Of a stretch of 64,000 bases of DNA, positions 1-64,000 are shown one piece after another. The translations under genes were made by a program, and so were the position numbers. Source of the stretch: Bdellovibrionales bacterium. GTDB lineage: Bacteria > Bdellovibrionota > UBA1018. Position 1 is the stretch's first letter. Each line of letters starts with the position of its first letter. The notes under the pieces were generated by a model. That model was not told the origin of the DNA, made no database searches, and saw only the letters and a program-made list of their open reading frames with translations. The DNA is taken from contig JAEUWC010000017.1 of assembly GCA_016786465.1 (NCBI GenBank), forward strand, positions 1 through 64,000, written 5' to 3'.

Positions 1-2
1 AC

Positions 3-623
3 CAGATTTACAGCTGGGTGAAGTCGCCCGCGAAGTCTTCTAAAGACGCGCACACGGTCGCCATCACGATCGAAAAGGGCTATCCGACGGCAGTGAATGG
101 CAAGAAAATGGGGCCTGCCGCCCTTCTGTCTGCCCTGAACGAAGTCGCAGGAAACGCCGGAATCGGCGTGGTTGACCTTCTGGAAGAACGCGCCAACGGC
201 ATCAAGTCTCGCGGCGTTTATGAAACTCCGGGTGGAACTTTGCTTCACTTGGCTGTGAAGAATATGAAGCATCTTTGCTGGGATCGCACCCAACAGAAGA
301 CCGCACGTTTCTTGGGCCAAGAATATGCCGAATTGGTTTACGACGGCCTTTGGCATTCCGATGCACGCAAGTCGATCGACGCGTACTTTGACAAGGCTTG
401 CGAAACGTTGAACGGAACCATCACTTTGAAGCTTGAAGGCGGAACGGCTCGGGTCATCAGCCGCGATTCTGAATTCGCACTTTATGACGAAGCACTGGTT
501 TCGTTTGAAGGCGACGAAATGGGCCTACATAAGTACTCGTTGGGTTATTCCAAGACGGTTTGCTTCTCTCCTTGGAGAGCAGGCCGCCGCGACCAACGCA
601 TGGATCGCCAGCCACAGCTCTAA
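3..623 (+). CDS. argG: Argininosuccinate synthase, C-terminal part (5' end outside window)
   Basis: This is the C-terminal half of argininosuccinate synthase, which joins citrulline and aspartate using ATP in arginine synthesis. The frame is open to the left edge and reads QIYSWVKSP before base 18, so the GTG at 18 is not a start. Family motifs are visible: SRGVYETPGG, YAELVYDGLW and an ALYDEALVSFEGDE stretch near the end. argH follows 54 bases downstream, as expected for an arg operon. Oddity: the last 20 or so residues are rich in Arg and Gln and do not resemble the usual ending, while the +3 frame over the same bases reads SLLGEQAAATNAW. A frameshift near base 570 is possible. Identity is secure; the exact C-terminus is not. 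Confidence 0.93.
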   Translation, partial: QIYSWVKSPAKSSKDAHTVAITIEKGYPTAVNGKKMGPAALLSALNEVAGNAGIGVVDLLEERANGIKSRGVYETPGGTLLHLAVKNMKHLCWDRTQQKTARFLGQEYAELVYDGLWHSDARKSIDAYFDKACETLNGTITLKLEGGTARVISRDSEFALYDEALVSFEGDEMGLHKYSLGYSKTVCFSPWRAGRRDQRMDRQPQL

Positions 624-636
624 TGAACCGGTAGTC

Positions 637-660
637 GCGGGGAGACTTAGGTCGCCCCGC
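637..660 (+). terminator. Stem-loop after argG
   Basis: Inverted repeat GCGGGGAGAC / GTCGCCCCGC with a 4-nt loop and one mismatch, 14 bases after the argG stop and just upstream of argH. There is no T-run, so it may be an mRNA-stabilising or attenuating hairpin and not a true Rho-independent terminator. Confidence 0.45.
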
Positions 661-677
661 CCGCCGTCCTCCATTCG

Positions 678-2048
678 ATGGGTATCCTAACGAATTCACG
701 CAATCCTGAACGGCCAGACGCGCTTTTCCAGTTCACCAACGGGGTGGATGTGGACAGGCACTTGGCCATTCAAGAAGTTCAGGTTCAAAAGGCTTGGGCA
801 CGCGCATTGGTCGGTGCAGGGGTCTTGACTGCGCAAGAACGCGACTCGGTTTTGTCTGCGTTGGATGCCGCCGCCACTGATGTTCAGGCGGGGCGTTTTG
901 AATGGAGAATTCAAGACGAAGACGTGCACATGAACCTGGAACGGTATGTGACCGAAAAAGCCGGAATTCTTGGGAAAAAAATGCACGTCGGTCGTTCCAG
1001 AAATGACTTGATCGCTACCACGCTTCGACTTTTTGTTCGCGACACCCTGGAAGACGTTCAGGCGGGTTTGAGTCAGTTGATTCAGGCCCTGGCAACACAG
1101 GCGGAAAAGCACCTGGATGTGATTATTCCGGGAACGACACATTTGCAAAACGGACAACCCATTCGATTCGCTCATGCGTTAGTGGGTCACGCAATGGCGC
1201 TGAAGCGCGATGCCGCTAGAATTCAAGACGCCGGGAAAAGGGCGATGGAATCCATGCCCTTGGGTTCCGCGGCGCTTGCCGGTACGACTTTGAATATCGA
1301 CCTAGCAGGTATTGCAAAAGAACTGGGATTTCAGGGCCCCACAAAGAATTCGTACGACAGCGTGGGCGATCGCGACTTTGTCGCCGAAAGCCTTTCGGCA
1401 CTAGGTCTGATGTCCGCCCACTTAAGCCGTTTAAGCGAAGATTTCATCATCTGGGCGTCGACCCCCATGGGTTTGGTCAAACTTCCGAAGCAATGGTCGA
1501 CGGGCAGTTCGATCATGCCCAATAAACGAAACCCAGATGTCGCGGAATTGACCCGTGCGAAAAGCGCGCACGTGATTGCGGCAGCGACCGAAGCTCAGGT
1601 TTTACTGAAAGGCATGCCGACCAGTTACGGAAGTGACCTTCACGAAATCAAACAGATCTACCTTCGCGCTTTCAAAGAAGCGCAGGCTATCTTTTCGGTT
1701 CTGCCTTTCTTCGTTCGTGATTTTGGCGTCGACGAAATAAGGGCAAAAGAACTTTTGGAAAAAGGCCATGTTTTTGCGACCGAAATTGCGGATGAACTGG
1801 CGCTGAATCAAGGGGTCCCCTTTCGGGAAGCTTACGCACAAGTTGCAAGTCTGGTCGAAGCGGCGGAAGAAAAAGCCATTCAGGTTCACCAGCTGCCGAC
1901 AGAAATCGCCCAAAAGATTGCTCCAAATCTTTCTGCTGCGTTCTTAAAGGGGCTGACTGCCGAAGCTTGCGTTGAAAAGCGCACGAATTTGGGCGGAACT
2001 GCTAAAATTCAGACTTCAGCAGCCATCCGCTTTCTCACGAACCCTTAA
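678..2048 (+). CDS. argH: Argininosuccinate lyase
   Basis: The 456-residue product splits argininosuccinate into arginine and fumarate, the last step of arginine synthesis, in the cytoplasm as a homotetramer. The fumarase/aspartase superfamily signature GSSIMPNKRNPD lies near residue 276. HVGRSRND and the GTTHLQNGQP stretch carrying the catalytic His region are also present. Length matches the family (about 460). The ATG at 678 has only a weak ribosome site, which fits translation coupled to argG in the same operon. The stop codon abuts, without any gap, the stop codon of the convergent gene at 2049. Confidence 0.97.
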   Translation: MGILTNSRNPERPDALFQFTNGVDVDRHLAIQEVQVQKAWARALVGAGVLTAQERDSVLSALDAAATDVQAGRFEWRIQDEDVHMNLERYVTEKAGILGKKMHVGRSRNDLIATTLRLFVRDTLEDVQAGLSQLIQALATQAEKHLDVIIPGTTHLQNGQPIRFAHALVGHAMALKRDAARIQDAGKRAMESMPLGSAALAGTTLNIDLAGIAKELGFQGPTKNSYDSVGDRDFVAESLSALGLMSAHLSRLSEDFIIWASTPMGLVKLPKQWSTGSSIMPNKRNPDVAELTRAKSAHVIAAATEAQVLLKGMPTSYGSDLHEIKQIYLRAFKEAQAIFSVLPFFVRDFGVDEIRAKELLEKGHVFATEIADELALNQGVPFREAYAQVASLVEAAEEKAIQVHQLPTEIAQKIAPNLSAAFLKGLTAEACVEKRTNLGGTAKIQTSAAIRFLTNP

Positions 2049-3815
2049 CTAAGGGGTGCTTGAAAGTTTATCGTCATAGTAGCGTCTTGAGCAGTCCGAA
2101 TCGTTTTCGCCTTCGAAACAATAGGGCGTACTTCGGTTGATGTCTTCTAGCTTGATCAACGCAGTAGCGTAACTAGGCGGCGCTACCAAAACGTCACCTG
2201 AAACGATTTTTTCGGCTTGAATCATTCCATCTTCATACAGTGACACGATGATGTAATCTTCCTCAACGCCGCCGGCACCGATTTTCAAGGTGTAAATACG
2301 GCCTTCTTGGATTCCTTGCTTCTTTGAAACAGTTCGAACTAGTCCGGTCGGAACTTTCATTAAGGATTCGTGCCCGAACATGTCATTGCGCAAATTGATG
2401 AACTGATAAGTTCCATCAGAAAGAATGTGTTCAATGATGAAGTCATTTCTTCCCAACGGATCATCTAAACCGAACTTTGCACCGGACACTAAGTTCTTAT
2501 AACTGCCGATGTCGAACACCGCGAACTGGGCTAAGTCCTTCAGATCCATGATTTGTCCGGCAGTGCCCTGTTGATCGGTGCTTATGCCGACCTTGCCTTC
2601 GTCAAATTCAGCATGAAAGAAATGGCGATCAAGCCCGCTGTAGGTATTCCTTAGAAAAAGTACCGAACCTGATTTCAAATTCAAAGTCTTCGCGCCTTCG
2701 AAGCTAGAAACCGTAACAGTGGTTGATGCCTTTGCTTTCAATAGGCGCGAATTCATTTCCGACAAAGTCATGACCCGCTTTGAAGGGTAAGAAGTCAGTG
2801 TACTTACTTCAACCGATCCGGTACCGAAAATGGCCGAAATGCGGCACTTGATAAAGCGGTTTGGGTCAGACGTATTTTTCAGAAATACATCATCGCCGGT
2901 GCTCATTCCAGCTATCGACTGCACGGATTCCGTAACCGCTAATTCGCTTTTGCTTCCATTCAAAAATACAGAAACGGGATTGATCGGGCCCTGCGAAAGC
3001 GCAGATTCAAGTTCGACGCCACCATCGCTATAGGCAGTTTTCACAACGTATTCCTTCATCGATCCGTCTTTTTCTTGAAGAAAAACTTTCGATCCGACGT
3101 TCACGTTGCGTGAAACAACCCCCGCCGCGGTGGCTACTTTCAATTCCACTTGCTGCACCGTTTGAACCGCTTTCGCAAACTGTTCGTGATTTAGGTAGCT
3201 GGCTTGGTTGTTCTTGTTATTCACAACTTGAACGACGCCGTCGCTGTAGATTTGGGTCACACTGAATTGGTCATAGCCGACCGTTGCGCCGGGACTTCTT
3301 AATGTGACTGTGCCGCCGACTTGCAATGAATTCAGTGACGGTAACGCTTGAACGATTCGCGAAGACGCTTCGCCAGCCAAAAGGGTTTGGTAGCTTCCTG
3401 TCGGAGCATGAAACAGATACAAAGTGCCATCGCTATAGATTTGGGCAACCAGGTGCGATTCGTATTCTTGGGGTGAATTCTTCACGATGACCCGAGTGTG
3501 CTTTTCAATCGAAACGGTTTTTGATTCAGAAGGAAATGGAATCTGGACGTCGATCTTTTCGACGGGGAAAACCCGCTTCGATGCCAGATCGCTTAGGCTG
3601 ACTTCGCGCGAAGTGCCGGTGAAGGGATGGTAAAGAAGGACCGTGCCGTTGGAACGGGTCGTTGAAACGGTGTAAAATTCATATGCCGTCCCACCTTCAT
3701 GCAAAAAAACTTCTTCGCCCAGGTTCAGGGGTTTGTTCTGTGCAACTGCCTGGAACGAAAGAAGAATTCCGGAAATCAGGCAGATCGACAAAGATAGGGA
3801 ATGACGTTTTTTCAT
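2049..3815 (-). CDS. Secreted repeat protein A (YSDG-repeat family, unknown function)
   Basis: Family not recognised. The 588-residue product begins with a clear Sec signal peptide (MKKRHSLSLSIC..., cleavage likely after AVAQ). The rest divides into about eight repeats of 55-70 residues. Each starts with a Gly-x-x-Val-x-Leu strand and carries a core like QIYSDGTLYLF, TQIYSDGVVQV, KTAYSDGGVEL, EHILSDGTYQF or SLYEDGMIQAE. This suggests a chain of small beta domains, which is inference. The C-terminus holds a CFEGENDSDC cysteine pair, probably a disulfide. A diverged paralogue of the same length and layout lies at 4574-6355. Start: the ATG at 3815 directly precedes the signal peptide. Confidence 0.9.
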   Translation of the reverse strand: MKKRHSLSLSICLISGILLSFQAVAQNKPLNLGEEVFLHEGGTAYEFYTVSTTRSNGTVLLYHPFTGTSREVSLSDLASKRVFPVEKIDVQIPFPSESKTVSIEKHTRVIVKNSPQEYESHLVAQIYSDGTLYLFHAPTGSYQTLLAGEASSRIVQALPSLNSLQVGGTVTLRSPGATVGYDQFSVTQIYSDGVVQVVNNKNNQASYLNHEQFAKAVQTVQQVELKVATAAGVVSRNVNVGSKVFLQEKDGSMKEYVVKTAYSDGGVELESALSQGPINPVSVFLNGSKSELAVTESVQSIAGMSTGDDVFLKNTSDPNRFIKCRISAIFGTGSVEVSTLTSYPSKRVMTLSEMNSRLLKAKASTTVTVSSFEGAKTLNLKSGSVLFLRNTYSGLDRHFFHAEFDEGKVGISTDQQGTAGQIMDLKDLAQFAVFDIGSYKNLVSGAKFGLDDPLGRNDFIIEHILSDGTYQFINLRNDMFGHESLMKVPTGLVRTVSKKQGIQEGRIYTLKIGAGGVEEDYIIVSLYEDGMIQAEKIVSGDVLVAPPSYATALIKLEDINRSTPYCFEGENDSDCSRRYYDDKLSSTP

Positions 3816-3854
3816 TTGGGGCTCCGTATAGCCCCCGCTGAATACCTTATCAAA

Positions 3855-3876
3855 GTGTTTTGGTCAACTAAAACAC
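3855..3876. promoter_or_regulatory. Operator-like inverted repeat between divergent secreted-protein genes
   Basis: The arms GTGTTTT and AAAACAC flank an 8-nt centre (GGTCAACT). The repeat lies 40 bases upstream of the minus-strand repeat-protein gene and just upstream of the plus-strand genes. Its position and symmetry suggest a regulator site, but it could be chance symmetry in an AT-rich spacer. Confidence 0.3.
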
Positions 3877-3889
3877 ACAAGGAGAATTT

Positions 3890-3967
3890 ATGTATCGGAA
3901 TTTGACGCACCGAGTCTATTTTGATAATCCCGGTCCATGGGAAATTTTTTGGGTCGACGGTGGTTAG
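3890..3967 (+). CDS. Possible 25-aa leader ORF overlapping the next gene
   Basis: An AAGGAG ribosome site at 3879-3884 sits 5 bases before this ATG, the best Shine-Dalgarno in the spacer. The ORF (MYRNLTHRVYFDN..., TAG at 3965) overlaps the start of the gene at 3937 in another frame, and that gene has no good ribosome site of its own. Translational coupling through a leader peptide is one reading. A misplaced start or small sequencing indel in the downstream gene is another. Confidence 0.25.
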   Translation: MYRNLTHRVYFDNPGPWEIFWVDGG

Positions 3968-4497
3968 GGGTTTTGCCTTGGGTTTTCGGTGCTTTTGCTG
4001 CGGGATCAGCGCTGGCTTCGGGTCAGACTCCGTTTGATCAGATTTCAGGCTATTTCGCGCACGCGCGCGCAGTCGAATTCAATAAGGCAGAAGGAATCTA
4101 CGCGGGCCGATGCTTCGATCGAGAAGCGCCCGACCAAACCCTGGTCATGACCCTATTAATCGAGAATAAGTTGATTCGAAGTAGTGCGGGCCCGCTATTT
4201 GACGAAATCAAACCGGTTTTCACCATGGTCCCGTACTCGCTATCCACCGGCGAAATTGATCCCGTCAAGCTTTGGGACTTGGTCGACACAACGTCCATCG
4301 CACAGCTACGGTCGGATCTGGAAGCTAAAATTGGGTCAGATTGGGTAGTGACCCAAGAATCACCAGTAATTCAAGCGACCTACAAGGGCGTAGTAAAAAT
4401 CAGCGTCGGGACGAGCCAAGGCTACCTGATGCTTTCCGCAAGAAGCATTATGACCGCAGATGAAATCTTTGTCTGCTATTTCGAGAAGAAAAATTAA
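3937..4497 (+). CDS. Small exported protein, unknown function
   Basis: Family not recognised. The 186-residue product has an N-terminal Arg pair and a hydrophobic segment ending in SALASG, typical of a Sec signal peptide. The mature part is mixed alpha/beta with two cysteines, CFDRE near residue 59 and VCYFEKKN at the very end, which could form a disulfide. It lies between two divergent YSDG-repeat genes and runs in the same direction as the second, 76 bases upstream of it, so a shared transcript is likely. A TTGACG...GATAAT pair at 3902-3928 (15-nt spacing) would place the transcript start almost at the ATG. The start is uncertain because of the leader ORF at 3890. Confidence 0.75.
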   Translation: MGNFLGRRWLGVLPWVFGAFAAGSALASGQTPFDQISGYFAHARAVEFNKAEGIYAGRCFDREAPDQTLVMTLLIENKLIRSSAGPLFDEIKPVFTMVPYSLSTGEIDPVKLWDLVDTTSIAQLRSDLEAKIGSDWVVTQESPVIQATYKGVVKISVGTSQGYLMLSARSIMTADEIFVCYFEKKN

Positions 4498-4573
4498 CTG
4501 AATCTGAGTTGACCGGGGCTGTCGGGGAGAATAGCTTCCGGCCCGTTCAACGTCCTTAATTAACGGAGCTTTT

Positions 4574-6355
4574 ATGCGTTCAATTCTGCTACTTGCACTT
4601 TCTGTTTTGTCGATTCCTGCGTACGCCCAGACTACGGCGTCCCAGGTTGATGCTCCAGGTGTCGAGGTCTACATCAAAGAAAATGAACAGACCTACACTT
4701 ACTACGTGATTTCCGAAGTGCTCACTAACGGTTCGTTGAAACTTTACCAACCCTTTGCTGGTACGACTTTGGAAGTTGCGGCTGCAGACGTCGCAGCGAA
4801 GCGGGTTTTTCCACTGGATCAAATGACTGTAACGGTGGACTACTTCGGCGCTCCTAAATCGGTCGATTTGCAGAAGCGGACGCGGATCACAGTGAAAAAC
4901 GGTAAGACCTATGAATCTTTCGTTCTTTCGCAAATCTTCAGCGATGGAGCCTTGTATCTTTATCATGCACCGACTTCGACCTATTCGGTTTTGAAACCTG
5001 GAAACGTCGCGGGAAGCTTGGTCGATTCGTTACAGACTTACGACAACTTGGAAGTGGGCAAAACGATTATGGTCCGCAGAACCGATCGTGCTCGCCCTTA
5101 CATGACTTATTCTGTCTTGGGTATTTACAGCGACGGATCAATTGAAGTTCAGGACGCTCAAACCCAAAAAGTTCTTTGGGTCGATTTCAAGGATCTAAAA
5201 AATCAAGTCACTACGACGAAATCGATCGCACTTTCTTTTCAAATCGAAGGTGGGCAATCACCCAAGACGGTTTCAATTGGCAATTTGATTGTCGTTAAGG
5301 AAGCCAGCGGTGACTACACCGAATGTTACGTTCGAAACATTTACAGTGACGGCGGTGTCGAATTGGAAGTTCGCAACCGGGTAGGCGTACGGCTATACGC
5401 ATTTCCAGGCGATTCTACGGTTTTTGTCGAAACGCTAACGAAGCTCAGAAGCTTTTCAGTCGGCGAAGTCATCTACTTGAAGGACGCGCAGGGACGAAAC
5501 CGCTACGATACTCATAAAATTACCCAGATCTACGGTGACGGGTTGATGTACGTTCAGTCGTCACGCAAAACGATTCCCATGATGGCCGCCGCGCTTGAAC
5601 CTCGGAAGTTGAAAGCAGTAAAGGATTTGAAGGTGAATATTAAGGGCGTTTGGGGACCCGTTCCGTTCACGGCGACACGGGGTGCTTCCTTCAACGTTCA
5701 TAATACGGTTACCAATGGATACGCGGATGCTTACGTGACCGCTGTATTTGAAGACGGCAGTATCGGCATTACGGGGCGTTACTCGGATATTGATGCCTAC
5801 GTTTCAAAGCCGCTCTTTTCGAAGGCCGATTTCGAATCCACCGCGGTCGTCAGTGTTTCAAAGACAGCACGCTTGAACAATAAGCGCGTTTTCGCTTTGG
5901 TGACGGCTGCGGGAGCAGGCACCGAACGCTTGGATTACTCGTTAGGTTCGGTGTATTCGGACGGATTGGGGTCAATTACCGCCGTCGCGACCTACAATTC
6001 TGAACAGGTCGATCTGACGACGATCGATCCAATTGCAATCCTATCAGTCGATGAAATTGATGGCTTTAAAAGCGGGATCTATATTGAAACGAATTCAGAT
6101 GGATCTGAATCGGCGTATGCGGTTCCTGCCCTTTTTGAAGATTCAATGGCACGCGGGTTGAAGGTGAAAGATCAGAATACCTTCTACAACATCACTTGGT
6201 CTGGCGGGTACATTTACGACGTCAAGAATCGTCTGATGACGACTGCAGAACTGGGCAAGATGGAAGTATTCTGCACGGCGGGCGAAAGAATGGATACTTG
6301 TCAGCAGCGTTTCATGCGGGATCGCTTTCCGATCCTAAAGCAGCCCGTGCCTTGA
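4574..6355 (+). CDS. Secreted repeat protein B (YSDG-repeat family, unknown function)
   Basis: Paralogue of the protein at 2049-3815; function unknown. The 593 residues start with a signal peptide (cleavage after AYAQ). About eight repeats follow, with cores such as SQIFSDGALYLY, LGIYSDGSIEV, RNIYSDGGVEL, TQIYGDGLMYV and GSVYSDGLGSI. Repeat 2 is almost the same in both proteins (YLYHAPT versus YLFHAPT), while later repeats have diverged. Like its partner it ends with a Cys-x6-Cys-type pair (CTAGERMDTC). A GGAG ribosome site precedes the ATG. A strong hairpin terminator lies 17 bases after the stop. The pair probably arose by inverted duplication and acts outside the cytoplasmic membrane. Confidence 0.92.
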   Translation: MRSILLLALSVLSIPAYAQTTASQVDAPGVEVYIKENEQTYTYYVISEVLTNGSLKLYQPFAGTTLEVAAADVAAKRVFPLDQMTVTVDYFGAPKSVDLQKRTRITVKNGKTYESFVLSQIFSDGALYLYHAPTSTYSVLKPGNVAGSLVDSLQTYDNLEVGKTIMVRRTDRARPYMTYSVLGIYSDGSIEVQDAQTQKVLWVDFKDLKNQVTTTKSIALSFQIEGGQSPKTVSIGNLIVVKEASGDYTECYVRNIYSDGGVELEVRNRVGVRLYAFPGDSTVFVETLTKLRSFSVGEVIYLKDAQGRNRYDTHKITQIYGDGLMYVQSSRKTIPMMAAALEPRKLKAVKDLKVNIKGVWGPVPFTATRGASFNVHNTVTNGYADAYVTAVFEDGSIGITGRYSDIDAYVSKPLFSKADFESTAVVSVSKTARLNNKRVFALVTAAGAGTERLDYSLGSVYSDGLGSITAVATYNSEQVDLTTIDPIAILSVDEIDGFKSGIYIETNSDGSESAYAVPALFEDSMARGLKVKDQNTFYNITWSGGYIYDVKNRLMTTAELGKMEVFCTAGERMDTCQQRFMRDRFPILKQPVP

Positions 6356-6371
6356 TCATCTTGTTCCCGGG

Positions 6372-6413
6372 AAAAAATCAAAGGGCGGCTCGTCTTGAGC
6401 CGCCCTTTCTATT
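6372..6413. terminator. Bidirectional Rho-independent terminator (copy 1 of a 37-nt repeat)
   Basis: Perfect 12-bp stem AAAGGGCGGCTC / GAGCCGCCCTTT with a GTCTT loop. It has T-rich tails on both strands (CTATTTTT on plus, GATTTTTT on minus). It serves the convergent genes ending at 6355 and 6429. Bases 6372-6408 are identical to 7371-7407. Confidence 0.9.
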
Positions 6414-6428
6414 TTTCCGAACCCAATT

Positions 6429-7100
6429 CTAAGGAACGATAGTTTCTAGGTACGTTCCGACGGCAACTCCGGGATCTTCTTCTTCCTTGGTTTCCGTCAC
6501 GTCCTGACCGACGACCGTTTGCTTGATGTGAGCATTTGGGTCAAAGCTAAACAGCATTCTGACTTTGGTCACATCCAGTGCGGCGCCAACAACAAGTAAT
6601 TGTTCCGAATCCCAGATCCAAATATTGTTCGAATTGGCTGCAACGGTCCCCGCAAGGTTCAATACGAATTGAGCCCGAATCTTTCCTCCGTGAAACGGGG
6701 TATCAAATAGATCCTTAATCTTGTTGCCCGAAAGACCCATGATCTTCATGCGTCCGTTTCCAGAAAACGAAAGGTCTGCGATCAGTCCCGTGGCGGTGAT
6801 ACGAAGCTTAACTCCGGGGATGACCGTTTTTCTCGTCGAAAACGAGACCAAGTCGCGCTCATTGATGACGACATCGCCGGTCAAGTAGTAGTAGTTTCGA
6901 ACGTCCAAATCAATGTTTGGCGTCGCTATGTAAATGTGGGGTGTCCTGTGTTTTTCGTCTCTGGTCCATGTTTCGCAATCCGAGCAGACGGCCTCGTACG
7001 ATCCGATATTGAAGTAAGCATCTTCAAGTTCGAATGCAGCGTTGGCGTGATTTGAATAGAGACCTAAAACAGTAACTACGGACAACAAGAGCGACTTCAT
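6429..7100 (-). CDS. Secreted protein of unknown function
   Basis: Family not recognised. The 223-residue product has a signal peptide ending NHANA, then a beta-rich mature part. A cysteine pair CSDC lies near residue 38. A run of three tyrosines and stretches such as GKIRAQFVLNLAG and GNGRMKIMGLSG suggest repeated beta strands. The tail is acidic (TKEEEDPG). A GAGGAA ribosome site precedes the ATG at 7100. The gene converges on the YSDG-repeat gene and shares its terminator. The flanking 37-nt terminator copies bracket this gene. Confidence 0.82.
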   Translation of the reverse strand: MKSLLLSVVTVLGLYSNHANAAFELEDAYFNIGSYEAVCSDCETWTRDEKHRTPHIYIATPNIDLDVRNYYYLTGDVVINERDLVSFSTRKTVIPGVKLRITATGLIADLSFSGNGRMKIMGLSGNKIKDLFDTPFHGGKIRAQFVLNLAGTVAANSNNIWIWDSEQLLVVGAALDVTKVRMLFSFDPNAHIKQTVVGQDVTETKEEEDPGVAVGTYLETIVP

Positions 7101-7565
7101 AAATTTTTCCTCGGGGTTAATTTATGAAGTCATAAAGCAGGAACCATGCCCATTCCCGGGGCCACCAGAAGCATCCTGGTCGGGCAGGTGAACTTGAAGT
7201 GTCTAAGTAGTATACAACTGACCAAAGGTAAAAACTGGAAACGAGAAGCTGTTCCCGGGTTGATCAACTTAAAGTGTCACATTTGTCGATTATAAATGTA
7301 TTTTGTAGGCTCGAAAATGATTACATTGAACCCAAATCGGTATAAGTTGGACACATCGCTGACTAAAGATAAAAAATCAAAGGGCGGCTCGTCTTGAGCC
7401 GCCCTTTGCCCCCCCTGGTCCTGGGTATGGGACTGACCTGATACTAAGAACACGTTTCAAATCCCTGAAACTAGTCACTCAATGCGATCTCTGTCCCCAT
7501 CACTTCATCCATGAAGTGGTTTCATCCGCTTATGCCTAACATCCTTGTCGGGCCTGTTCGGCGGA
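7101..7565. other. Intergenic region with orphan-looking terminator
   Basis: No convincing coding region. It holds the upstream region of the gene at 7100 and the second copy of the 37-nt terminator, which serves the minus-strand gene ending at 7566. Nothing else stands out. Confidence 0.6.
7371..7407 (-). terminator. Rho-independent terminator (copy 2 of a 37-nt repeat)
   Basis: Same 12-bp stem and 5-nt loop as at 6380-6408. On the minus strand it is followed by GATTTTTT, so it works as a terminator for the DksA-like gene ending at 7566. On the plus strand the tail is GCCCCCCC, so that direction is weak. Identity covers 37 nt, and flanking bases are unrelated. Confidence 0.85.
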
Positions 7566-7982
7566 CTACGCAAGCCTTAGGCGTTTGCCTAGGCTCTTGG
7601 ATCGGTGGCCATCGATGTGCAAGGATTCGCGTCTTTCGCTTTCTTCCTTACAGCCCACACACATGGTGGTCGTTGGCCGGACTTCCAGACGTTTCATTTC
7701 AATGTCTTCATCACAGACTTCGCATGAACCGAAAGTTCCGTCGGAAATCCGTTTCAAAGCTTCATCGATCTTTTTTAGGTAAAGGGTCTCGCGGTTGCGC
7801 AGGCGCATGCGCATCTCGGTTTCCATTTCCGTTGCCGTAATATCTGCTTCATCGGCAAGGTCTTCGGTCTGGAAATGGAAGTCTTCATTCACATAGCGGT
7901 TCGAGTACAATAGGTTCTTACGTTCCTGTTCGAACATGCTTTTGAACTTCATCACGACTTCGCTTCGAGTTTGGTTTTCCAT
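7566..7982 (-). CDS. DksA/TraR-family C4 zinc-finger protein (paralogue 1)
   Basis: The 138-residue product has an N-terminal helical region, then the family core GTFGSCEVCDEDI and a second CVGC pair, giving a four-cysteine zinc finger (Cys87, Cys90, Cys108, Cys111). DksA/TraR proteins enter the RNA polymerase secondary channel and shift promoter choice, often with ppGpp. A role of that kind is inferred here. It is shorter than E. coli DksA (151 aa) and lacks its exact coiled-coil-tip sequence, so it is a relative and not proven DksA. An AAGGAG ribosome site lies before the ATG. A paralogue sits at 9444-9854. Confidence 0.88.
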   Translation of the reverse strand: MENQTRSEVVMKFKSMFEQERKNLLYSNRYVNEDFHFQTEDLADEADITATEMETEMRMRLRNRETLYLKKIDEALKRISDGTFGSCEVCDEDIEMKRLEVRPTTTMCVGCKEESERRESLHIDGHRSKSLGKRLRLA

Positions 7983-8630
7983 GAGACACTCCTTGATCGC
8001 CTAGGGTGAAATCCTTTTTCACCTTTACGATCCTGCTTTCGCCGGGTGGTGGATTTGGTCCCCATCCTGGGGTTTCGTCCTTAAATTCCGTAGAAAATCC
8101 ATTTTCTAGGGGAAAGAAGTTCCGGCAACGGACTTCAGTCCATCCAAAGTTTTAAAGCTAAAAATTTTTCGGGATTTTTTTGTGAGGGTTAATCGCCTGT
8201 TTTCGGGGATCAACCCTTCAGATAGGCGTAGGCGTAACGGTAGGATAGGATGTTAAAAATAAGCTGAAGTTGCAGAATCCATCTTGAAGAGCTGGTGGTA
8301 TTCATAACTAGGCTTCCCCTTCCCCTGAGATTGGTCACCGTGAGTTGCTCACAGCTTCCGTTCTCTAGTTAATGCGATTCGTGTGCCAAACCTAGGTTAA
8401 GATTGCCGACCAGGGAAATCGCCCTAAAACCGGCTTATAAACCATTAGGAAGCTTTACCCGGCGCAGTCGTCATATTTGCGACTGTAAGGACCCCTGTAA
8501 AAATGGGCACTGGTGGCACCTAGTCACCAAATATTGTCGTTTTGCGGCCTTTCCGGGCAGAAATGCGTTTCGACCTTATGCAGTATTGACTGAGTCGCGC
8601 GAGACCGGGGTGGGTCAAAAATACTGCAGA
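7983..8630. other. Long non-coding stretch upstream of the DksA-like gene
   Basis: No ORF here looks real. Several inverted repeats are visible: GGTGAAA/TTTCACC at 8005-8023; CCCC/GGGG around 8060-8072; a long minus-strand stem AGGGTTGATC/GATTAACCCT spanning about 8187-8218; CAGTCG/CGACTG at about 8465-8485; and TGCAGTATT/AATACTGCA at about 8579-8628. This could be a long 5' leader for the DksA-like gene, a small RNA, or unrelated hairpins. I cannot assign a known RNA family. Confidence 0.4.
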
Positions 8631-9437
8631 TTATGAACAACGTCCGCCCGGCAGAGTCTTTTCAACGGCGAGCCGATCGACGGTTTTGTAAATCTTTTTC
8701 CCTTCGGAATCTTTTTTTCCAGTTGGGATTTTGACCTTCTTCTTTACGAAAAGAAGGACTTCGCAGTCGCTTGCGCCGCCGGTAATCAGTGACGTTTCCC
8801 GAAACATCAGAACTTCTTCATCCCCGTTTCCGGTAAAGTCAGCGCGTGCGATTTCCTTGAAAGTCGCATGCTGACCTTCATGGGCGTATTGCCCTTGGGG
8901 TTTCGATTCAATTCGGAATCCTCCCTTTAGGGGAACGATCACGATCCGGTCGCCTTCCTTGATTAAAGGCAGCGCTTCTTTGGGGAACCCCTTCTTGACG
9001 GCTAGGTCAGAAAGGTCGTCCTTGAAACGGTTTTTGCGAAAGGGTTGAGCGTTTTTCAGCATTCCTAAAATCTGGCATTGCAGATTCAGATCCGTGATTA
9101 AAACCGCAGACCCCGGATTCAAGGCTTCTTCAACGGGGATTGGCTTTTTAACGATAGCAGCGCAATTTTCAGGAAGCGTTCTAGGGTACTTCGGAACCAA
9201 GCGAATCAGCTTCAGTCCCAAGCGACGTTTCAGCGCCTTTTCGATCAAGGGTCTTTCGACTGCGCCTTCCAGCCGATTCCCTTCGACGCTAATGGGCATC
9301 CGAACAAAGACGGAATTTTCATCCGTTTTGCGGTCTTCTTCCGACGCTTCAGCGGAACCGTGGGCAATTAGTCCTAAAAGTAAAACCCCGAGGACAAGCC
9401 AGGCTCGCCTCGGGGTTTTGATCGCGTTGCGAACCAT
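8631..9437 (-). CDS. Exported protein of unknown function with an FG-GAP-like segment
   Basis: Family not recognised. The 268-residue product has a basic start and a strong hydrophobic signal sequence ending HGSAEA. The mature part has three isolated cysteines plus one at the C-terminus (CS-end). An ARADFTGNGDEEVLMF segment near residue 200 resembles the Asp-rich calcium loops of FG-GAP/VCBS repeats. The gene starts 6 bases after the DksA-like gene ending at 9444, so co-transcription is expected. Oddly, a perfect 12-bp hairpin at 9382-9419 lies inside the signal-peptide codons. No paralogue is seen in the window. Confidence 0.82.
   Translation of the reverse strand: MVRNAIKTPRRAWLVLGVLLLGLIAHGSAEASEEDRKTDENSVFVRMPISVEGNRLEGAVERPLIEKALKRRLGLKLIRLVPKYPRTLPENCAAIVKKPIPVEEALNPGSAVLITDLNLQCQILGMLKNAQPFRKNRFKDDLSDLAVKKGFPKEALPLIKEGDRIVIVPLKGGFRIESKPQGQYAHEGQHATFKEIARADFTGNGDEEVLMFRETSLITGGASDCEVLLFVKKKVKIPTGKKDSEGKKIYKTVDRLAVEKTLPGGRCS
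9382..9419 (-). terminator. Terminator-like hairpin inside a signal-peptide coding sequence
   Basis: Perfect 12-bp stem AAAACCCCGAGG / CCTCGGGGTTTT with a 14-nt loop. It begins 18 bases inside the gene starting at 9437. U-rich bases occur in the 3' arm on both strands. It follows the DksA-like gene ending at 9444 and could end or attenuate transcription between the two genes, or regulate translation. Confidence 0.6.
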
Positions 9438-9443
9438 TCTTGA

Positions 9444-9854
9444 CTAAGCGTAACGCCTAGAAAAGGTTTCGCCTAGACTCTTGTGAAGACGGCCGGTCGC
9501 CATCATTCCTTCGCGACGTTCTTCCTCTTCTTTGCAGCTGACGCAAAGAGTAGCGGTAGGACGCGCCTCAAGGCGGCGAAGCTCAATGTCTTCGTCGCAC
9601 TCGGTGCAGGTCCCGAACGTTCCATCTTCAATCCTTCGAAGCGCCTCGTCCAGTTTCTTCACATAAAGGACTTCACGGTTACAAAGCCGCATCCGCATTG
9701 CCTGTTCGGCGTCGGATGATGCCTGATCCACTTCGTCCATTCGGTCATCGGTGCTCACACTGAAGTCTTCGCGAAGAACCTTGTCTGCATACAGAACGCT
9801 TTCGCGTTGCTGCAGAAAAAGTCGCTTGAACTTCAATACAGTCGCTTTTCTCAT
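9444..9854 (-). CDS. DksA/TraR-family C4 zinc-finger protein (paralogue 2)
   Basis: The 136-residue product is clearly related to that at 7566-7982. Both have AMRMRL/EMRMRL, DEALRRI/DEALKRI, DGTFG and CDEDIE blocks, and a C4 finger (here Cys83, Cys86, Cys104, Cys107). It probably modulates RNA polymerase in the DksA/TraR manner. Its start codon overlaps the mglA stop by four bases (ATGA), so it is the next gene of the dnaX-recR-mglA row and may be translationally coupled to mglA. The likely real start is the ATG at 9854. Confidence 0.88.
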   Translation of the reverse strand: MRKATVLKFKRLFLQQRESVLYADKVLREDFSVSTDDRMDEVDQASSDAEQAMRMRLCNREVLYVKKLDEALRRIEDGTFGTCTECDEDIELRRLEARPTATLCVSCKEEEERREGMMATGRLHKSLGETFSRRYA

Positions 9855-10444
9855 GGTTTTTCCCCCCCTTTGAGTTCGCGAATCACCCTCAGGCTGATTT
9901 CCTGAAGGGTTTCCATCACCCCTTTTCCCCGATTGGCGGACGCTTCGAAAAACGGCCGACGAGTCGGGTTAAAGGTTTTCTGGAGTTCTTCAAGCGTGAC
10001 TGCGCTAGGCACATCGCGCTTGTTGTACTGAAAAACCACCGGAAGGCGGTCAAAGTCGTAACCTTGGCCTTCCAGAGCTTTCTTCAGATCATCGAATGCT
10101 TCAATATTGGCTTCCATTCGTTCTGCGGCAGAATCCGCGACGAAAACGATTCCATCGACGCCTTTCAAAACGAACTGGCGGGAAACATCGTAAAAGATTT
10201 GGCCGGGCAAAGTGTAAAGGTGGAACCGTGTTCGGTAGCCTTCCAGTTCTCCGATCGAAAGCGGAAGTAAGTCATAGAAAAGTGTGCGTTCATTGTCCGA
10301 ACTAAGCTGCATCAGGCGACCCTTGGACTGGGTTTGCGTCTGATCATAGATGTACTGAATGTTTGTGGTCTTGCCGCTTAAGCCAGGGCCCACATAGACC
10401 ACTTTGCAAATGACTTCTTTTGCGGCGTGGTTGATCAGGCTCAT
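9851..10444 (-). CDS. mglA: MglA-type Ras-like GTPase (cell polarity/motility)
   Basis: The 197-residue product is a small cytoplasmic GTPase of the MglA family, which sets the leading pole in Myxococcus and works with RomR-type proteins in Bdellovibrio. Visible motifs: P-loop GPGLSGKTT (residues 19-27), switch region TLPGQ (78-82) and specificity motif NKRD (141-144). Length equals M. xanthus MglA (195). No MglB gene is visible in the window, so the GTPase-activating partner must be elsewhere or absent. The gene overlaps recR and the DksA-like gene by 4 bases on either side. Confidence 0.95.
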   Translation of the reverse strand: MSLINHAAKEVICKVVYVGPGLSGKTTNIQYIYDQTQTQSKGRLMQLSSDNERTLFYDLLPLSIGELEGYRTRFHLYTLPGQIFYDVSRQFVLKGVDGIVFVADSAAERMEANIEAFDDLKKALEGQGYDFDRLPVVFQYNKRDVPSAVTLEELQKTFNPTRRPFFEASANRGKGVMETLQEISLRVIRELKGGEKP

Positions 10445-11046
10445 GCGGTCGTGACCTCGATCCGGTTCATCATGGCTTTGCCCAGGGTCTGGCGATCTGT
10501 GTATTCCAGCTGACCGCCCACGGGCAGCCCGTGCGCCAATTGGGTCACGCGAATTCCGGTCGGTTTCAAAAGACGGCTTAGGTACAAAGCAGTCGCTTCC
10601 CCTTCGACGCTTGGGTTGGTGGCGATGATCACTTCACGAATCCCGGTCAGTTTGGTGGATAGGCGCTGGAAAAGTTCGCGAATCTTCAGTTCTTCGGGAC
10701 CAACGCCGTCTAGCGGAGAAAGTGCGCCGTGAAGGACGTGATACAGGCCCCTATGAACACCGGCTTGTTCGATCGAAAGGACATCCGAAGGACGTTCGAC
10801 CACGCAAACCAGGGATTGGTCTCGGCTGGTGTCTGAACAAATCGAACACGGATGAACCGCCGTGAAGGTGAAACATTCTTCACAAAGACCGATTCTCGAT
10901 TTTGCGCCTTGAATGGCTTCCGCAAGCGACCGTGCGTAATCGGGGTCCTGTTTCAAAATGAAGTAGGCAAGACGGGTTGCGGTTTTTTCACCGATTCCCG
11001 GAAGTTTCGACAATTCAAAGATCAGCCTTGAAACGGGATCGTTCAT
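10441..11046 (-). CDS. recR: Recombination mediator RecR
   Basis: The 201-residue product is RecR, which with RecO/RecF loads RecA onto gapped DNA. Visible: helix-hairpin-helix LPGIGEKTATRLA (residues 15-27), C4 zinc finger (Cys55, Cys58, Cys67, Cys70), and a Toprim domain with ATNPSVEGEATALYL. Length is standard (about 200). It overlaps dnaX by four bases upstream, the usual dnaX-recR order, although the YbaB gene often found between them is absent. Confidence 0.97.
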   Translation of the reverse strand: MNDPVSRLIFELSKLPGIGEKTATRLAYFILKQDPDYARSLAEAIQGAKSRIGLCEECFTFTAVHPCSICSDTSRDQSLVCVVERPSDVLSIEQAGVHRGLYHVLHGALSPLDGVGPEELKIRELFQRLSTKLTGIREVIIATNPSVEGEATALYLSRLLKPTGIRVTQLAHGLPVGGQLEYTDRQTLGKAMMNRIEVTTA

Positions 11047-12782
11047 GTATCGTCCTCGCGAACTAATTCAATCGGACCCAGGTCGCCGCCGAACAGCGCC
11101 TTGGCTTCAGTAATGATGGGGTGATTTTTTGCGGCGTTTTTTGCAGCCACTTCGCGGTCTTCGCGGTCCTTTTCGCGGCGGCTTGCGACCGTTTCGCCGA
11201 CATTCTTCAGTTCAAGCTTCACGCGGATGACGCGTTCAAAATATGTTTTTCCAAAGGCCAGCATCTGTTCCGAATACGAACGCGCCGCCAGTTGTTCTTT
11301 GAAGTAGCTATCTTCGGGCCGGAAACAAAGGGTCAGCACGCCATCGCTGGTGGGATCTGAAGGCAAGGTTTCAGGTACGCCATGCTCCAGGATGTTGGCT
11401 AGAAGCGGGCGGGTTTCCTTAATCATCTGAACAAAGCCATCCCAAGTCTTGGTTGCAGACACGGGTGCGGAAGCTTTCGCGACGGGCGCTGGCGCGATCG
11501 GGGCAGGTGCCCCATTGGGTGCAGCCACGGGGCTTGCCGCAGGTGCTGCCTGGTAGGTCGCTACAGGTGCTGACGGTGCAAGTGGCGTCGAAACGGACTT
11601 TTGCGCAGATCCCGATCCAGAAGTCGATCCTTGTCCAACAGCCTGAAGCGCAGGCGCAGCTGCGCACTTGATCAAAAGCACGTCCAAGACCAGTTTCGGT
11701 TGTGGAGAACGGGCAATCCAATCCATTCCGTGATGAAGGACTTGGAAAAAAATTTCAATTTCTGAAAGGGATCGAAGCGGAAGGATCTGCTTCAGTTCGG
11801 CCCATTCTTCGGGGCTTAGGTCATCTGAAAGACTTGCGCTTGATTCACCTGAAACCTTCAAAACCAAAGCCGCATGAAGGAATTCGATCAGGCCTCGGGT
11901 CAACGAACGAAGGTCATGTCCTTTTTGATACGCGTCCTTGACCAATTGAACAGCGACGTCGGCCTTTCTTTCAAAAACCGCACGGATGATCGCCAAGACC
12001 GTTTGGCTTCCGATCAGGCCCAAACTTTCGCGGACGGCTTCGGCCGTGATTTTTACGGTTCCCTGAGCAGCCGTCTGGCCGGAAGAAAAAGCGATGACTT
12101 GATCTAAAAGGCTCATGGCGTCTCGCATGCTGCCTTCGGCGGCGCGCCCCAAAAGACCCAGGGCTGCAGGCTGCGCTTCCATTTTTTCTGCTGCAGTGAC
12201 TTCCGCCAGGCGCGCTTGAATTTGACCCGGCGAATGTCTTCGCAAATCAAAGCGCTGACAGCGGGAAAGAATGGTTCCTGGAATCTTGTGTGGTTCCGTG
12301 GTCGCGAAGATAAAGATCACGTGCGCCGGTGGTTCTTCAATCGTCTTCAACAAGGCGTTGAAGGCAGCTGTGGTCAGCATGTGGACTTCGTCAATGATGT
12401 AGATTTTTTTAGAACCGGTAGCCGGAAGGAATTTTGCGTTTTCGCGAATTTCGCGGACGGCATCGACGCCGTTATTCGATGCGCCGTCGATTTCAATCAC
12501 ATCGACGCTGTTGCCGCCGGCGATTTCTTTGCAGCTGGAACATTCGTCGCAGGACTTCAGCCAGTCGCCCACGCGAACGGCTTTCTGGCAGCGAACGGCT
12601 TTCGCCAAAATTCTTGCGATGGTGGTTTTGCCGATGCCGCGCGAGCCGGTCAAAAGATAAGCTTGGTGGACGCGATCGCTGGTGATCGCATTCATCAAAG
12701 TTCGAACGACCGGCCCTTGTCCGACGATGTCGGAAAACTGCGCTGGTCGCCATTTTCGCGCAAGCGCTACATATGGCGGCAA
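11043..12782 (-). CDS. dnaX: DNA polymerase III subunit gamma/tau
   Basis: Clamp-loader ATPase of the replicative polymerase. I choose the TTG at 12782. It yields MPPYVALARKWRP, matching the usual MSYQVLARKYRP start, and a GGGGGAGGG ribosome site lies about 6 bases upstream. Longer readings back to 12935 would run into the divergent acetyltransferase gene. Walker A GSRGIGKTT (about residue 46), a cysteine cluster CDECSSC, Walker B IIDEVHML and the sensor region TEPHKIP are visible. A Pro/Ala-rich linker (about 400-460) precedes the C-terminal tau domain. No slippery site is placed where E. coli makes gamma. Confidence 0.95.
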   Translation of the reverse strand: MPPYVALARKWRPAQFSDIVGQGPVVRTLMNAITSDRVHQAYLLTGSRGIGKTTIARILAKAVRCQKAVRVGDWLKSCDECSSCKEIAGGNSVDVIEIDGASNNGVDAVREIRENAKFLPATGSKKIYIIDEVHMLTTAAFNALLKTIEEPPAHVIFIFATTEPHKIPGTILSRCQRFDLRRHSPGQIQARLAEVTAAEKMEAQPAALGLLGRAAEGSMRDAMSLLDQVIAFSSGQTAAQGTVKITAEAVRESLGLIGSQTVLAIIRAVFERKADVAVQLVKDAYQKGHDLRSLTRGLIEFLHAALVLKVSGESSASLSDDLSPEEWAELKQILPLRSLSEIEIFFQVLHHGMDWIARSPQPKLVLDVLLIKCAAAPALQAVGQGSTSGSGSAQKSVSTPLAPSAPVATYQAAPAASPVAAPNGAPAPIAPAPVAKASAPVSATKTWDGFVQMIKETRPLLANILEHGVPETLPSDPTSDGVLTLCFRPEDSYFKEQLAARSYSEQMLAFGKTYFERVIRVKLELKNVGETVASRREKDREDREVAAKNAAKNHPIITEAKALFGGDLGPIELVREDDT

Positions 12783-12942
12783 AACAAACCCTCCCCCTGA
12801 AAACTGCGCGCACCGTAACCAAGCTTGATGAACTAAACAAGCGAAAAGACTGGGGAATTGCGCACCTGCGCTAGCGCCAAGCAGCATATTTTTGATAGCT
12901 GAAGGCAGCGACTGGGCGCGGGATTTGGGGTACACAGACGAT

Positions 12943-13461
12943 ATGGAAATTCGGTTGCTGAATGAAGGCGACGAGAAAGTTTTCTTTCAAGGGATGAAGG
13001 CTTGGGAAGGCGACGACCTGACTTGGTACACATTCGCGTGGAAGCCTGGGATGTCTTTCCAGCAAATGCTGAAAATTCTGGATGATGAAAAAGCGGGCCG
13101 AAATCTTCAGCCGGGGCGCGTGGCGCATACGATGTTCTACGGGTTTGTGGACGACGAAATCATCGGGCGACTGAGCATTCGTCACGAATTGAACGACTAC
13201 CTTTTTCATCGCGGGGGCAACGTGGGTTATTCAGTCGCACCGAAGTTTCGCGGAAAAGGTTACGCAACCCAGATGATGAAGCACGCCTTGGAATACTGTC
13301 GTGACGAATTGAAGCTTCAAAAGATTTTGGTCACTTGCAACGACACGAATATCGCGTCTTGGAAAGTGATTGAAAAAGCCGGCGGCGTTTTGGAAAAGAA
13401 ATTTGTCGACGACACAGACGGCGCGCTAGTGCGGCGCTATTGGTTTCAGCTGACGGTCTGA
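12943..13461 (+). CDS. GNAT-family N-acetyltransferase
   Basis: About 172 residues from the ATG at 12943 (MEIRLLNEGDEK). The fold is visible from GNVGYSVAPKFRGKGYATQMM, which contains the acetyl-CoA-binding motif A (R-G-K-G-Y-A), followed by the ILVTCNDTNIASWKVIEKAGG strand-helix of the GNAT C-terminus. Substrate unknown. It is similar in layout to predicted acetyltransferases of the RimJ/RimL type. Divergent from dnaX, so the short spacer holds both promoters. Confidence 0.88.
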   Translation: MEIRLLNEGDEKVFFQGMKAWEGDDLTWYTFAWKPGMSFQQMLKILDDEKAGRNLQPGRVAHTMFYGFVDDEIIGRLSIRHELNDYLFHRGGNVGYSVAPKFRGKGYATQMMKHALEYCRDELKLQKILVTCNDTNIASWKVIEKAGGVLEKKFVDDTDGALVRRYWFQLTV

Positions 13462-13666
13462 ATAAAACGATCAGGGCGCTCGACAGGTGTCTAGATCTTA
13501 GACAGTGAATGTCACCACGCTAACATTCAAAAACACGGAAAATCAGGTACTTGCGGCGCCGATCCAGTTGGCATCTTCATTGCTTTATCTAGATGCACGA
13601 ACGCTGGATTCGAAAAATTTAGAAGCTTGTTCCTGACCCCTTCCCCCTAACCCCCAGGAACACCCC

Positions 13667-13704
13667 AAGGCCAGGTGCCCCCCTCACCTGGCCTTCTTTT
13701 TTTT
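13667..13704 (+). terminator. Rho-independent terminator
   Basis: Perfect 11-bp stem AAGGCCAGGTG / CACCTGGCCTT with a 7-nt loop, then C and eight Ts. It ends transcripts from the acetyltransferase side and overlaps the stop codon of the convergent gene at 13703. An additional 7-bp inverted repeat (GTTCCTG/CAGGAAC) lies just upstream, at 13628-13662. Confidence 0.88.
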
Positions 13705-14989
13705 AAAGAACGACCATCGACGACATTTGGCGCAAAGTCTCGAGGGCTTTCTTCAGATTGTCCATGATGGCATTGCGGCGATCGCCACGTGCCTTGGCTT
13801 CTTCTTGGGCTTTGTCTTCCTGTTCTTGAAGACGATCGATTTCAGCCTGAAGTTCGGCAGCCGATTTTTTCGTTTCAGCAGAAATCTGCTTTTGTCGAAG
13901 AATATCGCGAATCAGGGTCGAAGCTTCGTTGGCTAGGCCTTGAAGGTTTTGTAAATCCGTCTGGCGTTGTGCTTGGGCTTGAACCAGCAAGCATTCCAAA
14001 ACTGAAGTGATCCCCGTCTTCTGCGTCGCTGTGCGCGGCTTGCAACCCAGAGAAATGATTTTCTTGTCGTCCATCAAAGATCCAACGATTGAAAGTGCGA
14101 TCTTTTTTCGGATGGCTTCATTCGAAGTCGTCGCGGGTGTTGTCGAAGCCGAAGGCAACCCAGAAGCGGCAACAGATCCAGTCGTGCTGATCACGGACGA
14201 AATCAATCCCGTAACCATGCTATTGTAAGCCGCATCCATCGCTATCGAAGCTTTGTCTCGGGCGTCTTGCATGGCCTGGTCAATCTTCTGGTTCTCGAGT
14301 TGAATCTTAGCGGCCTTCGCGGCCAGATCGTTTGCTCGTTGGTTGATCTTGCGATCAGCACGTGCATCGCGTGCGGCCGTCGCTAGGTAGTCCTTCAGCG
14401 CCGTCAGTAAATGATCCATGCTGTTTCTATCCAGCGCGGCTGCCGTCACTTCCGTTTGTTGGGCGTCTTCAAAAAGGACGCTCCAAAAAGATTGCGATGC
14501 CAATCCAATGTCCGTCGAGCAGCGGTTTAAATCCTGCTTGGATCCGATTCGCGAATGGATGCAGGTCAGCGTGTCGATTTCAATCGCGCTTTGAAAAAGA
14601 TTCGCGCGTTCGGTCACAGTCAGGCCAGATTTTCCCGGATTGAACGCCAGGTGATATAGGGCCGAGGCAGCCGTATTGGATTGGACTTTGTCGTAAGTGC
14701 TTGTTTCACCTTTGTCCTTCAGAAGAACTGAAATCTTTTGAAGTGCGGCGGCGACCCCCTCGCGCTTCAAGGTCCCAAGGCTAAGCGTGACTGGGGTAGA
14801 AAAGAATTTCACTTGGGTTTGATCCGGAAGCAGGGTTCCGTGGGTTCGCGTCGCGAAGTTTCCTTTCTGAATGGCATCAATTCGAACCTTGGTTTGAACC
14901 GCCTGAGCCTTGAATACCCTTTCGGTTTGCCCGGCAAAAGTCGGGCTTGAAAACATGACCAATCCCATCAGAATCACTGCGTTTTTCAT
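13703..14989 (-). CDS. Exported coiled-coil protein of unknown function
   Basis: Family not recognised. The 428-residue product has a signal peptide (cleavage after TFAG or SPTFA). A largely helical mature region follows, with long coiled-coil-prone stretches at about 205-245 (KINQRANDLAAKAAKI) and 355-420 (AAELQAEIDRLQEQEDKAQEE). Between them a small hydrophobic Ser/Gly/Ala-rich segment (about 255-285) could sit in or near a membrane. A few cysteines (CIHS, CSTD, CKPR, CLLV) may form disulfides. Its 5' leader carries a GGGCGTC/GACGCCC hairpin at about 15016-15053. It could be a structural periplasmic protein; this is inference. Confidence 0.82.
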   Translation of the reverse strand: MKNAVILMGLVMFSSPTFAGQTERVFKAQAVQTKVRIDAIQKGNFATRTHGTLLPDQTQVKFFSTPVTLSLGTLKREGVAAALQKISVLLKDKGETSTYDKVQSNTAASALYHLAFNPGKSGLTVTERANLFQSAIEIDTLTCIHSRIGSKQDLNRCSTDIGLASQSFWSVLFEDAQQTEVTAAALDRNSMDHLLTALKDYLATAARDARADRKINQRANDLAAKAAKIQLENQKIDQAMQDARDKASIAMDAAYNSMVTGLISSVISTTGSVAASGLPSASTTPATTSNEAIRKKIALSIVGSLMDDKKIISLGCKPRTATQKTGITSVLECLLVQAQAQRQTDLQNLQGLANEASTLIRDILRQKQISAETKKSAAELQAEIDRLQEQEDKAQEEAKARGDRRNAIMDNLKKALETLRQMSSMVVL

Positions 14990-15107
14990 GCCTTGGGGCT
15001 AGCAAATAGGTACAGGGGCGTCAAATCTGTCTGGGGACGCCCTTTACCTTTTAATTCCTTATACTTGGTCCTTGGCCTGGAATTCCGTTTGAGGATCCTG
15101 AGTCCCG

Positions 15108-15704
15108 ATGTCAGACTCTTTTCAAGACATGACACGCGTCCACCTTCAAGTCCCGATCGGCACCCTGGAAATTCAGTGGAATACGCACGGCAAATTGATC
15201 GGCATCGAGCTTTTTGATTTAGGGCAAAGAGTCCTAACCAGTTGCGACTGGTTTTCTTTCAAAAATGGCCGTGGATTTCCCGAAGAGGTTTCAAAAATCA
15301 TCGAACGCGTGACGAAGTATTTTTATTCGGGCGAACCGATTGGTCGGTGGAGCTGGGATAGCCTGGATGCGGAAAAATTCACGGATTTTCAGTCACAGGT
15401 TTACCAGGCGATTTTGAAAATTCCTCACGGCGAAACGCGAACCTATGCTTGGGTCGCATTTCAAATTGGCAGCCCGCAGGCTTCCCGTGCAGTTGGCCAA
15501 GCACTTCGCCGAAATCCATTCCCGATCTTGATTCCTTGTCACCGCGTGGTGGGTGCAAATGATTTGGGCGGTTTTATGGGAGCAGAACAAGAAGGCGACC
15601 CAGAAGTCGTTCTGAAGAAATGGTTGCTGGATCACGAAGATAGTTACCTAAATCCCGTTTTTCCGTTTCTATCTGAATCGCTTGCCCTAAAATCGTTTGT
15701 GTGA
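15108..15704 (+). CDS. ogt: Methylated-DNA--protein-cysteine S-methyltransferase
   Basis: Repairs O6-alkylguanine by moving the alkyl group to its own cysteine. The active-site motif PCHRVV is complete (Cys144), the helix-turn-helix region TYAWVAFQIGSPQASRAVGQAL precedes it, and GGFMGA follows. The length (198 with a 40-residue tail after the core) suits the Ogt class without an Ada-type regulatory domain. Start ATG at 15108; ATG at 15129 is an alternative. The last four bases overlap the GTG start of the next gene, so the two are coupled. Confidence 0.95.
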   Translation: MSDSFQDMTRVHLQVPIGTLEIQWNTHGKLIGIELFDLGQRVLTSCDWFSFKNGRGFPEEVSKIIERVTKYFYSGEPIGRWSWDSLDAEKFTDFQSQVYQAILKIPHGETRTYAWVAFQIGSPQASRAVGQALRRNPFPILIPCHRVVGANDLGGFMGAEQEGDPEVVLKKWLLDHEDSYLNPVFPFLSESLALKSFV

Positions 15705-16906
15705 AGTCAAAACACTGGGCCATTCTTTTCGCCTTCACGGTGCTGGTTATTTTCAGCGTCGGGAGCATTCAGGGTTTTCAATTGGGCGCGCCCGATTTTC
15801 GGGTTTTTCTGGCCGCCGGCGAACACGTGTGGAACGGACAGCCGCAGTTGCTTTATGTCGTTTCACCCGATCGCTACCTTTATGCGCCGGGGTTTGCTTG
15901 GTTCCTAAGCTTGCTTGCGCCACTGGGCTTTGTCGCAGGTTTTTGGTTTTGGACCGCATTAAAGATCGTTTTAACGCCCGTAGCGCTGGTCATGCTTTCC
16001 AAGCGCTTGAAGGCGGGCCTATCCATTGCGATTCTTACCCTTCTGACCGTAGCGCGACCGATCTTGATCGATCTTCGTTATGGCCAAATCAATCTTTTGG
16101 TTCTGCTTTCGCTGATTTTTGCGGTTCTTGGATTTTCAGACTGGATTCGCGGTGAAAGAAAAAAGTGGGTCCTTCCCGTCTGGATCGCGGTTTCGGTTTT
16201 TGCTGTAGCAAAACTATATGCATTGCCCATTCTATTGATTCCGTACTTTTGGCACTTCCTTTCGCCGACGCGAAGAAACCTTTCAAGAATCTACCCTTTC
16301 TTTTTTGCGACCGCGGTACCATTCCTTTTCACCGTGTTTCTTCCGGTTTTTGCGATGGGATTTGAAAAAGGCTGGGCACTGCTTGTTCAGTGGCTAGCTG
16401 CGCTTCAGGACAAGGGTTTCCCGATGGAAACCCACAATCAAAGCTTTCTGGCGTTTGTCGCGCGGCAGTTCACAGGAAAGTCGGCACACGTTGTGGGCCT
16501 TTATCAAGAAATCAATTCAACCTGGATCGCATGGGTGGGCGACGTGCAGTTGAAAATGATTGGGTTGGCTTGGGTTCTACTGACGATGGGGTTGATTTTG
16601 GCGAAGCTATTTGCATATGCGCGCGAACCCGATCGACTTCGAATCGCGCTTTTGACTATCGGGATTTTGATCCTTCCTTCGCACTTGGTTTGGAAACCTT
16701 ATTTTGTTTTTGCACTGCCTTTGGCTTTTCTGGCGTGGGTGCGAGCGCCCATGATGGCGCTGGTCGCGACGGTACTTTTGAACCTATCGGGTTTTTCAAT
16801 TCTAGGTCTTTGGTGGGGGCCCAGGTTGGAATCGGCATCCATTCTTTTTTGGGCGATGCTGATTCTATATTTTGCGGCACTTCGACCAGCGCCAGCGAAG
16901 GCTTAG
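15701..16906 (+). CDS. Polytopic membrane protein, GT87 (DUF2029)-like glycosyltransferase
   Basis: The 401-residue product has about ten transmembrane segments. An early PDFRVFLAAGEHVWNG loop and YAPGF follow the pattern of GT-C glycosyltransferases of family 87, where an acidic residue after helix 1 is catalytic and the donor is a polyprenyl-phosphate sugar. The precise product is unknown. The start is GTG in a GTGTGA overlap with ogt. The stop TAG overlaps the stop codon of convergent mltG. Function in envelope glycan or lipid modification is inference. Confidence 0.75.
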   Translation: MKSKHWAILFAFTVLVIFSVGSIQGFQLGAPDFRVFLAAGEHVWNGQPQLLYVVSPDRYLYAPGFAWFLSLLAPLGFVAGFWFWTALKIVLTPVALVMLSKRLKAGLSIAILTLLTVARPILIDLRYGQINLLVLLSLIFAVLGFSDWIRGERKKWVLPVWIAVSVFAVAKLYALPILLIPYFWHFLSPTRRNLSRIYPFFFATAVPFLFTVFLPVFAMGFEKGWALLVQWLAALQDKGFPMETHNQSFLAFVARQFTGKSAHVVGLYQEINSTWIAWVGDVQLKMIGLAWVLLTMGLILAKLFAYAREPDRLRIALLTIGILILPSHLVWKPYFVFALPLAFLAWVRAPMMALVATVLLNLSGFSILGLWWGPRLESASILFWAMLILYFAALRPAPAKA

Positions 16907-18015
16907 GTTCCGGTCGACTTTTTCAGATCGCGCCAGCTTTTTCCTTGCCGGGCTTTTGGGTCCATTTGAAACTGTTTCACCGCTTTCGAATGATCCGCGA
17001 AGGTCTTAGTGAATTCGTGGGTCCCGTCATTGTGCGAAACGAAGTACAAGAATTCCGAAGTCGCGGGATAAAGCGCGGCTTGAATCGCATCTTTTCCTGG
17101 ATTTGAAATGGGTCCGACCGGAAGCGCGGCCACGGTGTAAGTATTGAAATCGGTGGGGTGAAGCAAATCTGATTTGTGAATGTTGCCAGTGTAGCGTTCC
17201 CAGATTCCATAGATCGTGGTTGGGTCGCTTTGAAGACGCATTTTCTTCTTCAAGCGGTTGTGAAATACGGAACTGATCATCGGGCGTTCCTGCGGAGCGC
17301 CTGTTTCCTTTTCAACCATGGAAGCCAGAATCATCACCTGGTGCTTGGTTAGCCCAAGTTCTTTGGCGCGCGCGTCTTCCTTTGCGGTCCATTCGGGTTG
17401 CCCGCGCTTGAACATCTTGGTGATCACTTCATCTAATGAATTGGTTTTCGAAAGGAAGTACGTATCGGGATACAGGTACCCTTCTAAGCTGACCGGAAAG
17501 GGTTCCTGGAAACCCAAGGTCTTCATGAAGTTCTTGTCTTTGCAGCGTGCGACGAAGGCTTTGCGCGAACCGGGGCGCCACACTTCAAGTGCGTCGCCGA
17601 TTTCGTACATGTTCATTCCTTCGCGAACGGTCAACGCGCGCTGAATACTGATTCCGCTGGTGATCACTTTGAAAATTTCCAGCGCCGTCATGCCAGCGGA
17701 AACTTGGTATTCTCCGGCTTTGATTTTTCCCCATTGGCGCGTTGCACGACCCAGCCAAAGAAATTCGCTCGCGCTTTTGATGATGCCCTGTGTTTCCAAG
17801 GACTGAGAAATCTCTTTCGGACTTTGACCGCGAGTCACTTCAAAAACTTTTGAATCTTCGGGTCGCGTCATTCCGGGTGATAACGGTGCAACCCACTGGT
17901 TCACCCACCAAAAACCCAGTGCGAGAAGACCTAGAAAAAGCCCGGCCAAAATCCATTTTGTACCGCCCGTTGATTCAGTCATCTTGTGGACAGTATAGTT
18001 TTTTTCTTTACTCAT
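16903..18015 (-). CDS. mltG: Endolytic murein transglycosylase MltG
   Basis: The 370-residue product is an inner-membrane enzyme that cuts nascent peptidoglycan strands. One transmembrane helix lies at about 20-38. A LysM-like subdomain follows, then the YceG domain with the catalytic glutamate in ASMVEKETG (about Glu235), [19 protein letters not shown] and [14 protein letters not shown]. All family landmarks are present. An alternative start is Met12. The gene is divergent from rho, with a spacer of about 95 bases for two promoters. Confidence 0.95.
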
Positions 18016-18109
18016 TCAAAATCCTTTGTTAGCGATTCCTAACAAGGGGCGGCATCCCGCTCCTCCAATCCCTCAAAATTCAAATCCAACTAAAAATTCG
18101 GTCAATCAC

Positions 18110-19357
18110 ATGCATCTAAAAGAGCTCAAAGAAAAGAAGATCGGTGAACTTGTTGAAATGGGCAAAGAACTCGGCTTGGAAAATGCCGGGGGAATGCGCA
18201 AGCAGGATCTGATTTTCGGGATCCTTCAAAAGAAAGCTGAAAAAGACGAACACATTTACGCAGACGGAGTCCTAGAGTGCCTTCCCGACGGATTCGGATT
18301 CCTTCGTGCCCCTGATTACAATTACCTGCCAGGTCCAGACGATGTTTACGTTTCGCCTTCGCAGATTCGCCGCTTCGGACTTCGAACGGGTGACACGGTT
18401 AGTGGAAGCGTTCGCGCTCCGAAAGAAGGCGAAAGGTACTTCGCGCTTCTGAAAGTCGAGCAAGTCAACTTCAACACTCCGGAAATGAATTCCGAAAAAG
18501 TGTTGTTCGACAACCTGACGCCGCTTTACCCCAACAAAAGATTGAAGCTGGAATATCAACCGAACAATTACAGCACCCGAATCATCGACATGATGGTTCC
18601 ATTGGGTAAGGGACAGCGTTGCCTGATTGTTGCGCCACCGCGTGCCGGTAAGACGGTGTTGATGCAAGACATCGCCAACGCGATCACGTCGAACCACCCC
18701 GAAGTGAAGCTGATCGTTCTTCTGATTGACGAACGCCCTGAAGAAGTCACCGATATGCAACGTTCAGTTAAAGGTGAAGTCGTCAGTTCGACTTTTGATG
18801 AACAAGCTTCGCGCCACGTTCAGGTTGCGGAAATGGTCATCGAAAAAGCCAAGCGCTTGGTCGAAAACAAATACGACGTCGTGATTCTTTTGGATTCGAT
18901 CACCCGCTTAGCGCGCGCGTACAACGCCGTGGTTCCTCCGTCCGGAAAAATTCTTTCGGGTGGTGTGGATTCAAACGCCCTTCACAAGCCCAAGCGCTTC
19001 TTCGGCGCGGCCCGAAACATCGAAGAAGGCGGATCCTTGACCATCATCGCGACATCGTTGATCGACACCGGATCACGAATGGACGAAGTCATTTTCGAAG
19101 AATTCAAAGGAACGGGTAATTCGGAAATCCACTTGGATCGCAAGTTGATGGAAAAGCGCATTTTTCCGTGCATGGACATCAACAAGTCAGCGACCCGAAA
19201 AGAAGAAATGCTGATTCAGAAAGACATGCTGAATCGGATTTGGATTTTGCGTAAAGTCCTGCACCCGATGAACACCTTGGATGCGATGGAATTCCTTTTG
19301 GATAAAGTTTCGCATAGCAAGACCAATGATGATTTCATCAAAGGTATGAACGGGTAG
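18110..19357 (+). CDS. rho: Transcription termination factor Rho
   Basis: The 415-residue hexameric RNA helicase ends transcription at rut sites. The ATG at 18110 ([15 protein letters not shown]) begins the Rho-N domain. The RNA-binding cold-shock-like domain ([17 protein letters not shown]), Walker A in [23 protein letters not shown] and the Q-loop/R-loop region [18 protein letters not shown] follow. Length equals E. coli Rho (419). An in-frame extension to 18026 is open but unlike the family. It heads a co-directional row through prfA, prmC and murA. Confidence 0.97.
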
Positions 19358-19362
19358 CGTTC

Positions 19363-20463
19363 ATGCTTCAAAAAGCGCCCGAAGGAACTGAAAAGTCCTT
19401 CACCAGTATCGGCGGACAGGCCGTCATCGAAGGAGTGATGATGCGGTCGCCTAAGTACATGACGGTCGCCATCCGTAAGCCCGATGGCCAGATCGTCGTG
19501 CGTGGCCAACGCGTGCGTGCTTGGGGCGAACGGTTTCCATTTTTAAAGACGCCGTTTATTCGTGGAATTTCCGGTCTTTTTGAAATGATGATTTTGGGGA
19601 TGAGCGCCCTGAGCTTTTCCGCGCAGATCGCAGAAGAATCCGAAAACGCAAAGAATGGCGGTTCATCGATTCAATCGTCCGGATCTTCCGGATCGAACGG
19701 GCTACAGACTGCGCTTTCGATGGCTGTCGGCATCGGCGCGGCTTTGCTTCTATTTGTGGCGATGCCCCACGCGCTTTCGGCATGGATCTTGGGTTTCTTT
19801 TATCCCACCGTCAGTTCTGTCGAAATGGCCAACCTGCCAGCGTTTCATGCCGTCGACGGGGTTTTAAAGCTAATTGCGATGATTCTTTATGTTCTTGGGA
19901 TTTCCATGATTCCGGAAATCAAAAGGGTTTTTCAGTACCACGGTGCGGAACATAAATCGATTTACGCATTTGAATCGGGAATGGATTTGAACGTTGAAAA
20001 CGCAAAGACCTTTAGAACCCAGCACCCACGCTGTGGCACCAGCTTCCTTTTCTTTTTGATCTTTGTGGGCTTCGTGGTTTTCAGTGTTTTCTTTCCGTTG
20101 CTGGGGATTCGCTTTTCTGCGGTCCCAGATTCTGTCGTTCTGACCCACGCGATTCAAATCGTGACCAAGATCGGACTGATGCTGCCTGTGGCGGGAATTT
20201 CTTACGAAATCATCAAGTGGTCCGCGCGCCATCAAGACCAGTTTTTGATGCGAATCGTGATGGCGCCAGGGCTTTGGGTTCAGAATCTGACGACCAAGCC
20301 GCCAGCCGACGACCAGTTGGAAGTGGCGTTGGCTGCATTGAAACAGGCGCTTTTTTTGGAAAAAACCCAGGCTAGCTTGACGGAACCTGAAATCCTGACC
20401 GCCAAAGCGCTTTCGGAAATCCGCGGCGTTTCGGCAAACGTACGCGAATTTGCCGAGGTCTAG
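19363..20463 (+). CDS. DUF1385 family membrane protein
   Basis: The 366-residue product matches the YqhQ/DUF1385 pattern: SIGGQAVIEGVMMRSPKYMTVA near the start, PFIRGISGLFEMM, then AEHKSIYAFESG and TQHPRCGTSFLF, with about four or five transmembrane segments. The biochemical function of the family is not established. It is often encoded next to prfA and prmC, as here. The ATG at 19363 follows the rho stop by five bases. A Ser/Gly-rich loop at about 97-112 and a C-terminal helical extension are local features. Confidence 0.92.
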   Translation: MLQKAPEGTEKSFTSIGGQAVIEGVMMRSPKYMTVAIRKPDGQIVVRGQRVRAWGERFPFLKTPFIRGISGLFEMMILGMSALSFSAQIAEESENAKNGGSSIQSSGSSGSNGLQTALSMAVGIGAALLLFVAMPHALSAWILGFFYPTVSSVEMANLPAFHAVDGVLKLIAMILYVLGISMIPEIKRVFQYHGAEHKSIYAFESGMDLNVENAKTFRTQHPRCGTSFLFFLIFVGFVVFSVFFPLLGIRFSAVPDSVVLTHAIQIVTKIGLMLPVAGISYEIIKWSARHQDQFLMRIVMAPGLWVQNLTTKPPADDQLEVALAALKQALFLEKTQASLTEPEILTAKALSEIRGVSANVREFAEV

Positions 20464-20466
20464 ACC

Positions 20467-21552
20467 ATGTTTGATAAACTTGCTTCGGTCGAAGCGCGTT
20501 TCCTAGAAATTGAAAGTCGATTGGCCGATCCAGGCCTGGCGAATCGCCCAGGCGAATTTCGTAAGCTTTCGCAAGAACATTCCGGGCTACAGGAATTGGT
20601 TTCTGCGTACCGGGAATACAAAAAATTAAAGACCGATATTCAGGGCAATAAAGAACTGGTTTTCGAAAAAGACCCCGACATCGTCGCGATGGCGAAGGAA
20701 GAATTGAAAACGCAGGAACCCGAACTTGAGAATCTGACCAAGCGGCTTCAGATCCTGCTTTTGCCCAAGGACCCAAATGACGGCAAAAACATCATGTTGG
20801 AACTTCGCGCAGGCGCGGGGGGTGATGAAGCGGGTCTTTTTGTCGGTGAACTTTTCCGCGCGTATCAGCGTTTTTCAGAAAGGCAGGGCTGGCGCTTCGA
20901 CATCATGTCGGTCAGTCCGACGGGAATTGGCGGATTCAAAGAAATGATCGCTATGATCGAGGGAACGAACGTCTATTCACGCCTGAAGTACGAAGGTGGC
21001 GTTCACCGCGTCCAGCGCGTCCCGGCCACTGAAGCCCAGGGGCGGATTCACACATCGACCATTACGGTAGCTGTTTTGCCTGAAGCCGAAGAAGTGGATG
21101 TGAACATCAATCCAACCGAACTTCGAATCGATGTTTTTCGGTCAGGTGGCGCTGGCGGACAGGGCGTGAACACGACGGATTCGGCGGTTCGGATCACCCA
21201 TTTGCCTTCCGGCCTAGTCGTGGTTTGCCAGGACGAGCGTTCCCAGTTGAAGAACAAAGATAAGGCCATGAAGATCCTTCGTTCGCGACTTTTGGAACAA
21301 GAACAGGAAAAGGCCGCTAAAGAACATTCCGACGCAAGGCGAACCATGGTCGGAACGGGTGATCGATCCGAAAGGATTCGAACCTATAATTTTCCGCAAA
21401 GTCGAATGACGGATCATCGAATTGGTTTGACGATTCATCAGCTCAGCGAAGTCATGGAAGGAAAGCTGGACGAAGTTTTGGATGCTCTTCAAGCGCACTA
21501 TCAAATGGAAGCGCTTCGCGCTGCCGGCCACCTTCCGCCGGGACAAAGCTAG
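20467..21552 (+). CDS. prfA: Peptide chain release factor 1
   Basis: Recognises UAA/UAG and triggers peptide release. The universal GGQ motif is in RSGGAGGQGVNTTDSAVR (about residue 229). The codon-recognition region lies upstream, and the RF-1 C-terminal motif SERIRTYNFPQSRMTDHR is complete. At 361 residues it matches E. coli RF1 (360). Three bases separate it from the DUF1385 gene. Its methyltransferase partner prmC lies immediately downstream. Confidence 0.98.
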   Translation: MFDKLASVEARFLEIESRLADPGLANRPGEFRKLSQEHSGLQELVSAYREYKKLKTDIQGNKELVFEKDPDIVAMAKEELKTQEPELENLTKRLQILLLPKDPNDGKNIMLELRAGAGGDEAGLFVGELFRAYQRFSERQGWRFDIMSVSPTGIGGFKEMIAMIEGTNVYSRLKYEGGVHRVQRVPATEAQGRIHTSTITVAVLPEAEEVDVNINPTELRIDVFRSGGAGGQGVNTTDSAVRITHLPSGLVVVCQDERSQLKNKDKAMKILRSRLLEQEQEKAAKEHSDARRTMVGTGDRSERIRTYNFPQSRMTDHRIGLTIHQLSEVMEGKLDEVLDALQAHYQMEALRAAGHLPPGQS

Positions 21553-21559
21553 GACGACT

Positions 21560-22483
21560 ATGTCTGCTTATTCACGCGAACTACCGACGACCGTAGGAGA
21601 GGCTCTGAAAGTCGCTGTCGAGATTCTTTCGCGGCGGATGGATCTTTTGCAGACGGGCGAAGTTTCGATGGAAGCAGAAGTGATCCTTGCTTTCAGTCTT
21701 TCGGAAGAATGGTCACGAATGCCAACGCGTTCGGAACTTTTGATGTCGGTGGGAAAAACGATTAACACACGAAGTGCCGAACGAACCGTACGCATTGCGC
21801 AGTCACGTGCAGACGGAAAGATTCTTCAGCACCTTTTGGGATTTCAGACTTTCCTGGAACACAACTATATCGTTTCGCCGGATGTTTTGGTTCCTAGACC
21901 CGAAACCGAAATTCTAGTCGACCGCCTGGTACTGGAATTGAAAGTGATGAAAGAAGCACCAACTCAGGGGCTTGAAATTGGACTGGGTTCAGGGGCAATT
22001 TCGGTCGAACTTTGCAGTCGCTTCCCTTACATCAAGATGGCTGCAACCGAACGATCCAGCGCCGCTGTATTTATCGCAGAAGAAAACAGCGAACGAATAC
22101 TGGGAAGCGCCTGGCGGGATCGTCTTCAAATTCTGACCGTTTCTGAAGGCGAAGTGTTTCCGCCGACTATTCAGGGGACGCTGTTTGATTTTCTGGTCAG
22201 TAATCCGCCGTACTTGAAGGGGCCGGAAGAAGCGACTGAAGAGGTCGTGCGTTATGAACCCGCAGTCGCGTTGTTCGCGCCGAAGGATGACGCATTGTTT
22301 TTTTACCGAAAAATCGCAGAGGGAGCTTCAGCATTGCTGAAGCCCCAGGGGATCATTGCAGTTGAAATTCCCCATGAACGGTCACAAGCTATTTTGAGCC
22401 TTTTCCAGGCTGCAGGATGGAACAGTCGGATCGAACTGGATCTGACGGGTCGAGAACGAGTCCTGATCGCAAAGCGAGCTTAG
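21560..22483 (+). CDS. prmC: Release factor glutamine N5-methyltransferase
   Basis: PrmC (HemK) methylates the GGQ glutamine of release factors with SAM. Visible: the LVPRPETEILVD stretch, the SAM-binding LEIGLGSGAISVEL and the catalytic NPPY in SNPPYLKGPEE. The ATG at 21560 gives 307 residues with a helical N-terminal RF-binding domain. The spacing from prfA is seven bases. LEIGLGSG replaces the more common LDLGTGSG but keeps the glycine pattern. Confidence 0.96.
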   Translation: MSAYSRELPTTVGEALKVAVEILSRRMDLLQTGEVSMEAEVILAFSLSEEWSRMPTRSELLMSVGKTINTRSAERTVRIAQSRADGKILQHLLGFQTFLEHNYIVSPDVLVPRPETEILVDRLVLELKVMKEAPTQGLEIGLGSGAISVELCSRFPYIKMAATERSSAAVFIAEENSERILGSAWRDRLQILTVSEGEVFPPTIQGTLFDFLVSNPPYLKGPEEATEEVVRYEPAVALFAPKDDALFFYRKIAEGASALLKPQGIIAVEIPHERSQAILSLFQAAGWNSRIELDLTGRERVLIAKRA

Positions 22484-22485
22484 TC

Positions 22486-23748
22486 ATGGATCAAATCAGA
22501 GTTCGAGGCGGAAAAAAACTAAGGGGAAAGGTTCAGGCCAGCGGTTCGAAGAACGCCGCATTGCCGATCCTTTTTGCAACTTTGCTTTCAGAACAGAAAA
22601 CGGAGCTAACCCGGGTTCCGGTACTTCAGGACATTCGAACAACATTAAAGCTTTTGCAGTCCATGGGCGCCGAAGTCGTTTCGGATTTTGCGGGGAATCG
22701 GGTGGAAATCACACCAAAGGACATCTTCACGCAAGAAGCGCCCTATGACTTGGTCCGAACAATGCGAGCATCAGTCGTTGTTTTGGGGCCGCTTTTGGCC
22801 CGGTTTGGACATGCCAAGGTCAGTCTTCCCGGGGGATGCGCGATTGGTGCCAGACCCATCAACTATCATTTGGTGGGGCTTGAAAAACTGGGAGCCAAAA
22901 TTGAACTTGAACATGGTTACGTCATCGCGCGGGCAAAGAAGCTAGTTGGCAATCGCGTGACCTTCGAGTTTCCTTCGGTCGGTGCGACGGAAAACATCCT
23001 GATGGCGGCGACACTAGCCCAGGGTGAATCGGTCATTGAAAATTGTGCAAAGGAACCTGAAATCACGGATCTTGCGCGCATGCTTCGCGCGATGGGCGCT
23101 GAAATCGAAGGCGAAGGGACTGAAACGATCCGTGTTCAGGGAAAAGCTGCCCTTCACGGTGCCCGTTATCCCGTAATGGCTGACCGAATCGAAGTGGGAA
23201 CTTTTTTGGCTGCGGCGATGGCGACTGAAGGTGATGTCACCGTCGAAGGCCTAAACCCGGTTGACCTAGAATCTGTCCTTGTGAAGTTTGAAGAAGCGGG
23301 TGCGGAAGTGACGCGGGCAAAGGAATCCATTCGCCTGCGATCCAATGGACGTGCGAAGGCCACTGACATCACGACGTTACCTTTTCCCGGATTTCCAACC
23401 GATATGCAGGCGCAGTTCATGACGGCTATGGTTTTGGCTGAAGGAGCTTCGCTGATCACGGAAACCATTTTTGAAAATCGATTCATGCACGTTCCGGAAC
23501 TGAATCGTTTGGGTGCGGACATCACGATTCGTGGAAATTCGGCCCTGGTTCGCGGCGTACCGGGGTTGACCGCGGCACCGATGATGGCAACAGACCTTCG
23601 AGCATCAGCCAGTTTAATTTTAGGGGCTTTGGCGGCCAAGGGTGAAAGTGTGATTCGTCGGATCTATCACCTAGACCGGGGATACGAACGAATCGAAGAA
23701 AAACTAAAAGTGCTTGGCGCTGACGTCGAGAGAGTTTCAGAGGGGTAG
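22486..23748 (+). CDS. murA: UDP-N-acetylglucosamine 1-carboxyvinyltransferase
   Basis: First committed step of peptidoglycan synthesis: transfers enolpyruvate from PEP to UDP-GlcNAc. The active-site loop PGGCAIGARP has the cysteine (about residue 118) that fosfomycin attacks. The N-terminal GSKNAALPIL and the C-terminal FPTDMQAQFMT and RASASLILGALAAKG are typical. Start ATG at 22486, two bases after the prmC stop, gives 420 residues, the normal length. Confidence 0.98.
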   Translation: MDQIRVRGGKKLRGKVQASGSKNAALPILFATLLSEQKTELTRVPVLQDIRTTLKLLQSMGAEVVSDFAGNRVEITPKDIFTQEAPYDLVRTMRASVVVLGPLLARFGHAKVSLPGGCAIGARPINYHLVGLEKLGAKIELEHGYVIARAKKLVGNRVTFEFPSVGATENILMAATLAQGESVIENCAKEPEITDLARMLRAMGAEIEGEGTETIRVQGKAALHGARYPVMADRIEVGTFLAAAMATEGDVTVEGLNPVDLESVLVKFEEAGAEVTRAKESIRLRSNGRAKATDITTLPFPGFPTDMQAQFMTAMVLAEGASLITETIFENRFMHVPELNRLGADITIRGNSALVRGVPGLTAAPMMATDLRASASLILGALAAKGESVIRRIYHLDRGYERIEEKLKVLGADVERVSEG

Positions 23749-23749
23749 A

Positions 23750-24115
23750 ATGTCGCAGTCTGATTGTGTTTTCTGTAAGATCATCGACGGAAAGATTCCT
23801 TCGCCACGCGTTGCCGAGGATTCCGATTTTATCTGCATTCGGGACATTCAGCCCCAGGCTGAAAAGCACTTACTGGTGATTCCGAAGAATCACGTCGCTT
23901 CTTTGAAAGAAGTATTCCCGGAACAGAATGCCCGCACCGAGGATCAGGAAATGATTTCACGACTTTTTTCATTTGCGGGACGCGTCGCATGGAAAGAGGG
24001 CCTTTTGCCTGGCGGTTATCGATCGGTGATCAACACCGGCCATGAAGGCGGTCAGACCGTCTTTCATCTGCACTTGCATCTGCTGGGCGGTAAGCTTCGC
24101 AGTACCTTCGGGTAA
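23750..24115 (+). CDS. HIT-family nucleotide-binding protein
   Basis: The 121-residue product has the Hint-type start CVFCKIIDGKIPSPRVAED and the histidine triad HLHLHLL near the C-terminus, preceded by NTGHEGGQTVFH. Such proteins hydrolyse purine nucleotide phosphoramidates or related nucleotides. The exact substrate cannot be told. The ATG at 23750 follows the murA stop by one base. It is the last gene clearly coupled to the rho-murA row. Confidence 0.94.
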   Translation: MSQSDCVFCKIIDGKIPSPRVAEDSDFICIRDIQPQAEKHLLVIPKNHVASLKEVFPEQNARTEDQEMISRLFSFAGRVAWKEGLLPGGYRSVINTGHEGGQTVFHLHLHLLGGKLRSTFG

Positions 24116-24156
24116 TTTGACTGGCGAGTTTGTTAAGAAGCGGTAATGTATCCTTT

Positions 24157-24837
24157 ATGAAACGCGTCCTGATCATCGATGATGACGCCGAAAACCTGGA
24201 TATTGTTTCGGAAATGCTGAAGGGAAGCTTTGAGCCCCTTCGCGCCGATTCGGGAAAAGAAGGTTTAGCGGTAGCGGTGCGCGGAAATCCGGACATCATT
24301 CTTTTGGATGTGAACATGCCGGATATGGACGGGTACGAAGTCTGTAAAAGACTTCGCGAGAATCCTCAGACCCGCGCGATTCCCATTGTGATGCTGACAA
24401 CTTCAGTGGCGCTAGAAAGTCGCGTCAAGGGACTGGATTCGGGTGCGGACGATTACATTACAAAGCCATTTCAAGGACGTGAACTGATCGCTCGACTGAA
24501 CGCCCGCCTTCGCCGGGTCGAATTCGAAGCCAAGAAAGAAGAAGAACTTTCGCTTGGAAATTTGCGACTGAATCCAAAATCCTTTCAGGTCTGGGTATCT
24601 GGTGAAGAAATCCGGCTGACCCAAATGGAGTTCGAATTGCTTCGATATTTCCTGGAACACCCGAATCAAGTCGTTCAACGGAATAAACTTTTGGGCGATC
24701 TTTGGCCGGATTCGGTGGTTACCGACCGAACCGTCGATACGCACATCGCGAACCTTCGAAAGAAGATTAAGAATTTCACCTACCAGCTGACGACGGTTTA
24801 CGGCGCGGGTTACATCCTCAAGACTTCTGCGAACTAG
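24157..24837 (+). CDS. OmpR/PhoB-type response regulator
   Basis: A 226-residue two-domain regulator. The receiver has the acidic pocket IIDDD (residues 6-10), phosphoacceptor Asp51 in LLDVNMPDMDG, a Thr in MLTTS, and the KPF lysine. The winged-helix domain shows LTQMEFELLRYFLEHPNQVV and TVDTHIANLRKKI, ending GAGYILK. No histidine kinase is adjacent, so the partner must be elsewhere. Start ATG at 24157 (MKRVLIIDDD). Its targets are unknown. Confidence 0.94.
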   Translation: MKRVLIIDDDAENLDIVSEMLKGSFEPLRADSGKEGLAVAVRGNPDIILLDVNMPDMDGYEVCKRLRENPQTRAIPIVMLTTSVALESRVKGLDSGADDYITKPFQGRELIARLNARLRRVEFEAKKEEELSLGNLRLNPKSFQVWVSGEEIRLTQMEFELLRYFLEHPNQVVQRNKLLGDLWPDSVVTDRTVDTHIANLRKKIKNFTYQLTTVYGAGYILKTSAN

Positions 24838-24841
24838 GGAT

Positions 24842-25024
24842 TTATTGGGCCTTGGTGTCGACCATGGAACCTTTTTTGAAGACTTCCATTCGCTTTTGCT
24901 TTCGAAGCGCGAATTCATAAGTCTTTTTTCCCAGCCAATGAACGAATCGAAGGCGGCTACCCTGGGTCATGTCCAGAAGCTTGAAGAAGGCCTGATTCAG
25001 TTTGGTGGTGGGTTCTGAATTCAT
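24842..25024 (-). CDS. Small basic protein of unknown function (60 aa)
   Basis: Not recognised. It is a 60-residue Lys/Arg-rich product (MNSEPTTKLNQAFFKLLDMTQGSRLRF...) without a signal peptide or membrane segment. It fills the gap between the convergent regulator and ruvC and lacks any stop or strong alternative frame, which favours a real gene, but the ribosome site is weak. It might bind nucleic acid because of its charge. Confidence 0.5.
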   Translation of the reverse strand: MNSEPTTKLNQAFFKLLDMTQGSRLRFVHWLGKKTYEFALRKQKRMEVFKKGSMVDTKAQ

Positions 25025-25132
25025 GGGCTTTTAGGTTCCATTGAATAGGATCCCACAAGAAACTAAGACTGACAACGCAGCGCGCTAACCCATTGAAAAG
25101 CCGGAAATCTTAAGACAGACTCGGGGGTACGA

Positions 25133-25810
25133 ATGACGCCCTCACCACGGATTCGAATATTGGGTATCGATCCAGGTTCACGCCTGACGGGCTACGGCAT
25201 CATCGAAGTTTTCGGCAATTCGATTCGAGTCATCACGCACGGAACACTGAAGCTTTCGAGCACCAGCGGTCGATCCACGATCCCTTTAGAGCAAAGACTG
25301 CTTTCGATTTTCACAGGACTTTCCGAAGTCATCCAAAAGCATCATCCGCACGTCATGGCGATTGAAAAAGTTTTCTTCGCCAAGAATGCCGTTTCGGCTT
25401 TGAAGTTGGGCCAGGCTCGCGGGGTCGCGATTCTTTCAGGCGCGTACCACGGTCTTGAAATTCATGAATATTCTGCGACCGAAGTGAAATCGATGATCGT
25501 GGGGCAAGGGCATGCTGACAAAAATCAAGTCGCGAAAATGATTCAGCTTCTGACGGGCCAGAAAGAATTTGATACTTCTGACGCTTCAGATGGCTTGGCC
25601 TTGGCGCTTTGTCACGCGTACCGATTGCGTTCATTGCCAGCGGTCGCGCGCAAGACTTCGCAAGGACAGGAAAAATCTGCGGCACAGGTTCTTGCCGAAG
25701 CGCAAGCACAGGCCAGTTCCGGGAAAAGAAAAAAGAGATGGTCTTTGGCCGAGAGTGTCGGCATAGTTCAAGCCGCCACCAGCACTAAAAGGAGCAGACA
25801 CGGTCCATGA
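25133..25810 (+). CDS. ruvC: Holliday-junction endonuclease RuvC
   Basis: Resolves four-way junctions with RuvAB. The RNase H-like fold is seen in ILGIDPGSRLTGYGII (first catalytic Asp), AIEKVFF (Glu) and the late DASDGLALALCHA pair of Asp. At 225 residues it is about 50 longer than E. coli RuvC. The extra part is an Ala/Gln/Lys-rich C-terminal tail (from about 175) of unknown use. It overlaps ruvA by four bases. Confidence 0.96.
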   Translation: MTPSPRIRILGIDPGSRLTGYGIIEVFGNSIRVITHGTLKLSSTSGRSTIPLEQRLLSIFTGLSEVIQKHHPHVMAIEKVFFAKNAVSALKLGQARGVAILSGAYHGLEIHEYSATEVKSMIVGQGHADKNQVAKMIQLLTGQKEFDTSDASDGLALALCHAYRLRSLPAVARKTSQGQEKSAAQVLAEAQAQASSGKRKKRWSLAESVGIVQAATSTKRSRHGP

Positions 25811-26505
25811 TCGGATTCATCCGCGGTAAAATTCTGGAAAACGCCGAAGGAAGGCTTTTGATCGGAGTGGGAGCGGGTGCAAGTCAGAGTGATCCGTCTG
25901 GCGGAATGGTCGGTTACGACGTTTCAGTTCCTTCTAGCGCAAACTACGCACTTCTTGCGACAGGCACTTTGACAGATCTATTCATCCACACCCACGTTCG
26001 CGAAGATGTTTTTTCGCTTTTTGGATTTACGTCCAGCACTGAAAAAGAATTGTTCATGACCCTGATTTCCGTGAACGGGATCGGGCCCAAAGGAGCGCTT
26101 GGAATTCTTTCGGCGATGGAATCTTCGGATCTAGTCAGCTGCATTCTCAGCGGTGACAAAGACCGTCTGGTTAAGGTTCCAGGAATCGGAAAGAAAACGG
26201 CCGAAAGAATGGTTCTGGAATTAACTGATCCAATTCAAAAGAAAGTCGATGCCGGAATTTTTTCGACTGGGACGGTATCTCCGGGTGCTCGCGGATCAGC
26301 CCTACAGAAATCCGCGGCGAAAATCGCTCGAAACTGGCCAAAACCCGCCATCGAAGCGCGGGATGCCTTGGTCGGGTTGGGTTACAAGGATTTGGAAATT
26401 GAAAAGTGGTTGCAGGAGTTCATGGAAGAAGACGGTTTTCACGAAGCAATGAAGACCGAAGACGTCATACGACAGGCGCTTAGGAAATATGGCAAATCAA
26501 TCTGA
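25807..26505 (+). CDS. ruvA: Holliday-junction binding protein RuvA
   Basis: The 232-residue product binds four-way junctions and loads RuvB. The OB-fold N-terminus starts [11 protein letters not shown]. Helix-hairpin-helix motifs [15 protein letters not shown] and [19 protein letters not shown] are present, and the C-terminal RuvB-binding domain ([20 protein letters not shown]) follows. It is a little longer than E. coli RuvA (203), mostly in the first domain and linker. Its last 17 bases overlap ruvB. Confidence 0.96.
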
Positions 26506-27535
26506 ACTAGATGTGAACGCGCTTCCCAGCGAGCGTTCCGAAGAAAAGTCTTTGCGACCGTTAGAGCTTTCTGAATACGTCGGTCAAAAGAAAGTGAAGG
26601 AAACCCTTTCACTTTGCATCGACGCTGCGAAGGCTCGCAACGATGCCTTGGACCACGTGCTTTTGGCTGGGCCTCCGGGATTGGGTAAGACGACTTTGGC
26701 CCACATCATTTCCAAGGAAATGGGCGGACAGCTACATACGGTGGCCGGTCCGAATGTCGAAAGAAAAGGGGACTTAGCTGCGATTCTGACCAATCTTCAG
26801 CCCGGGGATGTTCTTTTCATTGATGAAATCCATCGTCTGCAAAAGCCAGTCGAGGAAGTCCTTTATAGTGCGATGGAAGATTTCAAGCTGGACTTGATCA
26901 TCGGACAGGGACCCGGTGCTCGAACGCTTCGTTTAGACCTTCCCCGATTTACCTTGGTAGGAGCAACAACCCGGACCGGACTTCTTTCAAGTCCTCTTCG
27001 CGATCGTTTTGGGGTTCCTTTGCGCTTGGATCTTTATCCGGTCGAAGAACTGGAACAAATCATTCAAAGAAGCGCACGTCTTTTGGGAATTCAGGCCGAT
27101 GTGAACGGATCGCGCGAGATCGCCAAGCGGTCACGCGGGACGCCTCGAATTGCAAACCGACTTCTTCGTCGTGTTCGTGATTTTTCGCAGGTCCGTCGAA
27201 ACGCGGCCGCGATTAGCCACGAAGTCTCGTCAGCTGCTTTGACCCTTTTTGAAATTGATCCGCGAGGCTTGGATCAGTTGGATCGCAGGTTTCTGACCAC
27301 GATCATCGACAAGTTTGATGGTGGACCCGTAGGAATCGAAACTTTGGGTTCTGCCTTAGGCGAAGAGCGCGACACGTTGGAAGATGTGGTCGAACCCTTC
27401 TTGCTTCAAGAAGGATTCATTCAAAGAACGCCCCGGGGGCGCCTAGCGACGCGCCAGGCCTACGATCACTTTGGCCGAACCTATATCGAAAGGCCCCAGA
27501 CCCTGGCGCCGGTTGCGCAGTTGGATTTGATCTAG
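26489..27535 (+). CDS. ruvB: Holliday-junction branch-migration ATPase RuvB
   Basis: The 348-residue AAA+ motor of branch migration. Visible: [17 protein letters not shown], Walker [12 protein letters not shown], Walker B FIDEIHRL, sensor [18 protein letters not shown] and the C-terminal winged helix [12 protein letters not shown]. The ATG lies inside the end of ruvA, so the two are translationally coupled. Together the three ruv genes form one row. Confidence 0.98.
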
Positions 27536-27538
27536 ACT

Positions 27539-27588
27539 GTGCACAAAAACACACAGAAGGAAGTTTTGGAATGTGCAGTAAAACGCAC
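27539..27588. promoter_or_regulatory. Two 16-nt direct repeats upstream of lpxC
   Basis: GTGCACAAAAACACAC at 27539-27554 and GTGCAGTAAAACGCAC at 27573-27588 agree at 13 of 16 positions. Their starts are 34 bases apart, close to three helical turns. The second has GTGC/GCAC ends. They sit in the 198-base ruvB-lpxC spacer and may be a regulator site. Confidence 0.3.
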
Positions 27589-27733
27589 AATTAACGCTAC
27601 GCGTCTAAAAACTCTCGACATTTCGGGGCTTTGCGTCTATTTCCAAAGATATTGAAATCAATAGATAAAACGCAGATCCAATCTATGTTGCTGAATTAGA
27701 TAGAAGATTCACAGATTGGGCACAGAGATTGCG

Positions 27734-28666
27734 ATGTATCCCCACATGGTCCTGCAAAAAACAATTCGCCAGCCTGTCTCGGTCATCGGAATCGGACTTC
27801 ATTCTGGGCTAGAAGCACGCGTTGTTCTTCGTCCTGCTCGCCCGAATTCAGGAATCATTTTCGTTCGCGCCGATCTTCCAGGCGCTCCAGAAATTCCAGC
27901 TAGTTTCAAATATGTCGTAAACACCCAAATGGCCACCACGCTAGGTCGTGGCAAAGCGACGATCAGCACCGTTGAACACCTGATGGCCGCAATCGCTGGG
28001 ATGGACATCGACAATCTTCGAATTGAAGTCTTTGGCCCGGAAATGCCGATCTTGGATGGAAGTTCGATTCAGTTCGTGGAAGCCATTCAAAATGTTGGGA
28101 TCGAAACGCAGCTTCAGGCGCGCCCGATTCTAGTCCTTCGCAAAAAAGTTGAAATCAAGGTCGCCGAAAAATGGGCGGTAGCCGAACCATCTTCGCGGCT
28201 GGAAATCCATGGCTCGATCGATTGGGATCACCCTGCGATCGGCTTCCAGGAATTTTCGTTCGTCGAAGGAATGAGCTCATTCGAACAAATCGCTTCGGCT
28301 CGTACCTTTGGTTTCCTTCGAGATGTCGAAATGTTGAAAAAGCGCGGCTTGGCTCGCGGCGGATCGATCGAAAACGCGGTCGTCTTGGACGACGCGTCGG
28401 TTCTGAATCCTGAAGGCCTTCGTTACCCAGACGAAATGGCTCGCCATAAAGTTTTGGACGCTTTGGGTGATTTCAAGCTTTCGGGAGTCGCGATTTGCGC
28501 TTCGATTCGCTTGCACCGTGCGGGTCACGATCTGCATAGTCAGCTTCTGCAGGCGATCTTTAAAGATCCTGCGAATTATCAGATTGTCACGGGTTCGATC
28601 GAAGGTTCTACGGAACTTCAGAAGTCGGATTTTGTAGCGCCGGCAGTTCGCCCCGCGATTGCATAA
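27734..28666 (+). CDS. lpxC: UDP-3-O-acyl-N-acetylglucosamine deacetylase
   Basis: Zinc deacetylase that commits the cell to lipid A synthesis, so the organism makes LPS. Visible: N-terminal KTIRQPVSVIGIGLHSG, the zinc-binding His in TVEHLMAA (about residue 82), the DGSSIQFV stretch, SARTFGF, and the second metal site MARHKVLDALGD. The ATG at 27734 gives 310 residues, normal length. It has its own upstream spacer and a downstream partner 12 bases away. Confidence 0.97.
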   Translation: MYPHMVLQKTIRQPVSVIGIGLHSGLEARVVLRPARPNSGIIFVRADLPGAPEIPASFKYVVNTQMATTLGRGKATISTVEHLMAAIAGMDIDNLRIEVFGPEMPILDGSSIQFVEAIQNVGIETQLQARPILVLRKKVEIKVAEKWAVAEPSSRLEIHGSIDWDHPAIGFQEFSFVEGMSSFEQIASARTFGFLRDVEMLKKRGLARGGSIENAVVLDDASVLNPEGLRYPDEMARHKVLDALGDFKLSGVAICASIRLHRAGHDLHSQLLQAIFKDPANYQIVTGSIEGSTELQKSDFVAPAVRPAIA

Positions 28667-28678
28667 TTCGAGACATCG

Positions 28679-29887
28679 GTGAAACGCATCTTCTTTGCAT
28701 CGATTTCCGCGGCAGTGGGATTGGTCTTTGCTGCGTTCCTGTTCTTCGCCGCAGAAGTTTTTTTTCGTTTGAATGAAACCCATCGTTGGATCCCGCGAGT
28801 TCCGCCCGTGCTTCGGCCAGCCGCAGGGGGCTACGATGCGGGGACGATCGATTTTTCCGAGATCCGGCAAGCCCCCCAGGACTTTGGTGACGGTCACATT
28901 CCATCCGACGTGCACGAGCCGAATCGTTTGGACTTTTCTGAGTGCCCCAAAAACATTTCGCCCAAATTCGACTATTGGTTTGGCGGGCCAGGTTGTGTCG
29001 TCAAAGCCCATCTACGGAAGCAAGCTCCAAGTCGCCGCATTATTTACGAACAGGTCTACCATTTCGAAGAAGACGGTTCGCGACTAACGCCAGATCAAGA
29101 TCGGAACGCAAAGGATGCCCTGATTTTTATGGGTTGCTCGTTTACGTTTGGCGACGGCGTAAAAGACAGCGAAGTTTTTTCAAATCAGCTGGTCAGAATT
29201 TTTCGTGATCAGGGGCATTCTTTTCGGGTCTTGAATCTGGGCACGCCCGGATGGGGAATTTCCCAAACGGTCCGCCTTTTAAGGGTCCCACAGGATATTC
29301 GTCTGAAGAATCTTCACGGAAGGGGTCGTGATAGTATCGCGGTCTACAACTTGATCGACGATCATTTTTTGCGTCTTGTCGGAAGTGCGGAATTTCTTTC
29401 CAGATTCAAGGTACACGCAGGCTGGCCTTACTTTGAAATGAAGGGCTCGACGCCACAGGACCTAGGAAGCTTTAGTTCGGGGCGCCCTTTCTTGACCTGG
29501 TTCTACGGGCTGATCGGAAACAGCGCGCTTTTCAAACACTTCGGAGTCGACTTGCCCCTGATTGGCGCCCGTGAAATTCAGCTGATGAAGGCGATGATCC
29601 TGGATCTGCGTTCGAGCATTCGTAACCACTACGGAATCGATCATTTTGTGCTTTCGGTGTTTCCGGGGTCGACACGGTGGTCAGTTCCCTTAGCCGAGCA
29701 GCTCCGTCAGGAGGGGGTGGCAGTTTTTGATTTTTCAGGTCTTCCGATCAATGAAAAAGAGACTCCAGGATTTTTCATCCCCGGGGATGGCCATCCGTCG
29801 GCCGCGGGGCACCGCCTTTACGCACGACTGCTACACCGCGAAATCACGAAGAAATTCCCGCTTGTAAAATCAGGGGCGGTTCGATAG
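28679..29887 (+). CDS. SGNH/GDSL-like hydrolase, membrane-anchored or exported
   Basis: The 402-residue product starts with GTG and a hydrophobic N-terminal segment (about 3-28) that is either a signal anchor or an uncleaved signal. SGNH landmarks: GCSFTFGDGV (block I with the nucleophile Ser), NLGTPGWGISQTV (block II Gly) and GDGHPSAAGH (block V with Asp and His). The family covers esterases and carbohydrate O-acetyl or O-acyl enzymes; the substrate is unknown. Its place right after lpxC hints at an envelope glycan or LPS role, which is inference. Confidence 0.85.
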   Translation: MKRIFFASISAAVGLVFAAFLFFAAEVFFRLNETHRWIPRVPPVLRPAAGGYDAGTIDFSEIRQAPQDFGDGHIPSDVHEPNRLDFSECPKNISPKFDYWFGGPGCVVKAHLRKQAPSRRIIYEQVYHFEEDGSRLTPDQDRNAKDALIFMGCSFTFGDGVKDSEVFSNQLVRIFRDQGHSFRVLNLGTPGWGISQTVRLLRVPQDIRLKNLHGRGRDSIAVYNLIDDHFLRLVGSAEFLSRFKVHAGWPYFEMKGSTPQDLGSFSSGRPFLTWFYGLIGNSALFKHFGVDLPLIGAREIQLMKAMILDLRSSIRNHYGIDHFVLSVFPGSTRWSVPLAEQLRQEGVAVFDFSGLPINEKETPGFFIPGDGHPSAAGHRLYARLLHREITKKFPLVKSGAVR

Positions 29888-29908
29888 CTGGTTCGTAACC
29901 AGAAGATC

Positions 29909-29985
29909 GGGACGTGGCGCAGCCTGGCTAGCGCACTTGCATGGGGTGCAAGGGGTCGCTGGTTCAAATCCAGTCGTCCCGACCA
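29909..29985 (+). tRNA. tRNA-Pro (anticodon GGG)
   Basis: Complete cloverleaf. Acceptor CGGGACG pairs with CGTCCCG, the D arm contains AGCCTGGCTAGC, the anticodon stem CTTGC/GCAAG has loop ATGGGGT (anticodon GGG), and the T loop is TTCAAAT. CCA is encoded. A small perfect hairpin (CTGGTT-CGT-AACCAG, 29889-29903) precedes it and a strong terminator follows. Confidence 0.96.
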
Positions 29986-29989
29986 TTTG

Positions 29990-30024
29990 AAGGGCGAGCG
30001 CATTTCGGCTCGCCCTTTTTTTTT
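29990..30024 (+). terminator. Rho-independent terminator after tRNA-Pro
   Basis: Perfect 10-bp stem AAGGGCGAGC / GCTCGCCCTT with an 8-nt loop and a run of nine Ts, four bases after the tRNA. Confidence 0.93.
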
Positions 30025-30039
30025 CGCCCAGGGGGTTCC

Positions 30040-30462
30040 ATGGTCATCCGCGAAACGCAGTCTGAATCTGACCTCAGGTCCGCTTTTTCGATTCTCAAGG
30101 AACTTCGTAAAGACTTGAACTGGGATGACTTCCTGTCGCTTTACGACAAGGCCAAAGATGCAGACGGATACGGACTTTGGTTGGCCTTCGAAACGGAAAA
30201 GCCCGTGGGCGTGATGGGTATGCGAATCCTTTACGACTACGTTCACGGCAAGCACCTTTACATCGATGATCTGGTCACGACAGAAGCCGCGCGATCCAAG
30301 GGCATTGGATCAAAGATGCTGAAGTTTGCGGAAGGCTATTGCGCTGAAACGAACTGCAACCTGCTTCGTCTAAGCACGGGCACGGAAAACGAGGGCGGAA
30401 AGAAATTTTACGCGCGCGAAGGTTGGACCCTTCGAAGCGTGACGTTCAAAAAGAAACTTTGA
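30040..30462 (+). CDS. GNAT-family N-acetyltransferase
   Basis: A 140-residue product from the ATG at 30040 (MVIRETQSESDL). The acetyl-CoA motif is seen in YIDDLVTTEAARSKGIGSKMLKFAEGYC, with R-S-K-G-I-G replacing the usual R-G-x-G-x-G/A. The end, NLLRLSTGTENEGGKKFYAREGW, is typical of GNAT strand 5 and helix 4. Substrate unknown. A ribosome site GGGGG lies close upstream, and the gene starts only 15 bases after the tRNA-Pro terminator, so its promoter must overlap that region or readthrough is used. Confidence 0.9.
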   Translation: MVIRETQSESDLRSAFSILKELRKDLNWDDFLSLYDKAKDADGYGLWLAFETEKPVGVMGMRILYDYVHGKHLYIDDLVTTEAARSKGIGSKMLKFAEGYCAETNCNLLRLSTGTENEGGKKFYAREGWTLRSVTFKKKL

Positions 30463-30470
30463 CCCAAGAA

Positions 30471-32315
30471 TCAGTTTCCGCGACGAGGTCGAGTTTCAAA
30501 GTTTCGCTTTGCCATCGAAAGCTGCTGGCTGAAGTCCATGGTCTTCCCTTGGACAGCGCCGTATTGAGAATTTGACATAAAGCCTGGGCTCATTGCGGTC
30601 GTTGTTCCAGCGGTGCCGTGACAGCTTAAGCAGGAAGATTTTGGATTATCGGCGGGACCGTTCAAGCGGTTTTCGTGCCCATTTGAAATGGCGCCGGTCG
30701 CAAGTAAACTATCGGCGGCATCAAATCCAAGCTGGACGCCCTGTGGCCGCATTTTCAACCAGCCCGATGGCGCGCGTGTCGTGCGGTACTTCGATTTATA
30801 GTTTGCGTCGAAATAGTAGCTGGTCATCACCCAATAGTCCAAGTCGGCGCGTGCACCGCGCAAAGTGGAATCGCGAACGGCGATGTCGATTTGAATCAGG
30901 CGGACCGGCTGGACCGACCGAGCATTGCTACCTTCAGCGGTCGTGACATTTCCGTTCCAGGTGAACGCACCATTGAGTGAAGGGAAGTTTGCAGTCGTGA
31001 ACAGGACTTTCACGGCAACTGTTCCGTCTTGAAAATAGCTTTTTGTGCGGGTCACTGGATTGGTCACGTTTCGGGTCAAATCCATCGTGCGCTTGGGGTT
31101 GCTTTCATTTCCGAAAACCCCGTTCAATGCCTCGCAGCCGCGACCATTGTAATAAGCGACCCCCCAATTCGTTCCACTGGTCGTGTCCTTGTAAATGGCA
31201 TTCTTTCCAAGGTTTCGTTCTCGGGTCATGCCATGAATGGCTTCCCGCCCTGACGCTCCGACCTGCATCCAAGGCATATTGCACCAAAAGCGGGACGTAT
31301 TGTTCTTCGCAATCAAGTTCTGGTCAGGGTTGCTTGGGTCTTGCGTGACCATCCCTTCCATAAAATAGTCCAGCATCAGAATTGCGAACGCTTCACCTTT
31401 CTTTGGCGTGGAAATGTCCATGTTCTTCCAAGGACGATCGCGACTTTCAGTGAAAGTGCTGTTTTGAAAGTCACCGCGTAGATCAAAGCGGGGAAGATTG
31501 GGATGCCCGCTGACGGTGTCCTTCATTTCGAAGCCTTCAGCCATTCGATTAACCTGTGCCGGAGCACGTTCAGCTTCGGCCTTGAATTCAGCATTCAGGA
31601 ACCGGCCTTTTTCTAGATCTTCGATTTGCTTCGCGGTGATTCCGGTGACTTTACCGATCAGGCTTGAAGGAATGATCGAGTTTTTTCCCGGAAGATCGCA
31701 AGACGGCAATCGAAAATGAAATGGAACTTCGCGGGTTTCCGTTCTTGAAATCTTTCTTTGCATCACCCCGCCGATCCCCAGCATGAAGCGATCCTGGGAA
31801 TAGCTGATGTCCATATCCCCTTGAAGGTTGTCGATTTCAGTCGTGGGTTTCACGTCAAAAGTCATGATTGCTTCTTGGGATTCCGTGTCGGGAACTTCAA
31901 TTGGCGTATCCGTGAAGAATTCTCGGACCACAGCGACGGGATCGCCTTGAAAGCAGGCGATGTGGCGAAGTCCTCGTGTCGATTCTTCACGATCGTTCGC
32001 GTAGAAAAGTTGCATCAAGACTTCCGCCCGCGTGTTGGACCTGAATCTTCGTATTGAATCGCCCGACGGTCCCTTCTTTTCTCCGCGCCACACGTCAGGT
32101 CGAATCGAAAGTATGGTTGGGATCCCAATCTTGTTCCAGCTTAGGTACACCAAGCGCGGTTCGCCCTGATTCGCAGGGGCGCGCTGGTCTGACTTTTTTT
32201 CTCCCACAGGGATCGTCAGATGAATTTTCCGGGCCCATGCAGGACCCGCCCACGTAGCGGAAAGGGCCAGATTCAAAAAGATCGCATTCACCCAAAAATT
32301 TTTTGCTTTCAGCAT
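30471..32315 (-). CDS. Exported protein with a single haem-binding CxxCH motif, unknown family
   Basis: The 614-residue product has a signal peptide (ending PAWA) and one cytochrome-c-type CLSCH motif near residue 558. The C-terminal region continues TAMSPGFM, where a downstream Met could be the axial ligand. The main part is beta-rich and not a domain I recognise. It contains phrases such as DISYSQDRFMLGIGG and a long segment with LDYWVMTSYYFDANYKSKY. It would act in the periplasm or outer membrane, perhaps as an electron carrier fused to a substrate-binding region; this is inference. Divergent from the lipoprotein cluster that starts at 32441. Confidence 0.82.
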   Translation of the reverse strand: MLKAKNFWVNAIFLNLALSATWAGPAWARKIHLTIPVGEKKSDQRAPANQGEPRLVYLSWNKIGIPTILSIRPDVWRGEKKGPSGDSIRRFRSNTRAEVLMQLFYANDREESTRGLRHIACFQGDPVAVVREFFTDTPIEVPDTESQEAIMTFDVKPTTEIDNLQGDMDISYSQDRFMLGIGGVMQRKISRTETREVPFHFRLPSCDLPGKNSIIPSSLIGKVTGITAKQIEDLEKGRFLNAEFKAEAERAPAQVNRMAEGFEMKDTVSGHPNLPRFDLRGDFQNSTFTESRDRPWKNMDISTPKKGEAFAILMLDYFMEGMVTQDPSNPDQNLIAKNNTSRFWCNMPWMQVGASGREAIHGMTRERNLGKNAIYKDTTSGTNWGVAYYNGRGCEALNGVFGNESNPKRTMDLTRNVTNPVTRTKSYFQDGTVAVKVLFTTANFPSLNGAFTWNGNVTTAEGSNARSVQPVRLIQIDIAVRDSTLRGARADLDYWVMTSYYFDANYKSKYRTTRAPSGWLKMRPQGVQLGFDAADSLLATGAISNGHENRLNGPADNPKSSCLSCHGTAGTTTAMSPGFMSNSQYGAVQGKTMDFSQQLSMAKRNFETRPRRGN

Positions 32316-32440
32316 GATTTCCTTTCGGAATGCGGGGCGGTTCGCTTGAGTTTTCGAAAGCGACAGAAAACTGACGCACCTAATTCAGCCGCCGGAAATC
32401 TTTGAGTTTTTCTAGGGGTCTGATTAAGATTCTAAGCACC

Positions 32441-33073
32441 ATGAGAATAAAGCTCGCTTGGGTAGGGATCGTTGCAAGTCTTGGGGCAAGTCTTGCGCCG
32501 ATAACAGGAAAGCCGGTGACGGCCTTTGCACAGGACGCTGCGCCGGCAACGGGCGCCACGGCCGCGCCGGTTGCCGAACCGGTCGATCCAAGGACCACCA
32601 AATCCTTGTTCAAAATTTTTGTACGTTCAGAAGAACGTGGCGGACGATTCATCCAGTTGGGCGAAGGCGGAGAAACGCTACCCGCAACGGAATTAGCCAG
32701 TATTCTTTCCCTGAGCAAAGATGAAGAAGTTCAGAAGGAAATGAAGAACTTCGACTTCTGGGCAAAGATGAATCGCGGCGCAACAATTTTCACGGTCGCA
32801 ACCGGTGCTACCGCCTTTACGCTTTGGGGAATGAGCGTGGCCAATAACGAGAGCGGTTCCGGGGCGGCGATGGCTGCTTTCGGTGTATCTGCAATTGGCG
32901 TTGTCTTGATGCAGTGGACGAATTCAAAGAGTTCGCATTTTCTTTATCGTGCGCAACAGATTCACAACGGAAAGCTAATCGATCGAAAGAAGGATCCGGC
33001 ACCAAGCACTTCATCCTTAAGCCCTCAGGGTATAGGTTCGCCGCTTTCGCTTTCCTTGAGGTGGGAATTCTAA
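32441..33073 (+). CDS. Exported membrane protein of unknown function
   Basis: Not recognised. The 210-residue product starts MRIKLAWVGIVASLG with a signal peptide (cleavage near AFAQ). Next comes an Ala/Pro-rich spacer, a mixed region FVRSEERGGRFIQLGEGG, then two hydrophobic segments (about 110-130 and 135-155) rich in Gly, Ala and Thr. The first segment has two aromatic residues, suggesting membrane insertion. Stop and start overlap with the next gene (TAATG). It leads a row of six or seven exported or membrane proteins. Confidence 0.8.
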   Translation: MRIKLAWVGIVASLGASLAPITGKPVTAFAQDAAPATGATAAPVAEPVDPRTTKSLFKIFVRSEERGGRFIQLGEGGETLPATELASILSLSKDEEVQKEMKNFDFWAKMNRGATIFTVATGATAFTLWGMSVANNESGSGAAMAAFGVSAIGVVLMQWTNSKSSHFLYRAQQIHNGKLIDRKKDPAPSTSSLSPQGIGSPLSLSLRWEF

Positions 33074-33837
33074 TGACCCAATCGAAGAAGATTCTTGGAT
33101 ATCTGGTGATGGCCGCGATGGGAGCTGGATGCGCATCGACGGGGATCGTGGTTGCCACCCGGCCCCAGCCGCACTGGCTGAAGTCTGCCTTTAAGGGTTC
33201 AGAAAAAGAAAAAGCCGCGATTCCTACGGATTCTGGACTTTCGCTTCATTACGACCGATCGGATGTCGTGTTCTATGAAGACACTTTGCCTGACGGCAGC
33301 GTGTGGCTTCACTATGCCGTGGTCATCAAGAATTCAGCAGGCGGAAGCGTTGGCGTTCGTGGCGATCAAGTCGAAATCGTCGCAGACGCGGTTCCCACCG
33401 AAGTTCCAGCGAACAAAATTCCAAAAGACGCTACGGATCTGGAAGGCAAGCCGATTGATGAACAAACGGTTGGATCTAAACATTCTGATCAGATCGTTCT
33501 GAGCCAATCGGCGGACGAAGAAGCGCCAAAAGCCGAAGAAGCGCCAAAAGCCGAAGAAGCGCCCAAAGCAGAAGAAGCCGCCCCAGCGGCGCCGGCGGTT
33601 CCAAAGATCAAAATGCGCAAAGTTTTGACCCGCCATACGGCAAAAGCGGAATACAAGAAGGGTGATCGTTTAAACAGTGTCGCTTCAAAAAGCTATTCGC
33701 GCACGCCAGTCAATTTTCGGATTTCGAAAGAAGTGGTCGAACACTTCGCAGGCACACCGAATCCCGTTTTCTTACAGGTTCCTTTAACTAACGGGAGAAG
33801 CCTTCGATTGCCGATTTGGCTTTGGAGGATGCAATGA
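33073..33837 (+). CDS. Lipoprotein with EEAPKA repeats, unknown function
   Basis: A 254-residue lipoprotein: the lipobox MGAGCAST puts the acylated Cys near residue 20. A folded part (about 50-120, with DGSVWLHYAVVIKN) is followed by an 18-bp tandem repeat at 33517-33588 coding for EEAPKA about three and a half times. The C-terminal domain then includes KMRKVLTRHTAKAEYKKGD. The low-complexity linker probably spans the periplasm. The start is coupled to the previous gene by TAATG. Function unknown. Confidence 0.82.
   Translation: MTQSKKILGYLVMAAMGAGCASTGIVVATRPQPHWLKSAFKGSEKEKAAIPTDSGLSLHYDRSDVVFYEDTLPDGSVWLHYAVVIKNSAGGSVGVRGDQVEIVADAVPTEVPANKIPKDATDLEGKPIDEQTVGSKHSDQIVLSQSADEEAPKAEEAPKAEEAPKAEEAAPAAPAVPKIKMRKVLTRHTAKAEYKKGDRLNSVASKSYSRTPVNFRISKEVVEHFAGTPNPVFLQVPLTNGRSLRLPIWLWRMQ
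33517..33588 (+). repeat. Tandem 18-bp coding repeat (EEAPKA)
   Basis: Unit GAAGAAGCGCCAAAAGCC occurs twice exactly (33517, 33535), a third copy (33553) differs at two positions, and a fourth (33571) is degenerate. It codes for the Glu-Glu-Ala-Pro-Lys-Ala linker of the lipoprotein. Copy number may vary among strains. Confidence 0.9.
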
Positions 33838-34364
33838 AAAGGTTTTCTGCGTTTTTTGGAATCGCGCTGCTTTCAGGTTGTGGAATCGTCAGCATCAAGC
33901 CGGAAGTTCCGCAGTTTAACGATCGGACTTACTTGCTCGGGCCTGAAGTCCAAACCTTTTGCGGCGGAACGGTCGAGCTTTGGGCAAAGATGGATACGAC
34001 CAGTTGGAAGCGCGATATTGATCTTTACATCAAGGCATCTTCGGGGGCGGGCGCGAACGGTGAAGGCGGCGGTGGCTTTGAAATCAGCAACGAAAATTTA
34101 TTGGTCGAAGCAATCCAAGACGGAGCATCACAAGCTCGCAAAAGGAAGTTAAAGGACATCAAGGCTTTGGAGTTCGTGAAATCGACTTCGCTTGATACGT
34201 CGGGATCGACCAATGTCGGAAAATGGAAACTGACAGCCGAAGGGTTGGATCCAAATACTGGGATCAAGGTTTTCTTAAAGCCGTTTCGCGGCTGTCAGGG
34301 ACAGCAAGCGATTACTCCGGTTGTGCTTCGTGAGCGTACAACCGCCGAACTGAATCTGGATTAA
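33834..34364 (+). CDS. Small lipoprotein of unknown function
   Basis: A 176-residue product with a lipobox LLSGCGIV after a short hydrophobic start (MKRFSAFFGIA). The mature part has two further cysteines (FCGG, GCQG) that may pair, a Gly-rich loop GANGEGGGGFE, and no domain I know. It overlaps the previous stop by four bases (ATGA), so the pair is translationally coupled. The last residues TAELNLD match no sorting signal I know. Confidence 0.82.
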   Translation: MKRFSAFFGIALLSGCGIVSIKPEVPQFNDRTYLLGPEVQTFCGGTVELWAKMDTTSWKRDIDLYIKASSGAGANGEGGGGFEISNENLLVEAIQDGASQARKRKLKDIKALEFVKSTSLDTSGSTNVGKWKLTAEGLDPNTGIKVFLKPFRGCQGQQAITPVVLRERTTAELNLD

Positions 34365-34442
34365 TTGTTAATAATTGTTCACTAAAATCCGCTACTTGTA
34401 GCTAAGTGCTTGAATCGAAACAATTAAAAATAGTCAATAAAT

Positions 34443-34471
34443 TTGACTTATTTTATCAGGAATCCGATAAT
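34443..34471 (+). promoter_or_regulatory. Sigma-70-like promoter for the large lipoprotein gene
   Basis: TTGACT at 34443-34448, 17-nt spacer, GATAAT at 34466-34471. This would start transcription near 34478, only about six bases before the ATG at 34484, implying an almost leaderless mRNA. The match may be accidental. Confidence 0.35.
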
Positions 34472-34483
34472 GAGATGTGGGGG

Positions 34484-36574
34484 ATGTGCTTGAGAAGACT
34501 TAGACTTCTTCAATATTCCGCAGTCGCTTTTGTCACCGTCGCAACGGCGGTCACCCTATATTCTTGCGGAAGCGCACAAGAAATTTCAGGTACTTCAGAA
34601 ACCACGATTTCAGGCGGCAGTTCGGGCGGTGGCGGCGGGGGCGGTTCAGCTGCGATCCCAAGGTCTGTGAACCTGATTTTTCCAATTCGTGGAACTCCGA
34701 CCATTCAGGCTTTCGACAATCGCTGGCCGGCGTTGGGTGTGAACGATGCGAATTTGCCGTTCGTCAACGCTGCAATTCCTTTTGGTTCAGGAACCAATGA
34801 TCGCCAGTCGCCTGGGGTCTTTGATTTGACCAGCTATCCGACTAGCAACTTCACTTTCAGCAAAGCGACCATCTTTGTGACTTCGTCCAAGGATACGACC
34901 GACACGGAAGGCATCCTGATCGCAGGCTGCAATTCGGGTAACTGCGCTGCCAAAGACGGAACGGGTCGGTTCGGCGGTGTTTTCACGGGCTATCCTTTTC
35001 ACGGAATGATTCGTGGAAGTTGCGGTTCGCCTTCTTCCCCAACCCAGCCTGATTATGTGGCGGCGATGGGAACTGCCGGTGCGGGTTGCACGAATATCAC
35101 CGGTGGATACAACAACACACAAGGCAACTGCACGGTGACGGGAAGTCCTTGTACAGTCGCCGCTGCATGCGCGACGTCACCCTTCCTTCTATACGATTTT
35201 TCGCATTCAGCAAACGCGGTAACTGCGAACACCAGCTATATTGATTACGCTTTGAACAATTATTCGCCTTCGCAGGCCAATACGTACGAACTGGATATCG
35301 CATCGCTGATTGCCGGATCACCCTACACGGCTCAAAGCATGGTCGAATCAAAGGCGGTGTTGATGGTCTTGGGCGATGATTCGAAAATCGCAGCAGCGCC
35401 TGGTGGATCGGCTTTGACCTCGTCTTATCCAACGGGAATTTCCGAAGGGGCGAACCCACGGGGTGACGGGCTTCTGCTGGTTAACGGGACCGCGCTGTCC
35501 GATGTTCCATTGACTTGCTTGCCCAGTAACGACGCTAGCCTTTATGGCGCAAATTTCACTTTTTCTAACCACCTGATTCATAAGGACGGCAACAGCACGG
35601 GAACTTCGTTCTTCAAAGCTGCAGCGAACGTAACGACGCCGGGATACGCCTTCAACAGTATTGGAACCTATGGTGGGGTTGAATTCCATTTCAACGCCGT
35701 TTTCCCTAAGGCGAACGTGGACAGTTTGGGTGCGGTGGATACTTCGTTCATTACTTTGAACACGGCAACGCTTCGTTTGTCGCTTCGTAAGTCAGCCGCG
35801 GTTCCTTCAGCGATCGTGATTAACGGAATTGGGATTGCCCAGGCGGGCTTCGATACTTCGCTTTCAACGGTTGGCGAAGTGACCTGGACTTCGGATTCGT
35901 CGATCATTGCAGCCTGGGATGCGTGGGTTGCAGCCCTGCCAGGCGCTATGGTGGGATCGACTGCTTTCACGGGTGCGCCGTCGGGTGAAGCCACCGTGGA
36001 TCTGAATCTGCTTTCGCTTCTGGGTGCCACCACGATGAAGTCGCTGATTGCTCAGGGTAAGCTGAACATTGCCATTGCAGGCGGCATCACTGCTGTAAAC
36101 ACCTACGCGACTTTGTCGAATCCTTATCCGAATCCTGGTTCGACTCCGACTCCTCATACTTCGAATCGTAAGAATCGCATTCAGGTTTATGGGCCCAATT
36201 TCCTGATGTCAGGAAGCTATTACACGAATATCTGCACGATTCCTCCTCCGCCAGCAGTGGTCAGCGGAGCAGGCCAAAATCCTTCCATTTTGGGTCACCC
36301 CAATACGGGATGGTATGCGCCGATTGTGACCAGCAATTCGGTCACGATTCAGTGGGCAACAGACGAATTGACGACTTCAGATGTTCTTTTTGGTGCCGGG
36401 GCTCCGGTGATTTCGTGGAACACGACGGAAGCGCCTCCGGCTGCGACGACGACGCATAGTCGTACGGTGACGGGTCTTCAACCGAACCGATACTACGCGT
36501 TTCAGGTCAAAGGCACGGACGTCGATGGAAACGTCGTTACGTCAAACGCGATCTTGATCAAGACCCTGAAATAG
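34484..36574 (+). CDS. Large lipoprotein with C-terminal FnIII-like domain, unknown function
   Basis: A 697-residue product if started at 34484 (MCLRRLRLLQYS); 34475 is also possible. A hydrophobic segment ends TLYSCG, a lipobox-like Cys. A Gly/Ser linker (about 45-54) follows, then a long beta-rich region with many small and hydroxylated residues. At the C-terminus, SVTIQWATDELTTSDVLFG to HSRTVTGLQPNRYYAFQVKGTD has the strand pattern of a fibronectin type III / purple acid phosphatase N-terminal domain. Multiple cysteines in the first half (CNSGNC, CTNITGG, CTVTGSPC) suggest disulfides outside the cytoplasm. A surface or adhesion role is inference. Confidence 0.82.
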   Translation: MCLRRLRLLQYSAVAFVTVATAVTLYSCGSAQEISGTSETTISGGSSGGGGGGGSAAIPRSVNLIFPIRGTPTIQAFDNRWPALGVNDANLPFVNAAIPFGSGTNDRQSPGVFDLTSYPTSNFTFSKATIFVTSSKDTTDTEGILIAGCNSGNCAAKDGTGRFGGVFTGYPFHGMIRGSCGSPSSPTQPDYVAAMGTAGAGCTNITGGYNNTQGNCTVTGSPCTVAAACATSPFLLYDFSHSANAVTANTSYIDYALNNYSPSQANTYELDIASLIAGSPYTAQSMVESKAVLMVLGDDSKIAAAPGGSALTSSYPTGISEGANPRGDGLLLVNGTALSDVPLTCLPSNDASLYGANFTFSNHLIHKDGNSTGTSFFKAAANVTTPGYAFNSIGTYGGVEFHFNAVFPKANVDSLGAVDTSFITLNTATLRLSLRKSAAVPSAIVINGIGIAQAGFDTSLSTVGEVTWTSDSSIIAAWDAWVAALPGAMVGSTAFTGAPSGEATVDLNLLSLLGATTMKSLIAQGKLNIAIAGGITAVNTYATLSNPYPNPGSTPTPHTSNRKNRIQVYGPNFLMSGSYYTNICTIPPPPAVVSGAGQNPSILGHPNTGWYAPIVTSNSVTIQWATDELTTSDVLFGAGAPVISWNTTEAPPAATTTHSRTVTGLQPNRYYAFQVKGTDVDGNVVTSNAILIKTLK

Positions 36575-36588
36575 GGTGTAATTCTAAT

Positions 36589-37509
36589 GTGAAAAAGCTT
36601 CGCTTCAGCGTGCTTCTGGCGCCGGTATTTCTGCTGATTTCCTGCGGAGACGGACCCTCTACTTTTCTTTACCAGGGCAGATTTCCCATCACGAACTTTC
36701 CGCTTTTCGTCAGCTATTCGGGCACACCTGGATTTACTTCGGGTGGGATCAAAAAGTGTGAACGCAGCGGTGTTTGCAGTAACTTTGCGACCAGCTTGGG
36801 GGCGGTTGAAGGAATCGCAATTGATTCGTTTGGAAACGTTTATTCGGTCAAGAACTACGAAACCACCGGTCCTTCTGCCGGAACAGTCTATAAGTTTTCT
36901 TCCAGTGGTACGCGTGACACTAGTTTTGCATCGGGAATCACGTTTCTTAAGCCACGGGTCATTGCGGTCGATAGCTTTGATCAGGTCTATGTTTCGGAAG
37001 CCAATAGCGCTACGGCACCTAGCGAATACTACATCAAACGGATACAAGGCAGCACGGCAACAACGATTGCTACTTACACCAGCGAAGTCACTTCATTTGC
37101 ATTCGGCGTGAATGACATGATGGTGGTTTGCTTTGAAACAGCAAATCGATGTGAATTTGGAACTGGAGCAAGCAAGAAAGCGGTCAGCTTTGGAACTTCT
37201 TCCCCGGTTGGCGTAGTGGTGGACTATAACGGCAGAATCTATGTGACTGATGATCCGGGGACAGCTACCGCAAAAATCTATCGCTTCCGTCAGGAAGGGG
37301 CCAATAGCTTGTCGGAAGCTACCGTCATAGCTCAGAACTTGGATGCTCCAAAAGGGATCGCGATCGATCCTGCAGAAAACGTCCTTTATGTGAAGCAGCC
37401 TTTAGGCTTAGTGAAACAAGTTCGTTACGACGGGTTCATCGATACGGCCAAGGAAGTCTTTGCTTCGGCAATCGACGGTCCTATCTATCTGGCATTCCAG
37501 AAATATTGA
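36589..37509 (+). CDS. NHL/SMP-30-type beta-propeller lipoprotein
   Basis: A 306-residue lipoprotein (GTG start; lipobox LLISCGDG near residue 20). NHL-like repeat cores recur: EGIAIDSFGNVYSV, RVIAVDSFDQVYVSE, VGVVVDYNGRIYVTDD and KGIAIDPAENVLYV. This is the pattern of a multi-blade beta-propeller. Such propellers bind ligands or other proteins; no catalytic site is evident. It lies 14 bases after the large lipoprotein and shares its orientation, so the two may form one complex at the cell surface. That is inference. Confidence 0.85.
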   Translation: MKKLRFSVLLAPVFLLISCGDGPSTFLYQGRFPITNFPLFVSYSGTPGFTSGGIKKCERSGVCSNFATSLGAVEGIAIDSFGNVYSVKNYETTGPSAGTVYKFSSSGTRDTSFASGITFLKPRVIAVDSFDQVYVSEANSATAPSEYYIKRIQGSTATTIATYTSEVTSFAFGVNDMMVVCFETANRCEFGTGASKKAVSFGTSSPVGVVVDYNGRIYVTDDPGTATAKIYRFRQEGANSLSEATVIAQNLDAPKGIAIDPAENVLYVKQPLGLVKQVRYDGFIDTAKEVFASAIDGPIYLAFQKY

Positions 37510-37540
37510 CCATTTTCCGGGATATCCCTAGAATTGAAGG

Positions 37541-38101
37541 ATGCGGAAGGTTCCCTTGGTTTCAGTTCTAGCGGTCGCGCTTTTTCTTCAGTTCGGAAGC
37601 GTTCAAAAAGCACAGGCCTCTCATTTGGGTTGGAACGCCGATGGTGGCCTTCTGCCGTTGTTGAACTCGAAGAAGCAGGGTTCCAATGCTCCTTCCGGAT
37701 CCAGCATTTTGACCCAAGCCAATATTTTCTACAATTTTCCGTGGGTCGGATACGGCGTTTTCGTGATGTACGAATGGCAGGGGTCGGTTGAAACTGCGTA
37801 TTCGGCGGGTCCAAAAATGGAGCTGCACTATGGACCATTCTTTGTAGACGCGGGCTATGCGATGTTGATGCGGAAGAATTACAGCGATCGATCTATCGCC
37901 AGCGATTCCGGTCGTGGAGCGTACTTAGGCGTCGGCCTTCGTTATCACCTGGCGAAGAATGTCGATGAACCCGGTGTCTATCTACAGATCACTTTCCGTC
38001 GCCGTACACTTTCGACGACGACGCGTGATGGGATCACGCTTTCGGAACCGATCACTCAGAACGACACTTATCCACTTTTCAGCATGGGGTACGCATTCTG
38101 A
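37541..38101 (+). CDS. Small outer-membrane beta-barrel-like protein
   Basis: A 186-residue product with a signal peptide (cleavage near KAQA), alternating hydrophobic strands (YGVFVMYEWQG, FVDAGYAMLM, AYLGVGLRYHL, GVYLQITFRRRTL) and a terminal aromatic pair (GYAF at the C-terminus), as expected of an outer-membrane barrel recognised by BamA. A GAAGG ribosome site lies before the ATG. It may anchor the neighbouring lipoproteins. The exact family is unknown. Confidence 0.78.
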   Translation: MRKVPLVSVLAVALFLQFGSVQKAQASHLGWNADGGLLPLLNSKKQGSNAPSGSSILTQANIFYNFPWVGYGVFVMYEWQGSVETAYSAGPKMELHYGPFFVDAGYAMLMRKNYSDRSIASDSGRGAYLGVGLRYHLAKNVDEPGVYLQITFRRRTLSTTTRDGITLSEPITQNDTYPLFSMGYAF

Positions 38102-38532
38102 TGCAAAAGCAGGGAATGGTAGTTCTAAAGATTCTTTGGTCGGCCCTATTCATGGCCATCATCATGATTGGATTCTTGGCCTTTCAACTGAAGGGTGAAC
38201 CCATTTTTGAAGGCATTAACCCGGCTCCATTGTTTTTGGCAGCCGCCATGTTTGCCCTGGTCCTTAGCTTCGTGATTCCGCGTTTGATGTTGGTCAGTGC
38301 CAAAGCTACTTTGCCCGACGGAGCCAGTTTTGACGAATGTGTGCGTCGGTATACGGTGCCCTTTATCGTGCGAATTGCGCTAGCCGAAGGAATTGCGACC
38401 GTAGGTATGGCCGCTACCATGGCATCCGACTTGAACGTCAGCGCCCCATTTATTCTGACTGCAGCCGCGCGAATGCTGATTGCCTTCCCAACCGAAGAAA
38501 AAATCCGAGACGTTTTTTCAAAGTTTGAATGA
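38101..38532 (+). CDS. Small inner-membrane protein of unknown function
   Basis: A 143-residue product with three or four hydrophobic helices (about 8-28, 42-62, 88-110 and 117-130). The loop DGASFDECVRRYTVPFIVRIALAEG contains the only cysteine. It is coupled to the barrel gene by a one-base TGATG overlap, and its stop overlaps the queA start by four bases. Function unknown. Confidence 0.78.
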   Translation: MQKQGMVVLKILWSALFMAIIMIGFLAFQLKGEPIFEGINPAPLFLAAAMFALVLSFVIPRLMLVSAKATLPDGASFDECVRRYTVPFIVRIALAEGIATVGMAATMASDLNVSAPFILTAAARMLIAFPTEEKIRDVFSKFE

Positions 38533-39695
38533 TGTCCGAATACGATTACGAATTGCCTGACGATCGGATCGCCAAGGTCCCGCTGAAGGATCGCGCATCT
38601 TCAAAACTTCTGGTCGCGGGGCAAGGCGGAATGGAAACCAGAACGTTCCGCGACTTACCTTCGCTACTTCCAAAAGACAGTTTTTTGGTTCTGAACGAAT
38701 CCAAGGTGATTCTTGCGCGCGTCGCGGTGAACAAGAAAACAGGTGGGGGCGCGGAAATCTTCTGTCTGGACCCACTGGAACCTTCACGTGATCCCGCGGT
38801 CGCCTTGGCGACCCATGACCCGGTCGTTTGGAATTGCCTGGTGGGTGGCAAAAAGATCGTTCAGGGCGACGTGCTGATGGCAGGCGATGTCCAGTTTACG
38901 ATTTTGAAGAAGAACGGAAACGAAGCTGAAGTTCGAATTCAATGGGCCGATCGCCAGAAGACATTTGGTGAAATTTTGGAAGCGATCGGAAAGATTCCAC
39001 TCCCTCCGTACTTGAAGCGCGACCCCGTTGCAGAAGATCAGGTTCGCTATCAGACCGTATACGCCAAGCAAGAAGGGTCCGTTGCCGCGCCTACTGCTGG
39101 ACTTCACTTCACTGATCAGGTTTTCGAAGACTTGCGAAAGCACGGACACCAAGTGGAAAAGGTTTGCCTTCACGTGGGTGCGGGAACTTTCAAACCGGTT
39201 TCAGCTGAAGACGTGAAAGACCACACGATGCATGCCGAGCGATTTGAAGTCAGTCTTCAGTTTCTAAAGTCCCTTCATGCGCATTTGAAATCAGGTGCGC
39301 CCGTCGTCGCGGTAGGGACTACAAGCCTTCGCACGCTGGAAAGTTTGGTTTGGCTGAATGAAAGAAATTTTGCCCCTCAATGGGCATGGAAGGATCAACC
39401 CAAGTCTGACCCGGTCCAAGCGATCGGTGCCTTGATCAAGCGTTTGGAAGTGCAGAACCAATCGAAACTGATCGCTGAAACCCAGATCTTGATTGCGCCG
39501 GGGTACGATTTTAGGATCGCAAGCTGCTTGGTGACGAACTTTCATCAGCCCCGAAGCACCCTTTTGCTTCTGGTTTCGGCCTTTCTAGGCGACCAAAAGG
39601 GGGGGTGGAAAAGGGTGTACGACTATGCCCTTTCCCAGGGCTATCGCTTCCTAAGTTTCGGAGATTCTTCACTTTTATTTTTGGGTTGCGGGTAG
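38529..39695 (+). CDS. queA: S-adenosylmethionine:tRNA ribosyltransferase-isomerase
   Basis: Makes epoxyqueuosine from preQ1-modified tRNA with SAM as ribose donor. Family pattern: YDYELPDDRIAKVPLKDRASSKLL, LPPYLKR, QTVYAKQEGSVAAPTAGLHFT, LHVGAGTFKPV and NFHQPRSTLLLLVSAFLG. At 388 residues it is slightly longer than E. coli QueA (356). Two ATGs in tandem begin it. Upstream it overlaps the membrane protein gene. rpmG follows after 53 bases. Confidence 0.96.
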   Translation: MMSEYDYELPDDRIAKVPLKDRASSKLLVAGQGGMETRTFRDLPSLLPKDSFLVLNESKVILARVAVNKKTGGGAEIFCLDPLEPSRDPAVALATHDPVVWNCLVGGKKIVQGDVLMAGDVQFTILKKNGNEAEVRIQWADRQKTFGEILEAIGKIPLPPYLKRDPVAEDQVRYQTVYAKQEGSVAAPTAGLHFTDQVFEDLRKHGHQVEKVCLHVGAGTFKPVSAEDVKDHTMHAERFEVSLQFLKSLHAHLKSGAPVVAVGTTSLRTLESLVWLNERNFAPQWAWKDQPKSDPVQAIGALIKRLEVQNQSKLIAETQILIAPGYDFRIASCLVTNFHQPRSTLLLLVSAFLGDQKGGWKRVYDYALSQGYRFLSFGDSSLLFLGCG

Positions 39696-39748
39696 GACCT
39701 AAAACCGTTAAATCCGTAACCCTTCAATACTTTTAGGGAAATGGATTT

Positions 39749-39919
39749 ATGCGCGAGAAAGTGAAACTCAATTCATCGGCAGGCACGGGCTACAGCTACT
39801 ACACCGATAAGAACAAGCAGAAGACGACCGACAAGATTCAAAAGAAAAAGTACGATCCAGTCGTTCGCAAGCACGTGCTTTTCGTCGAAGGTAAAATGCC
39901 TTCGCACAGCAAAAAGTAA
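39749..39919 (+). CDS. rpmG: Ribosomal protein L33 (bL33), cysteine-free form
   Basis: A 56-residue product, easily missed because of its size. It starts [19 protein letters not shown] and continues [17 protein letters not shown], matching the E. coli-type L33 (REKIKLVSSAGTG, KKFDPVVRQHV). It lacks the zinc-binding CxxC pairs seen in Firmicutes, so it is the C-minus type that does not need zinc. AGGGA at 39735-39739 is the ribosome site. It stands alone, not beside rpmB or secE, and is followed by an exported protein gene. Confidence 0.94.
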
Positions 39920-39963
39920 GTACTTAGGTTTTAGATCCGAATCGCGAAAGCCGATCAGCAAGC

Positions 39964-40881
39964 GTGCTGATACGGCTTTTGCTGTTTTTTCCAATTTCAC
40001 TTGCGGCCTACGATGGTTCCTATCGACCCAGATCAGAATGGGTCACCGCACCCGAAACTCTTTACCATTGGGCGGGCCGCCACGCGTTCGAACCTTGGGG
40101 GAAAAAAATTAAGGCAGCCGGAAAACTGACGTTTCCCTATCGCCTAACCCAAGGCAGCGACTTTCTAAAACACTGGAGTCTGTTCAAGAACAAGCATGGG
40201 ATTTTCACATGGACAGATCCTGTCCTAGGTTCGCAGGGTGGTTATAACGAAAACTACGCTGCGAATGCGGATTTGATCGTGCTGAAGATTCGCCCAGGCG
40301 CAAACGCCTTGCGTCTGGTTTCACCCGGCGACGATCAGGACTATGCGGATGCATTACGGCCGCTTTCGGAATCGCTGAAAAAAGTTCAGCTAATTGAACA
40401 CATTACTCCCAAGGTTCACGAATGGATCATTCTTGATCCAAAGGCGGTCGAGCAGTTCACGGCTAGACCCGATGTTACTCATCCCATTCTGGCAAAATTC
40501 ATGTTGCCGTATCTTGAGAATCCTTTCACGCAACCGCCAGTGGAAAGCATTCATGTCCGAATCAACGGTAACAACCCAGCCGTCCCGATTTGGTTGGCAG
40601 ATTCACGCCCCGAGCATGTGGCGCCGGCACTTTTTAGAGCCTTGCGATGGATCTATGACAATTTGGATCTAAACCCCGAAGGCCCGTATTCAACTTCGCA
40701 GGCCCGCAATCAGCGTAGTTATTTGGATACCTACAAAAGTCCCCTTCATTCGGCGTTTACCCAGGGACCCTGGGACGCAGTCGATTGTCCTACGTTTCTT
40801 TCGCCAGATTCGGACGCAAAAAGACTTCATGAACTTTTTAAAAACCTCGGCGACTTGAATCAGCGCGCGTTAGGGCGCTGA
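39964..40881 (+). CDS. Exported protein of unknown function
   Basis: Not recognised. The 305-residue product starts with GTG (MLIRLLLFFPISLAAYDG), a signal peptide cleaved near SLAA. It contains YHWAGRHAFEPWG, GYNENYAANADLIVLKIRPG, several Asp-rich turns and a C-terminal cysteine (VDCPTFL). The mix is globular alpha/beta without membrane segments. It ends two bases before the convergent leuS stop. No function is suggested by neighbours. Confidence 0.78.
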   Translation: MLIRLLLFFPISLAAYDGSYRPRSEWVTAPETLYHWAGRHAFEPWGKKIKAAGKLTFPYRLTQGSDFLKHWSLFKNKHGIFTWTDPVLGSQGGYNENYAANADLIVLKIRPGANALRLVSPGDDQDYADALRPLSESLKKVQLIEHITPKVHEWIILDPKAVEQFTARPDVTHPILAKFMLPYLENPFTQPPVESIHVRINGNNPAVPIWLADSRPEHVAPALFRALRWIYDNLDLNPEGPYSTSQARNQRSYLDTYKSPLHSAFTQGPWDAVDCPTFLSPDSDAKRLHELFKNLGDLNQRALGR

Positions 40882-40883
40882 TA

Positions 40884-43256
40884 CTAGCCGACGACAAAGT
40901 TCAGGATCTTGTCTTTCACGAAAATCACTTTTCGGACGGTCTTGCCTGCCATCTGGGCCTGGACCTGTGCGATTTCGCGCGCCTTTTTTTCAACCACTTC
41001 TTGTGATGACCCCGGTTCAATTTCAACCGTGCCGCGGGTTTTCCCCATGACCTGAATCGCAATCGTGATCATGTCATCTTTCGCAAGCGCAGGATCATAA
41101 GCCGGCCAAGGCACATAGGTCAGTTCTTCCTTCATTCCCATCATTTCCCAAATTTCTTCAGCCATGTGGGGGGCGAAGGGGTTCAGCACTTGGATGAACG
41201 GCTTCATGCATTCCAAAGGGCGTTCTTCTTTCGCGGTGAAGTGATTTACAAAAACCATCATCTGGCTGATCGCCGTATTGAAACGATGGGCTTCAATGTC
41301 TTCGGTCACTTTTTTGATCGTTTTATGAGTGATCTTCAAATCGTCTTCGCTGGCTGGCCCGGTCGACAATGGAATCTTTTTGTCTTCGTTCATGAAAAGA
41401 CGCCAAGCACGATTCAAGAAGCGAAAAACGCCTTCGATTGCAGTCGTGGACCAAGGCTTGTCGCGATCCAGTGGCCCCATGAACATTTCATAAAGGCGAA
41501 GCGTATCGGCCCCATACTTTTCGATGACGTCATCGGGGTTGATCACGTTTCCGCGCGATTTCGACATTTTTTCGCCGTCTTCGCCAAGAATCATTCCTTG
41601 GTGAACCAGTTTTTGAAAAGGTTCGTCATGCGAAACTAAGCCCGCATCAAACAAAACCTTGGTCCAAAATCGTGCGTACAAAAGATGTCCAACCGCGTGT
41701 TCGGCACCGCCCAGATAAAGGTCAACGGGCATCCAATATTTTTCGGCTTCCCGTGACCAGGGTTCATTGGGGTTTTTGGGGTCGACGAAACGTAAGAAGT
41801 ACCAGCTGGATCCGGCGCTTCCGGGCATCGTGTCGGTTTCGCGTCGGGCCTTTTTTCCAGCATGCGTGGTCATCAACCAATCGGTGATCGCAGCTAATGG
41901 ACTTTCACCCGTTCCGGAAGGCTCGTAGCTTTTCACATCAGGCAACGCGACCGGAAGTTGATCGGCTGGGACTTGAACCTTTGTTCCGTCTTCCAGATGC
42001 AGAATTGGAAAGGGTTCTCCCCAATAACGTTGGCGTGAAAATAGCCAATCGCGAAGCTTGTACTGGATCGTGCCTTTGCCTAGGCCCTTGGCTTCCGCCC
42101 AGTCGATGACCGCGCGCTTGGCTTCGTCGATGGTTTTTCCGGTGATGAATCCAGAATTCACCGCCCGACCATCCGCGGAAATGACTTCGATGACTTCTAG
42201 GTGGAAGACTTTTGCGAATTCCAGGTCGCGTTCGTCGTGCGCCGGAACGGCCATGATCGCGCCGGTTCCGTAACCCATCATGACGTAATCAGAAATCCAG
42301 ACGGGGATTTTCTTTTGGGTCAGGGGGTTCACCGCGTACGCGCCGGTGAAAGCACCCGTTTTTTCCTTAGTCTGTTCTTGTCGGGCGACTTCGGACTTTC
42401 GCGCTGCTTTTTCGACGTATTCAGTGACAGCCTTTTTCTGATCGGCGGTCGTGATTTCCGAAACCAAAGGGTGTTCGGGCGCTAGAACCATGTAGGTCGC
42501 GCCAAAGATCGTGTCAGGGCGGGTGGTAAAGATTTCGATTTCTTTGCCACCCTTTTCAAGCGGGAAGCGCATCTGTAGCCCTTCGCTTCTTCCGATCCAA
42601 TTTCGCTGAAGGTCTTTGGTGCCTTCTGGCCAATCGACCTTGTCCAAGTCCTTTAAAAGTCTTTCGGCATAATCCGTGATCTTCAGCATCCACTGCTTCA
42701 TGGGCTGACGGAAAACCGGGTGGCCACCACGTTCAGATTTTCCGTCAACGACTTCTTCATTGGCCAAAACAGTTTTTAAAGCCGGGCACCAGTTCACGGG
42801 CACTTCTTTTTGGTAAGCCAGGCCTTTTTCGTAAAGCTTTAGAAAAACAAACTGCGTCCACTTGTAATAGTTCGGGTCGGCCGTCGAAATTTCGCGCGAC
42901 CAGTCGTAGCTGAATCCAATTGAACTGAGCTGCTTACGAAAATTTTCAATCGCTTTGTTGGTCGTGATCGCAGGGTGAACGCCGGTTTGAAGTGCGTATT
43001 GTTCCGCGGGCAATCCAAACGCGTCCCAGCCCATGGGGTGAAGCACGTTGAATCCCTTGGCCCGCTTGTAACGTGAAACAATATCGGTGGCTGTGTAGCC
43101 TTCTGGGTGACCGACGTGAAGGCCCGAACCGCTGGGGTACGGGAACATGTCCAGGCAGTAATACTTGGGTTTCTTGGATGGGAATTCGGTGCGGAAAACC
43201 TGCTTCGTTTCCCAGTGTTTCTGCCACTTCTTTTCAATCGTCGAATGCGGGTACAT
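40884..43256 (-). CDS. leuS: Leucyl-tRNA synthetase
   Basis: Charges tRNA-Leu. I prefer Met at 43256 (MYPHSTIEKKWQKHW), which aligns with the usual start; a further 18 codons are open to 43310. Class I signatures: HVGHPEGYTATD (HIGH-type) and KMSKSRGNV. Also present are the editing domain (FTTRPDTIFGATY) and the VNWCPALKTVLANEEV zinc/catalytic stretch. The length, about 790, suits bacteria. If 43310 were used, its start codon would overlap the divergent thioesterase start in one CATG. Confidence 0.97.
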   Translation of the reverse strand: MYPHSTIEKKWQKHWETKQVFRTEFPSKKPKYYCLDMFPYPSGSGLHVGHPEGYTATDIVSRYKRAKGFNVLHPMGWDAFGLPAEQYALQTGVHPAITTNKAIENFRKQLSSIGFSYDWSREISTADPNYYKWTQFVFLKLYEKGLAYQKEVPVNWCPALKTVLANEEVVDGKSERGGHPVFRQPMKQWMLKITDYAERLLKDLDKVDWPEGTKDLQRNWIGRSEGLQMRFPLEKGGKEIEIFTTRPDTIFGATYMVLAPEHPLVSEITTADQKKAVTEYVEKAARKSEVARQEQTKEKTGAFTGAYAVNPLTQKKIPVWISDYVMMGYGTGAIMAVPAHDERDLEFAKVFHLEVIEVISADGRAVNSGFITGKTIDEAKRAVIDWAEAKGLGKGTIQYKLRDWLFSRQRYWGEPFPILHLEDGTKVQVPADQLPVALPDVKSYEPSGTGESPLAAITDWLMTTHAGKKARRETDTMPGSAGSSWYFLRFVDPKNPNEPWSREAEKYWMPVDLYLGGAEHAVGHLLYARFWTKVLFDAGLVSHDEPFQKLVHQGMILGEDGEKMSKSRGNVINPDDVIEKYGADTLRLYEMFMGPLDRDKPWSTTAIEGVFRFLNRAWRLFMNEDKKIPLSTGPASEDDLKITHKTIKKVTEDIEAHRFNTAISQMMVFVNHFTAKEERPLECMKPFIQVLNPFAPHMAEEIWEMMGMKEELTYVPWPAYDPALAKDDMITIAIQVMGKTRGTVEIEPGSSQEVVEKKAREIAQVQAQMAGKTVRKVIFVKDKILNFVVG

Positions 43257-43308
43257 GCGCCCCAGATTAACCTTGGCGAATGGGGTTTCCAACTCGTAAT
43301 GTAGGGGC

Positions 43309-43785
43309 ATGGAAGACTTCTGCCTTCAAGAACGCTACGCGGCGCACAGCACCTGTTTTGGCTGCGGCCCATCGAACAAAAAGGGGCTTCGAATTCGAAG
43401 CCGTCCGACGGGTAAAGGGGCCGCTGATCCAGTAGTTGCTGAATGGAAAGCGGAAGATCATCACGAAGCTTTTCCCGGGATGCTGAATGGCGGCATCATC
43501 GGAAGTCTTTTGGATTGCCATTCCAACTGGACGGCAGCCTGGCATTTGATGAATCGAACGAAGGCAGCGACACCGCCGTGTTCGGTCACCGCGAATTATT
43601 CCGTTCAGCTGAAACGGCCGACCCCTTCAAAGGGCCTGATCCAGCTTTCCGCAAAAGTCGTCGATTCGACTGATGATCGCGCCACCATCGAAGCGACCTT
43701 GACTGTCGATGGAAAGGTTTGCGCGACTTGCCAGGGGCTTTTTGTTGCCGTGAAGGAGGGTCATCCGGCCTACCACCGTTGGTAA
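43309..43785 (+). CDS. Hotdog-fold (PaaI-like) thioesterase
   Basis: A 158-residue product. CFGCGPSNKKGLRIRS is typical of this acyl-CoA thioesterase group. HHEAFPGMLNGGIIGSLLDCHSNW is the hotdog central helix, with the usual Asp/Gly catalytic area, and ANYSVQLKRPTP and VKEGHPAYHRW follow. It likely hydrolyses some acyl-CoA; the substrate is unknown. The gene is divergent from leuS and directly followed by rsgA (11-base gap). Confidence 0.88.
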   Translation: MEDFCLQERYAAHSTCFGCGPSNKKGLRIRSRPTGKGAADPVVAEWKAEDHHEAFPGMLNGGIIGSLLDCHSNWTAAWHLMNRTKAATPPCSVTANYSVQLKRPTPSKGLIQLSAKVVDSTDDRATIEATLTVDGKVCATCQGLFVAVKEGHPAYHRW

Positions 43786-43795
43786 GCTGATCCCT

Positions 43796-44824
43796 ATGGC
43801 ACCGAAGTTCAAAGGCGGTTCCGATGATTGGCTGGACGACCAGAAGTCAGCGCGAAGATCGGGTTCAAAGAAGAAAGGCGCAAAGCTTTCGGAAGGACCC
43901 CTTCCCGCAGCCGATGCCAATGCGACGGTCATCGAAGTCTTTCCCAAGCTTTGTAAGGTTCGTCTGGATGCCGACGGTGGGTTTCGGCTTTGCAGCTACC
44001 GTCGTGCAAATGTGATGGCGCCAGATCCAGATGGCGTTCGTTCGCGCGCCCCGGTTTCGGCGGGCGATCGCGTGAAGGTGACTTCGACAGATCCGCAAAG
44101 CGGGGTGGTTGAAGGGGTCTGCGAAAGACTGAATTTTCTAGCCCGACCGGCGCCCGACAAAGACGGAAAACTGATTCACGTCCTGGCGTCAAACCTGGAT
44201 GTGCTGGTGATCGTCGCGTCCGTTCACCAACCCGATTTTTCACCGGGTTTGGTGGATCGATTTTGGATCGCGGCTATCCGCGCTGGGATTCCTGTGATCG
44301 TCGTCGCTTCCAAGTTTGATCTTTGGCAGGGCGGCCCTGATCGCCCGTGGGCGCTTTACGAAAAGCTGGGCCTTTCGGTTTACGAAGTCTGTTCGAAGAC
44401 GGGAAATGGGGTCGAAGAAGTTCTGCAGGCGCTTCAAGGAAAACGGGTCGTGTTCTGTGGTCATTCCGGTGTGGGAAAGACGTCGCTTCTAAACAGTCTT
44501 TTGGGTGGCGATATAGGTAAAGTTGGTGACACCAACGAATTTACCGGCAAGGGGCGCCATACAACGACCAGTGCGGTCTTGATCGAAGGCCCGGGCGGTG
44601 CTTCTTGGATCGATACGCCCGGTGTTCGTGAATTCGGTTTATGGGGAATCGATCCCGACGGTCTTCGTGATTTTTTCCCAGAATTTGGCGGCCTACCGTG
44701 CACGGGGTCGGGATGCACGCATCAGGAACATGAAACAGAATGTCAGGCACGTGAACTGCCACGCCACCCGAATTACTTGCGAATTCTTCAATCGTTGCTT
44801 GAAGACCGTGAAGAAAAGGCTTGA
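43796..44824 (+). CDS. rsgA: Ribosome small-subunit-dependent GTPase RsgA
   Basis: Circularly permuted GTPase (G4-G1-G3 order) that helps mature the 30S subunit. Visible: an OB-like N-terminal domain, G4 as ASKFDLW (Ser replacing the usual Asn), G1 GHSGVGKTS, G3 DTPGVREFGL, and the C-terminal zinc knuckle CTGSGCTHQEHETEC. The basic, Ser/Lys-rich start (about 15-35) likely binds rRNA. At 342 residues it is normal length. Its last 37 bases overlap the convergent gene at 44788. Confidence 0.96.
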   Translation: MAPKFKGGSDDWLDDQKSARRSGSKKKGAKLSEGPLPAADANATVIEVFPKLCKVRLDADGGFRLCSYRRANVMAPDPDGVRSRAPVSAGDRVKVTSTDPQSGVVEGVCERLNFLARPAPDKDGKLIHVLASNLDVLVIVASVHQPDFSPGLVDRFWIAAIRAGIPVIVVASKFDLWQGGPDRPWALYEKLGLSVYEVCSKTGNGVEEVLQALQGKRVVFCGHSGVGKTSLLNSLLGGDIGKVGDTNEFTGKGRHTTTSAVLIEGPGGASWIDTPGVREFGLWGIDPDGLRDFFPEFGGLPCTGSGCTHQEHETECQARELPRHPNYLRILQSLLEDREEKA

Positions 44825-45099
44825 ACGGCATTCAAGATGTCGGAAGGCCCGTTGGGTTCAATCAGTCCAATTCGCCGATTGGACTTGGCGATTTCGTCCC
44901 GTACGCGTGAACGAATCTCAGTGCCGATCGCTCCGCCCAGAAGAATAAAGTCGGGCGGGTTCTGTGACAGCTGTTGAAAGAATTCCGGCACGTCCAAAAA
45001 GGTTCGGACGCTGGAAAAGTAAGGCGCAACGATCGACGCTGCATTTTCAAGCATCCTAGGCTGCTGCCCCAAAATGAAAAGATTTCCGCCGGCTTGCAA
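44788..45099 (-). CDS. Small alpha/beta protein of unknown function
   Basis: A 103-residue product beginning with a TTG one base after the previous stop, so translation is probably coupled. It has alternating strands and helices (NLFILGQQPRMLENAASIV, DFILLGGAIGTEIRSRVRDEI, RIGLIEPNGPSDILNAVQAF), reminiscent of a receiver or Rossmann fold but without the catalytic Asp cluster. The family is not recognised. Its 3' end overlaps the end of rsgA on the other strand. Confidence 0.6.
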   Translation of the reverse strand: MQAGGNLFILGQQPRMLENAASIVAPYFSSVRTFLDVPEFFQQLSQNPPDFILLGGAIGTEIRSRVRDEIAKSNRRIGLIEPNGPSDILNAVQAFSSRSSSND

Positions 45100-45100
45100 G

Positions 45101-45370
45101 CTAAAGGTACTTCCTTTCGAAAACGAAGGTTCCGAAAGGAACCGACGAAAGGACCAAGCAGATCAGAATTTTTTTCTTGGACCAGTTTTCGCGCGAAGAA
45201 AGCGAAAAAGCAGTGAAGACGTAAATCAGAAAAAGCAGGCCGTGAATCGGACCTACGGATTTGACCCAACTGGGGTCGTTCCACAGATGTTTCATCGGCA
45301 TGGCGAAGAACAGAAGCGCGATCAAAGATGACCCTTCAAACCAACCCACCCAGCGAAAATAAGACTTCAT
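45101..45370 (-). CDS. DUF3817-like small integral membrane protein
   Basis: An 89-residue product with three transmembrane helices. The pattern WFEGSSLIALLFFAMPMKHLW, then VGPIHGLLFLIYVF, matches the DUF3817 (YdzA/YusX-like) family, in which the His residues are conserved. The function of the family is unknown. The ATG at 45370 overlaps the stop of the upstream membrane protein gene (ATGA), so the two are coupled. Confidence 0.85.
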   Translation of the reverse strand: MKSYFRWVGWFEGSSLIALLFFAMPMKHLWNDPSWVKSVGPIHGLLFLIYVFTAFSLSSRENWSKKKILICLVLSSVPFGTFVFERKYL

Positions 45371-45837
45371 GGTGTAAACCCCCTGACCCACGGCCTTCCG
45401 TATTCAAGCACCGGCCACGGAATGGCCGAAAGTAGAATCGCCGTGGACACCCACAGAACTGCAGCCATGCCCCGATGACGCGTTTCAAGCGAAAGCCTGT
45501 TAAAGCACAAACGCTTGCCCAGAACAAAGACGGCGAAAGCCAGAATCAAAGTCAACGGGTGTCGAATCGACCAAAAAAACAGCACCGGATTTTCCATTGC
45601 TTCCGAAAAATTTTGAAACGCTGAACGTGTCATCGGACTTAAACCAAAATATAGGGTTAAACCAAAGATCAGCTGGTACCCAAAGATCTGCCCGTACGCC
45701 CAGACCCAATAGTTGTCTCGCGCCGTCCAATTTTGCCGTGAAAGGCTTGCCCAAGTGGTCCGAACAATCAGAAACAGCGCACCCAGCAGAACGCCCCAGC
45801 GAACCCAGGAATGAATGAAAAGTATCGGGCCGTACAT
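45367..45837 (-). CDS. Four-helix membrane protein of unknown function
   Basis: A 156-residue product with four hydrophobic helices. It has a conserved-looking His near each of two helices (FIHSWVRWGVLLGA, SIRHPLTLILAFAVF), an arrangement seen in b-type-haem or quinone-binding membrane proteins. That function is only a guess. It is coupled to the DUF3817 gene by a four-base overlap. No signal peptide. Confidence 0.75.
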   Translation of the reverse strand: MYGPILFIHSWVRWGVLLGALFLIVRTTWASLSRQNWTARDNYWVWAYGQIFGYQLIFGLTLYFGLSPMTRSAFQNFSEAMENPVLFFWSIRHPLTLILAFAVFVLGKRLCFNRLSLETRHRGMAAVLWVSTAILLSAIPWPVLEYGRPWVRGFTP

Positions 45838-45875
45838 GGGCGAATCGTAATCGCGGTGGGCTGCGAACTAAAGAC

Positions 45876-46853
45876 CTATTTAGCTTCAGTCCCGGCCACG
45901 GCGCGCCCGCCGGCGTCACCAAGCTGTTTGGAAAGATTTAGAATCGCTTCACCATAGGGCTTGCTTTGGTTGTAGCCATAAAGCGCGCGCTTTTGCTGCT
46001 TGGGCTTCTTTCCCCATCCTGCGCGTTTTAAAAAGGACCCGATACTGCATGCGCAGTCGGCGACCGAATACGGATCGATGCGACCATCGCCGTTTCCATC
46101 TTTCGCCAAGCGTTTGAAGGTCGACGGAATGAATTGGCCAAGACCGAATGCTCCGGCCCAAGATCCCTTCAGTTCATGAATCGGAATTTCCAACTTCGAA
46201 AGTGCCCGAAGTTCTTCGGTCGCAAAGCGAACAAACTTCTTGGCGCGCGCTTCAATTAGGCGATGCGCCTTTTTACGGCCTTTGCCCTGCCATTCTTTTT
46301 CCTGTTCGTGGGCGCGATCAAATTTTTCCTGAATCAAGGCAATCGCATCAGGATCCGCAGCGCGAACCAGACTTAAATAAACATCGACGATAGGGTAGTT
46401 TCCGACCCGGGTTCCAAGCTTCGTTTCAACCCACATCAGGGAAGTCAGGGTTTCAGCGGGAACTCCGTATTTCGCTTCACATGCGGCCAGGTCGACTTGG
46501 TTCTTTTCTAAAAACGCCCGGGTCGAATCCAAAGCCACCGCTTCGGTCGCGTAAGAATAGGACGGCTTCATCGCAAACTGGGTCAGCATGAAATAAACGG
46601 CTTTTTCCTGAAAGGTCTTCTTCGGACGCGCGGGATCTTCTGAAAGCAGGTCTGCGATGAATTCCGTTTTTAGCCCAGCGCGCTTCATTCGCTTTTCAAG
46701 ACCTGGGCTATTTAAAGGAAGGGCCGAAACCGTGTCGATGGCAGGGCTTAGGGTCGGTTCTGGTCCGGTGGGCCCACGGCTTGGCCCCATGCCGGTCAAA
46801 CCCCAGCTTAAACCCAGCAAAGTTCCAATGATTGGACCGGAATAGCGCGCCAC
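45876..46853 (-). CDS. MltB-like lytic murein transglycosylase
   Basis: The 325-residue product cleaves peptidoglycan between MurNAc and GlcNAc. The catalytic Glu lies in LMWVETKLGTRVG. The SLT_2 (MltB) pattern SWAGAFGLGQFIPSTFKR and DGNGDGRIDPYSVADCACSIGSFL is clear, including the calcium-loop-like stretch DGNGDGRID. The N-terminus has a hydrophobic segment (about 5-23), likely a signal or anchor; no lipobox. It runs in the same direction as the acyl-CoA dehydrogenase, with a 6-base gap. Confidence 0.92.
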   Translation of the reverse strand: MARYSGPIIGTLLGLSWGLTGMGPSRGPTGPEPTLSPAIDTVSALPLNSPGLEKRMKRAGLKTEFIADLLSEDPARPKKTFQEKAVYFMLTQFAMKPSYSYATEAVALDSTRAFLEKNQVDLAACEAKYGVPAETLTSLMWVETKLGTRVGNYPIVDVYLSLVRAADPDAIALIQEKFDRAHEQEKEWQGKGRKKAHRLIEARAKKFVRFATEELRALSKLEIPIHELKGSWAGAFGLGQFIPSTFKRLAKDGNGDGRIDPYSVADCACSIGSFLKRAGWGKKPKQQKRALYGYNQSKPYGEAILNLSKQLGDAGGRAVAGTEAK

Positions 46854-46859
46854 CCAGCC

Positions 46860-48008
46860 TTATCGGTCGCGTTCGAAGATTTCCTTAGCAATAATCAGAC
46901 GTTGAATCTGGCTGGTGCCTTCGTAGATCTGATAAATCTTCGCGTCGCGCATCAGTTTTTCGACGGGGTATTCTTCAGAATAACCATAGCCCCCGAAAAC
47001 CTGAACCGCGTCGGTAGCGACCCTCATCGCCATGTCGGCACAATAGGCCTTAGCCATCGCCGCAAAGCGCGTGTTCCTTTGGCCGCTGTCAATTGCCCAC
47101 GCTGCGCGGTGAACGAGCAGGCGTCCCGCTTCGATGTCCTTGGTCATATCGGCAATCATGAAACTGATCGCTTGGAAACCTGCGATGGGTTGTCCGAAAG
47201 CTTTACGGGTTTGAGAATACTGGATCGCTTCATCCATCGCGCGCCTGGCAAGACCTACAGCCCCTGCGGCAACCGGTGGGCGCGTATGATCAAACGCCGA
47301 CATCGCAATCTTAAAGCCATCGCCTTCTTTTCCTAAACGCCACTTCGCGGGAACCTTTACGTCTTCAAAGGTGATTCCGCGGGTGTCACTGGCGCGTTGA
47401 CCCATGTTCCATTCTTTTTTTCCAACCGTGATCCCCGGTGTATTTGCTGGAACCACAAAACCGCTCATTCCTTTGTGCTTTAAAGAAGGATCCGTGTAGG
47501 CCAAGACGAAGTACCAATCGGCGACGCCGCCGTTGGTGATCCACATCTTCGACCCATTGATCACATAATCGTCGCCGACCTTTTTTGCCGTGGTTCGAAT
47601 TCCACTGACGTCGGATCCAGCACCGGGTTCGGTGACACAGTAGGCTGCAAATTTCGGTTCAGCGGTCAAACGACCCAAAAATTCTTTCTTTTGTTCATCG
47701 TTGCCGGCGACGATGACCGGCGCCGCGGCCAATGTATTGGCTTCCATTGCAGTAGAAATCCCGGTGCAGCCATAGGCCAATTCTTCCGTAATGATGCATC
47801 CTTCAAGGACACCCAACCCCAATCCGCCGTACTCGGCAGGGATGTGGGTGTTCATCAGCCCCAGTTCCCAGGCTTTCTTCGCGATTTCGCGTGGGTATTC
47901 CCCGGTCTTGTCGTGGTGGGCTGCCTTGGGGATCATTTCTTCCTTGGCGAACTTTCGCGCAAGGTCTTGAAGTTGCTTCTGGTCATCGGAAAGTGAAAAA
48001 TCGATCAT
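46860..48008 (-). CDS. Acyl-CoA dehydrogenase (short/medium-chain type)
   Basis: FAD enzyme for the first oxidation step of fatty acid beta-oxidation. The ATG at 48008 ([10 protein letters not shown]) is better than the GTG at 48014. Family blocks: [25 protein letters not shown], the glutamate base region [15 protein letters not shown], and [21 protein letters not shown]. Length 382 is typical. Chain-length preference cannot be told. No other beta-oxidation gene is adjacent. Confidence 0.95.
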
Positions 48009-48043
48009 AGACACAAGGTTAGTGGTAAAGTCGCCCTAGGTCT

Positions 48044-49327
48044 ATGGAATCCATTTCTAAAAACGATCGCTCGAAACTTTGGTTAGAACTTTGGCGCGAT
48101 CTTTTTTCGTCGCCGATCCACTTGGATTCGGCCATTTCAAAACGGCCGGGGCCCGCCAAGGGTTGGCTTGCTGAATCTTTTGGCGTCACTTTGCGTCGTC
48201 CGACGCAGGTTTTCAAAGAAGCAGGAATTCGAACCCAGGGTGCTGAATGGTGGAATTGGTCGCCAGAACAGTTGGCGGAATGGGAAGGTGCAAGAAAACT
48301 TTCTGTATTCTGGTCCAGCTTTTCTTCAGCCGATGCAATTCGTTCACGTTTTAAATCGGGTTTAGCAGTTGAATCGGATTATCCCCCGGAAGTTTTGAAA
48401 AAATGGGTTGCTGACTTCGGACCCGAAGTCGCAAAGCGTCTAGTCGATCAATTCGGACAGCCGCCACGGGTTTCAGTGCGCCTGACCCAGGCGCTTAGCC
48501 CCGAAGAATTCTTAACCCAGGTCAAAGCTGATTCGATTCACCTGGGACAAGCAAAACCGTCTCGGTGGGCTGCCAGGGGAATCGTCTTTAATGATTACGC
48601 CCCGGTTCTTTCTGCCCCTGCGACGAAGGATGGTTTCGAAAAGGGACTTTTTGAAATCCAAGACGAAGGTTCGCAAGTCATGGCGGCTTTTGCGCTGGAT
48701 CCGCTGACGCAGATGTCACTTCTTTCGGATCGTCCAACCCAGTCCAAACCTAGTTTGGATCTAGAAGCCCTTCGGAATGCGAAGGCGCCCAGCCCTTTGA
48801 ATGTGATTGATGCTTGTGCCGGCGCGGGTGGAAAGACGCTTGCGCTTGCTGATCTTTTGCACGGGCGGGGACGTGTTTACGCATACGATACATCCTTAAA
48901 GAAGATTCAGGCGCTGAAGAAAAGGGTGCGTGGCCAGGCCAGCAACATCCAGGCGATGACGATTCCCAACGGCGAAGAAACCCAGTTTCTGAAAAAATAC
49001 GCGGCAAGCGCCGATATCGTCTTAGTCGACGCGCCATGTTCGGGCTGGGGGGTCTTTCGCAGAAATCCGGACATCAAGTGGCGCCAGGATCGGGAAAAAC
49101 TTTCTGAAATGCCTGAAATCCAGCTTCGCCTTTTGGGCGAATATCAGGCGTTGGTCAAAAAGGGTGGGCGTTTGGTTTTCGGTGTTTGCACATTTCGTCC
49201 GGAAGAATCCACGGCTGTGGTTGAAGCCTTCGGAAAAAAACATCCCGAATTCAAATCGGTGGGTGGCGGCTACCTTGGCCCCGAATCTTGTGATGGATTT
49301 TATATGTTTGCGTGGGAGCGATCGTAG
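48044..49327 (+). CDS. NOL1/NOP2/Sun-family RNA (cytosine-5) methyltransferase
   Basis: A 427-residue protein related to RsmB/RsmF, which makes 5-methylcytosine in rRNA. SAM-binding DACAGAGGKTLALADLL, the DAPCSGWGVFRRNPDIKW motif IV cysteine and the catalytic motif VCTFRPEES (TC variant) are all visible. The N-terminal 150 residues are helical and without an evident NusB domain. It is divergent from the dehydrogenase and three bases upstream of pyrD. Confidence 0.93.
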   Translation: MESISKNDRSKLWLELWRDLFSSPIHLDSAISKRPGPAKGWLAESFGVTLRRPTQVFKEAGIRTQGAEWWNWSPEQLAEWEGARKLSVFWSSFSSADAIRSRFKSGLAVESDYPPEVLKKWVADFGPEVAKRLVDQFGQPPRVSVRLTQALSPEEFLTQVKADSIHLGQAKPSRWAARGIVFNDYAPVLSAPATKDGFEKGLFEIQDEGSQVMAAFALDPLTQMSLLSDRPTQSKPSLDLEALRNAKAPSPLNVIDACAGAGGKTLALADLLHGRGRVYAYDTSLKKIQALKKRVRGQASNIQAMTIPNGEETQFLKKYAASADIVLVDAPCSGWGVFRRNPDIKWRQDREKLSEMPEIQLRLLGEYQALVKKGGRLVFGVCTFRPEESTAVVEAFGKKHPEFKSVGGGYLGPESCDGFYMFAWERS

Positions 49328-49329
49328 GC

Positions 49330-50475
49330 ATGGCTCGACCCAAGGCTCCGGTCCCGCCCCCATACCCAGGGCGTTCAAACCCGCTCAGCACACAGTCGCC
49401 TGGAAAATGGGGCGACCGATTGGATCGTGCTTGGGAAGTGACCAAGCCCTGGCTTTTTGAAATCGATGCCGAATGGGTTCACACGATCTTTTTTTGGGCG
49501 CTACGCTTTCTGGTTTGGGTCGGCGGAAAAAAGAAGCGAACACAATCCCTTTTCAAAATCATTTCCGGAATGGACCAAATTTCGCCAGCGCAGGCGCAAT
49601 CGCTTTCAAGGGAAGTTTTCGGAATGGATTTTCGAAATCCCATAGGTTTAGCGGCGGGTTTTGACAAGAATGCAGAAATCCTTCCCGCATTGGTCGATTT
49701 CGGGTTCGGATTCGTCGAAGTTGGGACGGTTACGCCCCGGCCTCAGGACGGAAATTTAAAGCCTAGACTTTTCCGCGACCCATCGGAACAGGCGATCTTT
49801 AATCGAATGGGTTTCAATGGCGCCGGAATGGTTCGGGTTCGAAAGAATCTTGAAAAGACCACGAAGCGACGCCCGCAAGGCTTTCGTTTGGGATTAAACG
49901 TCGGCAAGAACAAGGACACTCCGAACGAAGAAGCTGCCTCGGACTACCGAAAAGTAGTCGAAGGAATGAAGGATCTGGCTGATTATTTGGTCATCAATGT
50001 CAGCTCGCCCAACACTCCCGGCCTTCGTGCGCTTCAATCGGTCGAATCTTTGAAGCCCATCGTGTTGGAAACGCTTGAAGCCGCCGCCAATTGGTCGACG
50101 GTACCCCCTGTTTTGTTGAAATTGGCTCCCGAATTGGCCTCGGATGGACTTTCGGACGTGATTCGGGCCTGTGAAAAGTGGAAAGTTGGGGGATTTATCC
50201 TGACGAATACCTTGGCAGGGATTTGGGGTCCTACCGGGGACAACGGCGGATGGAGCGGCCAGATCCTTTCCGAAAAGTCAAAAGCGGCTTTGGTCGAAGC
50301 TCGATCGCTGACGGATCTTCCTATCATTTCAGTGGGTGGAATTGGATCGCCCGAGCAAGCCTACGAGCGATTGAAACTGGGCGCGAACTTGGTTCAGTTC
50401 TATACGGGCTGGATTTATGGTGGCCCGCGCTTCCCTTCAAAAATCATGCGTTTTTTGGCTGAAAACAGGACCTAG
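49330..50475 (+). CDS. pyrD: Dihydroorotate dehydrogenase (quinone), class 2
   Basis: FMN enzyme of pyrimidine synthesis that passes electrons to quinone at the inner membrane. Start ATG at 49330. Signatures: NPIGLAAGFDKNAE, VEVGTVTPRPQDGN, INVSSPNTPGLR, SVGGIGSPEQAYERLKLGA and FYTGWIYGGP. The N-terminal extension includes a hydrophobic stretch (EWVHTIFFWALRFLVW) that fits the membrane-association helix of class 2. Length 381 is longer than E. coli PyrD (336), mostly at the N-terminus. Confidence 0.96.
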   Translation: MARPKAPVPPPYPGRSNPLSTQSPGKWGDRLDRAWEVTKPWLFEIDAEWVHTIFFWALRFLVWVGGKKKRTQSLFKIISGMDQISPAQAQSLSREVFGMDFRNPIGLAAGFDKNAEILPALVDFGFGFVEVGTVTPRPQDGNLKPRLFRDPSEQAIFNRMGFNGAGMVRVRKNLEKTTKRRPQGFRLGLNVGKNKDTPNEEAASDYRKVVEGMKDLADYLVINVSSPNTPGLRALQSVESLKPIVLETLEAAANWSTVPPVLLKLAPELASDGLSDVIRACEKWKVGGFILTNTLAGIWGPTGDNGGWSGQILSEKSKAALVEARSLTDLPIISVGGIGSPEQAYERLKLGANLVQFYTGWIYGGPRFPSKIMRFLAENRT

Positions 50476-50484
50476 AAACGCAAA

Positions 50485-50512
50485 AGCCCCAGGCACATGC
50501 CTGAGGCTCAAG
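50485..50512 (-). terminator. Rho-independent terminator for the Lys-rich micropeptide
   Basis: On the minus strand, AGCCTCAGGCA-TG-TGCCTGGGGCT (one G-T/A-C type mismatch) is followed by TTTGCGTTTC, 24 bases after the stop at 50536. It also lies just after pyrD and could end that transcript weakly. Confidence 0.7.
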
Positions 50513-50535
50513 CGAAAACACAGAGTGCAAAGAAT

Positions 50536-50607
50536 TTACTTCTTCTTTTTCTTTGCAGTCTTTTTCTTCGCAGCTTTTTTCTTGGTTGCTTTCTTTTTGG
50601 TCGCCAT
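50536..50607 (-). CDS. 23-residue Lys/Ala-rich micropeptide (histone H1-tail-like)
   Basis: Reads MATKKKATKKKAAKKKTAK followed by KKKK and a stop. It has a strong AAGGAG ribosome site eight bases upstream, and the minus-strand terminator just described. Together with a strongly biased composition (15 Lys, rest Ala and Thr) this looks like a real gene. Peptides of this kind resemble the C-terminal tails of bacterial histone H1-like proteins and would bind nucleic acid; that is inference. It sits between pyrD and a FecR-domain gene. Confidence 0.7.
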   Translation of the reverse strand: MATKKKATKKKAAKKKTAKKKKK

Positions 50608-50705
50608 CTCTATTCTCCTTGTTTAGCGAGGGATGAAAAAATCCCCCTGACAACTTCGATGTTACATTGATTCATCGACATATCAAGTCGAAGAATTAAA
50701 TTTTT

Positions 50706-51923
50706 TTACTTTCGCGAAAAAAGATTCCAATCACTCCAAGCAGTGAAACTTCCAGTTTTGTCTTTTCCACGAATTCTCCACGTCCAATTTCCTGCTTCAA
50801 GCGAGTTCAAACTCTGAAAAGAGTTCGAACCGCTGAGAATTCTTCTGCCGATGGATGGGTGGTTCAGCTCGAGATCGTACTCGATCATGTCTTCCGACGA
50901 CTTCCACACCAAAGAAACCGGCTGATCGAGCCGCGAAATCGACGAATGGGGTGGAAAAATCGGTTCGGGTCTCCATTTTTGGATGATTCGGAAGGATTCG
51001 ACGTCGCTCGAAGTCTTCCGATGCACACCTTGCGCCCTCCAAAACCATTTTTTATCGCCCGCAAGGGTCGGAATGGTCCGATTTACCTTCACTCGCTCCA
51101 TCGGAGGGTGTGTGGAAGCGATTCGAAAACGGCTTTCGATCGTTGAAAAATCCGCCGTTCGACTGATTTCTAGGTCAAAAGGATTATCCAAGGACGCTTG
51201 TGGTTGCATTTTCCACCGAAATTCCAGATTTGCGTTCTTTTGGTCCAATTCAAACGGAACTTCTTGCTCTTCGATCGGGTGTTGCAGGGTAATCTGTGCC
51301 TTGCGAATAGGAGGAATCCATCCCGGTTGAGCCAAGCGGATTTCTTTTTCCGGAGCGACGACTTCATCGCCTTCGGCAAGAACTAAACTAGGCGACGTCC
51401 ATGAACGACTTGGCACTTGCCATTCAATTTTTCCGACGATGGAGGACACCCGAAGGTTGGCTTCTGATTCCGTGGGTGCGATTCGGGCCCAGGAATCGGA
51501 TTGAATGATCAATTGCGACGCTCCGATTCGAATGGTGATCGGGTTGCCCTTGCTCTGAACAGAAATTTTTCCCTGGATCCATTGATGGTATCCACGACCG
51601 ATCATCATTTCTGAAGATTCGTTCAGCTTGATTTCTCCTTCACGGGTCAAGGCGATGGAAATTTTGCATCCAGTGCCCGCACGAACCCGCGCCTGATCGG
51701 CAATCGCCCGCGATGCACGAATCGGATCCCAGAAAAGTTCCTGAGCATTCTGAACAAAGCAGTTTTTTCCCTGCGGTTTGACGCGAGCCATTACCCATTT
51801 GGAAGGGTCACGATCGGCGTCTTGAACGGGATTGAATAAGAAACTTTGAAGAATCCACAAAGTCAGACCGACGGTAGCGAATGTCGCCACGCCAAGCGTT
51901 GATAGTTTCCTGGAAAAGGCCAT
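50706..51923 (-). CDS. FecR-domain membrane-anchored protein
   Basis: The ATG at 51923 (MAFSRKLSTLGVATFATVG) gives 405 residues with a hydrophobic anchor at about 8-25. A FecR-like beta-rich segment follows at about 85-190 (WIQGKISVQSKGNPITIRIG, EANLRVSSIVGKIEW, LAEGDEVVAP). Two or more Ig/FnIII-like stretches come after it (KKWFWRAQGVHRK, GNWTWRIRGKDKTG). FecR domains signal or bind surface ligands at the periplasmic face. No ECF sigma factor is next to it. The gene is divergent from the sensor at 51953 with only 29 bases between starts, so regulation is probably shared. Confidence 0.8.
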   Translation of the reverse strand: MAFSRKLSTLGVATFATVGLTLWILQSFLFNPVQDADRDPSKWVMARVKPQGKNCFVQNAQELFWDPIRASRAIADQARVRAGTGCKISIALTREGEIKLNESSEMMIGRGYHQWIQGKISVQSKGNPITIRIGASQLIIQSDSWARIAPTESEANLRVSSIVGKIEWQVPSRSWTSPSLVLAEGDEVVAPEKEIRLAQPGWIPPIRKAQITLQHPIEEQEVPFELDQKNANLEFRWKMQPQASLDNPFDLEISRTADFSTIESRFRIASTHPPMERVKVNRTIPTLAGDKKWFWRAQGVHRKTSSDVESFRIIQKWRPEPIFPPHSSISRLDQPVSLVWKSSEDMIEYDLELNHPSIGRRILSGSNSFQSLNSLEAGNWTWRIRGKDKTGSFTAWSDWNLFSRK

Positions 51924-51952
51924 AATGGTTTCACTATTGTAGGTCTGACCCG

Positions 51953-53197
51953 GTGAAAATATCAATTCGATCAAAAGTCTTCCTGTATTTGTTCCTTTTC
52001 CTGGGGATTGGTGCGGGCGCATACGCAGTTTTGTCGTCACGACTGTTTCGAACGGTCGTGGTTCCGATGAACCGCGAATTGAACGAATCGTCAGCGAAAT
52101 GGATGGGTTCTCTTTTGGAAAAGAGAGTTTCAGACTTTCGAAAGATTCTTGAACGCTGGGCGAACGACCCAGACGGTCCTTCCGCAACGATCACCGATCC
52201 TGATTGGCTTGCTTCCGAAATTTACCAGAACACGGCTGGATCAGCCGATTGGATCCCTGTTTCTTCCGCTTTGAACTCGACGGCGGGCATGATCGATAAG
52301 CACCATGCAACACCGCCGCCTTTTGCCAAGATTCTTTCGAAGTCGACCGTGGTCTTCAATACGTTTCAGCCCGGTCCTTCCGGAAATATTCCGTATCTAT
52401 CTTTAGGCGTCGCACTTCCTGCAAAAGATGGTCTTCAGCGGATCGGTGTTATCGATTTCAAGCCCGACGCGCTTTTGAAGCTTTTACGTTTTCGCGATTT
52501 TTCGGATCTTTTTCTGACGGACTATGATGGTGAAGTCGTCCTTCATCGAGATCCTGATCTTTTTTCATCGCGCCCCAGCTGGTCGGACAATCCTTTGGTT
52601 CGTGAAGTGAATGAATCTGGTGAAGTCATTTCCCGAGCCTTTACTTGGAAAGGTGCAAGGTACAGTGGATCGGTCTGGAACCTTCCCGAATATCAAATCA
52701 AAGTGATTGCTCAGGTCAATGATGACCGGATCCAAGAACCCGTTCGTGTCTTGGGCGTCAAGACACTGATCTTCTTTGCATGGATCGCGGCGACTGCGCT
52801 GGTTTTGGCATCGTACCTGACACGCCTTTTGACCGAACAGGAACGAAACGCAGCAAAAGCGATCGAAGAAGCGCGATCGCAAGTGAATCAAACGCAGGAT
52901 GAAGCCAGTTTGCAGGCTGAAAAGAACGAATTAGAAATTCTTCGCGAAATCACCAAGGGCTGGAGAATGAGTTACCAAGCGTCTGGTTGGGAAGGACTGA
53001 TTAAGGATCTGAAAAGGCCCGTAAATGGTTTCGAAAGTCTCTTGGAAGAAGACCTGGCAAACTTGGAAGTGATCACCGAAGGACAACTGAAAAGGCACGA
53101 TGCGCGCGCAAAGATGGCCCGCCAAGTGAAGCTGGACCTGACCCGTGCATCGGAAATCTTGGACGAAGGGAAGGGCGATGAAGCCAGCAAGCAATGA
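51953..53197 (+). CDS. Membrane sensor with large periplasmic domain (no kinase domain)
   Basis: The 414-residue product starts GTG (MKISIRSKVFLYLFLFLGIG). Transmembrane helices lie at about 7-28 and 267-288, with a periplasmic region between that is compatible with a double-Cache fold (FLTDYDGEVVLHRDPDL, FTWKGARYSGSVW). A cytoplasmic coiled coil (about 295-330, EQERNAAKAIEEARSQ) and helical tail follow. It stops before any catalytic domain; the next gene begins with a His-box, overlapping by 20 bases in a different frame. Together they look like a histidine kinase split in two. A frameshift artefact cannot be excluded. Confidence 0.82.
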   Translation: MKISIRSKVFLYLFLFLGIGAGAYAVLSSRLFRTVVVPMNRELNESSAKWMGSLLEKRVSDFRKILERWANDPDGPSATITDPDWLASEIYQNTAGSADWIPVSSALNSTAGMIDKHHATPPPFAKILSKSTVVFNTFQPGPSGNIPYLSLGVALPAKDGLQRIGVIDFKPDALLKLLRFRDFSDLFLTDYDGEVVLHRDPDLFSSRPSWSDNPLVREVNESGEVISRAFTWKGARYSGSVWNLPEYQIKVIAQVNDDRIQEPVRVLGVKTLIFFAWIAATALVLASYLTRLLTEQERNAAKAIEEARSQVNQTQDEASLQAEKNELEILREITKGWRMSYQASGWEGLIKDLKRPVNGFESLLEEDLANLEVITEGQLKRHDARAKMARQVKLDLTRASEILDEGKGDEASKQ

Positions 53198-53846
53198 AAA
53201 AGTCGCGGCAATGTCGCAGCTGGCGGGCGGCGTGGGTCACGAGCTTGGAAACATCCTTCTTCGCATCATGGGAAAGATCGAACTGGCGCAGATGGAAGAA
53301 GACACAGCCAAGTCGAAGAACTATTTAGAATCGGCGATGGCCGCCTGCGAACGCATGACGCTTTTGATTCGAAATCTTCAGTCCTTTGGCCGAGTCGCCG
53401 TGCATCCACAGAAGCAAGACTTGATGCCCGTCATTCATAAAGCCCTACGTCTTTTGGAAGGGGACGCTTCTAAGTATAAAGGTAAGATGATTCTTCAGGG
53501 CCCCAAGGCGGCGGTTTGTCATTTTGATGAACAGCCTTTTCTTCAAGTGATCAATAATTTGACGCTGAACGGTCTGCAGTCGATGCCCAAAGGCGGAGAA
53601 CTGAAAATAACGGTCACCGATCAGGATCCGAAGTGGATTTGGGTGACTATCCAAGACCAAGGTGTGGGTATGGACGATGCGTTGAAGGCACAGTCGTTCG
53701 AATGGGGCTTCACAACTCGCGGCGCCCGCGGTGCCGGGCTTGGACTTCCCATTGCTCGTGATATCCTGAATGAGCATCAGGCCCAGTTTGAACTTGTATC
53801 GCAAGCCGGTCAGGGAACGACGGTGAAAATCGGAGTTCCGCGGTAA
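53178..53846 (+). CDS. Histidine kinase catalytic polypeptide
   Basis: A 222-residue soluble product from ATG 53178 with only the kinase core. H-box GGVGHELGNILL has the phosphoacceptor at His21. N-box NNLTLNGLQSM, G1 DQGVGMDD, G2 GLGLPIA and the end SQAGQGTTVKIGVP show an intact ATP site. It lacks any sensor of its own and overlaps the sensor gene by 20 bases. It is followed 9 bases later by a receiver-GGDEF gene, its likely phosphorelay partner. A longer in-frame reading begins at 53145. Confidence 0.88.
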   Translation: MKPASNEKVAAMSQLAGGVGHELGNILLRIMGKIELAQMEEDTAKSKNYLESAMAACERMTLLIRNLQSFGRVAVHPQKQDLMPVIHKALRLLEGDASKYKGKMILQGPKAAVCHFDEQPFLQVINNLTLNGLQSMPKGGELKITVTDQDPKWIWVTIQDQGVGMDDALKAQSFEWGFTTRGARGAGLGLPIARDILNEHQAQFELVSQAGQGTTVKIGVPR

Positions 53847-53855
53847 CCCAGAACT

Positions 53856-54803
53856 ATGACGATTCTTTCGAAGACAGAAACCAAAGGAAAAAGAATTTTG
53901 GTCGTGGACGACGACAAGCAAAGCTTGGACGTCGTGACGGAATTCGTTTCTAAGGAAGGCTTGGCCGTGACCAGTGCCGCAGACGTTGAAGCCGCACTTC
54001 ATCGTGTTCGGGCTTGGAAACCACACGTGGTTCTTCTGGACATGAATCTTCCGGGTGCCACCGGAATAGAATTGGTGGGGCGAATTCGCCAACTGTCTCC
54101 GGACGAATACACGGCGATTGTTTTGATTTCAGGAGAAATCGAAGAAGACTTTGTCTTAAAGGGGATCGATGCGGGCGCGGACGACTATCTGGGCAAGCCG
54201 TTTCGATCCGTTGAACTTTTAAGTCGGATCCGCGCGATGCTTCATTTGAAAGAACTGCAAGACAGTCTTCGTCGCAGTCACCATCGGATCGAAGAACTGA
54301 CTAGCACCGACGAACTGACTGGCCTGTTCAATATGAAAGCGATGTACCGCGATGCCGAAAACGAAGTCCTTCGTTGTAAGCGCTTTCGCAAACCGATTTC
54401 TGGAATCTTGGTGAACCTGGATCAGTTCACCACCGTGAACGAAAACGCGGACTTTCTATTCGGAAACGTGGTTCTAAAGGAAGTCGGTGCCATCATCAAA
54501 AGGGCGGTTCGGAACATGGATTACGCTGCCCGAGTGGGCGCCGATGAATTCTTCATTCTTTTGCCTGAAACGGACCTAGCCGGTGCCGAATATGTCGCCA
54601 ATCGGATTCGCGAAAGCATTCAGACCGCTGAATTCAAAGCCGATCGATATTCCGCAAAGATTACAGCGTGTTTGGGTGTTGCTGGATTCAGTTTAGAGCA
54701 CACCGGAACCGGCATGGGCGAGCTTTATCGCAATTGTAATGAATCCCTGCGTTCAGCCAAGGTCGGGGGCACGAACCGAACGGAAATCTATTCCTTCGTC
54801 TAA
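53856..54803 (+). CDS. Receiver + degenerate GGDEF (GADEF) protein, probable c-di-GMP effector
   Basis: The 315-residue product has an intact receiver (VVDDD, Asp62 in LLDMNLPGATG, KPF). A short linker leads to a GGDEF-family domain from about 150 (STDELTGLFN). The signature is RVGADEF (228-232) in place of GGDEF. The substrate-binding line reads FTTVNENADFLFGN where active enzymes have FK-x-IND-xx-GH-xx-GD. The inhibitory I-site RxxD (Arg219, Asp222), spaced five residues before the signature, is kept. The likely outcome is poor cyclase activity but c-di-GMP binding. It probably receives phosphate from the kinase at 53178. Confidence 0.9.
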   Translation: MTILSKTETKGKRILVVDDDKQSLDVVTEFVSKEGLAVTSAADVEAALHRVRAWKPHVVLLDMNLPGATGIELVGRIRQLSPDEYTAIVLISGEIEEDFVLKGIDAGADDYLGKPFRSVELLSRIRAMLHLKELQDSLRRSHHRIEELTSTDELTGLFNMKAMYRDAENEVLRCKRFRKPISGILVNLDQFTTVNENADFLFGNVVLKEVGAIIKRAVRNMDYAARVGADEFFILLPETDLAGAEYVANRIRESIQTAEFKADRYSAKITACLGVAGFSLEHTGTGMGELYRNCNESLRSAKVGGTNRTEIYSFV

Positions 54804-54835
54804 GTTCTTTTGATAGATGACAATCCTAGTCATCT

Positions 54836-55498
54836 ATGAAGTTTTCCCGTTTTTTCAAGCACCCGGTTTTCACCAGCATCGCAATCGGCATCGTCGTGGG
54901 CGCGGGCGCTCCACCTTCTATTCCCATTTGGGCGAAATTCTTCATTCCGAAAACGACCTATTCGGACGTGGATCACCGCGGATACGATGTTCAGGCCGAT
55001 TTTTCGACCGTTGTGAAAAACGTTCGATGGGATCGCTTGAAAGTCGCATCTTTGGATTTTGAAAACTGGAAGAAGATGGGCGCAACCGGGGTCAATGAAA
55101 TGATCATCGTCGAACGTTACTCGACGGATCACCTTTTGGTCTGGGTTCACATGTCAGCTTCAGGTGCTTCTTCAAAGCACTTTTACGACGTTTGGGTCTT
55201 TGACGAAATTTCTGGACCGGGCACTTTTGGCAACACCTTTCAGTTGGTCCACCCAACAAAAACTTACAAAGATTCAAAGGGTCGAACGCTGCCGGATTCA
55301 CCGGCTTTTTCGTTCATGCAAGGGTCATGGTACTTGCAGTCTCGTCCCGGCAACGAAGCTGCGATTCGCTACTTTGTGGATGCGACTGTGGCGTCTGGCA
55401 TCCCAAGTTTCCTGGTAGGACCGATCGCCAGCCGCAGCATGGCACGCAGCATTCGCGATTTGATCGAAGCCCTTGCGAAATCGGCGCAAGTCCGATGA
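54836..55498 (+). CDS. Exported or membrane-anchored protein of unknown function
   Basis: Not recognised. The 220-residue product has a hydrophobic N-terminal segment (about 10-30, FTSIAIGIVVGAG) and a mature beta-rich part with VRWDRLKVASLDFENWKKMG and HFYDVWVFDEI. The strand pattern and mass resemble SRPBCC/START-like lipid-binding domains, but no signature is clear. It lies between the REC-GADEF gene and ntrY in the same direction, so it might belong to the signalling row. Confidence 0.7.
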   Translation: MKFSRFFKHPVFTSIAIGIVVGAGAPPSIPIWAKFFIPKTTYSDVDHRGYDVQADFSTVVKNVRWDRLKVASLDFENWKKMGATGVNEMIIVERYSTDHLLVWVHMSASGASSKHFYDVWVFDEISGPGTFGNTFQLVHPTKTYKDSKGRTLPDSPAFSFMQGSWYLQSRPGNEAAIRYFVDATVASGIPSFLVGPIASRSMARSIRDLIEALAKSAQVR

Positions 55499-55509
55499 AA
55501 TCGGCCTAA

Positions 55510-57783
55510 ATGGCTTTGACGCAGGAAGAAAAAGAAAAGCTGAAAAGGCGGCGCGAATGGATCGCGGTCGCGGTGTTGGGATTTTTCTTTGTCCTGCTGA
55601 CTCTTGCTGAATTCAGGCTCAGCAGAATTTCCAGCACTTTGCCGTTCGTGAACTCGATCTTTTTTTTCGGGCTTCTGAACGTCAACATCATCATTCTGAT
55701 CGCGTTGGTCTGGTTGGTTTTCCGAAACGTCGGAAAAGTCTTTATTGAAAGACGAAGTCAGATCCTGGGATCCCGCCTAAAAACCAAACTGGTCATTTCT
55801 TTTCTGGGGTTTTCCATTATCCCGACGCTGACCTTGTTTTTCATTTCAGCCCTGTACATCAATTCCAGCTTCGACAAGTGGTTCTCGATCAAGATTCAAA
55901 ACACGCTTCAAGCGTCTTTGGACATCACACAAACTTTTTACAAAAATTCAGATTCGACGGCGATGCACTTTGCTGAACATCTTTCCAGTTTGATCAGCCG
56001 TCGACTTCCCGGCGGCGGAAGCCTGGAAGGCTTGGGGCCTTTTTTACGTCAACAGCGCGAACTTTTAGCGCTGGATGCTGTCGAATTTTATTCAGATCCA
56101 TTGGATGAACGCTTGATTGCCCATCGGCCTTTGACCACCGAACTGAATCAAACCTTTCCGCGGCTTCCCCTGGATCTTTTGGATCGCGCTTTCAACGGTG
56201 AACAAGTTTCCGCAATTCACCACGTGGGTAGCGGCGACCTGATTCGCTGCCTTTTTCCAATCAAGCTTTCGAAAACGAACAAGGTCGTCGGAATCACGGT
56301 GGTCAATACCTACATTCCAGCAAGCCTGATCAATAAGGCGGACGAAATCGCAAGCGTGTTTGACGACTATCGCGACGTGAATCCCCTGAAGTACCCAATG
56401 AAGACCACCTATTTCGTCATCCTGATCATGATCACGCTGGTGATTCTGGTCGTCGCGACTTGGGCGGGTTTGTACATTGCCCGCGAATTGACGGTTCCCG
56501 TGGAACGCTTGGTTCAGGGTGCAAAGGAAGTCGGCGCAGGCAATCTGGATGTCACCGTTCAATCGGTGGGGAAAGATGAAATTTCAGTTCTGGTTGAATC
56601 GTTCAACAAGATGACCCACGACCTTCGCGACAACCGCGAAATGCTGACCCAGGCTTCTGCTGACTTGGAAAAGCGCCGAATGCAGCTGGAAACGGTTTTG
56701 GCAAACGTTGGAACGGGCGTTTTGGTCGTGGATCGAAACGGCGAAATCACAACCTTTAATTTCGCGCTTTCACAGCTTCTTCAGATTCCGCAGGATCAGG
56801 CGCTTGGAAAAAACTTTCATTCCATCTTTAGCGGAGAAACCGAGCCGCTTGAGCGGGTCGTTCGCCGATCCTTGGCCATCGAAGGCCCAATCACGCAGAT
56901 CCAAGCCGAAACACTGGCCAAAGACACTGCCGAACAGTGGACTTTCAAAGGACAAGAAAGCAGCCGAAATCTTTCCGCGATTGCAACGCCGCTTTGGGGC
57001 CCAGACAGCAGTCGCCCATGGGGTGTGGTCATCGCAGTCGACGATATGACCACCGTGGTGAAGGGGCAGCGGGAAATGGCGTGGCGCGAAGTGGCCAAAA
57101 GAATCGCACACGAAATCAAGAACCCGCTGACACCGATCAAGCTTTCCGCACAAAGACTTCAGCGTCGCCTGGGTCACTTCCAAGGGCAAGATGCGGTCCT
57201 GTTAAAGGAATGCACCGAAACCATCGTGAAACACACGGACGAACTGAAAGAAATGGTGAACGAATTTTCGAATTTTGCGCGCTTCCCGGAAGCTTCGCCC
57301 GCGCCGCATGATTTGAATTCGGCACTTTCGGAAGTCACCCGTCTTTTCGATCAAGCGCACCCGGAAGTTCATTTAAGTTTTGAGCCGGATCCGTCGCTTC
57401 CTATTTTCGAATTTGATCGTGATCAGATGAAACGGGTTTTGATCAACTTGTTGGATAACGCGGTCGGTGCCCTCGCGGGTCAGAATGACAAACCCAAAGT
57501 GATTCGTGTTCAGACGCGCTTTCGTCCGGAACTGGAAATGGCGATTCTGCTGGTGCAGGACAATGGCCCCGGAATGGATGACGAAGTGAAGGACCGTGTT
57601 TTTGAACCCTACTTTTCAACCAAAGAAGGCGGAACCGGCTTGGGTCTTTCCATCGTCAAGAGAATCGTAAACGACCACGACGGCTTTGTTCGCGTTCAGT
57701 CCGCGACCGCCGAAGGCACCCAGTTTCTGGTCGAACTTCCAACGCGAATTTCGGATCGACAACCCAGAAGAAATTATTTCTAG
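55510..57783 (+). CDS. NtrY-like membrane histidine kinase
   Basis: The 757-residue product has three transmembrane helices near the N-terminus (about 17-35, 48-70 and 93-115), a large periplasmic stretch, and a fourth helix at about 300-320. HAMP (ELTVPVERLVQGAKEVGAG), a PAS domain (about 390-500, GVLVVDRNGEITTFN), HisKA (IAHEIKNPLTPIKLSAQRL, His near residue 534) and HATPase (LLDNAVGA, DNGPGMDD, GTGLGLSI) follow in order. This is the NtrY layout, linked to nitrogen, redox or envelope control in other bacteria. The regulator gene follows after 19 bases. Confidence 0.94.
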   Translation: MALTQEEKEKLKRRREWIAVAVLGFFFVLLTLAEFRLSRISSTLPFVNSIFFFGLLNVNIIILIALVWLVFRNVGKVFIERRSQILGSRLKTKLVISFLGFSIIPTLTLFFISALYINSSFDKWFSIKIQNTLQASLDITQTFYKNSDSTAMHFAEHLSSLISRRLPGGGSLEGLGPFLRQQRELLALDAVEFYSDPLDERLIAHRPLTTELNQTFPRLPLDLLDRAFNGEQVSAIHHVGSGDLIRCLFPIKLSKTNKVVGITVVNTYIPASLINKADEIASVFDDYRDVNPLKYPMKTTYFVILIMITLVILVVATWAGLYIARELTVPVERLVQGAKEVGAGNLDVTVQSVGKDEISVLVESFNKMTHDLRDNREMLTQASADLEKRRMQLETVLANVGTGVLVVDRNGEITTFNFALSQLLQIPQDQALGKNFHSIFSGETEPLERVVRRSLAIEGPITQIQAETLAKDTAEQWTFKGQESSRNLSAIATPLWGPDSSRPWGVVIAVDDMTTVVKGQREMAWREVAKRIAHEIKNPLTPIKLSAQRLQRRLGHFQGQDAVLLKECTETIVKHTDELKEMVNEFSNFARFPEASPAPHDLNSALSEVTRLFDQAHPEVHLSFEPDPSLPIFEFDRDQMKRVLINLLDNAVGALAGQNDKPKVIRVQTRFRPELEMAILLVQDNGPGMDDEVKDRVFEPYFSTKEGGTGLGLSIVKRIVNDHDGFVRVQSATAEGTQFLVELPTRISDRQPRRNYF

Positions 57784-57802
57784 AATGGGGTAGGCTAGGC
57801 GC

Positions 57803-59185
57803 ATGTCCCGGTCCGTATTGATCATCGACGACGAAGAATCCATCCGACAGTCGCTTTCTGGCGTTTTGACGGACGAAGGGTATCAAGTTCGGGTCGCTAG
57901 TGGCGGAAAGAAGGGTCTAGAAGCCCTAAGATCTGAAAAGTCAGATCTGATCCTGTTGGACATCTGGATGCCGGAACTGGATGGTTTGGAAGTCTTAAAG
58001 CAAATCCGCCAGGAATGGCCCGATCAGATCGTGGTCATGATGTCAGGTCACGGAACCATCGATACGGCCGTTCGCGCCACCAAGGCCGGCGCATTTGATT
58101 TTATTGAAAAGCCGCTATCGCTTGAAAAACTTTTGGTCATTCTTTCGAACGCGTCGAATGTTTCGGATTTGGCACGTGAAAACGCGGCTCTTCGAAAACA
58201 GCTGACTCGGAACAAAACTCTGGTCGGCGAAAGTCCGCAGATGAAACAGATTCGGGAAATGGTCAAGCGGGTTGCTCCGACTACGGGTTCCGTTTTGATC
58301 ACCGGCGAAAACGGAACCGGAAAAGAAGTTTTGGCCCACAGTATTCACGCGCTTTCTCAGCGCTTTAGCAAACCCTTTATCGAAGTGAACTGCGCAGCCA
58401 TCCCCGAAGAACTGATCGAAAGTGAATTGTTTGGTCACATGAAGGGCGCTTTCACGGGGGCCACGGATCTTCGTCGGGGCAAGTTCGATATGGCCGATAA
58501 AGGAACGCTTTTTTTGGATGAAATTGGCGATATGTCGCTGAAAACTCAGGCCAAAATTCTGCGTATTCTTCAGGATCAAAAGTTTGAACGGGTCGGGGGT
58601 TCCCAAACGATTTCGGTCGACGTGCGGATCATCGCCGCAACCAATAAGGACCTCAAGGCCGCGATTCAAAAGGGTGAATTTCGTGAAGATCTTTTCTATC
58701 GTTTGAACGTCATTCCTTTCGTGATTCCTCCGCTTCGGGAAAGAAAAAAAGATATCCCGGTTTTGGCCGAACACTTTTTGAAAGAAGCCGCCGTAAACCA
58801 CCAACGAAAGCCACGAAAGTGGTCGTCAGAAGCGATGAACGTTTTGTCGGAATATTCGTGGCCGGGAAACGTTCGCGAATTGAAGAACTTGGTTGAACGT
58901 TTGGTGATTTTGACGACGGAAGAAGAAGACGGGCAGGAAGTTTCAGCTAACCATGTTCTGGAAAACTTGGAAGGCGAAGTCCGAGTCCAGCAGATCAAGG
59001 GCGATCCCGAAAGCCAGGCCAAGAACCTTCGCGATGCGCGCCAGGAATTCGAAAAAGATTTCATTGAAAAATCTTTGGCCGAAAACGACTGGAACATTTC
59101 AAAAACCGCGGCGGTCTTGGGAATCGAGCGAAGTTACCTTCACCGAAAGATCAAGTCTTTCGGGATCGAAGTCCCAGAAAACTAG
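57803..59185 (+). CDS. NtrX/NtrC-type sigma-54-dependent response regulator
   Basis: The 460-residue product has a receiver (Asp53 in LLDIWMPELDG), a central AAA+ sigma-54 activator domain with Walker A GENGTGKE, the GAFTGA loop that contacts sigma-54, LFLDEIGDMS, and an R-finger region (ERKKDIPVLAEHF). A Fis-type helix-turn-helix closes it (NISKTAAVLGIERSYLHRKIK). GENGTGKE differs from the usual GESGTGKE by one residue. It is the partner of the kinase at 55510. Confidence 0.95.
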   Translation: MSRSVLIIDDEESIRQSLSGVLTDEGYQVRVASGGKKGLEALRSEKSDLILLDIWMPELDGLEVLKQIRQEWPDQIVVMMSGHGTIDTAVRATKAGAFDFIEKPLSLEKLLVILSNASNVSDLARENAALRKQLTRNKTLVGESPQMKQIREMVKRVAPTTGSVLITGENGTGKEVLAHSIHALSQRFSKPFIEVNCAAIPEELIESELFGHMKGAFTGATDLRRGKFDMADKGTLFLDEIGDMSLKTQAKILRILQDQKFERVGGSQTISVDVRIIAATNKDLKAAIQKGEFREDLFYRLNVIPFVIPPLRERKKDIPVLAEHFLKEAAVNHQRKPRKWSSEAMNVLSEYSWPGNVRELKNLVERLVILTTEEEDGQEVSANHVLENLEGEVRVQQIKGDPESQAKNLRDARQEFEKDFIEKSLAENDWNISKTAAVLGIERSYLHRKIKSFGIEVPEN

Positions 59186-59193
59186 AACGCAAA

Positions 59194-59433
59194 TCAGCTA
59201 GCTGGTTTTTCAGCTGGCTTTTCGTTTTTCTTTTCCTTGCCGTGCTTGTGTTCTTTTTTCTTGTGGTGCGAGCATTCGCCGTTGGCGCAGTCGCCCTTGC
59301 ACTTTTCATCTTCACACTTGGTGCAGTCGCAGTCTTTACCTTTGTCTGCGAAGCTGACCGAAGTATTACCCAGAACCAAGCCCAATCCCATCAATCCTGC
59401 CAACGTAGCTGATGCTAACTTATTGTTTTTCAT
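59194..59433 (-). CDS. Small periplasmic Cys/His-rich, Lys-rich peptide (putative metal binder)
   Basis: A 79-residue product with a signal peptide (cleavage near SFA), then a cluster of six cysteines (DCDCTKCEDEKCKGDC, GEC). A His/Lys run (SHHKKKEHKHGKEKK) and a Lys/Pro/Ala tail follow. AAGGAG is the ribosome site. The composition suggests binding of a transition metal in the periplasm; no family is recognised. Convergent with the ntrX-like gene, gap 8 bases. Confidence 0.82.
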   Translation of the reverse strand: MKNNKLASATLAGLMGLGLVLGNTSVSFADKGKDCDCTKCEDEKCKGDCANGECSHHKKKEHKHGKEKKNEKPAEKPAS

Positions 59434-59528
59434 ATAGAATTCTCCTTATCGAATAACGATTTGGTTGTTACAAGTAAGGATACGGGCAGTTCCTGAAAAA
59501 TGTGACCAAAAAGTGATACTAGGGGCCC

Positions 59529-60248
59529 ATGAAGACAGAATTAGCTGTGGCATTGGACTTTCCCACCCGGGAACAGGCCGAAGATTTTTTGGCACGACTG
59601 AAAAATCTTTCAGCCGCAGATCAGAAGCGGGTCGTCTTGAAGGTCGGTCTGGAACTTTTCCTGGCCACAGGCGCTGACTGGGTTCGCAGCTTGATCGCGA
59701 ATGGCTACCGCGTCTTTTTGGACTTAAAATTTCATGACATTCCTAACACAGTGGTCGGGGCGGCCTTGCAAGCGGGGCGGATGGGCGCCGATTTTTTCAC
59801 GCTTCACCTTTCGGGCGGTGGCCCGATGATGCAAAAGGTAAAAGCTGCGCTTGACCAAGCGGTTTCGGAAAAAGAATTTGCGAAGCGTCCGCGGGTCTTA
59901 GGGGTTTCCGTTCTTACTTCGTTTTCTGAAAAAGATTTTGCAGCGGTCTATTCAGGTAAAGGGGTGTCTGACGCCGTTCGGGATTGGGTCAGCCTGGGCC
60001 AAGCTTCGGGGGTTGATGGGATCGTTTGTTCGCCTCACGAAGTTGCGCAAGTGAAGTCGCAGTTCCCCTCGCTTTTCACGGTGGTTCCGGGAATTCGCCC
60101 ATCCGGGTCGGACGCCGGCGATCAAGCGCGGGTGATGACGCCCAAAGACGCTTCGAAGGCCGGTGCTGACTTGATCGTGGTGGGTCGACCGATTACTCAG
60201 GCCAAAGACCCAGTTGCAGTGATTCAGTCCATTTTGGGAGAACTTTAG
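59529..60248 (+). CDS. pyrF: Orotidine-5'-phosphate decarboxylase
   Basis: Last step of UMP synthesis. The catalytic network is seen in DLKFHDIPNTV (Asp65, Lys67, Asp70). The N-terminal ELAVALDFPTREQAE, the phosphate-binding PGIRPSGSDAGDQAR and the closing GADLIVVGRPIT are typical. The 239 residues match the family. Start ATG at 59529. rlmB follows after two bases. Confidence 0.97.
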   Translation: MKTELAVALDFPTREQAEDFLARLKNLSAADQKRVVLKVGLELFLATGADWVRSLIANGYRVFLDLKFHDIPNTVVGAALQAGRMGADFFTLHLSGGGPMMQKVKAALDQAVSEKEFAKRPRVLGVSVLTSFSEKDFAAVYSGKGVSDAVRDWVSLGQASGVDGIVCSPHEVAQVKSQFPSLFTVVPGIRPSGSDAGDQARVMTPKDASKAGADLIVVGRPITQAKDPVAVIQSILGEL

Positions 60249-60250
60249 TC

Positions 60251-61018
60251 ATGCCCGTTCAGGTCAAAAATCCGCACAGTGTCCTGGCTGCTTTGTTGAA
60301 TCGCCCCAAGGATGTGAAGGCCATTGCGATGTCGCCCACATTGGCTGAATCCGACCAGGTCTGGGGTCGCGTTGCGAAACTTGCTCGCGAAAACAAGATT
60401 CAAATTCAAAGCGCCAAGGCCGTGCGTCCCGCCGATAAAGGAGAACGGGGCGATCGCGGTGACGGTCGTGTGGGAATCGCTGAAGCGACGATCTTGGAAA
60501 AGCAGCCGATTTCCTGCGAAGAACTTTTTGCGGATGCACAGGAAAAGAAGGGCGGGAAAGGACTTTGGCTAGCCCTGGACTGCCTTCAAGACCCCCACAA
60601 TGTCGGGGCGATCTTTCGGGCTGCTTCTTTTTTTGGAGTTCAGGGAATTCTGATGACTCAGGAACGTTCGGCTCCATTAAGTTCGACAGTCTACGATATT
60701 TCGTGCGGCGGCATCGAAACGGTGCCCTTTGCGTCCCAGGTCAACCTTCGCCAGGCGCTTGAAGCCGCTAAGGAAGCGGGGCTTTGGATTTTGGGTACCT
60801 CGGAGCACGCCCATGATTCCTATCTGAAAATCGATCGGGATCGTCCTTGGCTATTGGTTCTGGGTAATGAAGAAAAGGGGATGCGTCGTCTGACCGAGGA
60901 GTCTTGTGATCTGATGTGTCGTGTGGATCCGATTTCGGCCGGAACCGACGCGCAGGGGCAGGTTACTTCATTGAATGTTTCTGTTGCTGCTGGGATCTTG
61001 ATCTCGCGCTTTGCTTAG
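60251..61018 (+). CDS. rlmB: TrmH/SpoU-family RNA 2'-O-methyltransferase (RlmB-like)
   Basis: A 255-residue trefoil-knot methyltransferase, probably modifying G2251 of 23S rRNA. The three SpoU motifs are present: LDCLQDPHNVGAIFRAASFF, LVLGNEEKGMRRLT and SLNVSVAAGIL. The N-terminal 75 residues look like the ribosomal-protein-L30e-like substrate-binding domain. It lies two bases after pyrF and 24 bases before the tRNA-Thr gene. The exact target could be a different RNA. Confidence 0.9.
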   Translation: MPVQVKNPHSVLAALLNRPKDVKAIAMSPTLAESDQVWGRVAKLARENKIQIQSAKAVRPADKGERGDRGDGRVGIAEATILEKQPISCEELFADAQEKKGGKGLWLALDCLQDPHNVGAIFRAASFFGVQGILMTQERSAPLSSTVYDISCGGIETVPFASQVNLRQALEAAKEAGLWILGTSEHAHDSYLKIDRDRPWLLVLGNEEKGMRRLTEESCDLMCRVDPISAGTDAQGQVTSLNVSVAAGILISRFA

Positions 61019-61042
61019 CGTATCACCTTGAGTACCGTTTTC

Positions 61043-61118
61043 GCTGAAATAGCTCAGTTGGTAGAGCAACGGTTTTGTAAACCGTAGGTCGTGGGTTCGA
61101 TCCCCTCTTTCAGCACCA
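61043..61118 (+). tRNA. tRNA-Thr (anticodon TGT)
   Basis: Acceptor GCTGAAA pairs with TTTCAGC. The anticodon stem ACGGT/ACCGT has loop TTTGTAA (TGT), and the T loop is TTCGATC. CCA is encoded. First of a tRNA row matching E. coli thrU-tyrU-glyT-thrT-tufB. Confidence 0.97.
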
Positions 61119-61138
61119 TCTTTATTTAGGATTTAAAC

Positions 61139-61224
61139 GGAGAGATACCCAAGTGGCCAAAGGGACCAGACTGTAAATCTGGCGGCTTATGCCTTCGAAA
61201 GTTCGAATCTTTCTCTCTCCACCA
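61139..61224 (+). tRNA. tRNA-Tyr (anticodon GTA)
   Basis: 86 nt with a long variable arm (class II). Acceptor GGAGAGA/TCTCTCC, anticodon stem CCAGA/TCTGG with loop CTGTAAA (GTA), CCA encoded. Confidence 0.96.
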
Positions 61225-61282
61225 TTCCTACCGACTCAAATCCCCTGCTTGTATTTGTGCGGGTTTCCCTTAACGTCAACTC

Positions 61283-61684
61283 ATGATGAAGAATAGCGTA
61301 CTCTCGTTGGTGGCGTTTTTTGGATTGTCCTCTTTGGCTCAGGCTCAACCGATGCCTTCCGTAAGCGCCTGTCAGGTCGAGGCTCTGGCTGCGGCCGGGC
61401 TTCTTTCGACCTTCGATACAGATAAAAACGGCAAATTTTCTGTGGCGGAAGCTAAGGGGGCCTACGAAACCTTTGCTCCTTACATCAAGAAGTACACCGG
61501 TCAGGATTCCGATCGGGTCAACCTTGGAATTTTCACTTATGTCCTTCGCTATGAAGCCCTTCCGAAGCAGACCTTAACTGGCCGGCTGAAACTGGCCGTT
61601 TGGTTGGCGAAGAAAAGGTTTTGGAAGTTTGAAAAGACCAAGGGACAAGTCATTAACGCGATGATGGCCGTTTTCTGTAATTAA
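61283..61684 (+). CDS. Exported EF-hand protein inside the tRNA-tuf block
   Basis: The 133-residue product has a signal peptide (cleavage near AQAQ) and one canonical EF-hand loop, DTDKNGKFSVAE at residues 45-56 (Asp, Asp, Asn, Ser, Glu all in place). A helical remainder with basic stretches follows, and a cysteine near each end could form a disulfide. It would bind calcium outside the cytoplasm. The gene lies between tRNA-Tyr and tRNA-Gly, inside a tRNA-tuf array that normally has no protein gene here. No family is recognised. Confidence 0.82.
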   Translation: MMKNSVLSLVAFFGLSSLAQAQPMPSVSACQVEALAAAGLLSTFDTDKNGKFSVAEAKGAYETFAPYIKKYTGQDSDRVNLGIFTYVLRYEALPKQTLTGRLKLAVWLAKKRFWKFEKTKGQVINAMMAVFCN

Positions 61685-61839
61685 ACGCCCCGCGTCGTTG
61701 TTTGGACTGTTTAGGTTGGCCAAAAATCACTTGGCCTTGACCTAAAAAATGGTAAGGATTCCCAGTCTCCCCTTCTTAAAGGCGCGGGTTTTTTCTTTTT
61801 TCATTTCGTCACGACTGATTAAAAAGTCGGGAAAAATGC

Positions 61840-61868
61840 AAAAAAGGGCGGACTTTTGCCTCTTTTTT
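61840..61868 (+). terminator. Terminator-like hairpin before tRNA-Gly
   Basis: Arms AAAAAAGGG and CCTCTTTTTT-type pair with one G-T, loop of about 11 nt, T-run at the end. It may close the transcript of the EF-hand gene, after which a new promoter would serve tRNA-Gly, tRNA-Thr and tuf. A GGCCAA/TTGGCC hairpin lies earlier, at about 61715-61733. Confidence 0.5.
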
Positions 61869-61947
61869 GAGCGATTTCATGAAGAGATCGGCTGAAAAGT
61901 TGAAGAGAGATTTCGCGATCCATGGTGAAAGACCGGGAAGTCAACGG

Positions 61948-62024
61948 GCGGGTGTAGCTCAGTTGGCTAGAGCATCAGCCTTCCAAGCTGAGGGTCAAGG
62001 GTTCGAGCCCCTTTACCCGCTCCA
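61948..62024 (+). tRNA. tRNA-Gly (anticodon TCC)
   Basis: Acceptor GCGGGTG with TACCCGC, anticodon stem TCAGC/GCTGA with loop CTTCCAA (TCC), T loop TTCGAGC, CCA encoded. Third tRNA of the thrU-tyrU-glyT-thrT-like order. Confidence 0.96.
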
Positions 62025-62065
62025 GACTTCCCGACCTTCATTGCTGAATCGCCGAAAAAGGGTCG

Positions 62066-62140
<75 letters not shown>

Positions 62141-62322
62141 GTTTCTCCACCGGTTAGATGGCGACAGCCATCTTCAGAAGATCCGGGGTGGGGCGAAAGT
62201 CGAAGATTTCGAGGAAATCGTCGGGTTTTGCCGGGCAAATCAAAATCTGTCGAATCATTAACCGTTGAAGCAGTAAAAACCTAAAACGAAAGCCCTAGAG
62301 GCCAATTGAAGAGGTAGAAAAA

Positions 62323-63513
62323 ATGTCAAAAGAGAAATTTGATCGGAGTAAACCCCACGTCAACATCGGCACCATCGGTCACGTCGACCATGGCAAAACC
62401 ACGTTGACCGCTGCAATCACCACGACCCTTTCGAAAAAGGGATTGGCACAAGCAAAAGCGTACGACCAGATCGACAATTCGCCTGAAGAAAAAGAGCGCG
62501 GAATTACGATCAACACCACGCACGTTGAATATCAAACTTCGAACCGCCACTACGCACACGTCGACTGTCCTGGACACGCCGACTACGTGAAAAACATGAT
62601 CACCGGCGCAGCCCAAATGGACGGCGCTATCTTGGTCGTGTCGGCAGCTGACGGCCCAATGCCACAAACCCGCGAGCACATCCTTTTGGCTCGTCAGGTC
62701 GGCGTTCCTGCTATCGTTGTTTTCATGAACAAGTGCGACATGGTCGACGACAAAGAATTGTTGGACCTGGTCGAAATGGAAGTTCGCGAACTTCTTTCTT
62801 CGTACAAATTCCCTGGCGACAAAATCCCAGTGGTCAAAGGTTCGGCAACGAAGGCTTTGGAAGGCGATTCAAGCGAAATCGGCGAACCAGCAATCGTGAA
62901 GTTGATGGAAGCATGCGACAGCTACATTCCTCAGCCGAAGCGTGAAAAAGATAAGCCATTCCTGATGCCAGTCGAAGACGTGTTCTCGATCTCGGGTCGT
63001 GGAACGGTCGTCACCGGCCGCGTCGAGCGCGGTATCATCAAGGTCGGCGACGAAATCGAAATCATCGGACTTCGCCCAACGACCAAGACCGTCGTCACCG
63101 GCGTTGAAATGTTCCGTAAACTTCTGGACTCCGGCGAGGCAGGCGACAACATCGGCGCTCTTCTTCGTGGAACGAAGAAAGAAGAAGTCGAGCGCGGCCA
63201 AGTCTTGGCAGCTCCCGGCTCCGTCACTCCTCACAAGAAGTTCAAAGGATCGGCGTACATTCTGACCAAAGAAGAAGGCGGACGTCACACTCCATTCTTC
63301 AAAGGTTATCGTCCTCAGTTCTACTTCCGTACGACGGACGTTACCGGCGTCGTGACTCTTCCAGCTAACGTGGAAATGGTCATGCCTGGCGACAACGTTC
63401 AAATCGAAGTTGAACTGATCACTCCAATCGCAATGGAAAAAGAACTGCGCTTCGCTATTCGCGAAGGTGGCCGTACGGTCGGCGCAGGCGTCGTTGCGGA
63501 AATCATCGAGTAA
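62323..63513 (+). CDS. tuf: Elongation factor Tu
   Basis: The 396-residue GTPase delivers aminoacyl-tRNA to the ribosome. G1 GHVDHGKTT (residues 18-26), effector region, G3 DCPGH, G4 NKCD and the barrel motifs [13 protein letters not shown] and [10 protein letters not shown] are complete. GAGGT is the ribosome site. It follows tRNA-Thr and precedes tRNA-Trp and secE, the widespread order. Codon use is unusually strict (GTC, GGC, GAA, AAG), as in highly expressed genes. Confidence 0.99.
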
Positions 63514-63529
63514 TAATCTGAAAGTGGTT

Positions 63530-63558
63530 GGGCGGTCCCGGAGTTTCCGGGGTCGCCC
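63530..63558 (+). terminator. GC-rich hairpin between tuf and tRNA-Trp
   Basis: GGGCGGTCCCGG and CCGGGGTCGCCC pair at 10 of 12 positions around an AGTTT loop, 16 bases after tuf. There is no T-run, so it may be a partial terminator or an RNA-processing or mRNA-stability element in a tuf-tRNA-secE transcript. Confidence 0.5.
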
Positions 63559-63582
63559 GGCTGCCGAAGATTGTAAACCTGG

Positions 63583-63658
63583 AGGGCAGTAGCTCTAACG
63601 GTAGAGCGGCGGATTCCAAATCCGTAGGTTGTGGGTTCGAATCCCTCCTGCCCTGCCA
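63583..63658 (+). tRNA. tRNA-Trp (anticodon CCA)
   Basis: Acceptor AGGGCAG/CTGCCCT, D stem GCTC/GAGC, anticodon stem GCGGA/TCCGT with loop TTCCAAA (CCA), T loop TTCGAAT, CCA encoded. Its place between tuf and secE is the common bacterial order. Confidence 0.97.
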
Positions 63659-63700
63659 GTTTTCGCCACCCGGGTTTTTGAGTGTCCAAGAAAGGTCCTA

Positions 63701-64000
63701 ATGGAAAGCCAGTATCAGAAGTGGGTGAATCTAGCTTACGCGGCCGTTTGTGCCTTGTTTGCATATGTGATTTTGGCCGGTGGAACCCGCCTGGCTGCGG
63801 CTTACGACCTTGAAACCAAGGTTAGAAACATTGATTTGATCATTCGCGTGGGATCGATCGGCCTAGCCGCGGTCCTGTTTTTTGCGCTTTTCAAGAATCG
63901 CCAGGCGAATGGATTCATGAACGAAGTGGTCGACGAGCTGGCGAAAGTCACCTGGCCGACTCAAAAAGAAACGACTTCTGCGACCGTGATTGTCATCATC
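63701..64000 (+). CDS. secE: SecE, preprotein translocase subunit (3' end outside window)
   Basis: The visible 100 codons start MESQYQKWVNLAYAAV at an ATG with an AAAGG ribosome site. Two hydrophobic helices (about 10-30 and 47-64) precede the family core FMNEVVDELAKVTWPTQKETT and the start of the third helix. SecE clamps SecY in the Sec translocon. A three-helix SecE is of the longer, E. coli-like type. nusG and ribosomal genes are expected beyond the window. Confidence 0.95.
   Translation, partial: MESQYQKWVNLAYAAVCALFAYVILAGGTRLAAAYDLETKVRNIDLIIRVGSIGLAAVLFFALFKNRQANGFMNEVVDELAKVTWPTQKETTSATVIVII

Follow-up and report, generated by a model that had tools for sequence, protein, structure and literature searches.

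Two divergent genes near the beginning of the analyzed stretch of Bdellovibrionales DNA (the window, 64,000 nucleotides) encode exported proteins of shared organization. Protein A (positions 2049 to 3815, minus strand) is an open reading frame (ORF) of 588 amino acids and protein B (4574 to 6355, plus strand) is one of 593 amino acids, and in both a signal peptide is followed by eight units predicted to be SH3-like and by a C-terminal segment carrying a C-x8-C pair, Cys566/Cys575 in A and Cys567/Cys576 in B. Apart from this pair, each mature protein has one cysteine, located within the repeats. Both N termini were judged by inspection to be Sec-type signal peptides, and no lipobox was seen in either. 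An alignment of the two proteins spans their full length, with 28% identity (E value of 6e-67). Pfam and NCBIfam searches detected neither an enzymatic domain nor an OmpA-like peptidoglycan-binding domain in A or B. An earlier note on this DNA, made from its sequence, had described two exported proteins of 588 and 593 amino acids with a common layout, a pair of cysteines at each C terminus, and a small exported protein between the inverted genes, and all of these features were confirmed.

The small protein is encoded by a 186-amino-acid ORF (3937 to 4497, plus strand) that begins with an export-like signal and contains two cysteines. It could be assigned to no family, having neither a Pfam or NCBIfam match nor any homologue among the order's 54 other genomes. 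Its gene has the orientation of B and stops 76 bases before it, and the two are probably cotranscribed. On the other side of the locus, A lies tail to tail with argH, which ends at position 2048. Between B and a convergent gene (6429 to 7100) is a terminator-like hairpin (6380 to 6408; 13-bp stem with a T-rich tail on either side), identified by pattern match only, in a region where 8 such sites compared to 6.7 in shuffled sequences represent no excess. In G002, the closest relative that carries argGH, these genes are followed, by inspection, by carA and carB rather than by A and B. Of the genomes searched, only this one has the block formed by A, the 186-amino-acid ORF, and B.

Eight repeat units per chain

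Repeat cores were located at eight positions in A (residues 53, 126, 189, 261, 329, 403, 464, and 526) and eight in B (residues 49, 121, 184, 256, 319, 391, 460, and 520). The previously proposed number of about eight repeats was therefore correct, but the units as cut are slightly longer (60 to 74 amino acids) than the 55 to 70 residues first estimated. The strict motif [IVLAF][YF][SGEN]DG occurs 4 times in A and 6 times in B, compared to a mean of 0.02 and a maximum of 1 in 5000 trials with shuffled A and B. A YSDG core had been assigned to each repeat, but the exact YSDG is lost in several units (A1, A5, A6, B1, and B8). Across the unit alignment, the glycine of the turn is the sole column conserved at 90%.

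In both proteins, about 8 to 10 extra residues follow units 1, 3, and 5, so that units 1 to 6 fall into three pairs, each about 135 residues long. On the minus strand, these pairs in A correspond to positions 3330 to 3728 (units 1 and 2, the segment modeled below), 2910 to 3329 (units 3 and 4, of which unit 3 is the closest to the Bdellovibrio-type repeats described below), and 2508 to 2906 (units 5 and 6), followed by units 7 and 8 (2145 to 2498), which have no hairpin linker between them. On the plus strand, the corresponding segments of B are 4652 to 5041 (units 1 and 2), 5045 to 5446 (units 3 and 4), 5450 to 5866 (units 5 and 6), and 5876 to 6226 (units 7 and 8).

Units at the same position in A and B share a mean identity of 28%, compared to 16% for other unit pairs. 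This greater likeness between same-position units argues that the units multiplied before the gene was duplicated, and indicates that A and B go back to a gene that was eight units long before its duplication. A two-unit evolutionary repeat, as expected from the linker lengths, was rejected, with units of the same parity sharing 16.3% identity and units of opposite parity sharing 19.4%. Since same-parity units are not more alike, the pairing appears to be structural only, with no visible step of repeat growth.

A predicted SH3-like barrel in each unit

An AlphaFold2 model of the A1-A2 segment, built with an alignment consisting of the six unit pairs of the window, had a mean pLDDT of 87.5 and a pTM of 0.73. 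The structure prediction suggested in the earlier note thus showed a repeated unit, with a five-stranded barrel of the order β1-β2-β3-β4-helix-β5, a hairpin, and the same barrel again. Mapped on the sequence, each unit consists of β1 (VFLHE), a loop, β2, an S-[DN]-G turn, β3, a short turn, β4, a helical turn (SDLASKR), and β5, while the hairpin between the barrels corresponds to KIDVQIPF...KTVSIE. In this model, the YSDG core is the β2-β3 turn of an SH3-like barrel.

Foldseek searches of the PDB with the A1-A2 model pointed to the same fold, with nearly all of the 50 matches listed being tandem Tudor, Agenet, KOW, or SH3-like structures. These included the tandem Tudor domains of BAHCC1, 53BP1, Sgf29, SETDB1, and FMRP, the tandem Agenet domains of ADCP1 and AGDP3, KOW6-7 of DSIF, and the SH3-like tandem of KIN, mostly at probabilities of 0.8 to 1.0. 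The top-ranked match (4l0j) is not a Tudor protein. Among the matches listed, the best E value was 2e-3, with none reaching 0.001, and TM-scores did not exceed about 0.43, the low TM-scores suggesting that the relative placement of the two barrels matches nothing solved. Such modest values are probably what should be expected if single barrels agree and their mutual placement differs, as the scores refer to the two-barrel segment.

A full-chain model of B, of only moderate quality (mean pLDDT of 68.7, pTM of 0.47), extended the same barrel pattern through at least about unit 6. Up to about residue 380 of the modeled chain, pLDDT values were mostly 75 to 90, and units 7 and 8 and the tail were poorly resolved. 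The best PDB match to this model was the KOW-rich Spt5 (Foldseek E value of 1.6e-6), with MBT, SETDB1, and AGDP3 repeats next. Eight β-rich repeats of 60 to 74 amino acids could also be the eight four-stranded blades of a β-propeller instead of separate barrels, and the propeller proteins DDB1, EMC1, and NirF were indeed among the Foldseek matches to full-chain B. However, those matches had probabilities of 0.1 to 0.5 and an rmsd near 40 Å, compared to probabilities of 0.9 to 1.0 for the Tudor, KOW, and MBT matches, no propeller was among the best matches listed for the A1-A2 model, and in that model strand 4 leads into strand 5 through a helical turn and a hairpin lies between the units. The propeller is therefore very improbable. 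Based on these predictions, the repeat is, with high confidence, an SH3-like small β-barrel. The new repeat fold put forward in the earlier note is not supported, as the unit is predicted to be a barrel of a known class, an outcome the note itself had named as counting against a new fold.

The proposal that A and B belong to no recognized family fared better at the sequence level, with both proteins falling under all Pfam and NCBIfam cutoffs. No Tudor-type Pfam family was matched. The Pfam hits were limited to DUF4819 (0.019), bPH_5 (0.0019), and DUF3255 (0.024), all of which miss the curated cutoffs, and that to bPH_5, which covers one unit only, was not accepted as homology. No SH3b family in Pfam or NCBIfam matched at an E value of up to 1, and sequence searches of the PDB were empty or insignificant.

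Tudor and KOW SH3-like barrels are best known inside cells, where they bind histone tails or RNA polymerase. Proteins A and B resemble 53BP1, BAHCC1, ADCP1, and DSIF/Spt5 in having tandem barrels with a like predicted strand order, and they resemble Tudor, Agenet, and KOW tandems in the pattern of a Gly-x-x-V start followed by V-x-x-I-x-S-D-G-x-V-x-V across β2, the turn, and β3. They differ from such tandems in being exported bacterial proteins that match neither Pfam nor the PDB by sequence, and in having eight units, hairpin linkers, and another placement of the barrels (TM-score of ≤0.43). An aromatic cage is not evident as a conserved feature of the unit alignment, in which two columns have aromatics in only about half of the units.

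Probable distant relatives within the phylum

A profile built from the sixteen units, as the earlier note had recommended, recovered exactly those sixteen from the whole 3.63-Mb genome at E values of up to 10. The expanded paralogue set once suspected in this lineage was not seen, as the genome has two copies and none was detected in the rest of the class. BLAST- and profile-level searches for close homologues of A or B came up empty in the remaining genomes of the family (34), the order (54), and the class (57), as well as in plasmids and phages. When GTDB 220 and viral contigs were scanned for conserved peptide patterns, an approach that can miss distant relatives, no close homologue emerged either. 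The literature searched contained no paper on SH3-like repeats of Bdellovibrio.

Searching 369 genomes of the phylum with the full-length A/B profile produced three weak matches. One of these (L013) is by inspection a large outer-membrane LptD-like protein and another (L014) appeared spurious. The credible match (L012, E value of 2.4e-5) is an exported protein of 477 amino acids in which PF18820, the "Bdellovibrio beta-sandwich," is combined with five SH3-like repeats. On the strength of this match, the phylum is taken to be Bdellovibrionota. A profile of repeats of this type, referred to here as Bdellovibrio-type, had members in 27 of 358 phylum genomes, with up to 12 units per genome, and members are also present in the family to which the window belongs (for example, in G019). 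The best sub-threshold SH3-like Pfam match of one Bdellovibrio-type relative was YajC, which is SH3-like.

These matches raise the alternative that a clan of exported proteins with SH3-like repeats spans the phylum, Bdellovibrio-type genomes included, and counts A and B among its divergent members, which would share its function and would have lost its per-repeat disulfide and N-terminal β-sandwich. The PF18820 (BD_b_sandwich) proteins L012, L016, L018, and L020 all have a signal peptide and tandem units, as do A and B, and their core, VGD-x-V ... V-x-x-[IV]-[YF]-S-[ND]-G-x-V-x-V, is in the same register. Comparing the pair profile of the window with 119 Bdellovibrio-type repeats in hhalign resulted in a probability of 94% and a score of 38.7, while the maximum in 100 column shuffles was 15.0. 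The alignment was in register at the YSDG/YSNG core, and A and B were the two best of the 81 window ORFs. This match nevertheless involves a very common fold over a length of about 47 residues, which leaves room for convergence on β2-turn-β3. The single-domain hmmsearch comparison was weaker. In its controls, the real A and B outscored all 4000 shuffles with a model of five repeats, but with a larger model one of the 4000 shuffles ranked between the two proteins.

Differences in architecture also separate the two sets. The PF18820 proteins have five to seven units of about 50 amino acids, with a cysteine at each boundary, following an N-terminal β-sandwich, whereas A and B have eight units that are 10 to 20 residues longer (60 to 74 amino acids), no boundary cysteines, and no PF18820 domain detectable by Pfam search. 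The presence in the same family of a six-repeat member, from another genus, speaks for such a clan. This protein (G019:C1, locus L070) is exported, is 379 amino acids long, and has six tandem V-x-x-V-F-S-N-G-x-V-x-V units. However, it groups with the Bdellovibrio-type repeats (hhalign probability of 98.8%), and its repeats alone matched the window pair weakly (25%, with a score of 22.6 against a null of 16.6). Because of this weak comparison, the missing boundary cysteines, and the missing β-sandwich, A and B were not filed as members of that group. Overall, sequence comparison makes a distant kinship of A and B with these exported repeat proteins of their phylum probable rather than proven, and full membership in the clan, including its function, is favored by a slight margin over even odds. 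Such membership is compatible with the scaffold explanation developed below as far as the fold is concerned, and differs from it in the origin of the proteins and the source of their function.

Possible role in the cell envelope

Our preferred explanation, to which we assign a probability of roughly 0.6, is that A and B are exported strings of eight SH3-like barrels that probably act as nonenzymatic, multivalent scaffolds in the envelope. Each chain would consist of eight consecutive small β-barrels, periplasmic or at the surface, with the first six grouped in twos by the additional β-hairpin after each odd barrel. Within each barrel, G-x-x-V-x-L would form β1, and I-Y-S-D-G-x-V-x-V would form β2, the tight β2-β3 turn, and β3, while the short segment at the end of the chain would be closed by a probable disulfide. 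Duplication of a gene already eight units long would have produced the pair. Known tandem SH3-like barrels bind peptides, nucleic acids, or polysaccharides via their loops. By analogy, the barrel string may bind an extended peptide or polysaccharide, such as peptidoglycan or the tail of an envelope protein, through loops between strands, and this binding role, in which the ligand and location are both extrapolated, is held with somewhat better than even confidence. Against it, no ligand-binding or surface residues are conserved across the unit alignment.

Conservation between units could also be read as evidence for structural material with no specific ligand, for example, a spacer from outer membrane to peptidoglycan or a surface fiber, in which the barrels set length and stiffness only. 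Conserved positions are limited to the structural core. A long repetitive chain with no catalytic domain is likewise what such a material would look like. However, the lack of a lipid anchor by inspection, the lack of a detectable OmpA-like peptidoglycan-binding domain, and the presence of only two copies that are 28% identical speak against a spacer or fiber, and this alternative is considered unlikely. It is conceivable, if doubtful, that a rod or superhelix of eight barrels, made of rigid pairs locked by hairpins, defines an undescribed exported family, seen in a single genome so far, in which A, B, and the 186-amino-acid protein form one envelope assembly. This assembly would belong to a wider, as yet unrecognized deployment of Tudor-like barrels outside the cytoplasm among predatory bacteria and their relatives.

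Together, these analyses define A and B as an orphan family at the sequence level, whose predicted fold is already known and which probably has distant cousins elsewhere in the phylum, and not as a new fold. With these distant relatives, A and B point to strings of SH3-like barrels exported to the envelope of Bdellovibrio-related bacteria. The repeat apparently has no curated Pfam family, and a named family would let annotators recognize these proteins and would provide a defined set of envelope proteins for studies of predatory bacteria.

A 25-codon open reading frame at the 186-aa exported gene

Reading by eye revealed a 25-codon open reading frame (3890 to 3967, plus strand), preceded by a good Shine-Dalgarno sequence (AGGAGAA), that overlaps, in a different frame, the start of the 186-aa exported open reading frame (ATG at 3937). 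The short frame could encode a leader peptide, or else the start of the 186-aa gene could be misplaced.

Further features in the window

Two further proteins on the minus strand, of 223 aa (6429 to 7100) and 268 aa (8631 to 9437), were judged exported by inspection, and neither had Pfam or NCBIfam matches above the cut-off. Two DksA/TraR-type zinc-finger proteins (7566 to 7982 and 9444 to 9854, both minus strand) were identified by the Pfam models zf-dskA_traR and DksA_N; their genes lie about 1.5 kb apart. A gene for a small Ras/Arf-like GTPase (9851 to 10444, minus strand), probably MglA-like by inspection, overlaps a DksA-type gene at the latter's start; also by inspection, it adjoins recR and dnaX. 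A tandem array at 33516 to 33578 comprises 3.5 copies of an 18-base unit with a 95% match.

Exported repeat proteins of Bdellovibrio-type genomes

In the phylum search, Bdellovibrio-type genomes were seen to encode several exported proteins with 5 to 7 tandem Cys-flanked SH3-like repeats (loci L016, L018, L020, L030, and L033). A Pfam scan of two proteins, from loci L012 and L020, returned only the beta-sandwich above the cut-off; a Pfam model for the Cys-flanked repeat appears to be absent. Most of these Bdellovibrio-type repeat proteins carry an N-terminal domain resembling PF18820, the "Bdellovibrio beta-sandwich."
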